Positions 1 to 64,000 of a stretch of DNA of 64,000 nt are shown here, in pieces; positions within the stretch are counted from its first letter, which is position 1; the number at the start of each line of letters is the position of its first letter. A program made the position numbers and the translations under genes. The stretch comes from Dehalococcoidales bacterium (GTDB lineage: Bacteria > Chloroflexota > Dehalococcoidia > Dehalococcoidales > UBA5760): the NCBI GenBank assembly GCA_028716225.1, contig JAQUQE010000002.1, forward strand, positions 1-64,000, given 5' to 3'. The notes below the pieces were generated by a model. That model worked only from the letters and a program-made list of their open reading frames with translations. It was not told the DNA's origin and made no database searches.

Positions 1-148
1 ATTCACATTATAAAATCTAAAAGGCTTTCATTGTGGTAACTATATCCTAACACCAAGACTTGCCATCTTGGCTTACAAGGAAACGGTTAGATTACTTACG
101 GGCTCGCCATATACAATCAAAGCTTATATAGTGTAATGGACACAAATA

Positions 149-178
149 GAGCTGGATATCCTACCCGATATCCAGCTC
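149..178. terminator. Perfect 12-bp inverted repeat, terminator-like
   Basis: A perfect 12-bp inverted repeat (149-160 with 167-178) around a 6-base loop lies 30 bases past the stop of the minus-strand DUF5679 gene. No clear T-run follows on either strand, so it may be a weak terminator, an RNA-stabilising hairpin or a protein site. Confidence 0.45.
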
Positions 179-208
179 ATATATTCTGATTATTGGATAA
201 CTTTATTA

Positions 209-349
209 TTAGCTCTTACCGATTCTAAACACCTTGGTGCCGCAAACAGGGCAGGTTCCTTGAGTAGCGGGTCTTCCATTCTTCATGGTTATCTGCCTGG
301 GATCCTTGATTTCACGCTTGGTTTTGCATTTTACACAATAGGCCTGCAC
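209..349 (-). CDS. DUF5679-family small zinc-ribbon protein
   Basis: A 46-residue protein read directly from the sequence. It has two CxxC pairs (VKCKTK... reads C-V-K-C near the start; CPVCG near residue 33) with KREIKDP and TMKNGRPATQGTC between them. This is the pattern of the DUF5679 family, tiny putative zinc-binding proteins frequent in Chloroflexota. The GTG start at 349 is chosen because a strong GAGGAGG-type ribosome site lies just upstream. Function unknown; a single zinc knuckle suggests nucleic-acid or protein binding, which is inference. It may be a host gene or cargo of the adjoining integrated element. Confidence 0.8.
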   Translation of the reverse strand: MQAYCVKCKTKREIKDPRQITMKNGRPATQGTCPVCGTKVFRIGKS

Positions 350-426
350 GGTTTCCCTCCTCTCCTAGTTTTCTCTGAGCTTAAACTAATCGTGAAACAA
401 AGTCAATAGACACGGATGTAATGGCA

Positions 427-463
427 AAGAAAAAGGCCTGGGGGAGAATCCTCCCCCCAGGCC
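427..463 (-). terminator. Rho-independent terminator
   Basis: On the minus strand a GC-only 10-bp stem (GGCCTGGGGG with CCCCCAGGCC) is followed directly by TTTTTCTTT. It sits just past the stop of the minus-strand gene ending at 486, so it should end that transcript. Confidence 0.85.
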
Positions 464-485
464 CTACAGCTAATCAGATAACTTC

Positions 486-968
486 CTAGAAGTCGAATAG
501 CTCCGGCTGCTCGGATTTCCTTTGTTCCTCAGCTCCATCCCGTTCTATTCGTCTGTCCGCCCTCTCCCTTTCCTGTCTCACCTTGACCCGCTGACGGTAT
601 ATCCAGTCCTTAAGCCTCTTAAGCTCAGCCATCTGGTAATCATCAAGGCTCTCTACCCGGATATCATCTGGCATCTGGCCACCCTTATGCCGGGTATAGG
701 TTCTGGTAGAAACATAGAGATATATCCGGCTCCAGTCGTGGTCCATCGGTGCGCTTAGTCCGGCGGTATAGAGATAGGCGCAGGCCTCGGCATCGGTACC
801 GGTTTCCTCCTCACCCTTTGAGGCCCTGATGCTCATCTCCAGCCTGTCCATCGTGATGGCTCCCTTAATCCAATCGGGTAAGGTACCCCCCCACCCCCCG
901 GGGAACACCAGAATCGGGTCAGTGAATATCCCCACAATATCACTTACCATATCACCTGTTTTTGGCAC
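486..968 (-). CDS. Element protein with C-terminal clamp-binding-like motif
   Basis: A 160-residue protein of no recognised family. The middle contains an aromatic, mixed stretch (WSRIYLYVSTRTYTRHKGG) and residues 105-150 are a highly charged, probably helical segment rich in R, E, K and Q. It ends SEQPELFDF. Residues 154-158 (QPELF) fit the QxxLF form of the bacterial sliding-clamp-binding motif, and a DnaN-like clamp is encoded about 500 bases upstream in the same direction. That link is inference. It is the last gene before a strong terminator and is probably transcribed with the 98-residue gene above it. It could be an element replication or partition accessory protein. Confidence 0.7.
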   Translation of the reverse strand: MPKTGDMVSDIVGIFTDPILVFPGGWGGTLPDWIKGAITMDRLEMSIRASKGEEETGTDAEACAYLYTAGLSAPMDHDWSRIYLYVSTRTYTRHKGGQMPDDIRVESLDDYQMAELKRLKDWIYRQRVKVRQERERADRRIERDGAEEQRKSEQPELFDF

Positions 969-1002
969 AAAAACCCTCCTATATTATTTTGATTTTAATC
1001 TC

Positions 1003-1299
1003 CTAACCGACTAATACCGGCTGCCGGCCGTGGCTGGCTATCCGCCTCTCCGCTTCTACCGCTCCGTCTGGTAAATCATTCCTCACAGCCTTAATCGAGG
1101 ACTTGATGTAGTCTATCCGCTCAATATCGCAAACAAGGTGCACCAGACGCTGGTCGAGATACTGGGGCAGGTTAGGTATGTTCCGGGCTTCGTTAGCCAC
1201 AATCCTGGCCTGCGCAAGCGGTTCGGCGGCCTGGTTGACAAACTCCTCCACCATATCCATCGCCTCGCTTACCAGTAGCGCGCTCCATCTAATGGGCAC
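1003..1299 (-). CDS. Hypothetical helical element protein
   Basis: A 98-residue protein of no recognised family, predicted mostly helical (MVEEFVNQAAEPLAQARIVANEARN and LPQYLDQRLVHLVCDIERIDYIK regions). A GAGGAGG-type ribosome site precedes the start. It lies 34 bases upstream of the 160-residue gene on the same strand and is separated from the clamp gene by two terminator-like hairpins, so these two genes may form their own transcript or be read through at low level. Confidence 0.65.
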   Translation of the reverse strand: MPIRWSALLVSEAMDMVEEFVNQAAEPLAQARIVANEARNIPNLPQYLDQRLVHLVCDIERIDYIKSSIKAVRNDLPDGAVEAERRIASHGRQPVLVG

Positions 1300-1340
1300 A
1301 GTTTCACCTCCTCTCTTTAGATTTGCCCCTGGCCACGCAT

Positions 1341-1387
1341 AAACAAAGAGGGGGCATTACTCCCACGCACTGGGGAGCAATACCCCC
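1341..1387 (-). terminator. Terminator-like hairpin, distal of a tandem pair
   Basis: A 15-bp stem with one mismatch (1350-1364 with 1373-1387) around an 8-base loop, followed on the minus strand by TCTTTGTTT. It is the second of two hairpins between the clamp gene and the next gene. Confidence 0.65.
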
Positions 1388-1397
1388 TTCTTCTTAC

Positions 1398-1442
1398 AAA
1401 AAAAGAGCACAAAAAGGGTGCTTCACAACACCCTCTTTGTGC
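1398..1442 (-). terminator. Rho-independent terminator, proximal of a tandem pair
   Basis: A 14-bp near-perfect stem (1407-1420 with 1429-1442, one mismatch) followed on the minus strand by CTCTTTTTTT. It starts 30 bases past the stop of the clamp gene. With the hairpin at 1341-1387 it forms a tandem pair that should strongly limit readthrough. Confidence 0.8.
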
Positions 1443-1471
1443 GTGTCCTTTTTGAGTTCAAGCGTTCAGTT

Positions 1472-2743
1472 TCAGGCTACAGCGACTGGCTCTCTTACCT
1501 TGCCCTTACGCTTCGCTTTCGGCTTTGTCTCAGCTTCAGTTTCTGGCTCGGCTATCTCTACCTCTACCTCTGGCTCTGGCTCTGGCTCGGCTTCCGTTGC
1601 CTCATCGGTTACCCCTTCGCTCTCGGCTTCGGCTTCTGGCTTGCCTTCGGCTTTCGGTGTGTGCTCACTGGTAAGCATCGGCATTACCACTAGCTTATAG
1701 CCGTTAGTGGTAAAGAGGACTGGCGACTTGCCGTCGGTGAGCTTTAGCTCTGGCATACCGCCACACGCTTTTAACGCCTCGGCAAGGTAACTGCCGTCTA
1801 GCCTTACCCTGTTAGCCTCACCCTCAATATCGGCTGGCATTGTGGCTTGTCCCTTATCATCGGGATTAGCCAGCACCATCACGCCGTTATCAAGGGTAAT
1901 GTCTATCGGGTAAGACTTGTTGTCGGCAAGGGCTCTCAGTGTGCCGATTGCCTTGCCCGCCTCGACGGTGTCAAAGTGAGCGGTGGTCTTAGCCTCGGTC
2001 GGGATTAGCCTCTCCCAGTCGGGAAACTTGCCGTCGTCGCTAACCCACTGATAGCGGATTAGCTCGGTGTCAATGGTGAGCGTCTTGATGTCCTCACCCT
2101 CAAAGCTAACCCTTGCTCTCTTGGCGCTCCGCAAGGCGTTGGCTATTCCTGCCAAATCCTCACGGCTTATCAGGACTTCGCCCTCTCCGTCATAGTCAAG
2201 GCTTACTACCGCCAGTCTAAAGCCGTCGGCGCTTACCAGCGTGAGCTTACCCTCTTTAGCCGTAAAGAGGACACATTGTAATACTGGTCGAGTGTCCTCA
2301 GTAGCGGTAAAGGGTAGCACCCTCGATAGCGCTTCCGCTAGCTCCAGACTGCCGATGTTAGGCGTTACGGCGTTACGAGAGGTAACCCTCACCTCACAGA
2401 GCGTCATCGGCGTGTTATCACCAATCCACGCTCCGTCATCAAGCTGGCTGATATTAGCTCCACAAACCACCTTAAGCCGTTTACTAACAGCCTGCGTCTC
2501 GCTAGCACTGTCAGTAAACGGGGCAACTTTTACGATGTTGCTTCCGTTTAGCGACTTAAGGTAACCGAGTAAGCCCTTACGCCCAATGGTAAAGTCCATA
2601 AGCGTTACCCTGTCGGCGACCGCTCTGGATAAGGCGTTTACCAGCGTCGCTTTATGCGCCACAAAGCCTGAGCCTGAACGCTTGCCCTCGATATTCAGTT
2701 TTTCCAGTTTATTCACCCCTTTGGCTATCTGGCAGTCGGGCAA
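1472..2743 (-). CDS. Element-encoded DNA polymerase III beta (sliding clamp) homologue
   Basis: A 423-residue DnaN-like protein. Sequence hallmarks are TRPVLQCVLF at 151-160 followed by GKLTLVSADGFRLA (clamp domain 2), FPDWERLIP at 240-248 (domain 2/3 linker), and GSYLAEALKACGG...SPVLF...LVVMPM at 317-356 (domain 3 and the usual C-terminus of beta clamps). Residues 1-127 occupy domain 1 but are very divergent. Unlike normal clamps, which end at about MPM, it carries a 65-residue tail (360-423) of E/A/P/V/K low complexity, encoded partly by 6-bp tandem repeats. It would form a ring that tethers polymerase or other proteins to DNA. Being in an integrated element with its own primase-helicase, it probably serves element replication rather than the chromosome; this is inference. 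Confidence 0.8.
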   Translation of the reverse strand: MPDCQIAKGVNKLEKLNIEGKRSGSGFVAHKATLVNALSRAVADRVTLMDFTIGRKGLLGYLKSLNGSNIVKVAPFTDSASETQAVSKRLKVVCGANISQLDDGAWIGDNTPMTLCEVRVTSRNAVTPNIGSLELAEALSRVLPFTATEDTRPVLQCVLFTAKEGKLTLVSADGFRLAVVSLDYDGEGEVLISREDLAGIANALRSAKRARVSFEGEDIKTLTIDTELIRYQWVSDDGKFPDWERLIPTEAKTTAHFDTVEAGKAIGTLRALADNKSYPIDITLDNGVMVLANPDDKGQATMPADIEGEANRVRLDGSYLAEALKACGGMPELKLTDGKSPVLFTTNGYKLVVMPMLTSEHTPKAEGKPEAEAESEGVTDEATEAEPEPEPEVEVEIAEPETEAETKPKAKRKGKVREPVAVA

Positions 2744-2846
2744 GTCCGCCAGCTTCGCCTCTTTAGTAAGCTACCGCATATCTGCGTCTCGCTAGCCTAT
2801 GCGGTGCTTCCACTATATAAGTCGTCAAAATGACCTCAAAACGTTA

Positions 2847-3620
2847 TCATTGTAGTAGTGTTTTTTGTTCTTGTTTACGATATCGGGTAAGGTAAACTCT
2901 ATCATAGTTATTGAGAGCCTCACCCTTGTGTAGCTTATGGGCTATGGCTACCAGTCTTGGCTTATAACCTAACTCCCATATACTCTCACTAACCCACGCC
3001 CCAAGCTCAAGAGCCTTATCATCGGCTATCAGCTCCCCAAGCTCGGTGGTATTGCCTTCGCTGTCTATGACTGGCTTACTGAGGCTTTCCAGCTTGATAG
3101 CCTTCGGACACTCTCGGTATAAGTCATTCTCTTTACACTTTGCCCTTTGCGCCTTGCTACAGCTATGGCAATCTAGACCGCTGTTAGTCCTGTAATAAGC
3201 TCTCCAATAGTCGGCTACGCTATGACTGGCAATCCGATACATCACGGCTTCGGTAAACGGCTTGTGTCCGTTATTGCGCTCCACGTCGGCAAGGGTAAGC
3301 ATTATATCGTGTAGCAAGTCCTCTCTATCCTCTGGCTTTGACTTACCGCTAAACCGAGAGGCTACCTTGTAATAGGTTAGCCAATTGCCCTCTAGCTGGT
3401 CATAGCCGTTACCGCTAGACCGAGCTTGCTTTTGCCGTCGCCGTCGGCTAGACTTGATACTGCGCAAGGCTTGTGTCCTGCTGTGCTGTTGGCTCGCTGG
3501 CTTTCCGCACCACGGACATACGCCTTGCCTTTTGTTTAGCACCCATACCTTACCGCACTGGCTACAGTGTCCGCCTTGCGATGCTGGCGGTGGTGCTGGT
3601 GCTGGTGTCGCTGTTATCAT
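2847..3620 (-). CDS. Zinc-ribbon protein with sigma-factor region-2-like core
   Basis: A 257-residue protein. After an Ala/Pro N-terminus it has a zinc ribbon (C19, C22, C35, C38), then a basic RRRRQK stretch, then a helical segment at about 95-145 (REDLLHDIMLTLADVE...AVMYRIASHSVADYWRAYYR) resembling sigma-70 region 2 or related phage helical proteins. A second Cys group (C151, C154, C162, C171) suggests another metal site. The C-terminus (SIWELGYKPRLVAIAHKLHKGEALNNYDR) could hold a recognition helix. A GAGAGGT ribosome site precedes the start. It lies about 100 bases upstream of the clamp gene and may control element genes; the sigma-like assignment is tentative. Confidence 0.6.
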   Translation of the reverse strand: MITATPAPAPPPASQGGHCSQCGKVWVLNKRQGVCPWCGKPASQQHSRTQALRSIKSSRRRRQKQARSSGNGYDQLEGNWLTYYKVASRFSGKSKPEDREDLLHDIMLTLADVERNNGHKPFTEAVMYRIASHSVADYWRAYYRTNSGLDCHSCSKAQRAKCKENDLYRECPKAIKLESLSKPVIDSEGNTTELGELIADDKALELGAWVSESIWELGYKPRLVAIAHKLHKGEALNNYDRVYLTRYRKQEQKTLLQ

Positions 3621-3922
3621 CGCTTGACCTCTCTTTTGTGCTTATTTGCCCTGTTTGAGGCAAGCGCTCAAGGCTTTAAGGCTTTGTTGCTATTCGGTTG
3701 TTAAGGTGCTTTTACATTTACAGCTTCATTATTGAACAAAAGAACTTTTGGTTTAACCAGAGGAAGCAATTACATCCTCATCCCCCCGGGGGGAGAGAAA
3801 AGGTCATCACAAACGCAAAAAACATATCGTAACAGAGGGAAAGGATCGGTTACCTGACATCAGCAGACGGCCTGTAGCCCAAAAATAGAGGCCGTGGTAG
3901 TAGGTTAGGGGGGAATTTTACC
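3621..3922. other. Intergenic region with short inverted repeats
   Basis: No credible gene is seen in these 302 bases. The region holds a C6/G6 palindrome at 3782-3793 and a 7-bp inverted repeat (3867-3873 with 3889-3895) just past the stop of the next minus-strand gene. Neither has a T-run, so terminator function is unproven. The part nearest 3621 should contain the promoter for the zinc-ribbon gene. Confidence 0.5.
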
Positions 3923-4477
3923 CTAGATGCGGATATAGCGCCTTGTCTTGGCGCTTCGCTGTTCGCGGGGATAGTGGTACAGGGCCTGGACGGGGTCTGA
4001 TACCTGGTCGGGGGGAGCTTCCCGGCCCTTAGCGGTGAGCCGGTAATAAACCCGGGGCGGAGCCGGCGGGTAGTCATCCTGAATTGCCGAGCCTTCGGTA
4101 TAGCCCGTTTCCTCAACCCAACCCAGTCTCTTGAGGTGGTCGAAGTACCGGGTGAAGCTGGAATAGCGTGCCCGGGTGAGCTTATAGGGGATCCGGCTTA
4201 AGTAGTGTTCCAGGAGAAGCTGGTATTCCTCCGCGGTAAAGGCCGGCTTACCGCGGGCGATGTGCTTTTCCTCCGCCCTTTCGGTGGCGTCCCTGGCGAT
4301 GGCGCGGTGCAGAGCCAGCTTATACTCGCTGTGGACATCGGTCATCGGGGCTCCAGACGAAGGGTCTATCTTCTTTGAGTCCTCGGGGCCGCTGCCCTTG
4401 AGAAACTCGATGATGAACCAAGCGCAGCCGAATGGCCTCAGAAAACCACCGTTGGTGGGTCTAATCGGTATTGTCAT
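3923..4477 (-). CDS. Hypothetical winged-helix-like element protein
   Basis: A 184-residue protein of no recognised family. Residues about 78-150 (FTAEEYQLLLEHYLSRI...FTRYFDHLKRLGWVEETG...PPRVYYRLTAKG) have the helix-helix-strand layout of a winged-helix DNA-binding domain, with the terminal YYRLTAKG typical of the wing. The stop of the upstream ribbon-helix-helix gene is only 3 bases before this start, so the two are cotranscribed and probably translationally coupled. A regulatory or replication-initiation role is possible but not shown. Confidence 0.65.
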   Translation of the reverse strand: MTIPIRPTNGGFLRPFGCAWFIIEFLKGSGPEDSKKIDPSSGAPMTDVHSEYKLALHRAIARDATERAEEKHIARGKPAFTAEEYQLLLEHYLSRIPYKLTRARYSSFTRYFDHLKRLGWVEETGYTEGSAIQDDYPPAPPRVYYRLTAKGREAPPDQVSDPVQALYHYPREQRSAKTRRYIRI

Positions 4478-4480
4478 GGT

Positions 4481-5179
4481 CTAACAACCTTCCTTCGGTA
4501 ACAAGCTGCTGCTGGCTTTAGCCATCCTTTTCTCCACCGCAGACATGACTGCAGACGAGTACTCTGCCAGCAGAAATTCCCTGGTTTGTTTCCTGATTTT
4601 GGACGGGGAAGCTAGCAGGCGCTGGCAATCGGCAATCTGCCTTTCCAGTTCCTCGGCTCTACCTTCTGGCGTACTGGGCAGAATACGAACCCAGCTAAGA
4701 CTGTTCTTTAGCTTGTCGATATACCTTTTGAGGCATGCTTTCAGCAGCTCACTCTTGATGATAGGTCTATCCTTTTGATCCTGCTCCCACTCCTGTAGAT
4801 ATTGAAGAAGCGCATCTTCGGGTAAACCCAGCTTGAAACTTACCTCCTCCACATTCCAGCCGCAGTCAAATAACCTCAAGGCTTGTATTTGCGTATCAAG
4901 CTCATCAATTCTACGCTTCCTCTCCTCGTTGAGGAACTCTTCCAGTCTCCATTGCTCTTCCTTAACTGAGACCCTGAGCTCAGTAAGCCTGGCTTCGAGG
5001 CCGTTAACTTCAGCAAGCTTAGCTTTCACCTGCTCGTCGGCTACCTGGGCACCCAGCTTCATAAGGTCCGCGTTAGAAAGATGAATCCTATCCTTAACCA
5101 GCTCAAGCTGCTCATAAACCTCCTGCGGCACTCGAAAAGTAACCACCTTGCTTCCGCATCTTTCCCTATTTCCTGTCAT
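4481..5179 (-). CDS. Ribbon-helix-helix / coiled-coil DNA-binding protein
   Basis: A 232-residue protein. Residues 12-47 (VVTFRVPQEVYEQLELVKDR...LSNADLMKLGAQVA) match a ribbon-helix-helix domain of the CopG/Arc type: a short basic strand then two helices. Residues 50-100 form a long charged coiled coil (KAKLAEVNGLEARLTELRVSVKEEQWRLEEF), then a small helical domain (WNVEEVSFKLGLPEDALLQYLQEW) that resembles a helix-turn-helix, and a second helical tail. An AGGAGGATAAC ribosome site precedes the ATG. Immediately upstream is an array of GTATAC hexamers spaced by about 13 bases, which could be its operator. It may be a partition or copy-control protein of the element; inference. Confidence 0.7.
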   Translation of the reverse strand: MTGNRERCGSKVVTFRVPQEVYEQLELVKDRIHLSNADLMKLGAQVADEQVKAKLAEVNGLEARLTELRVSVKEEQWRLEEFLNEERKRRIDELDTQIQALRLFDCGWNVEEVSFKLGLPEDALLQYLQEWEQDQKDRPIIKSELLKACLKRYIDKLKNSLSWVRILPSTPEGRAEELERQIADCQRLLASPSKIRKQTREFLLAEYSSAVMSAVEKRMAKASSSLLPKEGC

Positions 5180-5200
5180 GTTATCCTCCTTAAACAGCTA

Positions 5201-5257
5201 GCATACCTGTTGCGTATACTGAAGCGTATACCATGGCTGTATACCAGCCCCGTATAC
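5201..5257. repeat. Phased GTATAC hexamer array (iteron/operator-like)
   Basis: Palindromic hexamers start at 5201 (GCATAC), 5214, 5226, 5239 and 5252 (all GTATAC), with start-to-start spacings of 13, 12, 13 and 13 bases. Further copies are at 5280 (ATATAC), 5330 and 5375 (GTATAC). The array lies directly upstream of the ribbon-helix-helix gene, where such proteins usually bind their operators. It could equally be a set of replication iterons. Confidence 0.7.
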
Positions 5258-5290
5258 CATACTCGGTCTTGCCCTCAGCATATACTTGGT

Positions 5291-5309
5291 AGAGGGGGTA
5301 ACCCCCTCT
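5291..5309. repeat. Perfect 9-bp palindrome
   Basis: AGAGGGGGT and ACCCCCTCT flank a single central base. It lies between the phased GTATAC array and its outlying copies. No T-run follows, so a protein site or cruciform is more likely than a terminator. Confidence 0.5.
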
Positions 5310-5416
5310 GGGGAGATCCCAAAACTCCGGTATACAGTTCAACTTAATCAGGCACTAATCCTATTGCTTTAGTGGTATACATTAAGTAGTATGCCGCTCG
5401 ACTTACTGGTCATTAG

Positions 5417-5854
5417 CTAGTCTGGGGAAATGGTACCCCATAACCCTTTAGACAGCTTATCTCCCAATACCCTCCTGGCGCCTTCGACACCTATTACGCG
5501 AGCTCCGGCCAGTTTCTTTGCCTCATGTATCAGGCGCAGGGAGTCATGGTTAGCTTTATCCCGGCCTAACATATCAAGCTCATACTCTATGTAGACCGGG
5601 TATCCCTTGGGGTAACCAGCGCTTACTTCATCCCGGCAGACCACGATGATATCGTCATCCAGGGCACTGCATTTCCACAAGCACCACCCCTGTTTATCCC
5701 AGAGCTCACCGGTACGCCGGGCAGCATCCTCAGCCTGAGCCAGTACCTCGAGCTGTGCCAACTCCTTCTCCCAGTAAGAGGTATCCATGCCCTTTTCTCC
5801 GGCAATCTTGATGGCTTTCCTGCCTCTTTCTATCCTGGATCTGATATCATCCAC
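5417..5854 (-). CDS. Hypothetical element protein
   Basis: About 145 residues from the GTG at 5854, which is preceded at about 10 bases by AGGAG and overlaps the end of the primase-helicase gene by 8 bases. Earlier in-frame starts exist (ATG at 5875 and 5887) but lie deeper in the upstream gene. It opens with a basic amphipathic helix (DDIRSRIERGRKAIKIAGEKG) and a charged helical segment, then a strand-rich part (DDDIIVVCRDEVSAGYPKGYPVYIEYELDML) and a helical end. The D...E...YIEYE pattern is loosely like a nuclease fold, but no family was recognised. Confidence 0.65.
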   Translation of the reverse strand: MDDIRSRIERGRKAIKIAGEKGMDTSYWEKELAQLEVLAQAEDAARRTGELWDKQGWCLWKCSALDDDIIVVCRDEVSAGYPKGYPVYIEYELDMLGRDKANHDSLRLIHEAKKLAGARVIGVEGARRVLGDKLSKGLWGTISPD

Positions 5855-8150
5855 TTTGCTTGCTCTCCTCTTCATCCAAGAATTCATCCCAGGGATCTTT
5901 GTCTTTGACTGATTGGTTGGAATCAACAGAAATAAGGGCAGTATCACCAGCGGTAGATGGTGTTACTGCGTTACCGAGCCTGTTTTTCAAGCTAGAATCG
6001 GTAACATAGGGGATGTTACCGTCTGTTACCGTGTTACAGGCCAGGTCACTCAACACCGGCAGCCCCTCAACATCAGGCATCGGCTCGCCAATAGTAAAGT
6101 CCGCCGGGTATCCTTTCCTCAATTCCCTATTTATAAGCCAGCCTTCTTTGAGGGCCTTCTTTGCCCTGCGGTGGGCTGCCATCTTGCTGATGTTTAGGTA
6201 ATCGGCAAGCATTGTGCCTGTTACTCGACTGCCCTCGGTTCTCGCAACTTCGAGTACCCGTACCGCTTCCACCAACTGCCGAATCGTGGTGGCAGTTCCG
6301 GAGACGGAATAAACATACATCTCGCTCACCAGTTCCCGAACCGTCTCGTAGTCCTCGGGTAAAGCTATCAGGTAACCTCCACCATCAACACTCCGCTTAT
6401 TATGGCGGATAATGGTAACTGCCTTTATCATGGAAAGAAGTCGGGCAAAGTCCCTGAGGACCCTTGGCGCTGAGGCCGATTTCCCCAGCGCTGCCGCCAA
6501 TTCCCGGGCAAAAGGTACCCTTACCCGCCAGGGCACCTTCAACTGTAGATATGCCTGAAACGCTATCAGTCCGCTGTTCAGGGAGCGCGGCCCTTCCGTC
6601 TCAAGCTCTGCCTGTACGTTAAGGGCAGCGCAAATCTGCTCTTTAGAATCACCCAGTTCCAGGGTGAAGAGCCGGGTCATCAATTGATGGCCCAATGGAT
6701 TGGTGCTGGTGGTAATGAGGACGGTGGGTCCGGGTTTGCTTACCTTCTTAACCTTATAGTCACCGGTAACCTTATCACGCACGGTGACTTCATAGTGGAG
6801 GTGTTGGTCCTGCAGTAGATTACGGATGGCGCTGGCGGCGGGATTATCCTCACCAGCGGGAAGGCTGTCAGCCTCCCAGAATACCAGTAGTTTGTGCTCT
6901 AAATCGGCATCGTCGTAGATGATGGTTCTGGGTGAGCCAGCGTCAATAATATGTTGCGCTTCATAGGGAAGTAATTTCTTCGCCATGGACAGGGTGTGGT
7001 TTTTACCGCTTGAGCTGGGCCCGCTCAGTAACAGATGTACCGGCATGGCGCCGTCTCTCATCGCCAGCAGCCGTGATGTCGCTGCCAAATAAGTGATGAT
7101 AGCCGGCTTCAAATCCCCTCCATAGCCTAGCCCCAAGATAGCACCCTTAATGACCTCGAGCGGATCCTCGGCCTCAATTACCGCTTTCGCCCCTTTGTAT
7201 GCCTTATCTAACTGCTCGCTGTCTTTATACTCCTTTAGTATCCGACCTGGCTTCGCTTTTTCCTTTAGCTCATTTAGGAGAGCGAGGATATTACAACTCT
7301 GGATATGGGCTTCGCTGATATCTTTCATTCCCTCGGGAGCCTTTATGAACATGAGATCAGGGACACTTTTCAATACCCTCAATACGAAGTCCTCGGCCTC
7401 AGGCTCCTGCCAGAGGTATACCGCTAATCCATCCAGATACCCTCCCCATTCTGTTCGCCATACCCCTTTCCCGGGTATTCCTAAAGTCGGGATCCCATGA
7501 AACCAACCAGTCCAACAGTCTGATTCACCCTCTACTATCAACACCCAACCGGCTTTCCTAATCTGCTCTAACCGGTTTAACCCATAGGGTATGGGGTGGT
7601 CTCCCTTGCGCCACCTGAAGCGGCTATCACCGGTTAGGGCCAGGCGGAAGCGGATAGCGGCTTCATCGCCGTCTTCGGTGGAATAAGGTATTCTTAGGGC
7701 GGGCTGACCGCGGTATTTAAAATCACTGATACCTAAAAATCTCAAGAACTCTACTGGCAACTTTTTGGCTTCTGAGAGGCTGTTAATGGTAACACCGGTA
7801 ACATCCGGTAACGTAGGGGGTGTTACCGGATGTTGGGTGGTATCCAAAGCTAAATCACCCCTTTGTAACGGGTCGGTAACGCGGTAACACCCCCTACCGA
7901 ATGTAATATCTCCCCTCCCATTATCGGCATAACCAAGAGAGTCATAACCCAACGCACCGCAGATATCCCGATAGCTGTGCCGGCCCCCCTGGCAGGTTAC
8001 CAGGGCCTTATCTCCAGCGTCCTTTAGAGTCAAATGCTCCTCTGGTGTCCTATGGCCCGGAGCTGGACAATTCGCTACCCAGATATCACCACGCTTACAG
8101 GCACCGGTAAGCCTGGAAAGGATATCATCGATACTACGTGGTTGGTTCAT
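5847..8150 (-). CDS. Primase-helicase replication protein
   Basis: A 767-residue multidomain protein. A zinc-finger primase-type motif is formed by C28, H33, C53 and H58. A TOPRIM-like segment follows (residues 190-230) with the VEGESD motif at 206-211. Residues about 360-540 are a P-loop ATPase with Walker A GPSSSGKN at 377-384 and a Walker B-like VFWEAD. The C-terminal part (about 640-700) has a winged helix-turn-helix. The layout is that of replication proteins from phages and integrative plasmids that prime and unwind the element's own origin. Two V-T-rich low-complexity stretches (about residues 88-124 and 700-740) are encoded by clusters of GGTAAC hexamers. The start overlaps the stop of the upstream HTH gene. 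Confidence 0.85.
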   Translation of the reverse strand: MNQPRSIDDILSRLTGACKRGDIWVANCPAPGHRTPEEHLTLKDAGDKALVTCQGGRHSYRDICGALGYDSLGYADNGRGDITFGRGCYRVTDPLQRGDLALDTTQHPVTPPTLPDVTGVTINSLSEAKKLPVEFLRFLGISDFKYRGQPALRIPYSTEDGDEAAIRFRLALTGDSRFRWRKGDHPIPYGLNRLEQIRKAGWVLIVEGESDCWTGWFHGIPTLGIPGKGVWRTEWGGYLDGLAVYLWQEPEAEDFVLRVLKSVPDLMFIKAPEGMKDISEAHIQSCNILALLNELKEKAKPGRILKEYKDSEQLDKAYKGAKAVIEAEDPLEVIKGAILGLGYGGDLKPAIITYLAATSRLLAMRDGAMPVHLLLSGPSSSGKNHTLSMAKKLLPYEAQHIIDAGSPRTIIYDDADLEHKLLVFWEADSLPAGEDNPAASAIRNLLQDQHLHYEVTVRDKVTGDYKVKKVSKPGPTVLITTSTNPLGHQLMTRLFTLELGDSKEQICAALNVQAELETEGPRSLNSGLIAFQAYLQLKVPWRVRVPFARELAAALGKSASAPRVLRDFARLLSMIKAVTIIRHNKRSVDGGGYLIALPEDYETVRELVSEMYVYSVSGTATTIRQLVEAVRVLEVARTEGSRVTGTMLADYLNISKMAAHRRAKKALKEGWLINRELRKGYPADFTIGEPMPDVEGLPVLSDLACNTVTDGNIPYVTDSSLKNRLGNAVTPSTAGDTALISVDSNQSVKDKDPWDEFLDEEESKQSG
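5961..6037. repeat. GGTAAC/GTTACC hexamer cluster at 3' end of primase gene
   Basis: GTTACC or GGTAAC occurs at 5970, 6000, 6015 and 6025, with near-matches TGTTAC at 5961 and 6032. It lies within the coding sequence for the V-T-rich C-terminal tail of the primase-helicase. Confidence 0.6.
7788..7888. repeat. GGTAAC/GTTACC hexamer cluster at 5' part of primase gene
   Basis: GGTAAC starts at 7788, 7797, 7807, 7875 and 7883, with GTTACC at 7822 and a near-match at 7864. The first three are spaced 9-10 bases apart. The cluster encodes the V-T-rich linker after the zinc-finger domain and resembles iterons placed inside a replication gene. Confidence 0.6.
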
Positions 8151-8377
8151 TACCTAACTCCATTGTTATCATCCGGGTTATACTGCCCTGCTTCCTCGAG
8201 CATTCGTTTCAGAGCCGCTAGAGGCACTACCATTCGGCGTGTACCACAGCGGATCACGGGCAATTGTCCCAACCGGGCCATTTCGTATGCCGTGGCTCGA
8301 GATATCCCTAACATACTACCGACGGCAGGGATATCGATACATAAAGGCTCGACTGGGTTATTGTCGTTTGTTCGCAT
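8150..8377 (-). CDS. Excisionase-family helix-turn-helix protein
   Basis: A 75-residue protein with the HTH_17/excisionase pattern: CIDIPAVGSMLGISRATAYEMARLGQLPVIRCGTRR then VPLAALKRMLEEAG. Such small winged-helix proteins either direct excision by the tyrosine integrase or control early element genes. It overlaps the primase-helicase start by one base (ATGA-type junction) and the AbrB-like gene by 20 bases, forming a single minus-strand operon. Assignment as the recombination directionality factor of the integrase at 9150 is inference from context. Confidence 0.8.
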   Translation of the reverse strand: MRTNDNNPVEPLCIDIPAVGSMLGISRATAYEMARLGQLPVIRCGTRRMVVPLAALKRMLEEAGQYNPDDNNGVR

Positions 8378-8540
8378 CGCTAGCTTCCTTGTTCGTCATT
8401 ACCGGAATTATTATCAGCCGGTCCCGCTTCACCCTTACCTCAACCTTGGAAGGTTTATTATGCCTCATAAGCCACTCCTTGGGCACAATAACTACATAGC
8501 TGTACTCCCCAACTTTATAAAGTCTCTTGATCAATCCCAT
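8358..8540 (-). CDS. SpoVT/AbrB-like DNA-binding protein
   Basis: 60 residues from the ATG at 8540 (MGLIKRLYKVGEYSYVVIVPKEW...). The swapped-hairpin AbrB pattern is visible: a basic start, VVIVPKEWL, then KVEVRVKRDRLIIIP. An in-frame TTG at 8555 is possible, but the ATG follows AAGGGG. AbrB-like proteins are dimeric regulators or antitoxins. As the first gene of the leftward operon, next to a palindromic divergent promoter region, it probably represses its own promoter and possibly the rightward one. Confidence 0.75.
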   Translation of the reverse strand: MGLIKRLYKVGEYSYVVIVPKEWLMRHNKPSKVEVRVKRDRLIIIPVMTNKEASDANKRQ

Positions 8541-8679
8541 ATTTCCCCTTGACAATAACGACGTTATATGATAATCTATATTCGTATCTTACGATAACAC
8601 GATATACGCTATTGTCATATATATCCGTTATCATACTTAGATTAGTTTGTCAAGTACTTTATAACGAAGGAGACGAAGA
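8541..8679. promoter_or_regulatory. Divergent promoter/operator region of the element
   Basis: An AT-rich spacer between the leftward AbrB-HTH-primase operon and the rightward gene at 8680. TTGACA at 8549-8554 could be a plus-strand -35 with TAATCT or GATAAT near 8570-8577 as -10. A perfect ATAACG-A-CGTTAT palindrome lies at 8555-8567, between these elements, and related CGATAAC/CGTTATC halves occur near 8592 and 8626. The layout suits a genetic switch controlled by the AbrB-like or HTH protein. Confidence 0.55.
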
Positions 8680-9129
8680 ATGAGAAGATTTCCTATAGAA
8701 GTTAAGGTGTTTGTTATCGAAAAAAGGCGTGACGGTAAGGAGTGGAGCGAGATTAAACAGGCTATCCGGGAAACGTTTAACATGGAGCCTCCAACAGTAC
8801 GTGCCATGCAGCGCTGGGATAAGGAACTGGACCGCGCCGCCCTCAGTAAGGCCCTCAAAGAAAGGGCTAAAAAGGATGCTCAGGTTGCCAAAGAGCAGAC
8901 GGTGACCATGCTAGCACAGGATCTGCTCCCTACCCTCTGGAAGGCCGTTGATGCCGGCGAAGAGCTCGAATACACCGGCTGGAACTGGTTTTTCCGACTT
9001 GTAGAGACCAGCTTGGGAACTCAAAAGTTCAAGAGCTTCATGGGCCGCTACCTGAAAGAGCGCGAGGGGCAGCCTGAACTCATGCCTGCTCAAATAGATT
9101 GGGCTTCAGAAACCCGGACTCAAGAATAA
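8680..9129 (+). CDS. Hypothetical helical, HTH-like element protein
   Basis: A 149-residue protein. The N-terminal part (FPIEVKVFVIEKRRDGKEWSEIKQAIRETFNMEPPTVRAMQRWDKEL) resembles a helix-turn-helix of the kind seen in transposase or small-terminase N-termini. The rest is helical and charged. An AAGGAGA ribosome site precedes the ATG. It is the first rightward gene and ends 20 bases before the integrase start, so the two are probably cotranscribed. Function not recognised. Confidence 0.65.
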   Translation: MRRFPIEVKVFVIEKRRDGKEWSEIKQAIRETFNMEPPTVRAMQRWDKELDRAALSKALKERAKKDAQVAKEQTVTMLAQDLLPTLWKAVDAGEELEYTGWNWFFRLVETSLGTQKFKSFMGRYLKEREGQPELMPAQIDWASETRTQE

Positions 9130-9149
9130 TCACAACAAGGAATAAAACG

Positions 9150-10421
9150 ATGAGAGGGCATATTAGACAGCGAAGCAAAGGTGGATGGGAGATTACAATC
9201 GACATCGGCAGAGATCCGGCGACCGGCAAGCGCTTGAGACATTTTGAGAATGTGAGGGGTACTAAAAAAGATGCCCAAAGACGTTTGGCAGAGCTTACCA
9301 TCACTGTTGAGCAAGGCACTTATATCAAGCCACAAAAACATATGACCCTGGCATTTTGGCTACGCCAGTGGATCGACGGATATGTATTAAGTAACCTTGC
9401 AGAAAAGACGAGAGAAAGCTATACCCATGAATTGATCAATTATGTAGTTCCTTCACTAGGAAACATCAAACTCAGCGAACTAAGGCCCAGCCACATTAAT
9501 GGTTACATATCTAAAGCATTGACTCAAGGCCGTAAGTTAAGAAACGGCGGCCTAAGCAAGCGCACCGTTCAATATCATTACCGCATCCTGAGTAAATCAC
9601 TCGATGATGCTGTCAGGGCAGGTTTATTATCGGTTAACCCTTGTAAAAGCATCAGCCCTCCACGTCATCAACAAACATCCATACCCTCCTTCGGACCTGA
9701 TGAACTGGACAGATTGATTACTGCTCTTAAGCAAAGCAATTTCTACCTCTATTACTACACGCTCTTACTCACCGGTCTTCGTAGAAGCGAATTACTAGCC
9801 TTGAAATGGAATGAGGTGGATCTTGAATTAGCTTCTATATATGTGTCGCACAGCCTACACAGATTAGATGATGGTACCATCGTTATTAAGGAACCAAAAA
9901 CCGCCCGCAGCCGGAGACCTGTCGATCTACCAATTTCCTTGGTAACCTTGTTAAGACAATACAAGAACTCCCAGGAAATGGAACGCCTAGTGCTTGGCGG
10001 AAAACTCTCTGAAAATGATTTTGTCTTTGCTCATGCCGACGGTAAACCGTTGAACCCAAGTACGGTAACGCATACCTTCGCTAAGATAATCAAACGTGCC
10101 GGATTATCTTCTATGCGCCTGCATGATCTTCGTCATATCCATGCGACTATGCTTCTAAAGGCAGGAGTGCATCCGAAAGTCGTCCAAGAACGCCTCGGCC
10201 ACAGCAGTATCACCACAACCCTAGATATATATTCCCACACGGTACCAGGGCTGCAAAGAGCTGCCGCCGAACGCATTGACACCCTACTACCAAAACATAT
10301 TGATGATGAAGAAAATGTCGGCAAAATGTCGGCAGATGGTAGTAAGATTACGAGTAGGCCGTACAGGGATCGAACCTGTGACACCCTGATTAAAAGTCAG
10401 GTGCTCTACCAACTGAGCTAA
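9150..10421 (+). CDS. Tyrosine recombinase (site-specific integrase)
   Basis: A 423-residue phage-type integrase. The N-terminal AP2-like arm-binding part (GGWEITIDIGRDPATGKR) is followed by a SAM-like core-binding domain (about 65-165) and the catalytic domain. Catalytic residues visible are R in TGLRRSELLALKW, the HxxR box LHDLRHIHATMLL, LGHSS and the tyrosine in LDIYSHT. The ATG at 9150 is preferred over an upstream in-frame TTG (9099) because AAGGA lies 8 bases before it. The last 22 codons run antisense through the 3' half of the tRNA-Lys gene and the stop is inside it. This is the classic arrangement of an element inserted in a tRNA gene with int at the junction. Confidence 0.95.
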   Translation: MRGHIRQRSKGGWEITIDIGRDPATGKRLRHFENVRGTKKDAQRRLAELTITVEQGTYIKPQKHMTLAFWLRQWIDGYVLSNLAEKTRESYTHELINYVVPSLGNIKLSELRPSHINGYISKALTQGRKLRNGGLSKRTVQYHYRILSKSLDDAVRAGLLSVNPCKSISPPRHQQTSIPSFGPDELDRLITALKQSNFYLYYYTLLLTGLRRSELLALKWNEVDLELASIYVSHSLHRLDDGTIVIKEPKTARSRRPVDLPISLVTLLRQYKNSQEMERLVLGGKLSENDFVFAHADGKPLNPSTVTHTFAKIIKRAGLSSMRLHDLRHIHATMLLKAGVHPKVVQERLGHSSITTTLDIYSHTVPGLQRAAAERIDTLLPKHIDDEENVGKMSADGSKITSRPYRDRTCDTLIKSQVLYQLS

Positions 10422-10427
10422 CGGCCC
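10355..10427 (-). tRNA. tRNA-Lys (UUU anticodon)
   Basis: A full 73-base cloverleaf reads on the minus strand: acceptor GGGCCGT pairs with ACGGCCT (first pair is a G-U wobble), the D-loop has AGCTCAGTTGGTAGAGC, the anticodon loop CTTTTAA gives UUU (Lys), and the T-loop has GGTTCGATCCC. CCA is not encoded. It serves as the attachment site of the element to its left; the integrase coding sequence overlaps it from the opposite strand. Confidence 0.95.
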
Positions 10428-10441
10428 ACAGCTTCAAATGA

Positions 10442-10470
10442 AGTTTAGCAAATCTCAAGCTATAGCGCAA
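10442..10470 (-). promoter_or_regulatory. Putative tRNA-Lys promoter
   Basis: On the minus strand TTGCGC (10465-10470) and TAAACT (10442-10447) are separated by exactly 17 bases. Initiation would fall about 8 bases before the mature tRNA 5' end. The intact promoter side shows that the element entered at the tRNA 3' side. Confidence 0.5.
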
Positions 10471-10586
10471 ACTCGATAAGGCTGCGGCAATACCGGAAAG
10501 CACCTCGCTAATTCCGTCTTTTCAAGTGCTACCCAACAACAATTATGTATGATAGAATATACCCAGCATTTAAGGGGTGAACTACA

Positions 10587-11534
10587 ATGACTGTTTCTCA
10601 TCTCGAAAAAGAGGAGAACCTGAACCTACAGTCGCTCACCTGGGGGGAACTAACCTGGATCAACATCGAGAACCCCACAGAACAGGATATCGAGTACCTG
10701 GCGCAGCACTATCCCTTTCATCCCCTGGACCTGGACGACTGCCTCAGCCGGATACAGCGGCCCAAGATCGACAAGTACAACGACTACCTGTTCCTGGTCT
10801 TCCACTTTCCGGTATTCTACAAGGAGGCAAGGGTCACCAAGGCCGGGCAGCTATCGGTGTTTATCGGCCCCGACTACCTGATTACCATTCACAAGGGCGA
10901 TCTCAAGCCTCTGGTCAAGCTCTTCAAAGAATGCGAAATCGACGAAGAATCGCGGCAGGAGAACTTCGGCGAGGGCTCCGGATACCTGCTCTACCGGATC
11001 GTCGACCGCCTGGTCGACTACTGTATCCCGATATCCAACAAGATGCTGGAGAATATCGAGGACGTGGAAGACGGGATTTTTGCCAGCACGCGGCACAGCC
11101 AGATCAAGGAAATCTCCGTTATCCGGCGCGATATCATCGCCTTCCGCCGCATCATCTGGCCGATGAGGGCGGTTATCGGCAGCCTAGAGCCCAACATCCG
11201 CCGCTTTACCCAAATGGACCTCTCGGTATACTTCGGCGATACGGTCGACCACCTGGACAGAATATGGGACGCCCTGGACGAATATAAGGAGCTGATCGAA
11301 GGTCTTAACGATACCCACGACTCGCTGATGACAAACCGCACCAATAAGGTCATACAGCTGCTGACCATCATTTCCACCATCCTGCTGCCGACTACTCTGA
11401 TTGCCAGTATCTGGGGAATGAATATCAACCTGCCTTTCCAGAACTCCGGCCACCCGTTCCTGTATATTATCTTAATCATGGGCAGCATTATCGGCGGCAT
11501 GCTCTTTTTCTTCCGCCGCAAGAAGTGGATTTAG
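10587..11534 (+). CDS. corA: CorA-family Mg2+/Co2+ transporter
   Basis: A 315-residue protein of usual family length. A large soluble N-terminal domain is followed by a long helix (about 180-250) and two C-terminal membrane helices. The signature GMN loop (SIWGMNINLPF) is at 277-279 between them, and the tail ends in FFFRRKKWI. CorA pentamers carry Mg2+ across the inner membrane. A GGGGTGA ribosome site precedes the ATG. The MBL-fold gene follows after 10 bases. Confidence 0.95.
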   Translation: MTVSHLEKEENLNLQSLTWGELTWINIENPTEQDIEYLAQHYPFHPLDLDDCLSRIQRPKIDKYNDYLFLVFHFPVFYKEARVTKAGQLSVFIGPDYLITIHKGDLKPLVKLFKECEIDEESRQENFGEGSGYLLYRIVDRLVDYCIPISNKMLENIEDVEDGIFASTRHSQIKEISVIRRDIIAFRRIIWPMRAVIGSLEPNIRRFTQMDLSVYFGDTVDHLDRIWDALDEYKELIEGLNDTHDSLMTNRTNKVIQLLTIISTILLPTTLIASIWGMNINLPFQNSGHPFLYIILIMGSIIGGMLFFFRRKKWI

Positions 11535-11544
11535 TAATCCGACC

Positions 11545-12312
11545 ATGAATATCAAAATCCTCGGCGCCCACAACTGCGAATCACAAAGCACGCGGCTCAC
11601 CAGTCTGCTGGTAGACGACACCCTGGCGCTGGACGCCGGCGGGTTGACCTCCAGCCTGTCGCTTGCACAGCAGATGAAAATCAAGGCAGTGCTGCTCACC
11701 CACCAGCACTATGACCACATCAGGGACATTCCCGCTCTGGCAATGAATTTCTACCTCCATAAAACCGGCTTTGACATCTACTCTTCAGCGGCGGTATATC
11801 AGGCCCTGGCCGACTGCCTGATGAACGGCAGGCTCTACCCCAACTTCCTGAAAGAGCCCGAGCCGAATCCCACCATCAATTTCACTGCGGTGGAACCGCG
11901 GCAGAACTATCGAATCGAAAACTACAACGTCGTGACCACCGAATCGAATCACTCGGTAGTAACAATCGGCTACCAGGTCACCGCAGCGGACGGCAAGGCA
12001 ATGTTCTATACCGGAGACACCGGACCGGGACTGGGATGCTGGCAGCAGGTATCTCCCGACCTGCTGGTTATCGAGGTTATCGCTCCCAACCGATACGAGG
12101 ACTTTGCCCGGGAAAAAGGACACCTCACCCCCTCCCTCCTGAAGCAGGAGCTCGCCACCTTTCAGAAGCTTAAGGACTACCTGCCGCAGGTAGTCCTGGT
12201 ACACCTTTATCCCGACCTGGAGGCAGAAATCAAGACCGAAATAGACGCGGTCGCCAGGTCCCTGGACCACCCCATCACCATCTCCTACGAAGGAATGGAA
12301 ATCGACCTGTAA
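11545..12312 (+). CDS. MBL-fold metal-dependent hydrolase
   Basis: A 255-residue metallo-beta-lactamase-fold protein. The metal-binding motif HQHYDH is at H53/H55/D57/H58, a later TGDTGPG supplies the bridging Asp, and VHLYPD near the C-terminus the last His. The closest recognised shape is class II cyclic-nucleotide phosphodiesterase / RNase Z-like hydrolases. The substrate cannot be told from sequence. It is closely spaced with corA upstream and the Mut7-C gene downstream. Confidence 0.85.
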   Translation: MNIKILGAHNCESQSTRLTSLLVDDTLALDAGGLTSSLSLAQQMKIKAVLLTHQHYDHIRDIPALAMNFYLHKTGFDIYSSAAVYQALADCLMNGRLYPNFLKEPEPNPTINFTAVEPRQNYRIENYNVVTTESNHSVVTIGYQVTAADGKAMFYTGDTGPGLGCWQQVSPDLLVIEVIAPNRYEDFAREKGHLTPSLLKQELATFQKLKDYLPQVVLVHLYPDLEAEIKTEIDAVARSLDHPITISYEGMEIDL

Positions 12313-12346
12313 GGCTATCCGAAAGATAAGAGGGAGAATAATAGAC

Positions 12347-12832
12347 ATCCCGAAATTTATCGTCGATGCCAATACGGGCAAACTGGCCAGGTGGCTGCGG
12401 ATGTCAGGATACGATACCCTGTTCTTTCAGGGCGAAGATGACGCCCAGATGATATCCATTGCCGGAGACGAGGGCAGGGTGATACTGACCAGGGACACCC
12501 AGATTATGAGAAGACGGGTGGTGACCGGCGGAAAAATTAAGGCCATCCTTATTCGTAGTGACGATTCCGAGCGCCAGATGCTTCAGGTAATAGATGAGCT
12601 GCACCTGAGCCCGTTCTTCAATCCGTTCACCATCTGCCTGGAATGCAACCAGCCCCTGACGGGACAAAGCAAATCCCAGGTCGAAGGACGGGTACCCCCC
12701 TATGTCTTTCAAACCCGGGACCAGTATATGGAGTGCCCCCACTGTCATCGACTCTACTGGAGAGGGACCCACTGGCAGGCAATGACAGAGAGGCTAAACA
12801 AATTCAGCCGACACTCCCGAGAAAGACTGTGA
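12347..12832 (+). CDS. Mut7-C-like (PIN-fold RNase) protein, apparently without ATG/GTG/TTG start
   Basis: The frame reads I-P-K-F-I-V-D-A-N-T-G-K-L-A-R-W-L-R-M-S-G-Y..., a good match to the start of Mut7-C proteins, which have a PIN-like RNase core and a C-terminal zinc ribbon (here CLEC and CPHC with a WRGTHW motif). The first ATG, at 12401, would remove the conserved VDAN acidic residue. No ATG, GTG or TTG lies between the upstream stop and 12401 in this frame. An AGGGAG site at 12331 is well placed for an ATC at 12347 (or ATA at 12341). About 162 residues if it starts there. RNase role is inferred from the family. Confidence 0.7.
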   Translation: MPKFIVDANTGKLARWLRMSGYDTLFFQGEDDAQMISIAGDEGRVILTRDTQIMRRRVVTGGKIKAILIRSDDSERQMLQVIDELHLSPFFNPFTICLECNQPLTGQSKSQVEGRVPPYVFQTRDQYMECPHCHRLYWRGTHWQAMTERLNKFSRHSRERL

Positions 12833-13040
12833 TTCTTGACCCGCAGAATCAAAATATATTACACTTTTACTGGATGTTAGTCACCGTAAGTAACCTTCCC
12901 CGCAACCGGTAGAACGGCAAAATAGGGGGGTGCGCTCGTTAGCCTCTCGGCATGCCAAGGACAATACTCCTGTCCATCCCGTCGCAAGAGCGCCCCTTGT
13001 GAGATAAGACACAAAAATATTTATAGAACAAGGAGGAGCA

Positions 13041-14033
13041 ATGAAACCCAAGGTTTTCGTGACCAGACGTGCGATCAATAAAATCGCCCCGGATGACTAC
13101 AAGCAGATGGAGCAGGCATGCGAGCTTGAGGTATTTCCCCTCGACCGGATTATGGAAAAGAAAGAGCTGATGGCAGGGGTGAAAGATAAGGACGGCGTTC
13201 TCATCTCCGTCGGCGACCCCTACTTCGATAAAGACATCATCGCGGCAGGAAGCAAACTGAAGATAATCTCCACCATCGGCGTCGCCTTCAGCCATATCGA
13301 CATCGAAGCGGCGGCGGCTAAGAAAATATCCGTGACCAACTCCCCCTCCCAGGACATAGCCAGCGCCGTAGCGGAAGCAACCTGGGCGCTGCTGCTGGCA
13401 GTGACCAAACGAATCGTCGAGGGCGACCGGGACGTCAGGGCAGGCAGATTCCTCGGCTGGGGACCGGCCGACTACATCGGGGCCGACATTCCGGAAGGAA
13501 CCCTGGGCATCGTCGGCTTCGGCAGAATCGGCAGGAAGGTGGCCAAGATGGCGCAGGGATGGGACATGAGGATTCTATATGCCGATGAAATTCCAGCCGA
13601 CCCGGCTACCGAGAAGGAACTGAATGTAACCAGAGTTCCCCTGGAGAAACTGCTTAAGGAGTCCGATTTCATTACCCTGCACTGTCCTCTCATCCCGGGG
13701 AAGACCTTCCACCTTATCGGTGAGAAGGAATTCGCCATGATGAAACCGAACTCCTATCTGGTCAATGTCGCCCGTGGTCCGGTCATCGACGAAAAGGCAC
13801 TGGTGAAAGTACTCAAGGAAAAACGGATAGCCGGAGCCGCTCTCGACGTTTTCGAGAACGAACCCGATCTAACCGAGGGCATGGCCGAGCTGGACAACCT
13901 GGTGGTCACACCGCACCTGGCCAGCGCCACCTGGAGGGCCAGAAGGTCTTACGTCTCCCTGGCTATTCAGAACCTGTTAGCCGGACTGCGGGGAGAGGTC
14001 CCGCCCAACCTGATAAACGAACCTGCCAAGTAA
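13041..14033 (+). CDS. D-isomer-specific 2-hydroxyacid dehydrogenase
   Basis: A 330-residue NAD(P)-dependent oxidoreductase of the D-3-phosphoglycerate dehydrogenase / glyoxylate reductase superfamily. The dinucleotide motif GFGRIG is at 159-164. Catalytic residues are R245 (NVARGPVID), E274 (FENEP) and H292 (TPHLASAT). There is no C-terminal ACT domain, so it is shorter than most serine-pathway SerA enzymes and the substrate is uncertain. An AAGGAGGAG ribosome site precedes the ATG. It stands alone between 200-base spacers. Confidence 0.9.
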   Translation: MKPKVFVTRRAINKIAPDDYKQMEQACELEVFPLDRIMEKKELMAGVKDKDGVLISVGDPYFDKDIIAAGSKLKIISTIGVAFSHIDIEAAAAKKISVTNSPSQDIASAVAEATWALLLAVTKRIVEGDRDVRAGRFLGWGPADYIGADIPEGTLGIVGFGRIGRKVAKMAQGWDMRILYADEIPADPATEKELNVTRVPLEKLLKESDFITLHCPLIPGKTFHLIGEKEFAMMKPNSYLVNVARGPVIDEKALVKVLKEKRIAGAALDVFENEPDLTEGMAELDNLVVTPHLASATWRARRSYVSLAIQNLLAGLRGEVPPNLINEPAK

Positions 14034-14267
14034 GACGCTAAAGAAGCAGCGGACTTAAGAAGGGCCGGGGCCGAAAACAAGAGCCTGCTCCAGTCTGCCG
14101 TCCCCATGGCAAACCGCTACCTCCAGAGAGCAATATTACTAATACTATGTTCATCAGCCCACGGAGCGAATTGCCCGACACAGGAATTTGACCGCCGACC
14201 GGAATATTGCTACACTCAGATTGCTAGTAATACCTGAGGCGGGCTACTTTTTACGAGAGGAAGCACC

Positions 14268-15818
14268 GTGAAGATTCTCACTGCTAATCAGACACGCCAG
14301 GCAGACCTGGACTGTGCCAATATCGGCTTGCCGGCCGACAAGCTTATGGAAAACGCCGGAGCGGCAGTCGCCGAGGAAGCCGGGGAAATACTGGGCGGCG
14401 TTAGCGGGAAGACCATCCTGATCCTGGTCGGCCCGGGAAACAACGGCGGGGACGGGCTGGTTGCGGCCCGCCACCTTCACGACCGGGGAGCCGAGGTCAA
14501 CATCTTCCTCTTCAGCGAAAGACCGCCGGATGATCCGAACCTGATACTGGTCCGGGAACGCAGCATAAACTGCGTCGACGCCACTAAGGAGACCGCCCTG
14601 GACCAACTGGCAGACCTGCTGCCAACAACCGGTGCCGTTATCGATGCCGTATTCGGAATCGGTAGAATTCGCCCGTTTCACGGCACCCTGAAGAAAGCCC
14701 TGGATATGATCAACCAGGCAAAGAGGCCCGGTATGCGCATCATTGCCGTAGACCTACCCTCGGGTCTGAACGCCGATACCGGAGCAGTCGACCCGTCCTG
14801 CCTCTATGCCGACAATACGATTACCCTTGCTTTTCCCAAAATCGGCCTGTTCAAATACCCCGGCGCAGAGAGAACCGGCCGGATAACCACGGCCGATATC
14901 GGCATCCCCGCCTACCTGGCCGAGCAGGCCACCGACGAGCTGATCACCGCCGACTGGGTCAGTTCGGCACTACCCAGGCGTCCGCTTAATGCCAATAAGG
15001 GGACCTTCGGCAAGGTCATCATCGTTGCCGGCTCGAGCAACTATATCGGCGCAGCCTACCTGGCCTGCAGCAGTGCCATGCGCGTCGGCACCGGACTGGT
15101 AACACTGGCAACAGCAGCCAGAATACAATCGATTATCGCCGGCAAGCTTACCGAGGCAACCTACCTGCCGCTACCCGAAGCGCACCCCGGTATCATCTCC
15201 CCGGGTGCCGCCAAGTTGATACGCCAGAATCTTAACGGCTATGATGCATTGCTTCTGGGCTGCGGGCTGGGACAAAGCCAGCCGGTAGCCAAATTCATCG
15301 AGGAACTGCTGCTAAGAGTAAAAACAACGCTGCCGCCACTCATTCTGGACGCCGACGCTCTCAACATCCTGGCCAGATTCCCTAACTGGTGGCAGCGGTT
15401 GACCGTTGACGCTATCCTTACTCCGCATCCCGGCGAAATGGCCAGACTGGCTGAGGTCACGGTAGATGAAGTGCAGTCAGCCCGAATCGAAATCACCAAA
15501 GAGATGGCCAGAAAGACGAATAAAACAATCGTCCTGAAAGGGGCCTGTACCGTTATCGCCACACCGGACGGCCGTACTCGAATCAGCGCAGCAGCCAATC
15601 CGGGACTGGCGTCGGCCGGAACCGGCGACGTCCTGAGCGGGATTATCTCCGGGCTGGCAGCGCAGGGGCTGTCACTCTTTGACGCCGCCGCCGCAGGTGT
15701 ATTTCTCCACGGGGAAGCCGGTGAAATGGTCAGATCCCGGCTGGGTGATGCCGGTATGATTGCCAGCGACCTGCTTCCGGTACTGCCACTGGCGATCAAG
15801 CAACTAAAAGAGGAATAA
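14268..15818 (+). CDS. nnr: Bifunctional NAD(P)H-hydrate epimerase / dehydratase
   Basis: A 516-residue fusion. Residues 1-220 are the YjeF-N epimerase (GPGNNGGDG at 55-63; AVDLPSGLNADTG), and about 230-516 the carbohydrate-kinase-like dehydratase (LDADALNIL, TPHPGEMARL, NPGLASAGTGDVLSG at 444-458). The enzyme repairs hydrated NADH and NADPH. A GTG start at 14268 follows GAGAGGA. It heads a run with coaX, coaBC and valS on the same strand. Confidence 0.95.
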   Translation: MKILTANQTRQADLDCANIGLPADKLMENAGAAVAEEAGEILGGVSGKTILILVGPGNNGGDGLVAARHLHDRGAEVNIFLFSERPPDDPNLILVRERSINCVDATKETALDQLADLLPTTGAVIDAVFGIGRIRPFHGTLKKALDMINQAKRPGMRIIAVDLPSGLNADTGAVDPSCLYADNTITLAFPKIGLFKYPGAERTGRITTADIGIPAYLAEQATDELITADWVSSALPRRPLNANKGTFGKVIIVAGSSNYIGAAYLACSSAMRVGTGLVTLATAARIQSIIAGKLTEATYLPLPEAHPGIISPGAAKLIRQNLNGYDALLLGCGLGQSQPVAKFIEELLLRVKTTLPPLILDADALNILARFPNWWQRLTVDAILTPHPGEMARLAEVTVDEVQSARIEITKEMARKTNKTIVLKGACTVIATPDGRTRISAAANPGLASAGTGDVLSGIISGLAAQGLSLFDAAAAGVFLHGEAGEMVRSRLGDAGMIASDLLPVLPLAIKQLKEE

Positions 15819-15858
15819 TCGCTAAGATTTACTTTAGGGACAGGACTGAACAGATAAG

Positions 15859-16626
15859 ATGCTATTAGCTATCGATATCGGAAATACCGATACAAAACTG
15901 GGGGCCTTTGAAGACACCAAGCTCCGGGCCACCTGGCATATGGCGACCAATATTCACCGTACGGCGGATGAATATGCCGCCATTCTGCTCAACCTGATGC
16001 ACCACCAGAAACTGGATACGACCGATATCACGGCGGCAGCCATATGCAGCGTCGTACCCCCGCTGATCACTACCTACGAGGACCTCTTTCAGCACTATTT
16101 CAAGCTTACGCCACTGGTGATAGGAGCCGGTGTCAAGACCGGGGTTTCGATACATATGGACAACCCCAGAGAGGTCGGCGCCGACCGTGTCGTCAATGCC
16201 GCCGCCGCCCACCACCTCTACGGAGGCCCGGTCATAGTTACCGACATGGGGACGGCAACCACTTTCGACGTCGTTTCAAAGGAAGGCTGCTATCAGGGAG
16301 GATCGATTGCCCCGGGGATAAACACCGCAGCCGAGACCCTGTTTATCAAGGCAGCCATGCTGCCGCGGGTAGAATTAATCCATCCCAAACATGCTATCGG
16401 CACCAGCACCGTCACCGCGATGCAGTCGGGGATTGTTCTTGGCTACGTATCGCTGATCGAAGGTATGATCACCCGCATCCAGCAAGAGCTGGGAGAAAAA
16501 GCCCGGGTGGTGGCTACCGGAGGCTGGTCCACTATCATCGCTAAAGAAACAAAGGTATTCGACGTGGTAAACCCCGATCTGACGCTGATCGGACTAAGGC
16601 TCATCTACCTGATGAACCGATCCTGA
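15859..16626 (+). CDS. coaX: Type III pantothenate kinase
   Basis: A 255-residue ASKHA-fold kinase, the first enzyme of CoA synthesis. Visible motifs are LAIDIGNTDTKLG with D6, the catalytic D109 in GADRVVNA, TDMGTATTFD at 128-137 and GGSIAPGI. Length fits the CoaX family. It sits 20 bases before coaBC, the next pathway genes, which supports the call. Confidence 0.95.
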   Translation: MLLAIDIGNTDTKLGAFEDTKLRATWHMATNIHRTADEYAAILLNLMHHQKLDTTDITAAAICSVVPPLITTYEDLFQHYFKLTPLVIGAGVKTGVSIHMDNPREVGADRVVNAAAAHHLYGGPVIVTDMGTATTFDVVSKEGCYQGGSIAPGINTAAETLFIKAAMLPRVELIHPKHAIGTSTVTAMQSGIVLGYVSLIEGMITRIQQELGEKARVVATGGWSTIIAKETKVFDVVNPDLTLIGLRLIYLMNRS

Positions 16627-16646
16627 AGTAGCGGGCAAGGAGAAAA

Positions 16647-17828
16647 ATGCTAACCGGGAAGACAGTAGTACTGGGAATAACAGGCAGTATCGCCGCCTAC
16701 AAGGCCGCCGAGCTTGCCAGCAGGCTGACCCAGGCAGGAGCCATGGTCGAGGTAGTAATGAGCGAAGCGGCGACAAAATTCATAGCTCCGCTGACTTTTC
16801 GTAATATTACCGGCCGGCCGGTAGTAACCAGCATGTGGAATACCGGGTCCGAGTTCAGCATCGAGCACATCGCTCTAGCCGAGGCGGCCGACGTCGTGGT
16901 CATCGCCCCGGCTACCGCCGATATCATTGCCAGAATTGCGGTCGGTATCGCCGACGATATGATCAGCTGCACCGTGCTGGCGACTAAAGCACCGGTGATA
17001 CTGGCACCGGCAATGAACGTCAACATGCTCCAGAGTCCGATTACCAAACACAATCTGGCCGCACTGAAAGCGAGGGGGTTTGCCATCATCGAACCCGACT
17101 GCGGCCGCCTGGCCTGCGGCAAAACAGGCAAAGGACGACTGGCCGAAACGGAGAGGATTATAGCCGCCATCAGCCAGATACTGAATAAAGTAAACGACCT
17201 GGCGGGAAAACATATCGTGATTACCGCCGGTGGCACTCAGGAACCGATCGACCCTGCCCGTCACATCGGCAATCGTGCCTCGGGTAAAATGGGGTATGCT
17301 TTAGCCGAAGCGGCCAGGGATAGGGGCGCCGTTGTCTCGCTGATTACCGCTCCCACCATGCTGCCCGCACCGGCCGGTATAGACGTCGCCCGGATTAGAA
17401 CCGCCGCCGAGATGAAAAAGGCGGTAGCCAGGGCGGTAGTTCGAGCGGATGCCCTGATTATGGCAGCCGCCGTCTCCGACTATCGGCCCAGGAGAACCGC
17501 CAGGACCAAGATTAAGAAAGAACGTCCCGTCCTGAACCTGGAGCTAATCAGGACGCCGGATATTCTGAGCCAGGTGAAGGGGGACTTCCTTAAGGTCGGC
17601 TTCGCCGCCGAGACTGACAGCGTCATCGCCAACGCCAGGCAAAAGCTGGCGGATAAGCAACTCGATCTGATAGTCGCCAATGACATCACCGATACCGGCA
17701 GCGGTTTCGGCGTCGATACCAACCGGGTAACAATCATAGACAAACAGGGCAATGAGGAAACCCTGCCCCTGCTCAGTAAGAGAGAAGTGGCAGACAGGAT
17801 ACTGGACAGGGTAGTCAGGCTTTTTTAG
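16647..17828 (+). CDS. coaBC: Phosphopantothenoylcysteine synthetase/decarboxylase
   Basis: A 393-residue bifunctional enzyme for the second and third CoA-synthesis steps. The N-terminal flavoprotein decarboxylase has the catalytic His in SIEHIALA (H74), PAMN at 121-124 and the catalytic Cys in RLACGKTG (C157). The CoaB half begins near residue 188 with TAGGTQEPIDP, NRASGKMG and AAVSDYRP. It is directly downstream of coaX with an AGGAG ribosome site. Confidence 0.96.
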   Translation: MLTGKTVVLGITGSIAAYKAAELASRLTQAGAMVEVVMSEAATKFIAPLTFRNITGRPVVTSMWNTGSEFSIEHIALAEAADVVVIAPATADIIARIAVGIADDMISCTVLATKAPVILAPAMNVNMLQSPITKHNLAALKARGFAIIEPDCGRLACGKTGKGRLAETERIIAAISQILNKVNDLAGKHIVITAGGTQEPIDPARHIGNRASGKMGYALAEAARDRGAVVSLITAPTMLPAPAGIDVARIRTAAEMKKAVARAVVRADALIMAAAVSDYRPRRTARTKIKKERPVLNLELIRTPDILSQVKGDFLKVGFAAETDSVIANARQKLADKQLDLIVANDITDTGSGFGVDTNRVTIIDKQGNEETLPLLSKREVADRILDRVVRLF

Positions 17829-17895
17829 CACTCCGGAGCTTTAGATGACGAAGCACCCTTTTTGAGACTTGAACTAAACGCGGGAAAAGGCAACT

Positions 17896-20586
17896 ATGAC
17901 GGAACAGACAAAGATGGAAGAAGAAATGGCCAAGGCGTATCAACCGGGCAAGGTCGAGCCCAGGTGGTATCGGTTCTGGATGGAGAAGGGCTATTTCACA
18001 GCCAGGATAGACCCGGGAAAGAAGCCTTTCGTCATTATCATGCCCCCGCCCAATGTTACCGGCGAGCTTCATATCGGGCATGCGCTGACCGCCACCCTGG
18101 AGGATATCATGACCCGCTGGCACCGGATGAAGGGTGAGGTGGCGCTATGGCTCCCCGGATTCGACCACGCCGGAATCGCCGCCCAGGTTGTGGTAGAACA
18201 AATGCTGGCCAAAAAAGGGCTGGACCGGCACCAACTGGGACGGCGGGAGTTCCTGAACAGGATGGACCACTGGGCAGAGAAGTGCCGTACAACTATCACC
18301 GGGCAACACCAGAGGCTGGGGGTTTCCTGCGATTGGAGCCGGGAACATTTTACACTAGACGAGGGACCGAGTCGGGCCGTGCGCACCGTCTTCGTCCGTC
18401 TCTATGAGAAAGGCCTGATCTACCGCGGGGAGAGGATTATCAACTGGTGCCCCCGCTGCGCCACCGCCGTCTCCGACCTCGAGGTCGACCACAAAGACGT
18501 CAACGGGCACCTGTATTATGTCAAATATCCTCTGGCGGAAGACAACCATGAGTTCATTACCGTCGCCACCACCCGCCCGGAAACAATCCTCGGCGATACC
18601 GCGGTAGCGGTCAATCCCGATGACAGGCGGTTCAGCAACGTCATAGGCAAGAAGGTCATACTACCCGTCGTGAACCGGGCAATACCTATCCTGGCTGACG
18701 AAGCGGTCGACTCCGGCTTCGGAACCGGCGCCGTCAAGATTACACCATCGCACGACCCGGTCGACTTCGAGGTATCACAGCGCCAGGGGCTGCCTCTGAT
18801 CAACATTATGAACCCGGATGCCACCATGAACGACAACGCCGGACCCTACGCCGGCCTCGACCGGTTCTCCTGCCGCAAGGCAATACTGGCCGACCTGGAG
18901 AAAGAAGGCCTGCTGGTTAAAGTAGAACCTTATTCCCATTCGATCGGCCACTGTCAGCGCTGTCAGACAATAATCGAGCCGGTGGTCAGCAAGCAATGGT
19001 TCGTCAAGATGGCACCTTTAGCCCAACCGGCTATCTCAGCCGTAACCAGCGGGGATATTCGAATCGTCCCCGAGCATTTCACCAAGGTCTACCTCAACTG
19101 GATGGAAAACATCCGCGACTGGTGTATCAGCCGACAGCTATGGTGGGGGCACCGCATACCGGTATGGTACTGCCGGGACTGCAGCAGCCTCACGGTAGCC
19201 GTCGAGGATGTCAAAGAATGCTCCTCTTGCGGCTCGGTTAATATAGAGCAGGACCCGGACGTCCTCGATACCTGGTTCAGCTCGGCGCTTTGGACTCACT
19301 CAACACTGGGCTGGCCCGATGATACCGAAGACCTGCGCTATTTCTATCCGACCACCGTCATGGAAACCGGCTACGATATCCTCTTCTTCTGGGTAGCCAG
19401 GATGATCATGATGGGCATCGAAGACACCGGTAGGATTCCTTTTAGCACCATATATCTTCACGGTCTGGTACGGGACGAGAAGGGCGCAAAGATGAGCAAG
19501 GTCCGGGGCAATGTAATCAACCCGCTCGATACCCTGGACCAGTACGGTACCGACGCCCTGCGCTTCGCTCTATCCACAGGCACATCGCCGGGAAACGACA
19601 TCAAACTGACTACGGAACGCCTGGAAGCAGGCCGCAACTTCGCCAACAAGCTGTGGAATGCCACCCGGTTCATAATAAGGAGCACTACACCCGGCAGCAC
19701 GGAAACCGGAATACAGGAGGGGTTGCTCCCGATAGAAGACCGCTGGATTCTGTCCCGGCTCAATCACACCATAAGAAATGCCACCAATCTGATGGAAGAG
19801 TTCCAGTTTGGTGAAGCACAGAGGCAAATACATGATTTTCTCTGGGGAGAGTTCTGCGACTGGTACATTGAAATCGCCAAGATCCGCCTCCAATCCGCCG
19901 TGGGCACCGTTTCACCCGTCCCGATCCTGGTCCATGTCATGGAGACATCGCTCCGTCTCCTGCATCCCTTTATGCCCTTTTTAACCGAGGAATTATGGCA
20001 AAACCTGAAATACAGTGCGCCGGCACATCAGGACACGGAATCGATAATGACAGCCCCCTATCCCGAAGCCAGGGAAGCAGCTATGGACCCGGAGGCGGAA
20101 CGCGTTATGTCATCGATAATCGAAATCATACGCTCTATCCGCAACATCCGGGCCGAATACAAGGTAGAGAGCAACCGGTGGATTACAGCACACGTTTACG
20201 CCGGCAGTCTTTCGCAAGCAATCAGCCCCTACTGTGAAATCATCCAGAATCTAGCCAGGGCAAAACCGGTCACCTTCCGCACTGACCGGCAAGAAAGAAC
20301 GGCCGGGGGAAATGCTCTGGTAATGGTGCTCGGGGAGACCGAGCTAGCAATACCCATGGAGAGTATGCTCGACCTGGCTGCGGAGAGAAAGCGTCTACAA
20401 AAAGAGATGGCAGAAATCCAGTTCACCATCGCACAACTGGAAGCCAGGCTAAAGGACAGCAACTTTCTTGCCAAGGCACCGAAAGCCGTTATCGACAAAG
20501 AACAGGACAAACTGACCTTAAGGAAATCAAAACTGGAAAGGCTCCGGCAACAGCTCGATTCCTTCAAAAACGGAGAAACAGAGTAG
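17896..20586 (+). CDS. valS: Valyl-tRNA synthetase
   Basis: An 896-residue class Ia aminoacyl-tRNA synthetase. HIGH is at 59-62 (PPPNVTGELHIGHAL), KMSK at 532-535, WISRQLWWGH marks the active-site side of the connective editing domain, and the last 80 residues form the ValS tRNA-binding coiled coil (AAERKRLQKEMAEIQFTIAQLEARL). Length is typical. It faces the two-component genes tail to tail, with 27 bases between the stops. Confidence 0.97.
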   Translation: MTEQTKMEEEMAKAYQPGKVEPRWYRFWMEKGYFTARIDPGKKPFVIIMPPPNVTGELHIGHALTATLEDIMTRWHRMKGEVALWLPGFDHAGIAAQVVVEQMLAKKGLDRHQLGRREFLNRMDHWAEKCRTTITGQHQRLGVSCDWSREHFTLDEGPSRAVRTVFVRLYEKGLIYRGERIINWCPRCATAVSDLEVDHKDVNGHLYYVKYPLAEDNHEFITVATTRPETILGDTAVAVNPDDRRFSNVIGKKVILPVVNRAIPILADEAVDSGFGTGAVKITPSHDPVDFEVSQRQGLPLINIMNPDATMNDNAGPYAGLDRFSCRKAILADLEKEGLLVKVEPYSHSIGHCQRCQTIIEPVVSKQWFVKMAPLAQPAISAVTSGDIRIVPEHFTKVYLNWMENIRDWCISRQLWWGHRIPVWYCRDCSSLTVAVEDVKECSSCGSVNIEQDPDVLDTWFSSALWTHSTLGWPDDTEDLRYFYPTTVMETGYDILFFWVARMIMMGIEDTGRIPFSTIYLHGLVRDEKGAKMSKVRGNVINPLDTLDQYGTDALRFALSTGTSPGNDIKLTTERLEAGRNFANKLWNATRFIIRSTTPGSTETGIQEGLLPIEDRWILSRLNHTIRNATNLMEEFQFGEAQRQIHDFLWGEFCDWYIEIAKIRLQSAVGTVSPVPILVHVMETSLRLLHPFMPFLTEELWQNLKYSAPAHQDTESIMTAPYPEAREAAMDPEAERVMSSIIEIIRSIRNIRAEYKVESNRWITAHVYAGSLSQAISPYCEIIQNLARAKPVTFRTDRQERTAGGNALVMVLGETELAIPMESMLDLAAERKRLQKEMAEIQFTIAQLEARLKDSNFLAKAPKAVIDKEQDKLTLRKSKLERLRQQLDSFKNGETE

Positions 20587-20613
20587 ACTTCCCCGAAACC
20601 AGTAACAACAGGA

Positions 20614-22083
20614 CTATTCCGAGATAGAAACCGAGACGGGCACCCTGACCGTAATAGTCGTTCCCTCGCCTATTTCCGACTCTATCTTAAGGCTGCCGCC
20701 GATCAGTTTGGCCCGCTCCTGCATCCCGGCCAACCCCAGCTTACCGGTACCGGCCAGATTCCCGATTATCCTGGGGACCTCAAAGCCCCTGCCGTTATCA
20801 CTCACCGTCAGAGTCAGGCTATCGTCGCCAAACTCCAGTCTGAGGACAACGCTGGATGCCCGGGCATGCTTTCTGGCATTGTTCAACGCCTCCTGAGCGA
20901 TGCGGAACAGCAGCAACTGAACCTCGGCAGGCAGAGCCAGTTCCTGCCCTGTGATCTCAGCAGAGGCATCAATTCCCTGATTCTTCGCCAGTTCATCGGT
21001 CAACCACTCCAGGGCAGCCACCAGACCGAGGTCATCTATTATTCTGGGCCTCAGATTATGCGCACAACGCCGTACAGCCTCCAGAGCATCTACAGCCTGG
21101 TCGCGCAGCTTTTCCAGGTGCTGTTTCAACTGATCATTCGACAGCTTCGGCCGCTCGTCCGAGCTGAGCATATCCAATCCCTGTGTTACCAGAAGCAGGG
21201 ACTGGGTAATATCATCATGCAAATCACGGGCAATACGCTTACGTTCGTGCTCCTGTGCCATGGTAACCTGCTGCATATAATAGCGCAGGTTTTCCTGCAT
21301 TAACTCCTGCTCAGAAATGTCCCAGGCAATGTTCTGAAAAGCAATAAGCCGGCCATCGCTGAAGATAGGCCTGGTGGTGCACATCACGGTTGTCTCACGT
21401 CCATCCTGACGAATAATGCGCTGCCGGTAGGGCTTCCCCAGACCTTTGCCATTTTCAATCATTCTATGACGTCGCTCCCTGGCCACCTGCAGACTATGCC
21501 GGGACAGAAAGTCCTTTATATTGCTCCTCGCCAGTGCTTCGCCGCTAAGCCCGGTGAGATTTTCGGAGGCATGATTTGCTTTCAGTATATTGCCCACCAA
21601 ATCATGGACCCAAATAGCATCGAGAGCGCCGTCAAACAACTCCCGGTAGCTCTTTTCCGACTCCTGCAGAGCCTCCTCAACCCGCATGCGCTCGGTGATA
21701 TCCTGCAAGGTCTCTACCGCCCCAATCACCCTGCCGTTCTCATCCCTAATGGGGCTGGCCGTAAAATAGAGCCACTTGCCAGCTTCTCCCAGAGAGGGAT
21801 AGTAATCCTCAGCTTCATAGGCCCCTTCAATCAAAGGGGATCCCCAGCACCTGCCCGGGTAGTAACCCTCAATCTGATCTACCGGAGCCCCGTCAAGTAC
21901 TAAATCGGCCATTACCGGTCTCTCCTCGGAATAAAAGGCACGCCACTGCTCGCTGGTGCCGACCATCTTTTCCCTTGGAATACCGGAAAGGGATTCAACC
22001 GCCGTGTTCCAGAAGGTCACCCGATGCTGCCGGTCAATTACTAATAAAGGAATGGGTGTACCGTCAATAATCCTGGCAAACAA
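20614..22083 (-). CDS. PAS-domain sensor histidine kinase (NarX/DegS type)
   Basis: A 489-residue kinase without membrane segments. Two PAS domains (about 1-130 and 143-265) are each followed by PAC-like ends, then a HisKA_3 dimerisation helix with the phospho-acceptor in RKRIARDLHDDITQS (H289) and a HATPase domain (NNARKHA, DNGRGFEVP, GLAGMQERAKLIGG). A soluble redox or ligand sensor is likely, from the PAS content. A TTG codon at 22083 is used here as the start. It follows the response regulator gene on the same strand after 108 bases. Confidence 0.92.
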   Translation of the reverse strand: MFARIIDGTPIPLLVIDRQHRVTFWNTAVESLSGIPREKMVGTSEQWRAFYSEERPVMADLVLDGAPVDQIEGYYPGRCWGSPLIEGAYEAEDYYPSLGEAGKWLYFTASPIRDENGRVIGAVETLQDITERMRVEEALQESEKSYRELFDGALDAIWVHDLVGNILKANHASENLTGLSGEALARSNIKDFLSRHSLQVARERRHRMIENGKGLGKPYRQRIIRQDGRETTVMCTTRPIFSDGRLIAFQNIAWDISEQELMQENLRYYMQQVTMAQEHERKRIARDLHDDITQSLLLVTQGLDMLSSDERPKLSNDQLKQHLEKLRDQAVDALEAVRRCAHNLRPRIIDDLGLVAALEWLTDELAKNQGIDASAEITGQELALPAEVQLLLFRIAQEALNNARKHARASSVVLRLEFGDDSLTLTVSDNGRGFEVPRIIGNLAGTGKLGLAGMQERAKLIGGSLKIESEIGEGTTITVRVPVSVSISE

Positions 22084-22191
22084 ATCAATGATAACCTTTC
22101 GTCGAATAATACTAAGCTAACATGTCCTGAACGTGTATTCCCGTAAATACCCCCGGGGAATCCGGCGAGGCTAACCTGCCACCGATGGCAC

Positions 22192-22863
22192 TCAATCCCC
22201 CATGGGTACATCATCAAGAGTGATATAACCCTTGGTAAATCCCTTCATGATCGCCTCGGTACGGCTGCCAACCTCCATCTTGGCAAAGATATTGGTCAGG
22301 TGTGCCTTTACCGTCCGTAAGCTCAGGGAAAGTTTTCCGGCAATATCCTTGTTGCTCATTCCTCTGGCCGCCAGCCGCAACACCTCTATTTCCCGGGCAG
22401 TCAGATGACCACCGGACATTCCACCACCGGCATCGCCGGATAGTCCGATAGCACGTTGGAGAAGCTTGTGTGTTACCGCTGAGTCAAGCACGGACTCACC
22501 GGAACGTACGGCACGAATAGCACCGGCGATTTCCCTGCTGCGCGCATTCTTCAGCAGGTAGCCACAAGCACCGGACTCCAGAAGCCCGAGTATGTAGCGA
22601 ATATCGCTATAAGCGGTAAATATCAGTACCGCAATAGCCGGATTGGCTTGTTTGATCAGCTTGGTCGCCTCAATACCGCTGAGCTCGGGCATAACGATAT
22701 CCATGATCACGATATCCGGCTTCAGCTCCCTGCTCAAGCTGACCGCTTCCTCGCCATTACTAGCCTCGCCAACAACATCGAAGTCACGTTCCATCTCCAG
22801 CAGCTGGCGCAGCCCCTTCCTCAGAACAGAATGATCATCGGCAATAAGAATTCTAGTCTTCAC
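22192..22863 (-). CDS. NarL/LuxR-family response regulator
   Basis: A 223-residue regulator. The receiver domain has acidic residues in IADDH and the phosphorylation site D55 (IVIMDIVMPE). The C-terminal LuxR-type HTH reads LTAREIEVLRLAARGMSNKDIAGKLSLSLRTVKAHLTNIF. A GTG start at 22863 follows AAGGA. It is encoded just before its likely partner kinase and divergently from the acetyl-CoA synthetase gene, whose promoter has an operator-like dyad. Control of that gene by this regulator is an inference from position. Confidence 0.93.
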   Translation of the reverse strand: MKTRILIADDHSVLRKGLRQLLEMERDFDVVGEASNGEEAVSLSRELKPDIVIMDIVMPELSGIEATKLIKQANPAIAVLIFTAYSDIRYILGLLESGACGYLLKNARSREIAGAIRAVRSGESVLDSAVTHKLLQRAIGLSGDAGGGMSGGHLTAREIEVLRLAARGMSNKDIAGKLSLSLRTVKAHLTNIFAKMEVGSRTEAIMKGFTKGYITLDDVPMGD

Positions 22864-22968
22864 CGGATACGGTAATCCTTACCATATAATGCAATCAACA
22901 CCAAACTAATTCTAATTTATACCGATAATAATCACAACCCCCCTATGCTGTGGCCAGGACGATCAGCC

Positions 22969-23007
22969 TTGTCACAGCAACAACACTGGTGTATAATTAT
23001 CACCAGT
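22969..23007 (+). promoter_or_regulatory. Strong sigma-70-type promoter with operator dyad
   Basis: TTGTCA (22969-22974) and a consensus TATAAT (22992-22997) are separated by exactly 17 bases. A 7-bp dyad, ACTGGTG (22985-22991) and CACCAGT (23001-23007), brackets the -10 element, as an operator would. It reads toward the acetyl-CoA synthetase gene with a leader of about 270 bases. Confidence 0.75.
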
Positions 23008-23274
23008 AAGATACAATCATTAACTGTAAAAGGTACAAATATCAGGCATAAAAGGTATTAGCTGTTGACGGGCAGAACCTGAATCGATCCGATTAAAACC
23101 GGTTGCGCGGCCGGTCTTGGTGTATGCCGAAGCGGAGCGGAGTTGGTCGCAACAACACTACAGTCCGTTATTTTTGTAGTTATTATGCACGTCCATAAAA
23201 GACTAACTAATTAAAGTCGGACGACCTGGCAAACCCAGGCAGAAAATATTTTATGTTGAATAAGGAGCACGATT
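23008..23274 (+). other. Long 5' leader of the acetyl-CoA synthetase gene
   Basis: About 270 bases between the promoter and the TTG start hold no gene. Several complementary pairs are visible: GTTGCG near 23102 with CGCAAC near 23148, CTACA near 23158 with TGTAG near 23176, and CCTGG near 23225 with CCAGG near 23235 just before the ribosome site. A structured regulatory leader is possible; no known riboswitch class was recognised. Confidence 0.4.
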
Positions 23275-25242
<1,968 letters not shown>

Positions 25243-25439
25243 CGGGATGGGGAGTTATTTCACCGAAGGAGCGATAGCCATTAGATCCGGATAAACTTCT
25301 TAACGTCAACGAACAAGGCTGTACGGGACAACCCGGGTGCTCGGTATTAACTGGCTGATGATGTTGCTATGCCTGTGACCCGCATGTGTGTCTTCAGGGA
25401 AATCCCTGAGAATATCATGTCTAAAAATCCAGGCTGCTC

Positions 25440-25469
25440 TTGATTTTTATTGCAGGATACGTGTATTAA
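25440..25469 (+). promoter_or_regulatory. Putative promoter of the MFS gene
   Basis: TTGATT (25440-25445) and TATTAA (25464-25469) are 18 bases apart, about 30 bases before the start of the carrier gene. A CAGGGA-AA-TCCCTG palindrome lies just upstream at about 25396-25409. Confidence 0.4.
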
Positions 25470-25501
25470 TATTGCCCAATTTTTTTACTTAGGAGGCATG
25501 A

Positions 25502-26773
25502 ATGTCGGCAGATGGAAAAGACCCAGCCGTAATGAAAGTCTTCGGACAGTCCCCAGGGAGAGGACGAGTACTGTTTATTGTCTTCGGTTTTTTGATCCAA
25601 TTATGCTTGGGAGCAGTTTATGCCTGGAGTACTTTCTCAGGGGCAGTTAGAGAACATTACACACTAAACAATACTGAAGCACTTCTCCCTTACATAATCT
25701 TTCTACTGTGTTTTGCCATTCTAATGCCTTTTGGCGGTAGATGGATACAAAAATACGGACCACGGAGAATAGGAATCATCGGGGGTACGCTTGTTGGTAT
25801 AGGTTGGATCCTGTCCGGTTTTGCGCCGAACCTGCCTGTGCTCTGCGTCACCTACGGTGTAATCGCCGGTGTTGGGGTAGGCCTGTGCTACGGCGGTCCT
25901 ATTGCAGTGGTAAATAGATGGTTTCCTGACAGAAAGGGGTTGGCCGTAGGGTTAACAGTGGGCGGTTTCGGTCTGTCAGCGGCGATTGTATCGCCCCTCG
26001 GATACTCTCTGATTAGTTCATACGGGATCCTGGACGCTTTTAAAATACTAGGCATAGCGTTTCTGATAATTACGGTAATACTCTCCTTGACCATGCGGTT
26101 TCCGGATTCTAACTGGATGCCGGCCGGATGGAGCGGCCCTAAGACAGGCGGTACCGCTATAGAGAGTTTCAGCCCCAGGCAGATGATCAAGACTCGCGGC
26201 TTCATTGCTCTGTTCATATGCTACGTGTTTGGTTGTACCGCCGGACTTATGGCAATCGGCATAGGGAAGACCGTGGGAACAGATGTAATTAGTATCGCTT
26301 CGGGAACTGCGGCGACGCTGGTAGCGGTATTTGCCGCCTTCAACTTCGCCGGCAGACCTCTTTTCGGCTGGCTAACTGATCGTATTACTCCACGGTTCTC
26401 AGGATTAATCTCATTCGTATTAATTGCCGCGGGATCCATCGGAATGCTCGTTGCTCAACAGGGTGACATTGCCCTGTACATCGGATCCATGTCAGTAATG
26501 TGGATGGCTCTGGGCGGATGGCTAGCTATAGCCCCGACAACCACGGCTTCCTTCTTTGGTCCCAGAGAAAATGCCAGCAACTATGGCATAGTGTTCCTCG
26601 CCTACGGTATAGGTGCAGTAATCGGTAACATAGTGGCGGGTCGAGCCAAAGATTTATTCGGCAGCTTTGATATCGCTTTCTGGGTGACACTAATACTAGC
26701 TATTGCCGGCATGGCAATAGCCATGGTAATGCTTAAGAAACCGAAAGAAAAGCCCGCCTCATCGGATAAATAA
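25502..26773 (+). CDS. OFA-family MFS carrier (oxalate/formate antiporter-like)
   Basis: A 423-residue membrane protein with twelve likely transmembrane helices. The OFA subfamily pattern is clear: LGAVYAWSTFSGAVREHY in helix 1, GGRWIQKYGPRR in the first cytoplasmic loop, GVIAGVGVGLCYGGPIAVVNRWFPDRKGLAVGL, and FGWLTDRI in the second half. Family members move small carboxylates such as oxalate, formate or pyruvate. The neighbouring acetyl-CoA synthetase makes an acetate or other carboxylate substrate attractive, but this is inference. AGGAGGC precedes the ATG. Confidence 0.88.
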   Translation: MSADGKDPAVMKVFGQSPGRGRVLFIVFGFLIQLCLGAVYAWSTFSGAVREHYTLNNTEALLPYIIFLLCFAILMPFGGRWIQKYGPRRIGIIGGTLVGIGWILSGFAPNLPVLCVTYGVIAGVGVGLCYGGPIAVVNRWFPDRKGLAVGLTVGGFGLSAAIVSPLGYSLISSYGILDAFKILGIAFLIITVILSLTMRFPDSNWMPAGWSGPKTGGTAIESFSPRQMIKTRGFIALFICYVFGCTAGLMAIGIGKTVGTDVISIASGTAATLVAVFAAFNFAGRPLFGWLTDRITPRFSGLISFVLIAAGSIGMLVAQQGDIALYIGSMSVMWMALGGWLAIAPTTTASFFGPRENASNYGIVFLAYGIGAVIGNIVAGRAKDLFGSFDIAFWVTLILAIAGMAIAMVMLKKPKEKPASSDK

Positions 26774-26945
26774 CACGCCCCGCCATCAAAAGACAGGTTG
26801 CTGATACCGGGCTATAACGCCACAGGGTATCGCGTGCAAATAGGTTAAGCACACGATACAGTAAGCCATATTCAAACCGGGTAAATATACGGTTTATCTC
26901 AATCTGGGTGCTGACATTATTCACTGGCAGCGTCCCGGCGTAAAA

Positions 26946-27506
26946 TCAAGGGCTAACCATATCATTCACCGGCAAACCATTCACGTTCACGCGTGTCAGA
27001 ATACCTGTCTCCAGATCATAGAACATACCGTAGATCTCTATGGACTTGGACTCCAGAGCATCACGGACACATGCAATTCTCAAGGCTCTTTCAACCTGCA
27101 AGTGAATATTTTCTATAGCTGCCTGCTGCGGGTTCTTACTCTTAAGTTCCAGGTTGCGCAGTATTTCCACCAGTTCGCCTTGATTTGCCATACTAAGGTA
27201 AGCCTTGATAGCTCCGCATCCCGAATGACCGATAACGATGAGAAAGGGGGTTTTTAGATGCGTTACAGCATACTCTATACTTCCCTTCACAATAGGGTCC
27301 GCGATGATGTTTCCCGCTACCCGAATTACGAATAGCCTGCCGGGATCCAGCTGATTGAATATCACTTCTACAGGAACCCTGGAATCCGAGCAGGATATGA
27401 CCGTCGCTACCGGGTTTTGGCCTCGTTCTGCCAGTTCTTTGAGCTCTTTCGGATCAGCGCTGGAAGCAAACCTGCTATTCCCTTCCATCAAATCTATAAT
27501 ATTCAT
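26946..27506 (-). CDS. Beta-class carbonic anhydrase
   Basis: A 186-residue protein. The zinc ligands are C39 and D41 (SCSDSRVP), H94 and C97 (GHSGCGAIKA), the full beta-class set, with R43 pairing with D41. It interconverts CO2 and bicarbonate in the cytoplasm. It is slightly shorter than most family members, lacking the N-terminal arm. It is the second gene downstream of an unknown 252-residue gene on the same strand. Confidence 0.92.
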   Translation of the reverse strand: MNIIDLMEGNSRFASSADPKELKELAERGQNPVATVISCSDSRVPVEVIFNQLDPGRLFVIRVAGNIIADPIVKGSIEYAVTHLKTPFLIVIGHSGCGAIKAYLSMANQGELVEILRNLELKSKNPQQAAIENIHLQVERALRIACVRDALESKSIEIYGMFYDLETGILTRVNVNGLPVNDMVSP

Positions 27507-27536
27507 TCATCACATCCATTACATTTATTTAAGGCA

Positions 27537-28295
27537 CTAAGGCATTAGAACTCTTGAATAATTTTGATTATTAATACAGTTTCCGCTGAGTCCCCGGGGG
27601 AAACCATTGGCCGCCAACCTGTTTAGAGCCTTCCGGGTATCACTGGCAATGCGGACCTTGTCGCATTGTCTCAAGCGATACTTGAAAAGCCAGTAAGTAA
27701 ACTCCTTTAGTTCACCGAGGCCGATCGATCTGAGGTGGGGATAACCCTTCTCGGTCCGGAAACGCTTCAACAAAACCCCTTTTGTCACCCCGTATACACG
27801 GCGATAGGCCTCATTGACAACGTCTCCCTCTTTACTGTAGCCCGAGGTCCGCTGCTCCTTACGCACCTCATCCTGCACGACCAGAAACAAGGCGTCCTCC
27901 ACAATAATACCGTAAAAGAAGTTTAAGTAGTGACGATACTTACTACTTCCGATCAACGACTTAAATTCCCTGATAGTGAGTTCCAGCGGGGGCTGCCCGT
28001 GGAAAAGGAGGGCGGTTTTCTCATCATCCGGCAAGAGATGATCCACCACACTGCAGAGACGCTCGGCAAGCAAAAGCCAATCGAAGGCTTCGCCGGCAAC
28101 AAGATAGCAATAACGATGCCCGTTATGAAATTCCTCAGCGGTATTCCACAAGCCGATTGCCCGAAGCAAGGCGATATACCAGTGCTCTCCGTCCCTGATC
28201 GCCTGTGCCAAAAACCTGATTACCTCAGCATCGCTGCTACCGCTACCGCTGAGAATCATTTGAGAAGATGATAAATGCTTAGAGGAAACTACCAC
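27537..28295 (-). CDS. Hypothetical conserved-looking protein
   Basis: A 252-residue soluble, mixed helical protein; no family recognised. Features are a Ser-rich start, DAEVIRFLAQAIRDGEHWYIALLRAIGLW, an aromatic-rich middle (YLNFFYGIIVEDALFLVVQDEVR) and a basic end (TYWLFKYRLRQCDKVRIASDTRKALNRL). Composition and length argue for a real gene. It lies 30 bases upstream of carbonic anhydrase in the same orientation, so the two may be cotranscribed. Confidence 0.65.
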   Translation of the reverse strand: MVVSSKHLSSSQMILSGSGSSDAEVIRFLAQAIRDGEHWYIALLRAIGLWNTAEEFHNGHRYCYLVAGEAFDWLLLAERLCSVVDHLLPDDEKTALLFHGQPPLELTIREFKSLIGSSKYRHYLNFFYGIIVEDALFLVVQDEVRKEQRTSGYSKEGDVVNEAYRRVYGVTKGVLLKRFRTEKGYPHLRSIGLGELKEFTYWLFKYRLRQCDKVRIASDTRKALNRLAANGFPRGLSGNCINNQNYSRVLMP

Positions 28296-28440
28296 TTCGC
28301 AACCAGCCTAACTACTCAAACAGGCAACCGCTTCTTCTAAAATGATGACGTTCGGTAATACCCTGCCGACGATACAGGCCCCCGCATCGTCCTCATTGGC
28401 AGACGCTACCAAACCATCCGGAAATACAGCGGCCTTTTCT

Positions 28441-28890
28441 TTATAACTCTTTAAGGTGACGATTAATATTCTCTACAGTCCTATCACCAATACGGGGCAG
28501 CGAAGCCAATCTCCCGTCAGCCACCGCTAGCTCAATCTCGTCTATAGACTTTATGTCAAGCTCGCGGAGGATACGCATGGCAGTTTTGGGTCCGACACCA
28601 GGCACACCGAGCAGCGCTATCATTCCTTCGGGAAACTCAGCCTTCAGCCGCTCATAATAACCAAGACGCCCGGTGGTTATCACCTCGGTAATCTTCCTGG
28701 TGATCGCATCCCCTACCCCGGGAACTTCCTTCAGTCTGTCCTCATTGACCAGTTGCTCCAGTTCTACCGGCAGGCGCTCGATAGAACGAGACACTCTCTG
28801 GTAAGCTCTTATCTTGAACTGATTCTCACCTTTCGCTTCGAGCAGGCTGGCAATATCCTGAAATACTCCGGCAATTTCACTATTCTTCAT
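28441..28890 (-). CDS. Stand-alone helix-hairpin-helix protein, PolX N-terminal type
   Basis: A 149-residue protein equivalent to the 8-kDa and HhH parts of family X DNA polymerases: EIAGVFQDIASLLEAKGENQFKIRAYQRVSRSIERLP followed by HhH motifs VPGVGDAI, VPGVGPKTA and LPRIGDRT. The nucleotidyltransferase and PHP domains of PolX are absent, and the next 145 bases show no remnant of them. It probably binds DNA ends or gaps without structure preference for sequence; a repair role is inferred. Confidence 0.85.
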   Translation of the reverse strand: MKNSEIAGVFQDIASLLEAKGENQFKIRAYQRVSRSIERLPVELEQLVNEDRLKEVPGVGDAITRKITEVITTGRLGYYERLKAEFPEGMIALLGVPGVGPKTAMRILRELDIKSIDEIELAVADGRLASLPRIGDRTVENINRHLKEL

Positions 28891-28936
28891 CGGCTACCAC
28901 ACTCATTGTAGCCAGTAGAAACCAGAGCGGCTTTTT

Positions 28937-31834
28937 TCACCTTCCGCAGCAGTGTTTATATTTCTTGCCGCTACCACAGGGACAGGGTTCGTTACGGCCT
29001 ACCCTCTTACCTTTGACCATTACCGGCTGCTTTCCCGAGCCGGTAGGAACGACCTTAGTCATGGGAGTCGACGGCTGAGGGACATCCTTCCTGTTTACAG
29101 TGACATGGAAAATAGAGTGGACTACATCGTGCCGGATGGTAGAAAGCAGGTCCTGGAACTGCTCATAACCGATGTTCTTATAGGCATCCAGCGAACGTAC
29201 CTGCCGCAGACTCTGCCACCCCGCCTCCCGACGCTTGTCTTCCATCATGGTCAGGTGTTCTATCCACAACCGGTCCAGGAAATGCAGCATCATCCGCCTC
29301 TCCACCATCCTCATATTCTCCACCCCTATCTCTCCCTCGAGCTTCTGATAGGCAATCTCGGCCTGTTCAGAGAGTACATTCCCGATCAGACCCGGCCCGG
29401 TACGGGCAAGCACACCGGCATTAAGCGAGGGGGGAATAGGGAAGACGGCAGCAACTTCCCTGAGCAAAGCAGGCATGATAAACCGCTCCACCACCGCCAG
29501 GCTCTCGCCATCCACTTCGTCACCCCTCTCCATCTGTTTAGACCACCGCTCATAGCAGGATTCAACATACTCAATAAGCTCTTTTTCGATATCCTCCTGC
29601 CCCATTCGAGAAATAGCTTCAGCGGTGAACCAGGACGACAAGGGTAGCTGGCCGGAGACATCCCTGATAAGTTCGCTCGGTTCCGGCCCGGGTGTACCGG
29701 CAGCAAAATGGCGGGACACCAGCCTCCGGATTATGCTGTCAGTGTTATCCAGGATGCTGTTCTTGTTCGACATAGCCCGCAGCTCTTCTCCAACCATAGA
29801 CATTATGTTGGCACGAAGATCGGCATCGCCGAGGATCTTGCGCCGCTCCTTATAAATAAGCTCGCGGTGCTGATTGACCACCTCGTCATACTCCACCAGA
29901 TGCTTACGCATATCGAAATGATAGCCCTCGACACGACGCTGCGAGTCACCGATAGCCTTGTTGACCAACCTGTTCTCAATAGGAGTATCCTCATCCATAC
30001 CGGCCCACTCCATTAGACCCTTAACGCGATCGCCGCCGAAACGACGGACAATATCATCCTCCAGAGAAACATAAAAGCGTGAGCTGCCCGGATCGCCCTG
30101 ACGGCCGGCTCTGCCGCGGAGCTGATTATCGATACGCCGTGCCTCATGACGCTCCGTAGCGACAACATGGAGACCGCCAAGCTCGACAACCTGATCATGC
30201 TGCTTCTGCCACTCCTGCCACGCAGCCTCATCTTCTCTGGGCGGCTCCTTGCCACCCAGAACAATATCGACACCACGCCCGGCCATATTGGTAGCCACGG
30301 TTACCGCTCCCGGACGCCCCGCATCAGTAATGATACCCGCCTCTTTTTCATGAAGCTTGGCATTGAGAACCTGGGCAACGATACCCTTACGCTTCAGCAT
30401 TTCACTCAACTCTTCCGACTTTTCGATAGATACGGTACCCGCCAGCACCGGACGCCCTTGCTTATGATGCTCCTCGATTTCACGCACCACTGCCTTGAAC
30501 TTGGACTTTTCATCCTTATAGATGATATCCTCATAATCCTTCCTGATCATCGGCCGGTGGGTAGGAATCTCGATAACGTCGAGACTGTATATCTTGGAGA
30601 ACTCCTCAGCCTCGGTAAGCGCGGTGCCGGTCATCCCGGCCAGCTTGCTATACATCTTGAAATAGTGCTGGATGGTAATAGTGGCAAAGGTCCGGCTCTC
30701 CTGCTGAACCTTGATATGTTCTTTAGCTTCGATGGCCTGGTGCAGACCTTCCGCGTAACGGCGGCCCCACATCAAACGGCCGGTGAATTCATCGACGATA
30801 ATCACCTGACCGTCCTTGACCACATACTGCTGGTCCCTCTTATACAGCTCCTTAGCGCTGAGGGCGTTCCTCAAGTGGCGGTGCAGATCGGCGTTAGACG
30901 GATCATAGAAACTGGCCTCCCTCAACAGTCCCTCGCGCTGCAGCATCCTTTCCAGGTTATTATAGCCGGCATCAGTCAGATCAATGCGACGTTCCTTCTC
31001 ATCCACTTCGTAGTCAGCATCACGCCTGAGACGGGGAGCGATGCCGGCGAAGATATGATACTTTTGCCCCGCCTCTTCATCCGGACCGCTGATAATAAGC
31101 GGCGTTCGTGCTTCATCAATGAGGAGGTTGTCCACCTCGTCAACGATGACATAATTAAAATGCCTCTGTACACACCGGGAAAGATCCAGGACCATATTAT
31201 CCCGCAGGTAGTCGAAGCCGAACTCGCTGCTGGTACCGTAGGTGATATCAGCCCGGTAAGCCTCGGCACGCGGGACCGGCCTAAAGTGGGTCCAGTGCGG
31301 ATCTCCGGAATCAAAATCCGGGTCATAAAGACGGGCCGGACTGTATTCATCAGGATTTTGCTGAGGATAGATGCTGGCTACGCTAACCCCCAGCGCAGAA
31401 TAAACAGGCGCCATCCAGTAAGGGTCTCGCCTCGCCAGGTAATCGTTAACCGTAGCCAGGTGACAGCCCTGGCCGCCGAGTGAATTCAAATAGAGAGGAA
31501 GAGTAGCCACCAGTGTTTTACCTTCACCCGTTCTCATCTCGGCAATCTTACCCTGATGCAGAACAATGCCTCCAATGAGTTGCACATCATAGTGACGCTG
31601 GCCGATAGTCCTCTTAGCCGCCTCACGAACAGCGGCAAAGGCTTCGGGCAAAAGATCGTCGAGCGAAACGCCGTCTTTGAGCCGGGCCTTAAACTCCGCG
31701 GTCTTAGCACGAAGCTCGGGATCACTGAGACCCTCAAACCCGGGTTCCAGCTCATTTATCCTATCCACTACCGGCTGCAAACGTTTTAACTGTTTCTCGT
31801 TGGAATCGGTAAATCGAGTAAAGAATTTAACCAT
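28937..31834 (-). CDS. secA: Preprotein translocase ATPase SecA
   Basis: A 965-residue motor of Sec protein export. Walker A MRTGEGKT lies at 100-107, the DEAD-box region VDEVDNLLIDEARTPL at about 228-243, and TNMAGRGVDIVLGG and QLRGRAGRQGDPGSSRF are the second motor domain motifs. The C-terminus carries the SecB/membrane-binding zinc motif CPCGSGKKYKHCC. It overlaps the DUF2007 gene by 8 bases, and that gene overlaps prs by 14, forming a coupled prs-DUF2007-secA operon. Confidence 0.97.
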   Translation of the reverse strand: MVKFFTRFTDSNEKQLKRLQPVVDRINELEPGFEGLSDPELRAKTAEFKARLKDGVSLDDLLPEAFAAVREAAKRTIGQRHYDVQLIGGIVLHQGKIAEMRTGEGKTLVATLPLYLNSLGGQGCHLATVNDYLARRDPYWMAPVYSALGVSVASIYPQQNPDEYSPARLYDPDFDSGDPHWTHFRPVPRAEAYRADITYGTSSEFGFDYLRDNMVLDLSRCVQRHFNYVIVDEVDNLLIDEARTPLIISGPDEEAGQKYHIFAGIAPRLRRDADYEVDEKERRIDLTDAGYNNLERMLQREGLLREASFYDPSNADLHRHLRNALSAKELYKRDQQYVVKDGQVIIVDEFTGRLMWGRRYAEGLHQAIEAKEHIKVQQESRTFATITIQHYFKMYSKLAGMTGTALTEAEEFSKIYSLDVIEIPTHRPMIRKDYEDIIYKDEKSKFKAVVREIEEHHKQGRPVLAGTVSIEKSEELSEMLKRKGIVAQVLNAKLHEKEAGIITDAGRPGAVTVATNMAGRGVDIVLGGKEPPREDEAAWQEWQKQHDQVVELGGLHVVATERHEARRIDNQLRGRAGRQGDPGSSRFYVSLEDDIVRRFGGDRVKGLMEWAGMDEDTPIENRLVNKAIGDSQRRVEGYHFDMRKHLVEYDEVVNQHRELIYKERRKILGDADLRANIMSMVGEELRAMSNKNSILDNTDSIIRRLVSRHFAAGTPGPEPSELIRDVSGQLPLSSWFTAEAISRMGQEDIEKELIEYVESCYERWSKQMERGDEVDGESLAVVERFIMPALLREVAAVFPIPPSLNAGVLARTGPGLIGNVLSEQAEIAYQKLEGEIGVENMRMVERRMMLHFLDRLWIEHLTMMEDKRREAGWQSLRQVRSLDAYKNIGYEQFQDLLSTIRHDVVHSIFHVTVNRKDVPQPSTPMTKVVPTGSGKQPVMVKGKRVGRNEPCPCGSGKKYKHCCGR

Positions 31835-32057
31835 TATCCTTCCCCTGAATCAATTTCTCCGCTTCGTCGAGCATCGATTCCCAGACCATAACTCTGACTT
31901 CACCCATCCCGTCAACGGTAAAGGCATGCACGGAACTAGCCGCATCCGACTTCAGCAGGCAGGGTATCCCATAGCTTTCCAGCAAACCCTGGATAACCCT
32001 GGCCTGCATCTCTCCACTAGCCCGGTAAACCTCTACCATTTTTTCACTGCTGCTCAA
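31827..32057 (-). CDS. DUF2007-family protein
   Basis: A 76-residue protein matching DUF2007 (putative signal-transducing protein): VEVYRASGEMQARVIQGLLESYGIPCLLKSDAAS then VRVMVWESMLDEAEKLI. The fold is a small ferredoxin-like domain related to PII-type regulators. It overlaps prs upstream and secA downstream, so it is translated in the same operon. Function unknown. Confidence 0.8.
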   Translation of the reverse strand: MSSSEKMVEVYRASGEMQARVIQGLLESYGIPCLLKSDAASSVHAFTVDGMGEVRVMVWESMLDEAEKLIQGKDNG

Positions 32058-32994
32058 ACATGGCTCCTATCGACATCCCGGTATGAATACGTTGTATCGC
32101 TTCACCGAGTAGAGGCGCTATCGGCAAAACGGTAATCTTAGCCAGCTTTTTCTCATCGGCAACCGGGATAGTATCAGTAACCACTACCTCCTTCACGTAA
32201 CAGGAGGCTATCCTCTCTATCGCCGAACCGGAAAGTACCGGATGAGTGCAGCAGGAATACACCTCCCTGGCACCACGGTCCATAAGTGCGCCAACGACAC
32301 CCACCAGAGAACCGGCAGTGTCTATTTCATCGTCTACGGTAAGCGCTATCCTCGACTCCACCTCACCGATAACATTCAGCGTCTCAGCCTTATCATCATT
32401 ACCGACACGCCTCTTTTCCACAATTGCCAGAGGCGCCTTGAGCTTTGCCGCCAGGTCCCGGGCACGCTTGGAAATCCCGATATCGGTAGCCACCACCACC
32501 AGGTCACGACCGTTAATGTCCTTCTCTTCGAAGTAACGGGCCAGCAGGTAAAGTGCGGTCAGTTCATCAACCGGAATATTAAAAAAACCCTGAATCTGGG
32601 GCGCATGTAAATCCACGGTCAGCAAACGATTAGCACCGGCTACGGTAAGCAGGTCAGCCACCAACCGGGCTGTTATCGGCACCCTCGGTTGATCCTTCTT
32701 ATCGGTACGACCATAGCCGTAATAGGGAACCACCGCCGTAATACGCTCGGCAGAGGCCCGCTTCAGGGCATCAATCATAATCAGCAACTCAACCAGACTC
32801 TTGTTGACCGGAGACGACAATGGCTGGATAACAAAGACATCCCGCTGGCGTACATTTTCCAGAATACGGACAAACGTATTCTCGTTACTAAACTCAAAAA
32901 CCTCGCACTGACCGAGAGGTATATTGAGATAACCAGCAACCGACTGAGCCAGTGCAGGATGAGCATTACCGGTAAACACCTTTATTTCATCCAT
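32044..32994 (-). CDS. prs: Ribose-phosphate pyrophosphokinase
   Basis: A 316-residue PRPP synthase. Visible motifs: the flexible-loop and pyrophosphate region YYGYGRTDKKDQPR, VDLHAPQIQGFF, VVATDIGISKRARDLA and the PRPP-binding LTVDDEIDTAGSL. Length is typical of class I enzymes. It supplies PRPP for nucleotide, His and Trp synthesis. First gene of the prs-DUF2007-secA operon; glyA lies 72 bases upstream on the same strand. Confidence 0.96.
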   Translation of the reverse strand: MDEIKVFTGNAHPALAQSVAGYLNIPLGQCEVFEFSNENTFVRILENVRQRDVFVIQPLSSPVNKSLVELLIMIDALKRASAERITAVVPYYGYGRTDKKDQPRVPITARLVADLLTVAGANRLLTVDLHAPQIQGFFNIPVDELTALYLLARYFEEKDINGRDLVVVATDIGISKRARDLAAKLKAPLAIVEKRRVGNDDKAETLNVIGEVESRIALTVDDEIDTAGSLVGVVGALMDRGAREVYSCCTHPVLSGSAIERIASCYVKEVVVTDTIPVADEKKLAKITVLPIAPLLGEAIQRIHTGMSIGAMFEQQ

Positions 32995-33066
32995 TGAGTA
33001 CTACCTCCTAAGACCATCCGTGAAACTATAGCGTTGTTACTCGCTGAACTCTTCAGTTTTCAGATA

Positions 33067-34311
33067 TCAATCATCAATACCCGGCACCGGAAAACGCTCG
33101 CATATCTGGCTGACCTCCCGGCCTACCTGATCCGGGATATCACTATTCCCGATATTAGTGATTACCTTAAATATCAATGAGGCGATCTTTCTTATTTCCT
33201 CCCTACCAAAGCCACGGGATGTTACCGCCGGCGTACCCAACCTGATACCGCTGGTGATACTAGGGGGATAAGGATCAAAGGGGACCCCGTTGCGGTTAAC
33301 CACAATACCGACCATCCCCAGTGCCTCTTGAGCCGCTCTACCGGTGACACCAATCCCGCCGAGATTAACCAACACCATATGGTTATCCGTGCCACCGGAT
33401 ACCAAATGCAGCTTCCGCTTTTGCAGCTCATCGGCCAGAGTGAGCGCATTATCCAGCAGGGCACGTTGATAATCGGCAAAGGCAGGTTGCATCGCTTCCC
33501 AAAACCCTACCGCCTTGGCAGCAATAACATGCATCAGCGGACCGCCCTGCATTTCAGGGAAAACTGCCGCATCTATCGCCGGGGCCAGTTCACTACGGCA
33601 CAAAATGAACCCCCCTCGAGGTCCGCGCAGTGTCTTGTGAGTGGTTGAGGTTATCACATCAGCGTAGGGCACCGGGCTTGGATGCAGCCCCACCGCCACC
33701 ATACCGGCGATATGAGCCATATCAACCATCAGCCTGGCACCCACCCGGTCGGCAATGTAGCGGAAACGCTCGAAATCAATGACTCGAGTATAAGCACTGG
33801 CACCGGCCACGATCAATTTGGGACGGTGCTCCAGGGCAAGACTCTCCAGCTCCTGATAATCTATCCTTTCCGTCTCGCGGTTAACCCCGTAAGGGACAAA
33901 CCGGTACAGCCGCCCGGAAAAGCTCGCCTTAGAGCCATGGGTAAGATGCCCGCCATGCGCCAGGCTCATACCCATGACAGTATCACCATAGTCAAGCAGG
34001 GCGTAGTAGACTGCCATATTCGCCTGAGCCCCGCTGTGCGGCTGGACATTGGCGTGGTCAGCATGAAAGAGCGCTTTGGCCCGCTCAATAGCCAGGCCCT
34101 CCACAGCATCCATATTCTCGCAGCCACCGTAATAGCGTTTGTGGCAGTAGCCCTCAGCATACTTATTGGTTAAAAATGAACCCTGGGCTTCGAGCACGGC
34201 CCGGCTGGCATAGTTCTCGGAGGCGATCAGGTTGATCGTCTCCTTCTGCCGCTTTGCTTCCATACCGATAACACGACTAATTTCCGGATCAGTCCGAACT
34301 AAGAAACTCAT
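33067..34311 (-). CDS. glyA: Serine hydroxymethyltransferase
   Basis: A 414-residue PLP enzyme that converts serine and tetrahydrofolate to glycine and methylene-THF. Motifs: [55 protein letters not shown] and the PLP lysine in [13 protein letters not shown]. Length and order are standard. A GGGAGG ribosome site precedes the ATG. It is transcribed away from the UDG/RNase J genes. Confidence 0.97.
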
Positions 34312-34409
34312 CTTCCCTCCCTGTTTTTACCCTACAGCCCCCTCCCCAGCACTATATTTTAACGGTTAATCAGCAAAAGGTAAAATGCCTGGTTTAGCAG
34401 GCGGTATAA

Positions 34410-34438
34410 TTGACTTGCCCTATTACCCATGCTATCAT
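34410..34438 (+). promoter_or_regulatory. Promoter of the UDG-RNase J operon
   Basis: TTGACT (34410-34415) and TATCAT (34433-34438) are separated by 17 bases, a good sigma-70 pattern, about 57 bases before the UDG start. Confidence 0.7.
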
Positions 34439-34454
34439 CATAACTAAAAAGGTT

Positions 34455-34471
34455 ACAGGGAAATTCCCTGT
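34455..34471. promoter_or_regulatory. Operator-like palindrome in the UDG leader
   Basis: ACAGGGAA and TTCCCTGT flank one central A, a perfect 8-bp dyad. It sits about 10-26 bases after the predicted transcription start of the UDG gene, a typical repressor position. GTTAC and GTAAC outside it extend the dyad with an offset. Confidence 0.55.
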
Positions 34472-34494
34472 CTGGTAACTTAAAAGAAAAAAGG

Positions 34495-35112
34495 ATGTCA
34501 GCACTAAGCGAGCTCTGCCAAGAAATCAGTACCTGCCAGAGGTGTCAGGTATTAGCAAAAAACCGAACCAAAGTAGTCCCCGGCAGCGGTATGGAGCAAG
34601 CGGATATTATGTTTATCGGCGAGGCGCCGGGCTGGCATGAAGATCAGCAAGGACTCCCCTTTGTCGGACCGGCCGGGCTATTTCTCGATGAGCTAATCTC
34701 CTCTATCAACCTGCGTCGTGACCAGGTCTATATCACCAACGTGGTCAAGTGCCGCCCCCCGGGTAATCGCGACCCGCTGCCCCTTGAAATACAGGCCTGC
34801 CGTAGCTGGCTGGACCGCCAGATCGAGCTAATCCGCCCCAAGATGATCGTAACCCTGGGGCGCTATTCAATGGCGATGTATTTCCCCGGCAAGAGCATCG
34901 GAAAAATTCACGGCACTGCTCTCAAGAAAGACAGCGTCATCTACTACGCAATGTATCACCCCGCCGCCGCCCTTCATCAGCAGAGCCTGCGTCAGACGAT
35001 ACAAGCCGACATGCTCAAGATACCATCATTACTGACCAGGGTCGAAAATGTCAGCGAATCAGTCAGACACCCGGAACAGCTGAGTATGTTTGAGGTCCAC
35101 AACATTGACTAA
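34495..35112 (+). CDS. Type-4 uracil-DNA glycosylase (Fe-S)
   Basis: A 205-residue family 4 UDG. Four cysteines (C14, C17, C86, C102) fit the 4Fe-4S cluster of this family. GEAPGWHEDQQGLPFVGPAG is the uracil-binding and catalytic loop, TNVVKCRPPGNRDP and the late MYHPAA (His loop) complete the active site. It removes uracil from DNA in base-excision repair. It overlaps the RNase J start by a few bases and shares its promoter. Confidence 0.93.
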   Translation: MSALSELCQEISTCQRCQVLAKNRTKVVPGSGMEQADIMFIGEAPGWHEDQQGLPFVGPAGLFLDELISSINLRRDQVYITNVVKCRPPGNRDPLPLEIQACRSWLDRQIELIRPKMIVTLGRYSMAMYFPGKSIGKIHGTALKKDSVIYYAMYHPAAALHQQSLRQTIQADMLKIPSLLTRVENVSESVRHPEQLSMFEVHNID

Positions 35113-36763
35113 GCCAATACTAAAGATAATCCCCCTCGGCGGACTGAGTGAGATCGGCAAGAACATGATGATGATAGAACACGGTAATGACATCATCGTC
35201 ATTGACGCCGGTTTTATGTTCCCCGCAGAGGAAATGTTGGGCATCGACCTGGTAATCCCCGATATAAGCTACCTGCTGGAGAAAAAGGACAAGGTTAGAG
35301 GTATCATCATCACCCATGGGCACGACGACCATACCGGCGCTTTACCCTATATCCTTCCCCAGTTGAACGTACCCGTTTATGCCACCAAACTTACCCAGGG
35401 GCTTATCTCGGTCAAGCTCAAAGAACGCAAGGCACTGGACGGGGCCAAGCTGGAGACAATTGCTACGGGAAAAAGTTTCAGCCTGGGTAAATTCAGGATA
35501 GAATTCTTCCCGGTTTGCCACAGTATACCCGACGCGGTAGGCCTAATCATAAACACGCCGATCGGAACCATAGTACATAGCGGAGATTTTAAGGTTGATT
35601 ATACTCCGGTCAGCGGCAAGCCAACCGACCTCTCCCGGCTGGCCCAGCTGGGAGCACAGGGAGTCCTCCTCCTTCTCGCCGACTCTACCTATGCCGAACT
35701 GCCCGGCTACACTCCATCAGAAAGGGTAGTCGGTGAAACCCTGGACCACGTTATGGCCAACGCACCGGGAAGAGTGGTCATAACCACCTTTTCCTCGCTG
35801 GTCTCCCGTATCCAGCAGGTTATTGATGCCGCAGCCAAGCACAAGCGCCGTGTCTTTATTGTCGGACGCAGTATGAGCAATACCGTACAGATGGCTCTGA
35901 AGCTAGGCTATCTCAGCGATAGCGAGGGAGTGCTGGCCCGGATAGATGAACTTAAGGGTATGCCCCGCAACAAAATCGTCTTTGTCACCACCGGAAGCCA
36001 GGGAGAACCTACTTCCGCCCTGGTCCGCATGGCTAACCGCGCCCATCGCCAGGTTCACATCCTCCGTGGCGATACGGTAGTCATCTCAGCAACACCAATC
36101 CCCGGCAATGAGTCATTAATCAACAGAACCGTAGACAATCTCTTCAAGCAAGGCGCCCAGGTAATCTACAGCAAATTAGAGCAGGTGCATGTTCACGGAC
36201 ATGCCAGTCAAGAGGAGCTGAAGCTGATCCTGAATCTGGTCAAGCCAAAGTTCTTTATGCCCATCCACGGCGAATACCGCCACCTGAGCCTTCACTCTAA
36301 GCTGGCTCAATCAATAGGTATTCCCAAGGACAACATCTTTGTCCTTGAAGATGGAGATATCCTTGAGCTTAGCCAGCAATCAGGCAAGAAAACAGGCAGG
36401 GTTACTTCGGGTAATGTCTATGTCGACGGCCTAAGTGTCGGTGATATCGGCAGCATTGTCCTGCGCAACAGAAGAATGCTATCCAGAGATGGCATAGTGG
36501 TAGTAATTATTGCCATTAACAAGCAGACCGGGAAACTGGTAGGTCGTCCTGACATCGTATCACGTGGTTTTGTCGACACCAGAGAGTCAAAGGACATGCT
36601 GGAAGAAAGTCGTGATCTGGTGGCCCAAACCCTGGATCACAGCGGTAAGCAGCCGACCGAGTGGAGCCTGGTCAACGACAAGATCAGGGACACACTGAAT
36701 AGATTCTATTATGAGCGGACCAAGCGCCGGCCAATGATACTCCCCTTTATGGTGAAGGTCTAA
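35105..36763 (+). CDS. rnj: Ribonuclease J
   Basis: About 552 residues, an MBL/beta-CASP nuclease for mRNA and rRNA processing. Metal motif THGHDDHTGALPYIL is near residue 70, SGDFKVDYTPV and the beta-CASP motifs (FSSLVSRIQQV, TGSQGEP, HVHGHASQEEL, PIHGEYRHL) follow in order, with the C-terminal domain to the end. The TTG at 35105 is chosen because GAGGT lies 8 bases before it; a TTG at 35090 is also in frame. It overlaps UDG. Confidence 0.94.
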   Translation: MTKPILKIIPLGGLSEIGKNMMMIEHGNDIIVIDAGFMFPAEEMLGIDLVIPDISYLLEKKDKVRGIIITHGHDDHTGALPYILPQLNVPVYATKLTQGLISVKLKERKALDGAKLETIATGKSFSLGKFRIEFFPVCHSIPDAVGLIINTPIGTIVHSGDFKVDYTPVSGKPTDLSRLAQLGAQGVLLLLADSTYAELPGYTPSERVVGETLDHVMANAPGRVVITTFSSLVSRIQQVIDAAAKHKRRVFIVGRSMSNTVQMALKLGYLSDSEGVLARIDELKGMPRNKIVFVTTGSQGEPTSALVRMANRAHRQVHILRGDTVVISATPIPGNESLINRTVDNLFKQGAQVIYSKLEQVHVHGHASQEELKLILNLVKPKFFMPIHGEYRHLSLHSKLAQSIGIPKDNIFVLEDGDILELSQQSGKKTGRVTSGNVYVDGLSVGDIGSIVLRNRRMLSRDGIVVVIIAINKQTGKLVGRPDIVSRGFVDTRESKDMLEESRDLVAQTLDHSGKQPTEWSLVNDKIRDTLNRFYYERTKRRPMILPFMVKV

Positions 36764-36792
36764 CGCTAAGTACCATTCCCACATGAGACTAC

Positions 36793-39012
36793 ATGGCAAA
36801 GAGAAAGTCAAAAACCATAGGTAAACAGAGGGCAAAAACCGGGGGAAGGCAGCCAGCCAAGGGAAACACCCGCTTTACCACCTGGGGTGTGGCCTGGCGA
36901 GTCATCCTGATCGCCTCGATCGTAGGGGTACTGTACTGGCAGTGGTCCAACCTGACCGCGTGGGCGATTGATATCAGGGACAGTACCTGGAACCTCTTCG
37001 GCTGGGGGCTGCTCCTGCTCATCATCGCCCTGATAATCCTGGGGATAGTGCTATGGCTGCGGAGAAGCTCACCTATCCTGGTGCGGTTCCGCCAATGGCT
37101 GGGCGGTATTGCCTTCACTATGGCCATCTGGGGATTACTAGCTTTTTCCGCACTGGGCGGCAGTATCGGGCAACACCTCATCGGATACCCCTCGAACTTC
37201 ATCGGAATTCCCCGCATCATCGGTCTGGTCCTTGCCGGGATTGTTTTGGTAGCTCCGAAAGCCTTCGCAGACGCATTCAGAAGAGCCGCTTCATGGGCCC
37301 ACAGGCAGTTCCAGAGACAACCGAAGCCGCTGCCAGCGGTCCCACCGCCAACACCACCGGTGATAACGACAACACCACAGATAACAACTGAAGAGCAGCC
37401 CGCGGTAAGCCAGGCTGCCCCAATATCAGCGGCAACTCCACCTCCGGTACAGAATCCGGCCCCGGTATCAAGCACTACCCCCGGTCAGGCCCATGAGGAT
37501 CTGCGACAGGTAGCCCAGGAAGTATGGAAAAGGTACGGGGAATCACCGTCACTGGCTACTGACAACGGCTGGCGACTGCCGCCAATTGATATCCTGGACC
37601 GGGCTACGGAAATCGAATTCGGGCAGTCCGATAATACTCAGAGGGCGGGACTTATCGAAGAGGCCCTTGCCAGCTACGGGGTGGAGGCTAAGGTGGTCCA
37701 GATAAACACCGGACCAACGGTTACCCAGTTCGGTCTGGAACCGGGGTGGGATAGGAAAATGAAGGAAATCAAGGAACGGGATAAAGACGGCAATATCACC
37801 GTCAGACTGGAGGAGGTATCCCGGACCAGGATCAAGGTTGATAGAATCACAGCCCTGGCTAATGACCTGGCCCTGGCACTAGCGGCACCAAGTATCAGGA
37901 TTGAAGCACCGGTACCGGGTAAGCCGGTAGTCGGCATCGAAGTACCTAATACCACGATGGGTATGGTCAACCTGAGAGGAGTAATCGAGACCAGCGGCTT
38001 TCAAAAGCTTATCGCCAAGTCCAGACTTACTCTAGCGCTGGGTAAAGGCGCCGGAGGCGAAGCAGTGGTCGCCGACCTGACCAAAATGCCGCACCTTCTT
38101 ATTGCCGGAGCCACCGGAAGCGGTAAGACCGTCTGCTTGAATGCTACCATTTGCTGTTTGTTACTCCATAACTCACCGAACAATGTCCGCTTCATCATGA
38201 TTGACCCCAAACGTGTAGAGCTAACACCGTTTAACAGCATCCCTCATTTGGCGACTCCGGTCATAGTTGACACCAATAAAGCCGTCGGCGCACTACGCTG
38301 GCTCAATCAGGAGATGGACAAGCGCTACCAGAAAATGGCAACCTCCAGCGCCCGTAACATCGAGGCTTACAATAAAAACAAAGAGGGAGATGAAAAGCTC
38401 CCCTATATCGTACTGGTGATCGATGAGTTGGCCGACCTGATGATGGCCGGCTTTGATGAGGTCGAGCACATCATCTGCCGGCTGGCCCAACTAGCTCGAG
38501 CTACCGGCATCCACCTTGTCGTGGCTACCCAGCGCCCATCGGTGGATGTGGTCACCGGCCTGATTAAGGCTAATTTCCCCACCCGCATCAGTTTTGCCGT
38601 AACGTCACAGGTGGACTCGCGAACCATCCTCGATATCACCGGTGCCGAGAAGCTGCTGGGTAGAGGCGATATGCTCTATATGCCTACCGAGGCAGCTAAG
38701 CCCAAACGGCTGCAGGGGTGCTATGTCTCCGACGCCGAGACAGAGAGGCTGGTCTATTTCTGGGGCAGTCAGCATAAAGAAGAGACCCCCTCATCGCTGC
38801 AGATCACCGACCTTACCGCACCATCCACTACCGCGGGCAAGGGGGACTTTCCCCAGGACGTTCTACTGGATACCGCCAGACAACTGCTGGAGGAACACAA
38901 ACACATCTCCACCTCTTTTCTACAGCGCAAGCTGCACATCGGCTACCCACGGGCAGCCCGCATCATGGAGCAACTTGGAGAGAGTGATACCTATTCCGAA
39001 GGACAAGTCTGA
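36793..39012 (+). CDS. ftsK: FtsK/SpoIIIE-family DNA translocase
   Basis: A 739-residue membrane-anchored chromosome translocase. A basic N-terminus is followed by about four transmembrane helices (to about residue 160), a Pro/Thr-rich linker (about 175-235), and the RecA-like motor with Walker A AGATGSGKT near 440 and Walker B LVIDELADLMM. The C-terminal gamma winged helix (DVLLDTARQLLEEHKHISTSFLQRKLHIGYPRAARIME) recognises orienting DNA sequences. It pumps chromosome termini during division. Confidence 0.95.
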   Translation: MAKRKSKTIGKQRAKTGGRQPAKGNTRFTTWGVAWRVILIASIVGVLYWQWSNLTAWAIDIRDSTWNLFGWGLLLLIIALIILGIVLWLRRSSPILVRFRQWLGGIAFTMAIWGLLAFSALGGSIGQHLIGYPSNFIGIPRIIGLVLAGIVLVAPKAFADAFRRAASWAHRQFQRQPKPLPAVPPPTPPVITTTPQITTEEQPAVSQAAPISAATPPPVQNPAPVSSTTPGQAHEDLRQVAQEVWKRYGESPSLATDNGWRLPPIDILDRATEIEFGQSDNTQRAGLIEEALASYGVEAKVVQINTGPTVTQFGLEPGWDRKMKEIKERDKDGNITVRLEEVSRTRIKVDRITALANDLALALAAPSIRIEAPVPGKPVVGIEVPNTTMGMVNLRGVIETSGFQKLIAKSRLTLALGKGAGGEAVVADLTKMPHLLIAGATGSGKTVCLNATICCLLLHNSPNNVRFIMIDPKRVELTPFNSIPHLATPVIVDTNKAVGALRWLNQEMDKRYQKMATSSARNIEAYNKNKEGDEKLPYIVLVIDELADLMMAGFDEVEHIICRLAQLARATGIHLVVATQRPSVDVVTGLIKANFPTRISFAVTSQVDSRTILDITGAEKLLGRGDMLYMPTEAAKPKRLQGCYVSDAETERLVYFWGSQHKEETPSSLQITDLTAPSTTAGKGDFPQDVLLDTARQLLEEHKHISTSFLQRKLHIGYPRAARIMEQLGESDTYSEGQV

Positions 39013-39043
39013 CAACATGGATAGAGAAATACCTCAGCCCTTT

Positions 39044-39196
39044 TCAACCTTTTCGCTTCACCTTTAACCGCTTGAGGATAGCATCCCGGTATACTCTAAC
39101 CAGGCTCCGCCCGTGCAGGAGCATCCGTGACCGCTTCTTCTTCAAGCGTTTCTCGCGGCGCTCCTGCCTGGTACCACCATCCGTAATTTCCGCCAT
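39044..39196 (-). CDS. Small basic protein coupled to uvrB
   Basis: A 50-residue, strongly basic protein: MAEITDGGTRQERREKRLKK followed by more K/R and a short helix RSLVRVYRDAILKRLK. The ATG at 39196 lies 10 bases past the uvrB stop, and the repeated AGGA sequences at the uvrB end serve as ribosome site, so translation is probably coupled to uvrB. No family was recognised; the charge suggests nucleic-acid or ribosome binding. Confidence 0.6.
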   Translation of the reverse strand: MAEITDGGTRQERREKRLKKKRSRMLLHGRSLVRVYRDAILKRLKVKRKG

Positions 39197-39206
39197 CTAG
39201 CCGGTC

Positions 39207-41168
39207 CTATTCCTTCCTCAGATCAATAATACGATCACGCAGCAGAGCCGCTTTTTCGAACTCCAGATTTCGGGCAGCCGTCTTCATCTGTGCTTCCAGT
39301 TCTTTAATCAAACGGGTGACATCCTCTTTAGCAACAGGAGCAGCCAGATACGGGGTGTGGTTTTCCGCTACCTTCCGCACCCGTTCCGTAATATCCTTGA
39401 TAGCCTTCCTTATCCCCTGCGGGGTAATACCATGCTCCCGGTTATAGTCCTCCTGAATCCGGCGGCGGCGTTGTGTCTCATTGATTGCCCTCGCCATAGA
39501 TCCGGTGATAACATCAGCATACATTATGACATGACCATCGATATGACGTGAGGCACGACCCATCGTCTGAATTAACGACCCTTCAGAACGCAGGTAACCC
39601 TCCTTATCGGCATCCAGAATAGCCACCAGACTCACCTCGGGCAGATCAAGCCCCTCCCGGAGCAGGTTGATGCCGACTATCACATCATAGACTCCGAGGC
39701 GAAGATCACGCAGTATGTTAACCCTCTCCAGGGTATCAATCTCGGAATGAAGATAGTGGGTCTTGATCCCCGTCTCCACAAGATAATCCGCCAGTTCTTC
39801 CGCCATTCGTTTGGTCAGGGTAGTCACCAGACAGCGCTCGCCCCTGTCAACCCGATCCTTAATCCGATCGAGAAGGTCATCAATCTGCCCACGGGTCGGC
39901 TTGACCTCAACCGTAGGTTCAAGAAGACCGGTCGGCCTGATTATCTGCTCTACTATTTGCTGACTGCACCGGTACTCGTAATCCGAAGGCGTCGCCGAGG
40001 TATAAATAACCTGGTTAATACGCTCCCCGAACTCGTCGAAGTTAAGCGGGCGGTTATCCAGAGCAGAAGGCAGACGGAAACCATACTCGACCAGCGTCTC
40101 CTTGCGAGAGCGGTCACCGCTGTACATACCGCGGATTTGAGGCAGTGTCATATGGGACTCGTCGATAAACATCAGGAAGTCAGCGGGAAAATAGTCCAGT
40201 AGAGTCCAGGGAGGGCTCCCGGCAGGACGTCCGGACAGGTGACGGGAGTAGTTCTCCGCTCCGGTACAATATCCGGCCTCCCTGAGCATCTCCAAATCAT
40301 AGTTGGTCCGTGCCTGCAGTCGGGCGGCTTCCAGCATCTTCCCCTGACGCTTTAACTCATCCAGCCTTTCCGACAGTTCCCGCTGGATATCTTCGATAGC
40401 CCTGGTCAGCTTATCGCGTGAGGTAACAAAGTGCTTGGCAGGGTAGATATTTACCGAATTTAATTCGGCCAGCACCTCACCGGTCAGCGGCTCTATCTCC
40501 ACAATACGTTCCACCTCGTCGCCAAAGAACTCCACCCGCAGCGCCAGTTCCTCATAAGCCGGTTGAATCTCCAGGGTATCGCCGCGAATACGAAACTTGC
40601 CCCGGGTGAAATCGATATCATTACGTTGGTACTGCATGTCCACCAGCTGCCGGAGTAGTCTTTCCCTACGGTAACTACCGCCTCGCTCCAGACTGCAGAC
40701 AAAGCTGTGGTATTCTTCCGGTTCACCTAAGCCATAGATACAGGACACCGAAGCCACTATGATCACATCGCGGTGCTCGAAGAGGGCACGGGTCGCCGCA
40801 TGGCGCAGCTTATCAATCTCTTCGTTTACATCAGCATCTTTCTCAATATAGGTATCGGTACGGGGGAGATAGGCTTCCGGCTGATAATAATCATAATAGC
40901 TGACGAAATACTCCACCGCATTATTCGGAAAGAACTCCTTGAACTCAGTATAGAGTTGAGCCGCCAGTGTCTTGTTGTGACTAATAACCAGGGCCGGTCT
41001 GTTTACCCGCTGAATAACATTAGCCATGGTGAAGGTCTTCCCGCTGCCGGTAACCCCCAGTAATGTCTGATGCTGAAAACCCTTATTCAGCCCTGCCACC
41101 AGCCGGTCTATGGCCTGCAGCTGGTCACCCATAGGCCCAAAATCAGAGACTATTTCAAACTGAGACAT
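39207..41168 (-). CDS. uvrB: Excinuclease ABC subunit B
   Basis: A 653-residue nucleotide-excision-repair helicase-like protein. Walker A GVTGSGKT ends at residue 45, the damage-probing beta-hairpin [20 protein letters not shown] is intact, [11 protein letters not shown] is the DEAD-like box, QTMGRASRH motif VI, and the C-terminal UVR motif ([22 protein letters not shown]) binds UvrC. It hands damaged DNA from UvrA to UvrC. uvrA and uvrC are not in the window. Confidence 0.97.
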
Positions 41169-41333
41169 AATCAGCCATTCCCTAAAATACTCCCGGAATA
41201 GTATATCTTTTTGTTATGGCCGCTTCAATCAAGGACTACCCTTCCGGCGATGCCATTTGTTTTTACTCCACACAGCAGGGTATAATTTGCCAGCGATCAC
41301 ACGCATCTTAATAATCGGGTACCGGGGCAAACA

Positions 41334-42023
41334 TTGCGTCAAGACATTATTCATCGCATAGTAAGAAGCGCTTCCGTTTTTTTATTCAATTTTTTATTCT
41401 TTCTTTTTTCACGCCACAAGGTGCAGGGAAGAGAAAATGTTCCCCAGCACGGCCCATTAATAGTTGTCGCCAACCACCTCAGCTATGCCGACCAGTACCT
41501 GTTAACCATCGCCATCAAACGCGAGATGATATTCATGGCCAAGGAGGAGCTGTTCCGCAACAGGGTAAAAAGATTCTTGATGGAGGCATTCGGTGCTATC
41601 CCGGTAAGGCGGGGAGCCGCAAACCGGACGGCCCTGAAACAGATTCACCAGGCCCTCGACAACGGGCTGGCCATATTCATGTTTCCCGAGGGCAGCCGCA
41701 GCAAAAATGCACAACTGCAGCCTGCCTTTTCGGGACCGGCATTAATAGCCCTGTACAATAATGTTCCTATTCTCCCCACCGGCATTATCGGCATGCAGGT
41801 TGCCGAGAAGGGTTTCCCATGGGTAATGTTTCACCGGCCGCGAGTGGCAGTTCATATCGGGCGCCCTTTCCGCTTATCCGCACCGGAAGGAATATCAGAT
41901 AAAGAACATCTCAAAGAACTATCCGATGAAATTATGGAGCACATCGCCGAGCTGCTGCCGGCTGAATACCATGGATACTACGCGAAAAGACAAGGAGACC
42001 GGACAGCACCCGGAACAATCTAA
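41334..42023 (+). CDS. plsC: 1-acyl-sn-glycerol-3-phosphate acyltransferase
   Basis: A 229-residue membrane acyltransferase. An N-terminal hydrophobic helix (SASVFLFNFLFFLFS) precedes the acceptor motif VANHLSYADQYLL (NHxxxxD form) and the glycerophosphate-binding FMFPEGSRSK, then PILPTGIIG. It makes phosphatidic acid at the membrane. The start is a TTG at 41334, with a weak GGGG site. The stop overlaps the convergent neighbour by 4 bases. Confidence 0.9.
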   Translation: MRQDIIHRIVRSASVFLFNFLFFLFSRHKVQGRENVPQHGPLIVVANHLSYADQYLLTIAIKREMIFMAKEELFRNRVKRFLMEAFGAIPVRRGAANRTALKQIHQALDNGLAIFMFPEGSRSKNAQLQPAFSGPALIALYNNVPILPTGIIGMQVAEKGFPWVMFHRPRVAVHIGRPFRLSAPEGISDKEHLKELSDEIMEHIAELLPAEYHGYYAKRQGDRTAPGTI

Positions 42024-42409
42024 CCCCTCCAGTCTCCGATCAGGTCCCAGGCCATACCCAGGTCCCTGCTGGCGGGACCGGGGCTAAGGGCAAACCTGAC
42101 CCTCCACCAGGCTATTTTCATCAACCTCAATCCACCTATCTCATTGAGCCGCTGGCCAATCTGCCTGACTCTTATACTGCAACCGTTACGGTCGAACCCG
42201 TCGCCAGGTTCAGAGGCCAGAAAGCCTGCTTTACAGCCAATCTTGATCAGCTCATCCACCAGTCTGTCAGCTTCTCGACCCAGACTAGATCCGTTAGCTG
42301 CTTCTTTTTCGATATCCAGATCTTCATCCGAACACAGGACGACAGCCTTATCCCCATCAGACAAAACCGGGGAACACATTCTATCGAACAATCCGCGAAG
42401 AGAAATCAT
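42020..42409 (-). CDS. Hypothetical protein convergent with plsC
   Basis: A 129-residue protein of no recognised family. An AAGGAGA site lies about 10 bases before the ATG. It has an acidic first half (GDKAVVLCSDEDLDIEKEAANG), a helix (READRLVDELIKIGCKAGFLAS) and a basic, aromatic end (LMKIAWWRVRFALSPGPASRDLGMAWDLIGDWRG). The coding pattern looks real but no homologue comes to mind. Its stop overlaps that of plsC on the other strand. Confidence 0.55.
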   Translation of the reverse strand: MISLRGLFDRMCSPVLSDGDKAVVLCSDEDLDIEKEAANGSSLGREADRLVDELIKIGCKAGFLASEPGDGFDRNGCSIRVRQIGQRLNEIGGLRLMKIAWWRVRFALSPGPASRDLGMAWDLIGDWRG

Positions 42410-42853
42410 ATCAGCCCGCTCTCCTTACTCGCGCTCAACAACAATAGCACCAACACACCCTCAGGCAATACTTATAGGCACCGGACTGCCAGCATATGAC
42501 CGAGGACGGCCTTCCTCAAGACAATCCCTTGGTCTACGCATTAAGTCTAACCCTCTTTCGAGTGACTTTCAATCACACAAAAGAACCAGTTGAATCTCGA
42601 TACGAACCTGAGGTGCCTACTACTTTCGTTCTGGTTGACCTTGATGCTTGTGATGCGCCGGGTGTCGGTGACATCTCGGGGAGAAACCTGGAAAAGATAG
42701 GAGGAGCAGGCAACCTGATTTCCGTGACCGGTTTAGGGTGGAGAGAGCGACACAGCGGAACGTTGCTACAAGATGACTACCGCCCGCTCCGGAACTAGAA
42801 TCACACCACGGAACGGGCGGTATAAATCAGAAAATACTTATGCGGATGTCCGG
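42410..42853. other. Gene-poor spacer with a long inverted repeat
   Basis: No convincing gene is seen here; short open frames on the plus strand lack ribosome sites and protein-like composition. An imperfect 13-bp inverted repeat (42779-42791 with 42809-42821, one mismatch) lies just past the lipoprotein gene stop and may end its transcript, though no T-run follows. Confidence 0.5.
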
Positions 42854-43303
42854 CTACTGCACGGTAAATGTAGCTGTTTCGGCTGCCTTACCATCGATAT
42901 AGAGTTTGACCGCATACTGTCCACGCGGCCAGCCTTCTGAAGGCATAGGCATAGAGAAGTAGAGGTAATCAGTCCCGGAAACCTCAACCGATACGGTATC
43001 GATCAGAAAATCCGTCATGCCCTCAACCTCACCTTCCACGTAAATCCATTCCGCAGTAATCTCAGTCTCCGACGGGGCATTGGAGAACTTGGCCGACAAG
43101 AATATCTCCGGCGTATCAATGCTGAAGGTATCCGTAGCCTGGACCGGTTTAAAGGTAGATGAATCGATACTCCGGGCCATGGTTACCTCGGAAAGCTTGG
43201 CAGTGGTAAAACTTACCTCACTGCTGCACGACATGAGGGGCAGACTCAAAATACCTGCCGATATAACCGCCAGGGTTACTACCATAAAACGACTCTTTCT
43301 CAT
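42854..43303 (-). CDS. Secreted lipoprotein
   Basis: A 149-residue protein with a lipoprotein signal: basic MRKSR, hydrophobic core, and lipobox LMSC with Cys at about 26. The mature part is strand-rich and Ig-like, with WPRGQYAVKLYIDGKAAETATFTVQ at the end, the usual final strands of such domains. It is probably an envelope lipoprotein of unknown function. It stands alone upstream of ruvA on the same strand, 106 bases apart. Confidence 0.75.
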   Translation of the reverse strand: MRKSRFMVVTLAVISAGILSLPLMSCSSEVSFTTAKLSEVTMARSIDSSTFKPVQATDTFSIDTPEIFLSAKFSNAPSETEITAEWIYVEGEVEGMTDFLIDTVSVEVSGTDYLYFSMPMPSEGWPRGQYAVKLYIDGKAAETATFTVQ

Positions 43304-43408
43304 TGATACTCCTCACTGATTAATTATTATCCGGATTTATACGCAATTATAGCACTTCCGCAAGCGTAAAATCAAGGATATATCTCCTGAAACAATCACC
43401 CCAACCAA

Positions 43409-43996
43409 CTACTTACCGGCGAAATATCCCAGCGCCTGCTTGATCTTCTCCTCAAGGCTTAGCCCGGAAGACATCGGCAGGCTGGCTACGGCACGGCTGG
43501 CTTCGGAGGCGGAATAGCCCAAAGATACTAATACGGAGAGGACATCGGTATTATCATCGGCCGACTGCACCATAGGAGCAGTCACCAGGCCAGCAGCCAC
43601 TTTATCCTTAAGTTCCAGGATAAGGCGGTCAGCCACCTTCCTGCCAATACCGGGAATTGACGTCAGCAATTCGGTACTGCCGGTAGCCACAGCCATCGTC
43701 AACTGTTCCAAGCGCATCGCGGAAAGCATCGCCAGCGCCAGCCGGGGACCCAACCCCTTGACGCCGAGCAGGGTTTGAAAGAACCTCAACTCATCAGCCG
43801 AAGCGAATCCATAGAGGGTGACATTATCCTCCCTGAGATGGAGATGGGTATTCAGACTGACCTCGTCACCGATATTACCCAGTACGCTTAAGGTTGAAGA
43901 CGGCAGGTATACCCGAAAACCTATCCCGCCGACATTCAGCACCACACTATCGCCACTGATCGACTCTAATATGCCGTGAAGACTGGCTATCATCAC
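43409..43996 (-). CDS. ruvA: Holliday junction DNA helicase subunit RuvA
   Basis: A 195-residue protein of standard length. Domain I is an OB fold (IASLHGILESISGDSVVLNVGGIGFRVYLP), domain II has two HhH motifs (LLGVKGLGPRLALAML and SIPGIGRKVADRLILEL), and domain III is the UBA-like RuvB contact (VLSVLVSLGYSASEASRAV). It binds four-way junctions and loads RuvB. It lies 10 bases past ruvC; ruvB is not in the window. Confidence 0.96.
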   Translation of the reverse strand: MMIASLHGILESISGDSVVLNVGGIGFRVYLPSSTLSVLGNIGDEVSLNTHLHLREDNVTLYGFASADELRFFQTLLGVKGLGPRLALAMLSAMRLEQLTMAVATGSTELLTSIPGIGRKVADRLILELKDKVAAGLVTAPMVQSADDNTDVLSVLVSLGYSASEASRAVASLPMSSGLSLEEKIKQALGYFAGK

Positions 43997-44006
43997 CCCT
44001 CCCTCA

Positions 44007-44504
44007 TTACTGGTCTCCCAACAGGTTCGTCAGATGCACCTCACCGAGGTGACAGAGGGCTACCGCCAGGGCATCGGCAGCATCGGATGGCCAGGGTATC
44101 TCCGGTAGACCGAGTTGAAGACGAACCATTTCCTGAATCTGCTCCTTGGAACTGGCCCCGTAATTAGCCACCCTCTGTTTGACCTGAGCCGGAGTATATT
44201 CGCAGGCTGCGATGCCACGGTTGGCCGCAACCAGAATAGCCACTGCCTGAGCCCTGCCGATAGCAAACGCTGATTTTACGTTCTTGGCGACGAAGGGCTG
44301 CTCAACAGCAACAGCCTCAGGATGGTAGCGCGAAATAATCTGCTCCAGGCCGTGATAGAGAAGGCTCAGGCGCTCCCCGATCGAAGAATGAGCCGGACAG
44401 TTCAGAACACCATAGTCAACCAGAGCTACTTCCTCGTTTCTGCTCTCAACAATTCCGTAACCCATCGCCACCGTACCCGGATCAATACCTAAAACTATCA
44501 CCAC
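44007..44504 (-). CDS. ruvC: Holliday junction resolvase RuvC
   Basis: A 165-residue RNase H-fold endonuclease. The catalytic acids are D8 (GIDPGTVAMGYG), E69 (AVEQPF), D141 and D144 (SDAADALAVALCH). It cuts Holliday junctions after RuvAB branch migration. It is in one operon with yebC upstream and ruvA downstream, the common bacterial order. Confidence 0.96.
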   Translation of the reverse strand: MVIVLGIDPGTVAMGYGIVESRNEEVALVDYGVLNCPAHSSIGERLSLLYHGLEQIISRYHPEAVAVEQPFVAKNVKSAFAIGRAQAVAILVAANRGIAACEYTPAQVKQRVANYGASSKEQIQEMVRLQLGLPEIPWPSDAADALAVALCHLGEVHLTNLLGDQ

Positions 44505-44542
44505 AAACCCGAAATCAACAGGCAGGATACCGACTACCGATG

Positions 44543-45292
44543 TTAGGGCTGGTAACTCTCCAAAACAGCATCGGGAAAATCGGCGTTACTGTAGACCTGC
44601 TGCACCTCATCTAACTCCTCGAGCTTATCCAGCATCTTCAGCGTCTGAAGAGCCGACTTCTCATCCAGCTCAACGGTAGTGCTGGGTACCAGACTCTGTT
44701 CCGCTGAAGCAACCGTTATATTCTTCGCCTCCAGTGCCGCCCTGATCGCTTCTAGCTGCTCGGGGCTGGTATAGATCTCAACGCTGCCATTCTCTGTCTT
44801 AACGTCATCGGCACCGGCATCAATAGCCTCAAGAGCCAGCGCATCAGCATCCACATTATCCGCATTCACAATGATAAGCCCCTTCAGAGAAAATATCCAG
44901 GCAACACAACCATTCTCACCGAGATTGCCCCCGCCACGCGTGAAAATATTGCGCACAGCCTGCAGGGTTCGGTTACGGTTATCCGTCAGCGCCTGCACCA
45001 TAATAGCGGTGCCCCCCGGACCGTAGCCTTCCAGGACCATCTCCACCAGGGCCGCTCCCTCTAAAGTGCCGCTGCCCCGCTTAATCGCCCGCTCAATATT
45101 ATCCAGGGGCATACTGCTATCGCGAGCCCTCTGTACCGCCAGACGCAGCCGGAAATTCGTCTCCTGATTACTACCCCCCTCCCGCACGGCAACGATAATC
45201 TCACGTGCCAATTTGGTGAAAAGCTTACCCCGTCTGGCATCAGTTACCCCCTTCTGATGCTTGATGGAAGACCACTTAGAATGGCCGGACAT
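44543..45292 (-). CDS. yebC: YebC/PmpR-family regulator
   Basis: A 249-residue protein with the family start MSGHSKWSSIKHQKG, ARRGKLFTKLAREI, and PLDNIERAIKRGSG, then GPGGTAIMVQALTDNRNRT. YebC proteins are either transcription regulators or, as recently shown for several, factors that help ribosomes through proline stretches. It heads the yebC-ruvC-ruvA group. Confidence 0.95.
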   Translation of the reverse strand: MSGHSKWSSIKHQKGVTDARRGKLFTKLAREIIVAVREGGSNQETNFRLRLAVQRARDSSMPLDNIERAIKRGSGTLEGAALVEMVLEGYGPGGTAIMVQALTDNRNRTLQAVRNIFTRGGGNLGENGCVAWIFSLKGLIIVNADNVDADALALEAIDAGADDVKTENGSVEIYTSPEQLEAIRAALEAKNITVASAEQSLVPSTTVELDEKSALQTLKMLDKLEELDEVQQVYSNADFPDAVLESYQP

Positions 45293-45453
45293 CTTAGCAA
45301 CCTCCTAGCAGCTCTGCAAAACCGATATAATTCTATCACTGACCCCGTACAGAATCAACGAATGCTACCTAAATAACGGGGCCGGTGCCAAAACAGTAAT
45401 CATCCGCAACGCCGAACTTAAACCATTCCCCTGTATCCACCCCGTGTCTCACT

Positions 45454-46377
45454 CTAGTCATAATATCCGGAAGACTGGCGCCTCCGGTAAACAACAAAGA
45501 CAATAAGCAGGGCCGCTCCCACCGCCATCATAACAACGCCATACACTTTAAGCGGGGCTAAAGAGTCATTGAAAAGGCGCGGCAACCAGTTATGAACCTG
45601 AACCGGCAGGCTAAGCTGTGCCGCCAATAAGCCGGCAACACGATTAAAGAGAAAAGTGCTCACATAGGCAAAGATTCCACAGATCAAGAACGGTATCCCC
45701 AGCCAAAGGGTAGCCCCCTTCACCCGCCGAGTGAGCAGGATAATCCCCGCTACCAGGGCAGCGGTAGCACCGATCAGGACGCCAAAGGCTATCTGCAGAT
45801 AACCGGCATATCGCCTCGCCTGTTCAAGAAGCGGCAGTATATCCGGACCTATCTTACTTATCGTACCTTCATTAATCTCAAGAGCCGCCGGCATCTGCCG
45901 GGATATATCATCATAGAATTCATTAAAAAGGCTCTCCAGATCGGCGGGTGACAGTATATCAAGACCCAGCGGCGGTGATCCGGCAAAGTACTGCCACAGG
46001 CTATCCCTCAAAATAGTCTTCGCCGTCTCCAACTCAATCACTACCACCAGGTTCTCACTCCTCCCCAGAAGATAATCATAGCCGGCATAGACCGCCAGAC
46101 CAGCCTGCTCTCTTAGCCATGGTTCAAGGTCCGTCGTAACATCGTCAAGAAGCCCTTCGATAGACTGAGGGGAAACTATGGATGTGATCTCGGGAGGGAC
46201 CTGCTCCAGAAGCAGGTCCCGGGACAGTGATGTCACATCCAGTCGATCCAGATGCGAGACAACGAAAGCGGGATTGAGAACGGTACGATTTGCCGTGAAA
46301 ACCAGGCCGAAACCGGACAAAGACAGGAAGAGCAAGAAGCTCAAGAATCCTATCAGTACCCTTTTGGCCGTACTCAT
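45454..46377 (-). CDS. Multi-pass membrane protein of unknown function
   Basis: A 307-residue protein. One N-terminal membrane helix (VLIGFLSFLLFLSLSGFGLVF) is followed by a 165-residue extracytoplasmic domain with several acidic helices, then three helices at about 192-305 and a basic RRRQSSGYYD tail. No family was recognised. The layout, one anchor, outer domain and three helices, resembles many small envelope proteins. Confidence 0.7.
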   Translation of the reverse strand: MSTAKRVLIGFLSFLLFLSLSGFGLVFTANRTVLNPAFVVSHLDRLDVTSLSRDLLLEQVPPEITSIVSPQSIEGLLDDVTTDLEPWLREQAGLAVYAGYDYLLGRSENLVVVIELETAKTILRDSLWQYFAGSPPLGLDILSPADLESLFNEFYDDISRQMPAALEINEGTISKIGPDILPLLEQARRYAGYLQIAFGVLIGATAALVAGIILLTRRVKGATLWLGIPFLICGIFAYVSTFLFNRVAGLLAAQLSLPVQVHNWLPRLFNDSLAPLKVYGVVMMAVGAALLIVFVVYRRRQSSGYYD

Positions 46378-46431
46378 TATTCCCTATCTCCTCACAACCG
46401 GCGGGATATACTGTTTTTCAACTCAGAACCG

Positions 46432-46794
46432 CTATTCCACCTGAGCAACGGCAAAGGCAACCGCATACTCCCGGCAGTGAGAGAGGCTAAGGGCAAAACC
46501 GCTCAGATTCAGACTATCGGCCCGTTTCTGTATTTGCCCGTGAAGCCGGACTACCGGTTTACCCAGCGGGTCGGATAGTACTTCAATCTCCCTGAAGGCA
46601 CCGCCATTAAGTCCGCCCAGCGCTTTTATTATCGCTTCCTTGGCAGCAAAACGAGCCGCCAGAGATGGGGAACGCTTGCGGTAACACTCAAGCTCGGCAT
46701 CGGTATAGATACGGTGGAGAAACAACTCACCCCAGCGGGCTATGGCACCTTCGATACGAGCTATTTCAACGATGTCAACGCCAATATACTGCAT
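46432..46794 (-). CDS. acpS: Holo-[acyl-carrier-protein] synthase
   Basis: A 120-residue phosphopantetheinyl transferase of AcpS type. Metal-binding D7 (GVDIVEIARIE) and E53 (FAAKEAIIKALG) are present, with LSLSHCREYAVAFAVA as the last strand region. It loads the 4'-phosphopantetheine of CoA onto acyl carrier protein, tying to the CoA genes further left in the window. Confidence 0.95.
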   Translation of the reverse strand: MQYIGVDIVEIARIEGAIARWGELFLHRIYTDAELECYRKRSPSLAARFAAKEAIIKALGGLNGGAFREIEVLSDPLGKPVVRLHGQIQKRADSLNLSGFALSLSHCREYAVAFAVAQVE

Positions 46795-46913
46795 CAGCTT
46801 TCCCTAATTAGAAGACTCAGCCCCGGCAATTATTCCGATTATAGCCCCTTTTACACCACCGCTCAACCTCCGTCTTTCCCCGTTAATACGTTCATAGGAA
46901 TAGACAGCGAGAC

Positions 46914-46942
46914 TTGATTTATTCCACGCTACGGGATATACT
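46914..46942 (+). promoter_or_regulatory. Promoter of the NEW3-domain surface protein gene
   Basis: TTGATT (46914-46919) and TATACT (46937-46942) are 17 bases apart. Transcription from it would begin near 46949, after the first in-frame TTG (46914), which supports the later ATG start at 47085. Confidence 0.65.
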
Positions 46943-47084
46943 ACTTACTACTGAGTTTTCGGGCCGGAGTTTATCAAGAACCGTCAGGCATCCTGACATC
47001 GGCCTGTTTTCCCTGCCGCTCTTATTAGCCGGGGAATTCCTGAACTCAGAAAGGAAACTCGGTCAACGAAGGAGAAGAAAATCA

Positions 47085-48023
47085 ATGAAGTGGTTCAGAG
47101 GATTTTGCTTTCTTTCCTGTATCGCTCTACTTGGGATGTTTGGCGGCCCGGGCGGGGTGCCGACAGCCCTCGCCGCCCAGGAAAGCGACAATAGCTCTAT
47201 TACACTGCCCCCCGGTGTAGACGAACCCCTGCCAGCCCAAAGACTTAATCTTATTTCGGAGTACCCGGTAATACGCGGTGAGTCCGGTGACAGCTTTGAT
47301 TTTATTGTCATTTTCGATTACGAGACCGATGACGAGGCAGAAGAGGAAAAGATTTTCAACATCACCAATATCGACCCCGAGGGATGGCAGACCAAAATAA
47401 CCAGACAATACGGCGGCAAGGGTGAGGGGGTAAGAGCAATACAGTTAAAACCTAACATGTCTTACCCGGACAGATTAAAGGTTAGCCTCAGCCCCCTGCC
47501 GAATACTGAACCGGAACCGGGAGAGCACATCCTCACCATCGGAGCATCCTCGGGGGACATAGAGGACACCATCGAGCTCACGGCATTAGTGACCGAGATA
47601 CCATCCACCCATGAACTGAACCTGGTTACCACTACCGGAAGACTTGATACCGTAGCCAAGGCCGGCGAGAATAATACCTTCACCGTCAAGCTGACCAACT
47701 CCGGGACAGGAACCATCGAAGACATCAGCTTCACCTCGGATAAGGCACAGGGGTGGGGTATCAACTTCAGCCCCACCAGCATAGCGTCTCTGGAACCCGG
47801 GGAGTCGGAAGATGTTGAGGTAAACATCATTCCACCCAACAGGACGATTGCCGGCGACTACAGTGTTACGCTAACCGCTTCAGGCAGCGACAGCGCCTAC
47901 GACAGGGTGCTGCTCAGAGTCAGCGTGCACACACCTACCACCTGGGGAGGGGCCGGTATCGCGATTATCGCCGCGGTCGTCACCGGGCTGGTCTTCCTGT
48001 TCCGGCGGTTAGGGCGACGCTGA
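47085..48023 (+). CDS. Secreted, membrane-anchored NEW3/Ig-like protein
   Basis: About 312 residues from the ATG at 47085, which follows AAGGAGAAG. A signal peptide (MKWFRGFCFLSCIALLGMFG... ending ALAAQ) leads to two strand-rich domains. The second (ELNLVTTTGRLDTVAKAGENNTFTVKLTNSGTGTIEDISF...GWGINFSPTSIASLEPGESEDVEV) matches the NEW3 domain of COG1470 proteins. A C-terminal helix (GGAGIAIIAAVVTGLVFLF) and RRLGRR tail anchor it in the membrane, the same end plan as the proteins at 59,036 onward. Probably exposed outside the cell. Confidence 0.8.
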   Translation: MKWFRGFCFLSCIALLGMFGGPGGVPTALAAQESDNSSITLPPGVDEPLPAQRLNLISEYPVIRGESGDSFDFIVIFDYETDDEAEEEKIFNITNIDPEGWQTKITRQYGGKGEGVRAIQLKPNMSYPDRLKVSLSPLPNTEPEPGEHILTIGASSGDIEDTIELTALVTEIPSTHELNLVTTTGRLDTVAKAGENNTFTVKLTNSGTGTIEDISFTSDKAQGWGINFSPTSIASLEPGESEDVEVNIIPPNRTIAGDYSVTLTASGSDSAYDRVLLRVSVHTPTTWGGAGIAIIAAVVTGLVFLFRRLGRR

Positions 48024-48118
48024 TCCGGCCAAGATAATTCCGTATAGCCGCAAAATAAGGCAAGCATCTGCAGCGCTCTTTCCTCATTGTGTTGCCAGCT
48101 ACAGGGTACCCGTCTTTC

Positions 48119-48985
48119 CTAATCCCCGGGATAGAAAGCCAGCGATAATGTACCTGGCCCGGCCACGACACAGGCTGCCGTCGAGTGCGGCGTAATATGG
48201 ACTTGCCCGCTGACCTCGAAGCAGGAGAGCAGCTTCTTCTTCAGTTCTTCTGCCTCACCGGGATTATTGGTGTAGCTGATAGCGGCATTTAACTTCTTAT
48301 TGCCGATCTTCTCGTTCACCATCTCCAGCATTCTCTCCAGCGCCCTTGCCTTGGTCCTGTTTTTGGTTATGAACCGGGGTGCCCCTCCGGAGGTGCTGTC
48401 TATCTCCACAACAGGATATATTGTCAATGGAGCCTTAGTTATAGGGGCTTCCGCACCCGCTCTTCCTGCCCTCTCAAAGAAGAACATAGTCTCGGGTACC
48501 GTCAAGTAGGTGACTAGCCCGATCACCTGATGGGCGATATCAATAATCTCAGACAGGCTTTTCTCCTCACGAGCTGCTCTGGCTGCGGCCAGGACAATCA
48601 GCAACTGACCGCAAATGGCAGTTTGACAATCGACAACCTCAATATTAACGCCGTGCAACTCTTCTTTAGCTATCTCTCTGGCCCGAAGCGCCGCATTATA
48701 GCTTGCCGAAATCGCTGAAGAGATGGCAATGAACAAGACGTTCTTTGACCTCTGACTTGCCCCCTTATAGGCCTGTAATATGTCGCCGGTAGTGCTTGCC
48801 GATGTGGTGGGCAGATTATGGTAAGACTCAAGACGAGTAAAAAGGAGGTCTCTATCATAGGTATTATCCAGGTAGTCCTCACCATCCATGATAAGATGGT
48901 AAGGCACCACAAGGACATCATATTCTCCTGCTAATTCCGGAGTAATTGATGACAGCGTGTCGGTAACAATCATAGTACTCTTCAT
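48119..48985 (-). CDS. DegV-family fatty-acid-binding protein
   Basis: About 288 residues from the ATG at 48985, which follows AAGGTGG; a GTG three codons upstream is also in frame. DegV hallmarks are IVTDTLSSITPELAGEYDVLVVPYHLIMDGEDYLD, TTSASTTGDIL, FIAISSAISASYN and PHSTAACVVAGPGTLSLAF. DegV/FakB proteins bind a fatty acid and present it to a kinase. No FakA-type kinase gene is in the window. Confidence 0.88.
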   Translation of the reverse strand: MKSTMIVTDTLSSITPELAGEYDVLVVPYHLIMDGEDYLDNTYDRDLLFTRLESYHNLPTTSASTTGDILQAYKGASQRSKNVLFIAISSAISASYNAALRAREIAKEELHGVNIEVVDCQTAICGQLLIVLAAARAAREEKSLSEIIDIAHQVIGLVTYLTVPETMFFFERAGRAGAEAPITKAPLTIYPVVEIDSTSGGAPRFITKNRTKARALERMLEMVNEKIGNKKLNAAISYTNNPGEAEELKKKLLSCFEVSGQVHITPHSTAACVVAGPGTLSLAFYPGD

Positions 48986-49015
48986 CGTTACCACCTTTCC
49001 AATTCCTGAATATTC

Positions 49016-49495
49016 TCATTTCGCGGCTGCGATAATTGACTTCAACCAGTCAGCAGCCCGCTCCAGCTCCCCCTGCTTTAGGGGACCATCCCTATCCTCT
49101 ACTATGAAACCGCCCGGTTCCACCACCAGACGACCACCCTTAGCTTTTAAACCGTCCGCGATGCGCCCGGCGGCATAGCCGAAAACCTTGGTCAGCATAC
49201 GTATACCAACGCCCTTATCTTGCCCGGACATCCTGGTATCGAATGAGGTCACCGCGACATTCTCCAGTGCACCTGCGGGTATCCGGTTCAGGAATTCTTT
49301 GACGGCCTGCACCGGCCTGCCACCATGGGTCGGCGAACCGACGATGAGAATATTAGCGGATTCCAACGACAGCAGACCGGCCTCACCTGCCCGCAACACC
49401 TCGATTTGGTCGGGCGGCGTAACAGCGCCGGCGATAGCTCTGGCGATTTTCTCCGTATTACCGTAGACCGAATCATACACTACCAAAATCTTCAT
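49016..49495 (-). CDS. Flavodoxin-like protein
   Basis: About 159 residues from the ATG at 49495, which follows GGAGGTG; a GTG inside the ribosome site is unlikely to be used. The FMN phosphate loop YDSVYGNTEKIA, the middle loop VGSPTHGGRPVQAV and the late TSFDTRMSGQD/GGFIVEDRDGP regions fit the flavodoxin fold of the FldA/MioC-like single-domain group. It likely carries electrons or reduces small molecules; the partner is unknown. Confidence 0.85.
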   Translation of the reverse strand: MKILVVYDSVYGNTEKIARAIAGAVTPPDQIEVLRAGEAGLLSLESANILIVGSPTHGGRPVQAVKEFLNRIPAGALENVAVTSFDTRMSGQDKGVGIRMLTKVFGYAAGRIADGLKAKGGRLVVEPGGFIVEDRDGPLKQGELERAADWLKSIIAAAK

Positions 49496-49657
49496 CAGAG
49501 GCACCTCCGCTCAATATCCGATTACCCAGTCTACACCAGAATCAACCGGGGCTCAACCACCGTCAGTGCCGATTAAATACTACTGCACACCGGAAAGCAG
49601 TTGCCACACCGGCATACATGACATATAATCTAGGGACTACGTCCAACGAGGTGCGGC

Positions 49658-50494
49658 ATGGAAATCCGGATTATGACCCTCAGTGAGAATACCGCCGGTG
49701 CGGGTAATTTCCTCGGTGAATGGGGTTTAAGTATCCTGATAGAGTCCGCAGGATTAAAACTGCTCCTCGACTGCGGTCAAAGCATCTCAGCCGTCCACAA
49801 TGCCGATGTCCTCGGCGTTGACCTCGGCAAAATCGATAAGGTCATTCTGAGCCACGGTCATTACGACCATACCGGTGGCCTGCGCCCGGTCTTAGCCAGG
49901 ATGAAAAAAAGGATAGAAATAATCGCCCACCCCGATGTATGGGCGGCAAAATACGCCCGCCGCCCGGGCCGTGCCGACCGCTACATCGGTATCCCCTACC
50001 AGCGGGATGAGCTGGAAAGCCTGGGAGCCTGCTTTAAGGAAGAGAAGGGACCAACCAGAATAACCGACGCCATAATGACCAGCGGCGAAATCCCCATGGT
50101 AACCGATTTTGAGGACATCCCTCCCGACCTGCAGGTAAAGGGGACGGACGGTTTTCAGGCGGACCAGCTTCTCGACGACCAGGCCCTGATTCTGCAGACC
50201 GGGGCAGGCCTGGTTGTCATCCTGGGCTGCGCCCACCGCGGCATCATCAATACCATCTACCATGCTCAACAGCTCACCGGAGTGAAGAAACTACACGCGG
50301 TACTGGGCGGCTGCCACCTGAGCAACGCCCCCCGGGAACGGGTGCGGCTGACCGTAAACGCCCTGCAGGAAATGGGTGTTGAGAGGCTGGGCGTATGTCA
50401 CTGCACCGGCCTGCCCGCCGCCGCTACTATGGCACAGGAGTTCGGCAAGCGGTTCTTCTTCAATACGGCCGGTACCGTTATTAAGCTGCCTTAA
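49658..50494 (+). CDS. MBL-fold hydrolase, MJ0888-like
   Basis: A 278-residue protein. The metal motif SHGHYDHTGGL and later LGCAHRGIIN and LGGCHLSNA match the COG1237 subgroup, which includes proteins annotated as dihydropterin ribofuranosyl-aminobenzene phosphate synthase-like. The start MEIRIMTLSENTAG and LLDCGQS are typical of it. The biochemical role in bacteria is uncertain. pyrD begins within a few bases of its stop. Confidence 0.88.
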   Translation: MEIRIMTLSENTAGAGNFLGEWGLSILIESAGLKLLLDCGQSISAVHNADVLGVDLGKIDKVILSHGHYDHTGGLRPVLARMKKRIEIIAHPDVWAAKYARRPGRADRYIGIPYQRDELESLGACFKEEKGPTRITDAIMTSGEIPMVTDFEDIPPDLQVKGTDGFQADQLLDDQALILQTGAGLVVILGCAHRGIINTIYHAQQLTGVKKLHAVLGGCHLSNAPRERVRLTVNALQEMGVERLGVCHCTGLPAAATMAQEFGKRFFFNTAGTVIKLP

Positions 50495-50504
50495 GGAGGT
50501 GCCT

Positions 50505-51425
50505 ACGAATCTTTCCGTTGAATTAGCACCCCGGCACCCGACCGGCCTGTTGCTGGCCAACCCGGTCATGACGGCCTCGGGTACCTTCGGCTACGGCACA
50601 GAATACAGCTCCCTGTTCGATATACAGAGTCTGGGCGCCATTGTCAGCAAGGGAACTACTTTAGAACCCAGGGATGGTAATCCACAACCCAGAATAGCCG
50701 AGACCGCCTGCGGGGTACTCAACGCCATCGGGCTGCAGAATATCGGCGCCGAGGCCCTGATCAGAGATAAAGCACCGGTCTGGGCAGGCTGGCAGGTGCC
50801 GGTCATCGTCAACATCGCCGGAGAGACCGTCGACGAATATGCCCGTCTGGCCGGCCTGATGAGTGGGATAGCCGGCATCAGCGCCCTGGAAGTAAACATC
50901 AGCTGCCCCAACGTTAAGGCGGGTGGCGCCGAGTTCGGCGGCACTCCCGAATCAGCCGCCAGGATAACCGCCGCAGTCAAAGCAGCCACCTCTCTGCCGG
51001 TGCTGGTCAAGCTGACCCCGAATACCGGAGATATTATCGGAGTAGCAACGGCGGTGGCCCGGGCCGGGGCCGACGCCATATCCCTGATCAATACCATCAA
51101 GGGGATGGCAATCGACATTCCCCGGCGCAAGCCCCTGCTGGGCAATATCAGCGGCGGCCTGTCCGGGCCGGCGGTGAAACCGGTGGCGCTATACATGGTC
51201 TACGAGGTAGCCGGCGCCGTAGAGATACCGGTGGTCGGTTGCGGCGGCATCACTACTGCTAACGACGCCCTCGAGTTCCTGATAGCAGGAGCCAGCGCCG
51301 TCCAGGTAGGCACAGCCAGCCTGAGCGACCCGCAAGCCCCCTTCAGCGTTCTGGAAGGAATAGAGGGATTTATGGCCAGGGAAGGACTGTCAGACATCAC
51401 CGACCTGATCGGTGCCGCCCGGTAG
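50505..51425 (+). CDS. pyrD: Dihydroorotate dehydrogenase, class 1
   Basis: About 306 residues of a flavin TIM-barrel enzyme of pyrimidine synthesis. The catalytic loop NISCPNVKAGG carries the class 1 base Cys. LVKLTPNTGD, ISLINTIKGM, NISGGLSGPAVKP and GCGGITTANDALEFLIAGASAVQVGT bind FMN and orotate. There is no ATG near the expected start: after a perfect AAGGAGG the in-frame choices are GTG at 50499, which is part of that site, or ACG at 50505, which aligns with the family start. No pyrK partner gene is beside it. Confidence 0.9.
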   Translation, partial: TNLSVELAPRHPTGLLLANPVMTASGTFGYGTEYSSLFDIQSLGAIVSKGTTLEPRDGNPQPRIAETACGVLNAIGLQNIGAEALIRDKAPVWAGWQVPVIVNIAGETVDEYARLAGLMSGIAGISALEVNISCPNVKAGGAEFGGTPESAARITAAVKAATSLPVLVKLTPNTGDIIGVATAVARAGADAISLINTIKGMAIDIPRRKPLLGNISGGLSGPAVKPVALYMVYEVAGAVEIPVVGCGGITTANDALEFLIAGASAVQVGTASLSDPQAPFSVLEGIEGFMAREGLSDITDLIGAAR

Positions 51426-51477
51426 AAGCCCTGCTGAACTCAACCTAACTGAAACACACCGCATAAGTTCCGGGCGG

Positions 51478-53559
51478 CTACGGCAGCCTGGCCTCTAATG
51501 CCTCTACCCTTGCCGTCAACTCTCTTAACGCCGAGATAATCCACCCGATGGTAGCATTCATGCTGATGCCCGGCTGGGGCTGAATCACCGGGGCGGTCCT
51601 CTCCTCCACCCTGAGGATAGAGTCGTTAATCTCCTTAAGCTTTATGTCAAGCTTATGCCTGTCCCCGGCAAAGGAAGGGTCGGCCAGCTTGGCCTGACAC
51701 CTGTGCCCGGCACTACGAAGGTCCTGGAGGCGCGTCAGCCGGGTACTGTGTATGGCGGCCGCCCGGTCCCGGTCATACTGCGTGACCGGCACAATCACCT
51801 CGGAGGGCAGGCTATCCCGCTCAAAGGTCTCGATGATTCTATCCGGGTGCCCCTTGCGCTTCTTTACCGCGGTATGGGTGGTAAGTGCTTTCAGCTTGGC
51901 CAGGGCGTCGGCAACAAAATAGGTGGACGGCGTCCGGTCGACCAGATCGGAGTACTCGATATCATCCCAGTAGTATGAGGCGTTGCCCAGGTCGCAGGAG
52001 GCTGCCGCCGGAATAACGTCAAGGCCGTCCGGATCAAGCTCGAGGTCCCCGACCGCCTCGATAGCACAGCCGCTGTTCATTCGCATACTCTGATTGACCC
52101 TGACCGTGCTGCCGGCGGCGGGATCGAGGTTGACATCGTCGGAAGAGTCCAGGGTAACATCGCCGCCGTCCACGGAGCGCAGAGCAACGCCGCCGACAAC
52201 ACCCTCGAGGTAGCCCCGCAAGGTCACCCCGTCCGACTTATAGACCTCAAGCCTGTCGCCGTAGACACGGAAGGTGACTCCCTCAATCAAGCCCGCGGTA
52301 ACGGTGCCGATGTCGGCCGAGATGGCGGAAAGCTCAGCGACGTCGATATCCCCGGCCTGGATACGCTCGGCATAAAGGTTCTTGACCCCAAGGCGATAGA
52401 AATCGAGGCCGATATCGCTCAAGACCTCGAGGCGCGAGAGCAGCGCCCGTACGCTGAGCCAGCCGCCGAAGGAGAAGTCCATCGTATACTTACCCGGCGA
52501 GTACCACCTGGTCAGCGAGCCGATATTGCCGGCCCGGCAGTCGCTCCCCCGCTCGTCGATAACCCGGACGTAGTCGAACAGCTCGGCGCCGCAATTCAGT
52601 GGTACTTCCGCCTCTCCCTTTTGCGCCTCGAGGCGGAACCGGGCGAGGAGTGCCGCGGCAACAGCCTCCGCCTGGTCGTTGCTGTCAAGACAGGCATATT
52701 TCTGATAGCGCATCTCCCGGAAGGCGTTGATGCTCTCGCTGTCGCCGGCACAGCCGGAGTACTGCGGGCTGTCGCCGGGATGGGACCTGGCGACGACATA
52801 GTTGGGAATAACCAGGCTGCTGCGATGCGCCGCGGAGAAGAAGGCATGCCCGCCGCTCAGAGAGTACTCGTAGTCATAGGTCTCACCGCCGGTGACCGGC
52901 TCGAGGATATGGACTTTACCGTCCCCGCCATAGCGCATCACACAGCGGGTGTAGTCGAGCAGGCGCTTCAAGGCCGATAGGCGGGAGCCGTTCATGTAGA
53001 CCCGGAAGCCGTCCCGGGGACAGTAGCTGCCGATAAGGCTGTCCTCGCTATCGAAGACGACGTCGTACCTGCGGCAGGAACTGAAGCAGGCGAGCATGGT
53101 CACCCCGCTATCGCCCAGAATTTCGCGGATGATATCCCTGACCGTCTTTACGTCGCTATCGGCGGGCAGGTACGCTGCCGAGGCCCGGTCCTCGGCAAGC
53201 ATATCGGGGACGCCGGACATGGCGAGCCGGCAGACCAGCTCGCCACGGGCAGAGCATAGCTCCTGGCCGACCACCCATAACGGAGCGCAGTCAGAGTACT
53301 CATCTCCGGCGGGTGTAACGGCGCCGTAGGCGATAACGGCCTGCCAGCCTTTATAATCGTTGCCGGTAAAGACGCCGCTGCTGTTGTCCAGAACGGCCTC
53401 CGCTTTATGGGTATAGGGATCCTCGGTGTGCTTAATAGAGAGGATGAGGGCCGTCCCCAGGACGACCTCGGCAACGCCGCGGGTGAGGGTAATTCTGACC
53501 AGAGGGCCAACGCTGGCTGACTGCTGTGCTGCCAGAAGGGTCGCCGACAGTGTTCTCAC
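51478..53559 (-). CDS. Phage tail-tip / tail-fibre-like protein
   Basis: A 693-residue protein. Residues 1-360 look like a tail-tip or minor tail domain (RTLSATLLAAQQSASVGPLVRITL...). The middle (about 395-520) is a strand-rich fibre stretch with repeating V-T-L-D-S and A-D-I-G patterns, and CDLGNASYYWDDIEYSDL near 530 resembles the junction before S74-type chaperone domains of tail fibres. The end (SMNATIGWIISALRELTARVEALEARLP) is a trimerising coiled coil. It overlaps the holin-like gene start by 4 bases and ends the cassette. Confidence 0.75.
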   Translation of the reverse strand: MRTLSATLLAAQQSASVGPLVRITLTRGVAEVVLGTALILSIKHTEDPYTHKAEAVLDNSSGVFTGNDYKGWQAVIAYGAVTPAGDEYSDCAPLWVVGQELCSARGELVCRLAMSGVPDMLAEDRASAAYLPADSDVKTVRDIIREILGDSGVTMLACFSSCRRYDVVFDSEDSLIGSYCPRDGFRVYMNGSRLSALKRLLDYTRCVMRYGGDGKVHILEPVTGGETYDYEYSLSGGHAFFSAAHRSSLVIPNYVVARSHPGDSPQYSGCAGDSESINAFREMRYQKYACLDSNDQAEAVAAALLARFRLEAQKGEAEVPLNCGAELFDYVRVIDERGSDCRAGNIGSLTRWYSPGKYTMDFSFGGWLSVRALLSRLEVLSDIGLDFYRLGVKNLYAERIQAGDIDVAELSAISADIGTVTAGLIEGVTFRVYGDRLEVYKSDGVTLRGYLEGVVGGVALRSVDGGDVTLDSSDDVNLDPAAGSTVRVNQSMRMNSGCAIEAVGDLELDPDGLDVIPAAASCDLGNASYYWDDIEYSDLVDRTPSTYFVADALAKLKALTTHTAVKKRKGHPDRIIETFERDSLPSEVIVPVTQYDRDRAAAIHSTRLTRLQDLRSAGHRCQAKLADPSFAGDRHKLDIKLKEINDSILRVEERTAPVIQPQPGISMNATIGWIISALRELTARVEALEARLP

Positions 53560-53780
53560 CGTGATTCACCCGCCGGCATAGAGTTTTTCTCCCGCGATCG
53601 GATATAGCTATAGAAGCTGATATAGGAGAGCGCCGAGACGGTGAGCTCCCTGGGTATGGTCTCCATGGCATTCCCGCCGTCCAGGGTGACCGTCACCACC
53701 AGAACGCCCCAGATGACAATCAGGAAGACGGCGATGAAGGGACGGACGATACTGCGAATAAGTTCTTCTTTTCCTTCCAT
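53556..53780 (-). CDS. Small membrane protein, holin-like
   Basis: A 74-residue protein with one clear membrane helix (PFIAVFLIVIWGVLVVTVTL), a polar PRELT-like link and a second weaker hydrophobic segment (VSALSYISFYSYI) before RSREKNS. Size, charge pattern and position between virion genes resemble phage holins. No lysin gene accompanies it, so release function is unproven. Confidence 0.65.
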   Translation of the reverse strand: MEGKEELIRSIVRPFIAVFLIVIWGVLVVTVTLDGGNAMETIPRELTVSALSYISFYSYIRSREKNSMPAGESR

Positions 53781-53794
53781 ATTATCCTCTCTTT

Positions 53795-54421
53795 CTACGG
53801 GCCGTAGTCAGTGGTATTCGATAGCGGCGGGCAGCCGCCTGTGTAGAGCGAGCGGGTACGCACCCGGTTCCTTCTGCCCAGGCGCCTTAGTTCACGGGAG
53901 AAGAAGCTCAGCCGCTCCCTACCCCAGACACGGTACTCCCGGGGCGTGGCCTGCCCGCCGACATTAACCCGGTTCACGGCGTAGACACCCCAGGCAGTGG
54001 CAGCATAGCCGGCCGCCCCGGCGGAGACCAGGTTTTCGTACCGGGCCGGGATGGTCGAGGTTGCCGCATCCAGGGTATGAAGCTGGCCGTAATAGACACA
54101 GCAGTCGGAGCCGTTCGGGACGACACCGCCCAGCAGCGTGATGGTATCCATCCAGACGACGAAGCAGGGGAAACTCCGGGGGAACGCATCGACCGGATAC
54201 TCGACAACCTCGACCGCTACCCGGTCGCTCAAGCCGGAGATATCAACCTCACGGGAACCGGCGCTGGTGGCAATAACGGCCTTCTGCTCCCTGGGGATGG
54301 CCTCGGAAAGTTCGGCGACGGCGCGGCCGATGTGACGGGTCAGTTCGTCATCGCTCCACAGGACACCCGACTCGTCCCGAAGCTCCCGCCTGACCACGGT
54401 TATCATTTCAGACAGGTTCAT
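53795..54421 (-). CDS. Head-tail adaptor-like protein
   Basis: A 208-residue protein. The N-terminus MNLSEMITVVRRELRDESGVLWSDDELTRHIGRAVAELSEAIP is characteristic of phage connector/adaptor proteins of the gp6 type, which sit under the portal. The remainder is strand-rich followed by a helix (PARYENLVSAGAAGYAATAWGVYAVNRV) and a basic end. Function is inferred from this pattern and from its place after the capsid gene. Confidence 0.7.
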   Translation of the reverse strand: MNLSEMITVVRRELRDESGVLWSDDELTRHIGRAVAELSEAIPREQKAVIATSAGSREVDISGLSDRVAVEVVEYPVDAFPRSFPCFVVWMDTITLLGGVVPNGSDCCVYYGQLHTLDAATSTIPARYENLVSAGAAGYAATAWGVYAVNRVNVGGQATPREYRVWGRERLSFFSRELRRLGRRNRVRTRSLYTGGCPPLSNTTDYGP

Positions 54422-54434
54422 TAAGCTACCTCAC

Positions 54435-55040
54435 TTAATCCAGACTGGCCAGCCGGGCAAACACCGCCGGCGAAGCGTCCGCTGCATCTATGCCGCCGGC
54501 CGGAAACGGATCGGGCAGGACGCCGTATCCGAAACCGGTTTTGTATACCATATGGTATCGATACGACAAATCACTCTCCCTCACCCCCAGAGGACTGGGG
54601 GCGTTATAGGTGTGTATCATCTCGGGAGTGCCGTCGCAGACGAAGGCCATCCAGTAAAGCCCTCTGGCCAGCGCCAGGTCAACATCGACCGCCTTGACAC
54701 CGGTGCTGTCTACGGAAACCTCGCCGGCGTCGAGCAGCAACGCCCCCGGGTAGCAGTTGTTTCCGTTGCGGTATACCCCCAGTCTGGCCCGTTCTCCGGC
54801 CGCTCCGGCCACCTTGACGTTACAGGCCAGGCGATCGATGGTCAGCGGCCGGGCCACAAGTAAAGGACAGGTAGCATAGAGCTTGCCGGCAGCTACTATC
54901 GTGGCCAGAGTGGAGGTGTACTGCCCCCAGTAGTTGAGGTAGTTTCCCGTCTTCAGCACCTCAAGCGTATTCATAGTATGAGCATCCAGGTCGGCGGCGT
55001 GCCCGGCAAGCCGGGTGCTTACATTCGATAGAAACCCCAT
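54435..55040 (-). CDS. Virion-associated protein, fibre/carbohydrate-binding-like
   Basis: A 201-residue protein with no clear family. After a short helical start it is strand-rich (LTIDRLACNVKVAGAAGERARLGVYRN...GALLLDAGEVSVD...LARGLYWMAFVCDG), a jelly-roll-like pattern seen in phage fibre or capsid decoration proteins. It is 2 bases from the 103-residue gene upstream and 13 from the adaptor downstream. Confidence 0.6.
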   Translation of the reverse strand: MGFLSNVSTRLAGHAADLDAHTMNTLEVLKTGNYLNYWGQYTSTLATIVAAGKLYATCPLLVARPLTIDRLACNVKVAGAAGERARLGVYRNGNNCYPGALLLDAGEVSVDSTGVKAVDVDLALARGLYWMAFVCDGTPEMIHTYNAPSPLGVRESDLSYRYHMVYKTGFGYGVLPDPFPAGGIDAADASPAVFARLASLD

Positions 55041-55042
55041 CG

Positions 55043-55354
55043 CTAGTCCTCCACTCCGATGATATGCACCGTACCGTTCTGTCCGGCGGTCTTGTTCCTG
55101 AAATAGAGGGTGCTGACATCGACCTTAGTGAAGCCCATCCACTCGCCGGCAGCCAGCGTAAAGGCCTGACCGGCGGCATCGCCGAAGAGCTGGTCGTTAT
55201 CCTCCACCCGAACAATGATGTCACGGAGCTTCTTGGTCTCCGCGGTAAAGCGGCGGGCGTCATCATTTACCGCGGTATCGCAGCCAAGGTAAACTCTGCC
55301 GCTGTAGCCCGACTTGGGTCTTCCCGATTCATCAAATGGCTGATGGCTCACCAT
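55043..55354 (-). CDS. Small virion-cassette protein
   Basis: A 103-residue strand-rich protein (KKLRDIIVRVEDNDQLFGDAAGQAFTLAAGEWMGFTKVDVSTLYFRNKTAGQNGTVHIIGVED). Size and position after the capsid gene fit a head-decoration or fibre-like protein. No family recognised. A double-hairpin repeat lies directly upstream. Confidence 0.6.
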   Translation of the reverse strand: MVSHQPFDESGRPKSGYSGRVYLGCDTAVNDDARRFTAETKKLRDIIVRVEDNDQLFGDAAGQAFTLAAGEWMGFTKVDVSTLYFRNKTAGQNGTVHIIGVED

Positions 55355-55368
55355 AGTTTCTCCTTTCT

Positions 55369-55444
55369 ACCTCACCCCCTTTATCCCCCTCTCCTTCAAA
55401 GGAGAGGGGGAGGAGGTTTTTTTAAGAAGGGGTTGCACCCCTTC
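55369..55444. repeat. Double-hairpin dispersed repeat, copy 1
   Basis: Hairpin 1 is a 12-bp stem (55385-55396 with 55399-55410) on a 2-base loop; hairpin 2 is a 7-bp stem (55426-55432 with 55438-55444). A T7 run at 55417-55423 lies between them. The element matches a second copy at 62424-62502 nearly base for base outside the linker. Confidence 0.75.
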
Positions 55445-55465
55445 CTGCTATCCTGATACTGCACA

Positions 55466-55577
55466 GGCAGTAATTTCACTATTAAACAGACTGTTCGAGA
55501 ATAATCCCCCCATTAAGTCAAGCTTTTCTAACTACCTCCAAGCGGCACGGGCAGTAATTTCTTAAACAGACCGTTCG
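55466..55577. repeat. Imperfect direct repeat pair downstream of capsid gene
   Basis: Copy A (55466-55497) and copy B (55550-55577) share GGCAGTAATTTC and TTAAACAGAC then C/T-GTTCG; copy B lacks four bases in the middle. They are 84 bases apart between the capsid gene and the next gene. Confidence 0.65.
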
Positions 55578-55582
55578 CTTTT

Positions 55583-56503
55583 TTAGTTCTGCACCCCGAT
55601 CAGGGCAGCCGCCTTGACCGAAGAAAACAGCGCCAGGGAACAGTACCACTTGATGCGGGTACGGGAGGCGTCCTTGGTCTCCAGGGCCCCGACCGGCTCC
55701 ACGGTGAGGTGCCCCGGGGCGGTCAACCCGCAGAGAGCGCCCTCACCCAGGGCAACGGCATAGATGGTAGAGTTCACCCCGCCGGTGGTAGCGGTCTCCA
55801 GGCTCGCCGACACGGTATGGGTATCGAGCACCCAGTCGCTGACGCCGATAGGGATGCCGTTATACCAGTCCAGCATCATACCGAACTCGTTGCGGTCGCT
55901 CTCCAGGTTGAAGCCGGCGGCGCGGGTAAGCTGCTTGATTTTGCGCCGGGAGCGCCGGCTCATTAAGAGCAGGTCCGGCTTGCCGCCCTTGACGGCATCG
56001 ATGAGCTCATCGATTTTGGTCAGGGTAAGAGTCGCCCCGGTCGCCCCCATGGCAATGACCTGCGCCGAAGCGCCGGCGGTATCGACCAGTTTCCGGATGC
56101 CGTCGAACTGCTTGGGACTGCTGCCGCTGTCGCCGTAGATAAAGGTCTCCTCGAACTTGTGCCGGAGCGCCTTCGCCTTGAGCTCAATGACGGCCGCCTC
56201 CAGGTCCTGAATGTTGCTGCGGGTCGCCTTCAGGAAGTTATCGACATCGGCGTCGCCGCCCATAATCTTGAGGGTAGCAGTAAGCTGGTTGAAAGTAGGC
56301 GTGCTCTCTGCCCAGGTATCGCCGACATCATAGAAGTCTATGGTGGGCAGGGCATTCTCCTGGTTGTAGGTCAGCCCGTTGCCGACGATTTCGATGAAGG
56401 GAAGCCGCTGCAGGACAGGCGAGTCCTTGACAATGGTCTCGACCACACCCTGGAGCAGGATATCGTTGGAAAGCTTGGCTGCTTCAGCTAAAGACAGGCT
56501 CAT
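55583..56503 (-). CDS. Major capsid protein, HK97-like
   Basis: A 306-residue protein with the pattern of HK97-fold capsids: helical N-terminus (LAEAAKLSNDILLQGVVETIVKDSPVLQRLPFIEI), E-loop-like strand pair, the long spine helix (RSNIQDLEAAVIELKAKALRHKFEETFIYGD), P-domain segment (LLLMSRRSRRKIKQLTRAAGF) and a final strand region (ASRTRIKWYCSLALFSSVKAAAL). It overlaps the scaffold gene by 4 bases, the standard phage order. No protease gene is present. Confidence 0.85.
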   Translation of the reverse strand: MSLSLAEAAKLSNDILLQGVVETIVKDSPVLQRLPFIEIVGNGLTYNQENALPTIDFYDVGDTWAESTPTFNQLTATLKIMGGDADVDNFLKATRSNIQDLEAAVIELKAKALRHKFEETFIYGDSGSSPKQFDGIRKLVDTAGASAQVIAMGATGATLTLTKIDELIDAVKGGKPDLLLMSRRSRRKIKQLTRAAGFNLESDRNEFGMMLDWYNGIPIGVSDWVLDTHTVSASLETATTGGVNSTIYAVALGEGALCGLTAPGHLTVEPVGALETKDASRTRIKWYCSLALFSSVKAAALIGVQN

Positions 56504-56910
56504 TTACCGTTACCTCCTATGGCGTGTTTGATTTTCTCAATGGGGGAAAGAGAGGACAGGTCGGGATGCGTCCGGGGCGGAGCTCCGGCCGGCACCCTGG
56601 CCCCGGCGTACTCCGTCTCCAGGGATTTCCGCACCGATGCGATAATTCCCCGCGCCCTCTCCAGCGAGGCATCGACCTCATCCACCGTCTCACCGCTGAT
56701 AAGCTCGGGGGTCAAGCCCGGGTTGGCCCGGACCACCATTCCCTTGTAAGCGGTAACCGCCCGGGCCAGGCTGGCACCCAGCGCGGCAGCAGTCTCACCG
56801 AGAGTCTGAATCTCGCTATTCTTTGCGGCAAGCTCACCCTTAAGCTGCTCCGTCTCTCCGCTCACCGTCTCGTCCTCCTTCTCTATGGTATTAGTTCCGT
56901 TCTCATCCAT
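56500..56910 (-). CDS. Capsid scaffolding-like protein
   Basis: A 136-residue acidic, helical protein (TETEQLKGELAAKNSEIQTLGETAAALGASL reads as a coiled coil) with a C-terminal SPIEKIKHAIGGNGK. Placement between portal and capsid and 4-base overlap with the capsid gene identify it as the likely scaffold for shell assembly. Confidence 0.7.
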   Translation of the reverse strand: MDENGTNTIEKEDETVSGETEQLKGELAAKNSEIQTLGETAAALGASLARAVTAYKGMVVRANPGLTPELISGETVDEVDASLERARGIIASVRKSLETEYAGARVPAGAPPRTHPDLSSLSPIEKIKHAIGGNGK

Positions 56911-56930
56911 CTGGTAGCTCCTTCGTCCTA

Positions 56931-58322
56931 TTATTCCTTAAGCGCTTCTTCCGCCGGGAATTCCAGAGCCCTCTCTCTCGCTCCGCCCCGGTAAAAGCGT
57001 GCGTTAAGCTCCCGGTTCATCTTCAGTATCGTCTCCCGCTCGGCAAGCCAGCGGCCCAGCTCCGCCTCGGGGTCCCGGATGCCGAGGTTGTCCATGGCAC
57101 AGCGGCGGGAGTGTATTCCGGTCTGTACCAGTATCTGCTCGCTGGCCACCTGGCGCTGGGTATCCTGGGGCAGCACCGGCCCCCAGACGATGCGTGGCGA
57201 GACATCACCGAAGCTCCTGCCGCCGAACCGCTCCAGCAGCCTGAGCGCCATGTCGCCACGCCGCTTGTAAACGGCGCTGCGGATAACCCGCTTGCGCTTC
57301 ACCTTCTGCAGTAAGGGATGAAGCTCGATCTCCAGGGCAACTCCGGACAGGTCCCGCTCCACACCGCCGAAGGATGCCCGCGGCGACTCAGCGATATCGT
57401 GCAGGCTGCGGTAGAGGAGCTCGATATACTCCAGGTGCATCCGGACGCCGCCGCCCTGGAGCAGGTCCAGAAGGTATGCCTTGGCGTCCTCGGGGATATT
57501 CCAGACGGCGCCGGGCTTAACCGCAATATCTTCACTCTCCTCGACATTCTCCAGAACGGCGATCGGGTTGCCGGAGAGTTCCAGTATCCGGGAGAGCTGG
57601 CTCATCGCCCGGTTCAGCTCCCGCTGGCTCTCCCGGACATTGGGGATATCGGAGACGCCCCAGAACCGCTTCGGCTCCCTCAAGTTGGGGTAGAGAATAA
57701 AGGGGATGAAGCCGTAGGGATTGGGCTTCCGTTCCACGATTTCGTTATCCAGCCACAGCTCGAAACCGGGCACGGTCCAGACCTCGCAGATAACCACCGT
57801 CTTACCCCTGGGAGTAACGCTATGGAGCAGCGCCGCCTCCTCAGCGGTAAGGGTATACTTCGAGGCGACCCGCCACAGCCTTGAGACGTCGTCGCCGGGC
57901 CACCAGGCGTAGATACCCTGGACATCCGGTGAGGTAATACGCACCCGCCTGTCGGCGGCGTCCCAGATAACCTTATAGCAGGCATCACCCAGGACGGCGC
58001 AGTCGATCTCGGTATCGAAGTCGAGCTGCTCCAGGTTATTATCCTCATAGACCCGGTAGAGGGCATCTTCGGCGGCACGGGCATTCGCCGCCGCATCATC
58101 GCCATCCCCCAGCGGGTCGACGGCGAAGCTGATGCCGCTCATCAGGTAGCTGGTCACCTTATCGATCAGGGTCTTAACGTAGTTGAAGGTGAGCCGCTTC
58201 TCACCCCTCACCGCCCGGCCCTCCCAGTGCTTGCCGTGATAGAAATCGAGCAGCTCCGCATAGCCCTTGAGACGGTCCCGATCCATGCGGGTAATACGGG
58301 CGGGCAGCGTCGCTTCATTCAT
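56931..58322 (-). CDS. Phage portal protein
   Basis: A 463-residue portal of SPP1 gp6-like type: LKGYAELLDFYHGKHWEGRAVRGEKRLTFNYVKTLIDKVTSYLMSG, then the wing region, GFIPFILYPNLREPKRFWGVSDIPNVRESQRELNRAMSQLSRIL, and the stem helix region ending KRKRVIRSAVYKRRGDMAL. Portals form the twelve-fold DNA gate of phage heads. It overlaps the HTH gene by 8 bases. Confidence 0.88.
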   Translation of the reverse strand: MNEATLPARITRMDRDRLKGYAELLDFYHGKHWEGRAVRGEKRLTFNYVKTLIDKVTSYLMSGISFAVDPLGDGDDAAANARAAEDALYRVYEDNNLEQLDFDTEIDCAVLGDACYKVIWDAADRRVRITSPDVQGIYAWWPGDDVSRLWRVASKYTLTAEEAALLHSVTPRGKTVVICEVWTVPGFELWLDNEIVERKPNPYGFIPFILYPNLREPKRFWGVSDIPNVRESQRELNRAMSQLSRILELSGNPIAVLENVEESEDIAVKPGAVWNIPEDAKAYLLDLLQGGGVRMHLEYIELLYRSLHDIAESPRASFGGVERDLSGVALEIELHPLLQKVKRKRVIRSAVYKRRGDMALRLLERFGGRSFGDVSPRIVWGPVLPQDTQRQVASEQILVQTGIHSRRCAMDNLGIRDPEAELGRWLAERETILKMNRELNARFYRGGARERALEFPAEEALKE

Positions 58323-58638
58323 TCCGTCCCGCCCTCCTTAGCACTCTCTGTACCGTCCTCCGGCTTACGGCAAAGGTAGCCGCCAGTTCCGCCACTCCGT
58401 GATTCCCGGCAGCAAACAGCCGCAGGATTTCCCTGTCCCGCAGCTTCCGGGTAAAACACTGCCTTCCCCCCGGTTCGTCATAGAGGCAACGGTCGAACGG
58501 GCAGCTCAGACAGGAAGGAGCCAGATCGCAGCCGTCGTCGTGATAGCGGCAGTACTCCGGGGGCAAGTCCGGCTCAGCGGCAACAGCCTGAGGGGCGCCG
58601 CTGTTATCAGTAACGCAGTCTTTCTCTTCCGGCGGCAT
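58315..58638 (-). CDS. Cys-rich helix-turn-helix protein at head of virion cassette
   Basis: About 107 residues from the ATG at 58638, after GGGAGG; longer starts would overlap the predicted promoter. Residues about 28-62 hold many cysteines (CRYHDDGCDLAPSCLSCPFDRC), a possible metal or Fe-S site. The C-terminus (DREILRLFAAGNHGVAELAATFAVSRRTVQRVLRRAG) is a helix-turn-helix. It could be a metal- or redox-sensing regulator of the cassette, or stand where a small terminase usually is. Confidence 0.7.
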   Translation of the reverse strand: MPPEEKDCVTDNSGAPQAVAAEPDLPPEYCRYHDDGCDLAPSCLSCPFDRCLYDEPGGRQCFTRKLRDREILRLFAAGNHGVAELAATFAVSRRTVQRVLRRAGRNE

Positions 58639-58679
58639 CACCAATCGTTTCCTCCCTATCAAATATTCAGGGTGACGCC

Positions 58680-58709
58680 AGAATAGCACATTTGTTCTAT
58701 TACCGTCAA
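58680..58709 (-). promoter_or_regulatory. Promoter of the virion cassette
   Basis: On the minus strand TTGACG (58704-58709) and TATTCT (58680-58685) are 18 bases apart. Transcription would begin near 58672 and read the whole cassette leftward. Confidence 0.7.
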
Positions 58710-58737
58710 TATCCTGCTGTCGCCGGAAATTTTCTAC

Positions 58738-58766
58738 TTGACAAACACAACCTTACTGATTATTAT
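58738..58766 (+). promoter_or_regulatory. Promoter of the rightward HTH gene
   Basis: A consensus TTGACA (58738-58743) and TATTAT (58761-58766) are separated by exactly 17 bases, about 30 bases before the start at 58796. It lies back-to-back with the cassette promoter, with 28 bases between the two -35 boxes. Confidence 0.8.
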
Positions 58767-58795
58767 TGCGTTAATAAAGTAATATCAGGAGGACA

Positions 58796-58999
58796 ATGAC
58801 ACTCCTGGAAAACTATTTTAACGTGATAGAGGCAGGCCGTCGCCTCAGCATTCACCCGGAGACGGTAAAGCGGCTCTGCCGTCAGGGAGACCTGCCGGCG
58901 GCCAAGCTGCACAACACCTGGCTGATCAAGCGGGATATCCTGGACAACTTCGCCGCCACCTACAGCCCCAGGCGCGGCGCCAGGAAAAGGCTGCTATAA
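58796..58999 (+). CDS. Excisionase-family HTH regulator
   Basis: A 67-residue HTH_17 protein: YFNVIEAGRRLSIHPETVKRLCRQGDLPAAKLHNTWLIKRDILDNFAATY then a basic RRGARKRLL tail. AGGAGGAC precedes the ATG. Its strong promoter faces away from the virion cassette promoter, a layout typical of a phage switch. With no integrase nearby it is more likely a transcription regulator than an excisionase. Confidence 0.8.
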   Translation: MTLLENYFNVIEAGRRLSIHPETVKRLCRQGDLPAAKLHNTWLIKRDILDNFAATYSPRRGARKRLL

Positions 59000-59035
59000 T
59001 ATTCAAGGAACAGTAACAGAGGGAGGGCTTTGCCG

Positions 59036-60577
59036 ATGAGTAAGATGAAAATAATAGGTAACATAGCTATCACTGCTATCATGCTGTCCGCGGCGGCGGC
59101 GCTGATACCGGCTGCACCGGCTCTGGCCCTGCCCGACATCACCCTTTCTCCGTCATCCGGCTCGATCGGCACCGAGGTTACCATCACCGGGACGGACTTT
59201 GCCTCCTTCAAGAATAACGAGCTGACCATACTGTTCGATAACAGTGAAATCGACGCCAGCCCCCTGACCGTTCCGGAAAGCGGCAACTTCACCGCCACCT
59301 TCACCGTTCCCGATGACGCCGAAGCGGGCACCGCCTACGTCAAGGTACAGATGCCTCTCGGCGGCGAGATAGTAAAATCATTTCTGGTCAAGGGGGCGGA
59401 AATCGGTCTGGACAGTGAAGAGGGTGCCGTGGGCACGGTGGTCACTGTGGAGGGACAGGGATTTTACGCCGGTGGCGAGTTGGACATCTACTACTACAGT
59501 AAGAGCAGCAAGGTCAACATTGCCACCGGGACGGCGAACGGTGACGGGGAGTTCAGTCTCGCCATCACCATTCCGGAGAGTACCGCCGGCGAGCATAAGA
59601 TTACCGCCGAGGATACCCTGGGCAAATCGGCGGAAGCCCCCTTCGAGGTACTCCCCTCGATTACCCTGAGCGCATACTTGGGGGCGGCCAACGACAGCAT
59701 CACCGTCGCCGGCAGCGGCTTCGCCGGCGAGAGCGATATCACCATCCAGTTCGGAGGAGCTCAGGCGGCCGAGGACATCACCGACAAATACGGGAGGTTC
59801 CAGACCGCCATCACCATACCGGCCATTGGATCGGGAAGCTACGTGATACAGGTCAAGGACAGCAAGGAAAACTGGAGCAAGGCTGCCTTTACCATAGCCG
59901 CCGGAGTCAAGCTGAACCAGTCCAGCGGCGCGGTCGGTACGCCGCTCATCGTCAGTGGCGCCGGATTCAACGCCGCGGTACTGATTACCATCACCTATGA
60001 TAATACCGAGGTAGCCACCGCGGTCTCCGACAGCGGCGGCACCTTCTCGGCCACCTTTAACGCTCCGCCCAGCAGCGGCGGCAACCACCTGATCACCGCT
60101 AGCGACGGCAGCAACACGGCGGAGTGCGTTTTCACCATGGAATCGACGGCACCGCCGGTACCGGTGCTGCTTTTGCCCGAAGAGGGCAGCAAGTCCGAGG
60201 CGATGACCGGCTTCGACTGGGAGGAGGTCACCGACCCCAGCGGCGTAATCTACAGCTTACAGGTCGCCACCAGCGAGGGCTTCACGCCATCATCAATCGT
60301 GCTGGAGAAGGACGGGCTTGCCGAATCCAGGTACACCCTCAGCGAACAGGAAGAGCTTTCGCCGAGCACTAAAGAAGCGCCCCACTACTGGCGGGTGAAG
60401 GCCACCGACGGTGCCGCTAACAGCAGCGAGTGGTCGGAGGCGGGGTCGTTCTACGTCAGCTCTTCCTTCACGATGCCGGCCGGTGCGAAGAACGCCCTGA
60501 TCGGAATCGGCATCGCGGCGGCCGTCTTTTTCGGCTTCTGGCTGGGCAGGAGGACCGCCTACAAGCGCCGGGCGTGA
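59036..60577 (+). CDS. Secreted Ig/IPT-repeat surface protein, paralogue 1
   Basis: About 513 residues from the ATG at 59036 (GAGGGAGG upstream). A signal peptide ending APALALPD is followed by about four repeats of the form ITLSPSSGSIGTEVTITGTDF...FTATFTVPDD...GTAYV, IPT/TIG-like Ig domains, then a fibronectin-like domain (YSLQVATSEGFTPSS...APHYWRVKATDGAANSSEWSEAGSFYV). A C-terminal helix (NALIGIGIAAAVFFGFWLG) and RRTAYKRRA tail anchor it. Probably an S-layer-like or adhesive envelope protein. Confidence 0.85.
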   Translation: MSKMKIIGNIAITAIMLSAAAALIPAAPALALPDITLSPSSGSIGTEVTITGTDFASFKNNELTILFDNSEIDASPLTVPESGNFTATFTVPDDAEAGTAYVKVQMPLGGEIVKSFLVKGAEIGLDSEEGAVGTVVTVEGQGFYAGGELDIYYYSKSSKVNIATGTANGDGEFSLAITIPESTAGEHKITAEDTLGKSAEAPFEVLPSITLSAYLGAANDSITVAGSGFAGESDITIQFGGAQAAEDITDKYGRFQTAITIPAIGSGSYVIQVKDSKENWSKAAFTIAAGVKLNQSSGAVGTPLIVSGAGFNAAVLITITYDNTEVATAVSDSGGTFSATFNAPPSSGGNHLITASDGSNTAECVFTMESTAPPVPVLLLPEEGSKSEAMTGFDWEEVTDPSGVIYSLQVATSEGFTPSSIVLEKDGLAESRYTLSEQEELSPSTKEAPHYWRVKATDGAANSSEWSEAGSFYVSSSFTMPAGAKNALIGIGIAAAVFFGFWLGRRTAYKRRA

Positions 60578-60734
60578 TTTTCAATACTTGATACATATGG
60601 AGTATAATGATAATTTAAGTAGGGAAAATGAGGGCGATTTTTGGCGAAATAAGCTAACTTTCTTGATGTTTCGACGTTAACAATAGTAACTGCTTGAAAT
60701 AACGGACAGGGAAAATGGAGGAGGTATTTCTTAA

Positions 60735-62411
60735 GTGAAGCGCAGTAAATTTTTTCGGATTCTGACGACAGCAGGCATAATGGCGCTGCTGGCCGTAGTC
60801 ATACCGGCCAGCCCGGCCCTGGCGGCGACGAGAACAATCGAACTGGACCCCGAGGAGGGACAAATCGGCGACGATATCGATGTCGATGGCACCGGCTGGC
60901 CGGTATCTATACCAGCCACTTCCACTGAACCAAAGATTGAAAACTGGGTGGACGTATACTTTACCTCCGAGGAGGTTTCCACTAATGACTACCTCGACGA
61001 CGATATCACAAACTATGAGCTGGTCAAACCAGATGTCCTAACCGACTCCGACGGTGAGTTCAGCAGTAGTTTCGAGGTGCCCAGCGAGCTCACCGACGGT
61101 GACGATGACGAAGCTGTCGTCGGCGGCACCTACTATGTCTTCGCTACCTATGCCAATGCTGACCAAGCCAAGGCAGTCGTCGAGTTCACTGTAATCGCAG
61201 GGACGATTGTCCTCGACCCTGATGACGGGGTGGTCGGCACCGAGGTAGATATCGAAGGCGAGGACTTCGCCGAAAATGAAGAGATTACGATATACTACGA
61301 CGGCAACGAGCTGGCCAGCGACTACATCGTGGAGATCGATGATGAGACCGACAACCGAGGCAGGTTAAGCGCCACCATCATCATCCCGCCCAGCACGGCC
61401 GGCGAGCACACCATTACGGTTACCGACGAATCGATCTCCGAAGCCGAGGCCGAGTTCACCGTCGACCCGTCGCTGGAGGTCAGCCCGCTTCACGCCCCTC
61501 CCGGTGGTACCACCGAGGTGATCGGTACCGGATTTGCCGGCAATAAAGACGTCGACATCTTCATCGGCGACGACGAGGTGGCCACCAAGAAAACGGACAA
61601 GTACGGCAGCTTCAGCACTACGGTCAACGTCCCCGAGCTGGATGAAGGGGACTATAATATCGAGGCGGACGACGGCAGCAACGCCGTCGAGATGGACTTC
61701 ACCATCGACATCGGTACCGAGGTCACCATCAACCCGGTAACCAGCCAGGCGGCACCGGGCTACGTCGGTCAGAGCATCACCATGACCGGCAGCGGCTTTG
61801 ACGCCAACATGGCGATAACCATCAGCTTGGCCAGTACGCCGCAGGTAGTTGCCACCACCACCAGCGATGCCAGCGGCAACTTTACCGCCGTTTTCAACAT
61901 CCCGCCCAGCCAGTTCGGAGCGCACACGCTGACCGCCAGCGACGGCAGCAACACTATGTCGCTACCCTTCTACATCGAGCAGACCAAACCATCGATACCG
62001 GCCCCCATGCTGCCCGAGGACGGCGGCAAGGCAGCGGCACGCGCCTCTTTTGACTGGGGCGATGTTACCGACCAGAGTTCGCCGGTGACCTACTCCCTTC
62101 AGGTCGCCAGCGACGAAGCCTTCAGCGCAATTGTAATCGAGGTGAGCGGGCTTACCGCTTCCGAGTACACCCTGCCGGAAGGGACCGAGCTGCCCAAGAC
62201 CAACGAGGGCTCCCCCTACTACTGGCGGGTCAGGGCCACCGACGCCGCCTCCAACGTCGGCGACTGGTCGGCACCGGACTCCTTCCACGTCGGCGGATTT
62301 TCCTTCCCCGGCGGAGGCAGCTGGCTGATACACCTGTGGTGGGGGCTAGGTGCCACCGGCGCCGGTTTCCTGGGCTACTACCTGGGTAAGCGGAGGGCCT
62401 ACTACTACTAA
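60735..62411 (+). CDS. Secreted Ig/IPT-repeat surface protein, paralogue 2
   Basis: A 558-residue paralogue of the upstream protein. A GTG start follows GGAGG. The signal peptide ends SPALAATRT. Domains: an acidic first domain (ELDPEEGQIGDDIDVDGTGWP), three IPT-like repeats (IVLDPDDGVVGTEVDIEGEDFAENEEITIYYDGNEL; LEVSPLHAPPGGTTEVIGTGF; INPVTSQAAPGYVGQ), a fibronectin-like domain and the anchor with LGKRRAYYY at the very end. Very acidic, so calcium binding is plausible but unproven. Confidence 0.87.
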   Translation: MKRSKFFRILTTAGIMALLAVVIPASPALAATRTIELDPEEGQIGDDIDVDGTGWPVSIPATSTEPKIENWVDVYFTSEEVSTNDYLDDDITNYELVKPDVLTDSDGEFSSSFEVPSELTDGDDDEAVVGGTYYVFATYANADQAKAVVEFTVIAGTIVLDPDDGVVGTEVDIEGEDFAENEEITIYYDGNELASDYIVEIDDETDNRGRLSATIIIPPSTAGEHTITVTDESISEAEAEFTVDPSLEVSPLHAPPGGTTEVIGTGFAGNKDVDIFIGDDEVATKKTDKYGSFSTTVNVPELDEGDYNIEADDGSNAVEMDFTIDIGTEVTINPVTSQAAPGYVGQSITMTGSGFDANMAITISLASTPQVVATTTSDASGNFTAVFNIPPSQFGAHTLTASDGSNTMSLPFYIEQTKPSIPAPMLPEDGGKAAARASFDWGDVTDQSSPVTYSLQVASDEAFSAIVIEVSGLTASEYTLPEGTELPKTNEGSPYYWRVRATDAASNVGDWSAPDSFHVGGFSFPGGGSWLIHLWWGLGATGAGFLGYYLGKRRAYYY

Positions 62412-62423
62412 TTTGGGGGGGGA

Positions 62424-62502
62424 ACCTCTCCCCCTTAGTCCCCCTCTCCTTATCCAAGGAGAGGGGGAAATAGTCTCTTAATGAAGGGGCTGACGCCCCT
62501 TC
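62424..62502. repeat. Double-hairpin dispersed repeat, copy 2
   Basis: Hairpin 1 is the same 12-bp stem as copy 1 (62440-62451 with 62456-62467) on a 4-base loop; hairpin 2 is an 8-bp stem (62483-62490 with 62495-62502). It lies just past the paralogue 2 gene and may end its transcript. Confidence 0.75.
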
Positions 62503-62598
62503 AAACTACCCTTACTTATGTTACAGAATTACGCCGGCTCAAATCAAAGCCGGAAAAAGATACGACAAACAGGAAACTAGAGGGAGTTATGTGCTAAG

Positions 62599-64000
62599 GT
62601 GAAGATTACTAAAATCTTTCCAGTGCTGGCGGCGGCAGGTGTCCTGGCATTGCTGATAGCAGCCGTACCGGCCGGCCCAGCCCTGGCGGCTAACTCAATC
62701 AGCCTTGACCCGGAGCAGGGTCAGATCGGTGACCGCATCGATATCGATAGTACAGGATGGCCGCCATCCTACCCTTGGGTGGACGTGTATTTTACCTCTG
62801 AGGAAGCCTCCCCGAATGACCGCCTCGACGACGATATTCGGGTATACCATAAGGTCGGAGACAGTATTGAAACCGATTCTGATGGTAGTCTCAGCAGCAG
62901 CTTCGAGGTGCCCGCCAGGCTCGCCGACGGTGACGACGATGAAGATGTCGTCGGCGGTACCTACTACGTCTGCGTTACTCTGCAAAATTCAAAACAGATC
63001 AAGGCGGTCGCCGAGTTCACCATAACCGCAGGGCAGATTACCATCAGTCCTAAGAGCGGCAAGGTAGGCACCGAGGTGGATATCGACGGCGAGGACTTCG
63101 CCGCAGAGGAAGGTATTACGATATACTACGACGGCGACGAGCTGGACGGCGATTATATCGCCGGGGGCGATGATGAAACCGACAACAGCGGCGAATTCAC
63201 CGCCACCATTATCATCCCTCCCGGTACCGCCGGTAAGCACACCATTCTGGTCACCGACGAGTCGATCTCCAACGCCGAAGCCGAGTTCACCGTCGACCCG
63301 TCCCTTGAGGTCAGCCCGACCCACGCGCTACCCGGCGACGCGGCCGAGGTGAGCGGGACCGGATTCGACAGCGATGAAAATGTCACCATCACCATTGACG
63401 GCGAGGAGATAGCCACCGAGGAGACGGACAGTGAGGGCAGCTTTACCACCACCTTCACGGTGCCCGAGCTGGACGAGGGAGTCTATGATATCGAGGCGGA
63501 CGACGGCAGCAACACCGTCGAGCTGGAGTTCACCGTTGATAGCGGTACGGCGCCGCTCTCTATCGATTCGATAAAACCGGCCGTACCGGCGCCACTACTG
63601 CCCGCAGACGGCGGCAAGGCAGCGGCGAGAGCTAAATTCGACTGGGGCGATGTTACCGACCAGAGTCTGCCGGTGACCTACTCCCTTCAGGTCGCCAGCG
63701 ACGCAGCCTTCAACACAATCGTAATCGAGGTCAGCGGGCTTACCGCCTCCGAGTACACCCTCCCGGAAGGATCCTCGCTCCCTAAAACCAGCGAGGGATC
63801 CCCCTACTACTGGCGGGTCAGGGCCACCGATGCCGCCGCCAACGTCGGCGACTGGTCGGCGGCGAAATCATTCCACGTAGGCGGATTTTCCCTGCCCGGC
63901 GCGGGCGGCAGCTGGCTGATACACCTGTGGTGGGGACTGGGTACTACCGGCGTTGCATTCCTCGGCTTCCGCCTGGGTAAACGGCGGGGTTACTACTACT
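62599..64000 (+). CDS. Secreted Ig/IPT-repeat surface protein, paralogue 3 (stop beyond window)
   Basis: At least 467 residues, running off the window end. A GTG start at 62599 leads a signal peptide ending GPALAANS. It repeats paralogue 2 closely: acidic first domain (SLDPEQGQIGDRIDIDSTGWP), IPT repeats (ITISPKSGKVGTEVDIDGEDF; LEVSPTHALPGDAAEVSGTGF), fibronectin-like domain (YSLQVASDAAFNTIVIEVSGL), anchor and LGKRRGYYY. Paralogue 2 stops right after the same YYY, so only the stop codon is probably missing. It lacks the third IPT repeat of paralogue 2. Confidence 0.87.
   Translation, partial: MKITKIFPVLAAAGVLALLIAAVPAGPALAANSISLDPEQGQIGDRIDIDSTGWPPSYPWVDVYFTSEEASPNDRLDDDIRVYHKVGDSIETDSDGSLSSSFEVPARLADGDDDEDVVGGTYYVCVTLQNSKQIKAVAEFTITAGQITISPKSGKVGTEVDIDGEDFAAEEGITIYYDGDELDGDYIAGGDDETDNSGEFTATIIIPPGTAGKHTILVTDESISNAEAEFTVDPSLEVSPTHALPGDAAEVSGTGFDSDENVTITIDGEEIATEETDSEGSFTTTFTVPELDEGVYDIEADDGSNTVELEFTVDSGTAPLSIDSIKPAVPAPLLPADGGKAAARAKFDWGDVTDQSLPVTYSLQVASDAAFNTIVIEVSGLTASEYTLPEGSSLPKTSEGSPYYWRVRATDAAANVGDWSAAKSFHVGGFSLPGAGGSWLIHLWWGLGTTGVAFLGFRLGKRRGYYY

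Follow-up and report, generated by a model that had tools for sequence, protein, structure and literature searches.

The stretch of DNA analysed here (the window) comprises 64,000 nucleotides of a Dehalococcoidales bacterium (assembly GCA_028716225.1, contig JAQUQE010000002.1, positions 1 to 64,000) and holds, at 51478-58689, a cassette of nine intact open reading frames (ORFs, called greedily), all on the minus strand and each with a single terminal stop. The first gene, g1 (58315..58689), encodes a cysteine-rich protein of 124 aa with a helix-turn-helix (HTH); 4 conserved Cys are seen in its alignment, and it weakly matches HTH_23 (8.5e-5) and a late transcriptional activator profile (phrog_836, 5.2e-5). 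It is followed by a portal protein (g2, 56931..58322, 463 aa; PF05133 1.9e-21, phrog_64 2.5e-35), SPP1-type by its profiles, by a scaffold-like protein (g3, 56500..56910, 136 aa), named for its position and a weak scaffold match (phrog_1793, 0.008) and kept in relatives, and by an HK97-type major capsid protein (g4, 55583..56503, 306 aa; phrog_212 3e-68, PF17236 6e-10) whose sole sequence match in the PDB is 8cjz (6e-4). Then come g5 (55043..55354, 103 aa), a small protein of no assigned function that drew no significant match in profile searches and has a homologue (57%) at the related locus L069, and g6 (54435..55040, 201 aa), a variable virion or tail-associated protein (phrog_25864 5.5e-9; phrog_21562, tail, 2.4e-7) whose place is taken in relatives by LamG-like or GSG-repeat proteins. 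The cassette closes with a head-tail adaptor of SU10 type (g7, 53795..54421, 208 aa; PF24175 1e-8), a small membrane protein (g8, 53556..53780, 74 aa), and a 693-aa protein (g9, 51478..53559) that joins a tail hub of the gp27/gp44/VgrG fold (residues ~1-365) to a fibre-like C-terminus. The fold of g9 comes from an AlphaFold model built on 25 sequences, with most of residues 1-365 at fair to high confidence, and Foldseek on this N-terminal part retrieved Mu gp44, T4 gp27, VgrG and eCIS hubs (best E 3.5e-19). A hub of the gp27 type is unusual for a podovirus.

An earlier interpretation made from the letters alone (the sequence-only reading) had described these nine minus-strand genes as intact, which they are, and as joined by 4- to 8-base overlaps, which is so at three of the eight junctions (g1/g2 8 bp, g3/g4 4 bp, g8/g9 4 bp); the others are gaps of 2-20 bp, apart from one of 228 bp between g4 and g5, after the capsid gene. 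Its gene identities stand for portal, capsid and adaptor by profiles and for the tail hub by fold, and weakly for scaffold and HTH; its holin is without profile support, as g8 is holin-like by position only, drew no significant match in profile searches and has only weak homologues in relatives.

The same reading saw no large terminase and concluded that the cassette could not package DNA by itself, perhaps being a satellite that uses a helper's terminase or a domesticated protein shell. The absence holds inside the window only. The same contig (C2) carries, on the cassette's strand and 1.5-3.3 kb beyond the end of the window, an intact large terminase gene (TerL, C2:65528-66928, minus strand, 466 aa) and an intact small terminase gene (TerS, C2:66940-67293, minus strand, 117 aa; phrog_1889 5e-9), so that the whole locus spans C2:51478-67293. 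The best matches of TerL, at 76-80% identity, are TerL proteins beside the same cassette in relatives. Its profile match is modest (phrog_5909, 1.1e-6), its sequence found no match in the PDB, and it scores below the Pfam cut-off for Terminase_6C, a domain matched by 18 of 22 members of the TerL family; a PF03354 search of the genome missed it, returning only two unrelated TerL genes on contigs C24 and C68. Its identity as a large terminase is settled by comparison of predicted structures: the model of a 79%-identical relative, confident for the nuclease half only, matches the G20c nuclease (E 1.1e-9, target TM 0.75) and also HK97 and Sf6, and its 18 best structure matches are all terminases. 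In the TerL alignment the Asp residues of the nuclease are invariant, as is an acidic pair that fits a Walker B motif; these motif assignments are our own.

Between terminase and cassette lies a block on the opposite strand, opened by a small HTH_17 protein (58796..58999, plus strand; PF12728 6e-10) whose homologues, up to 87% identical, adjoin the cassette in relatives. It continues with three plus-strand genes for IPT/TIG-domain surface proteins (59030-60577, 60735-62411 and 62599-64002; PF01833 matches), the last ending at contig position 64002, 2 bases past the window end. This order of terminase, IPT genes and cassette recurs in relatives, many of which have a protein of 455-500 aa and one of ~118 aa ahead of the cassette with opposite-strand IPT/TIG genes intervening. 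The IPT cluster, clusters being built by single linkage, was found in 40 genome loci. Upstream, the window genome has a CT398/zinc-ribbon gene, and so do 7 of the 9 IPT-form loci whose upstream sequence reaches at least 1.2 kb. As the sequence-only reading had noted, the locus yielded no gene for a tape measure, a lysin, an integrase or replication; a tail tube, a tRNA and att-like repeats longer than 13 bp were not found either, and profile searches found no toxin domain in the window's cassette. A terminase and tape measure just outside had been named as evidence against that reading: the terminase is indeed there, and no tape measure was found.

Among 244 Dehalococcoidia genomes of at least 85% completeness, the portal is present in 121, TerL in 151 and the capsid in 115, usually as one copy each, and 98 genomes hold all three; the cassette is absent from about half of the class. 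The same TerL family is also carried by 114 of the 119 portal genomes with listed positions. Of 61 genomes from the window's own order, 27 have the capsid; cassette-form capsids are 66-85% identical, and one genome (G009) has a more distant phage with a capsid ~37% identical. One genus (g9) of family f9, which is probably the Dehalococcoidaceae, includes genomes with portal and TerL pieces only and no capsid. Outside the class, occurrence is sporadic and more distant, a sample of 251 genomes from the phylum adding 16 of Chloroflexota. Named records are nearly all Dehalococcoidia, Dehalococcoidales or Chloroflexi metagenome-assembled genomes (MAGs), two being labelled Deltaproteobacteria; contamination may affect individual MAGs, but the locus is found again in many families.

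The virion genes largely follow their hosts. Portal and RpoB trees are correlated (n=46; Mantel r 0.651, with 0 of 2000 permutations as high) and share 15 of 43 splits against 0.22 at random, one of these being exactly the window's order; the corresponding values are r 0.697 and 13 of 27 splits for the capsid (n=30), and r 0.526 and 17 of 39 splits for TerL (n=42). Quartet agreement with RpoB over 28-30 taxa is 0.865 for the portal, 0.795 for the capsid and 0.668 for TerL, which thus follows the host marker less closely; the host reference is here a single marker, whereas alphaproteobacterial reference GTA (gene transfer agent) genes were picked at a quartet agreement above 0.8 against a many-marker tree (PMC10883770). 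Against the related locus L145, dN/dS is 0.07 for the capsid, 0.13 for the portal and 0.22-0.30 for g7, g3 and g1, and pairs of TerL genes give 0.07-0.12. Capsid frames are intact in most genomes. These values, all below 1, together with the intact frames reject simple decay, in agreement with the sequence-only reading.

The window's own copy is a mosaic. Its portal falls with those of phages L147, L157 and L167, and the AU test rejects (p 0.0009) a tree that unites it with portals of its own genus, which rules out its strictly vertical descent; the whole order as one portal clade is not rejected (p 0.08). Between its g9 and that of phage L147 there is 54% identity over 414 aa, against only ~25% with those of other residents, and no counterpart was found here of the 70-aa protein that comes after g9 in relatives. 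The simplest reading of these sequence relationships is that recombination with related phages produced the mosaic.

Such phages can be told apart from the form to which the window's locus belongs. In 34 loci a g1-type Cys-HTH gene stands between TerL and portal, and none has an integrase within the locus stretch covered; we refer to these as the resident form, of which g1 is a marker as well as a candidate activator. Fifteen loci are without g1 at this place: 7 carry an integrase, in 13 TerL runs 8-47 bases into the start of the portal gene, and one (L157) also has a Phage_rep_O and a Pol-beta thumb gene. The class thus holds a resident, chromosomal form alongside temperate phages related to it. 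The temperate Dehalococcoidia phages (L139, L157 and L167 from IMG/VR, and L147 from one MAG) have TerL, portal and capsid proteins about 60-79% identical to ours, but differ in that TerL directly overlaps the portal with no g1 between, in having no IPT block, and in carrying integrase, RepO or Pol-beta-thumb genes, the resident form being without integrase.

In many genomes the virion genes do not even lie together. Over the 98 three-gene genomes, portal and capsid are less than 6 kb apart in 37 and 6-119 kb apart on a shared contig in 16; the other 45 have them on separate contigs, a count inflated by short contigs. Three single-contig genomes of other orders (G103, G183 and G209) have the portal 112-119 kb from the capsid, with the capsid 3.4 kb from TerL and all genes intact. 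At 112-119 kb, portal and capsid cannot be packaged as one virus genome, and that genes so scattered are yet intact is the strongest argument for domestication.

Here, we propose that with this locus the window genome carries its copy of a GTA-like element (a candidate viriform) of the class Dehalococcoidia, domesticated long ago; we consider this reading probable. The sequence-only reading had listed a GTA-like system among its options, and this is now the best supported of them, given intact genes under purifying selection, mostly one copy per genome, host-congruent trees and virion genes dispersed class-wide. Particle genes derived from Caudoviricetes are accompanied by a terminase, as in a GTA (portal, capsid, adaptor, hub, TerL and TerS), and genes for self-propagation are missing, the resident loci lacking integrase and many genomes having scattered virion genes. 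Purifying selection on intact genes is likewise what a GTA would show, though active phages would look alike. Taken together, the family is encoded on the host chromosome and inherited vertically, the window's portal itself pointing to exchange with phages.

More specifically, the element may be a working GTA that was domesticated independently in an ancestor of much of the class, has a minimal tail of adaptor plus hub, and later had its virion genes dispersed; to this fuller account we give close to an even chance. In the GTA-like particle that we propose, g1 would activate the late genes in some of the cells, capsids would be built on the scaffold, and TerS and TerL would load DNA via the portal. 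Adaptor and gp27-type hub would form a very short tail, and the variable fibre, LamG-like or repeat proteins would attach the particle to recipient surfaces. The packaged and delivered cargo would be mostly host DNA, as there are no visible integrase or replication genes and the virion genes often lie far apart on the chromosome. Particles would exit by cell rupture. Cultured Dehalococcoides have no peptidoglycan, and a lysin may therefore be dispensable.

What else might the locus be? It could be a prophage remnant, that is, a module traded among temperate Dehalococcoidia phages, of which the window's copy would be a recently stranded prophage whose integrase and replication genes are gone. 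Phages that combine this TerL-portal-capsid module with integrase and RepO do exist, the window's portal and g9 are near those of phage L147, and genus g9 of family f9 retains only pieces; yet a traded module is hard to reconcile with a mostly single copy in about half of the class, host-congruent trees, a conserved flank, genes dispersed but intact, dN/dS of 0.07-0.30 and the lack of integrase in all 34 resident loci, and we hold this explanation to be unlikely. A domesticated particle serving some other purpose, such as a headed bacteriocin or a protein delivery shell, would have kept its terminase to assemble, or to use packaged DNA in another way. Its hub fold is common to contractile injection systems and VgrG, variable LamG-like and fibre genes lie beside the capsid, and the locus yielded no tail tube or tape measure, all of which would suit such a particle. 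Against it, TerL is present in nearly all carriers with low dN/dS and invariant nuclease residues, as expected if DNA is packaged and cut, and the window's cassette showed no toxin domain in profile searches; this alternative we regard as quite improbable.

Because TerL and TerS are linked just past the window end, the readings of the locus as a satellite, as an empty shell or as unable to package lose their basis. A DNA-less shell is set aside on this ground. A satellite with its own capsid that borrows a helper phage's terminase has no support left, even if the genome does hold unrelated TerL genes on other contigs: it is refuted by the linked pair, the portal is paired with TerL in nearly all portal genomes, and an integrase and replication module is absent from the locus, as integrase is from the resident relatives. 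We give it almost no credence.

The proposed GTA-like element resembles the RcGTA-like GTAs of Alphaproteobacteria (Rhodogtaviriformidae) in having chromosomal virion genes with TerL, portal and an HK97-type capsid, in not self-propagating, in being kept across a wide host group and in its host-congruent trees (PMC9662315; PMC10883770). It differs from them in host phylum and gene set: the portal is SPP1-type, the adaptor SU10-type, Pfam scarcely detects its TerL, a Cys-HTH protein stands between TerL and portal, and no tail tube or tape measure was found. With respect to the known GTA families (Rhodo-, Barto- and Brachygtaviriformidae), the profile matches of TerL and capsid point to phrog_5909 and phrog_212. 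SU10-type podoviruses and phages with SPP1-type portals share SU10_MCP and SU10_adaptor domains and the SPP1/phrog_64 portal, and identity of the window's proteins to named phages is at most about 39% for the capsid and about 25% for the portal. The recognised GTA families number three, in an account that does not mention Chloroflexi (PMC9662315). In the open-access literature searched, which takes in only some bioRxiv preprints, we found no report of a GTA or conserved prophage for Dehalococcoidia, Chloroflexi/Chloroflexota, SAR202 or Dehalogenimonas.

A class-wide GTA in Dehalococcoidia would, if true, be a separate domestication. Many short IMG/VR 'provirus' fragments would then have to be reread, since many of those sampled here resemble pieces of the resident locus. 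Carriers include single-contig genomes of the family that is probably Dehalococcoidaceae, which would make the proposal testable in culture. Were it borne out, host DNA would be moved among uncultured sediment and subsurface bacteria, perhaps including organohalide respirers, giving a route of gene exchange in bacteria that are hard to culture.

The nine-gene virion cassette is separated from its terminase genes by a divergently oriented block comprising an HTH_17 gene and three IPT/TIG surface genes (window 58796-64000). An IPT cluster flanks the cassette at 40 genome loci, and our guess is that these surface proteins are candidates for a receptor or surface-layer role. Past the window end, between the large terminase gene (TerL) and the surface genes, lie a HicB-like gene (L225:6177-6518, in locus coordinates) and a gene fusing HTH_17 to a response regulator (L225:6678-7226), which together occupy 64176-65225 of the window's contig, C2. 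Within the cassette, the gap after the capsid gene (window 55355-55582) contains a strong hairpin, CCCTCTCCTTTGAAGGAGAGGG, and the same position in the relative L145 is occupied by a cement-like gene.

Temperate phages related to the cassette (L157, L167, and L139, with gene content read over 13-18 kb of sequence) carry a tyrosine integrase and, in some of them, RepO, HNH, and Pol-beta-thumb genes. The window's own assembly (G000) also contains phage fragments unrelated to the cassette, namely a TerL with a PF04860 portal on each of contigs C24 (L054) and C68 (L055), and a GP7-type capsid with a head-tail connector on C51 (L056).

In genus g9 of family f9, which is probably Dehalococcoides, two genomes (G016 and G135) have partial portal and TerL genes and no capsid, such that the portal/TerL/capsid set appears to be decaying there. 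Outside the class Dehalococcoidia, three Chloroflexota genomes of genus g264 (G390, G432, and G439) each hold one distant portal copy, and these may represent a separate resident lineage.

In six relatives the capsid gene is interrupted by serine-recombinase elements (L083:12015-13559, L086:8427-10115, L111:3222-4058, L113:12078-13658, L126:11881-13002, and L211:2385-3965), with the insertion codon being identical in all six, at about capsid residue 47 (...GNGLTYNQ). In L113 and L211, the remaining capsid reading picks up again ~8 kb beyond the insertion. The resident capsid gene apparently serves as a dedicated site for integration.
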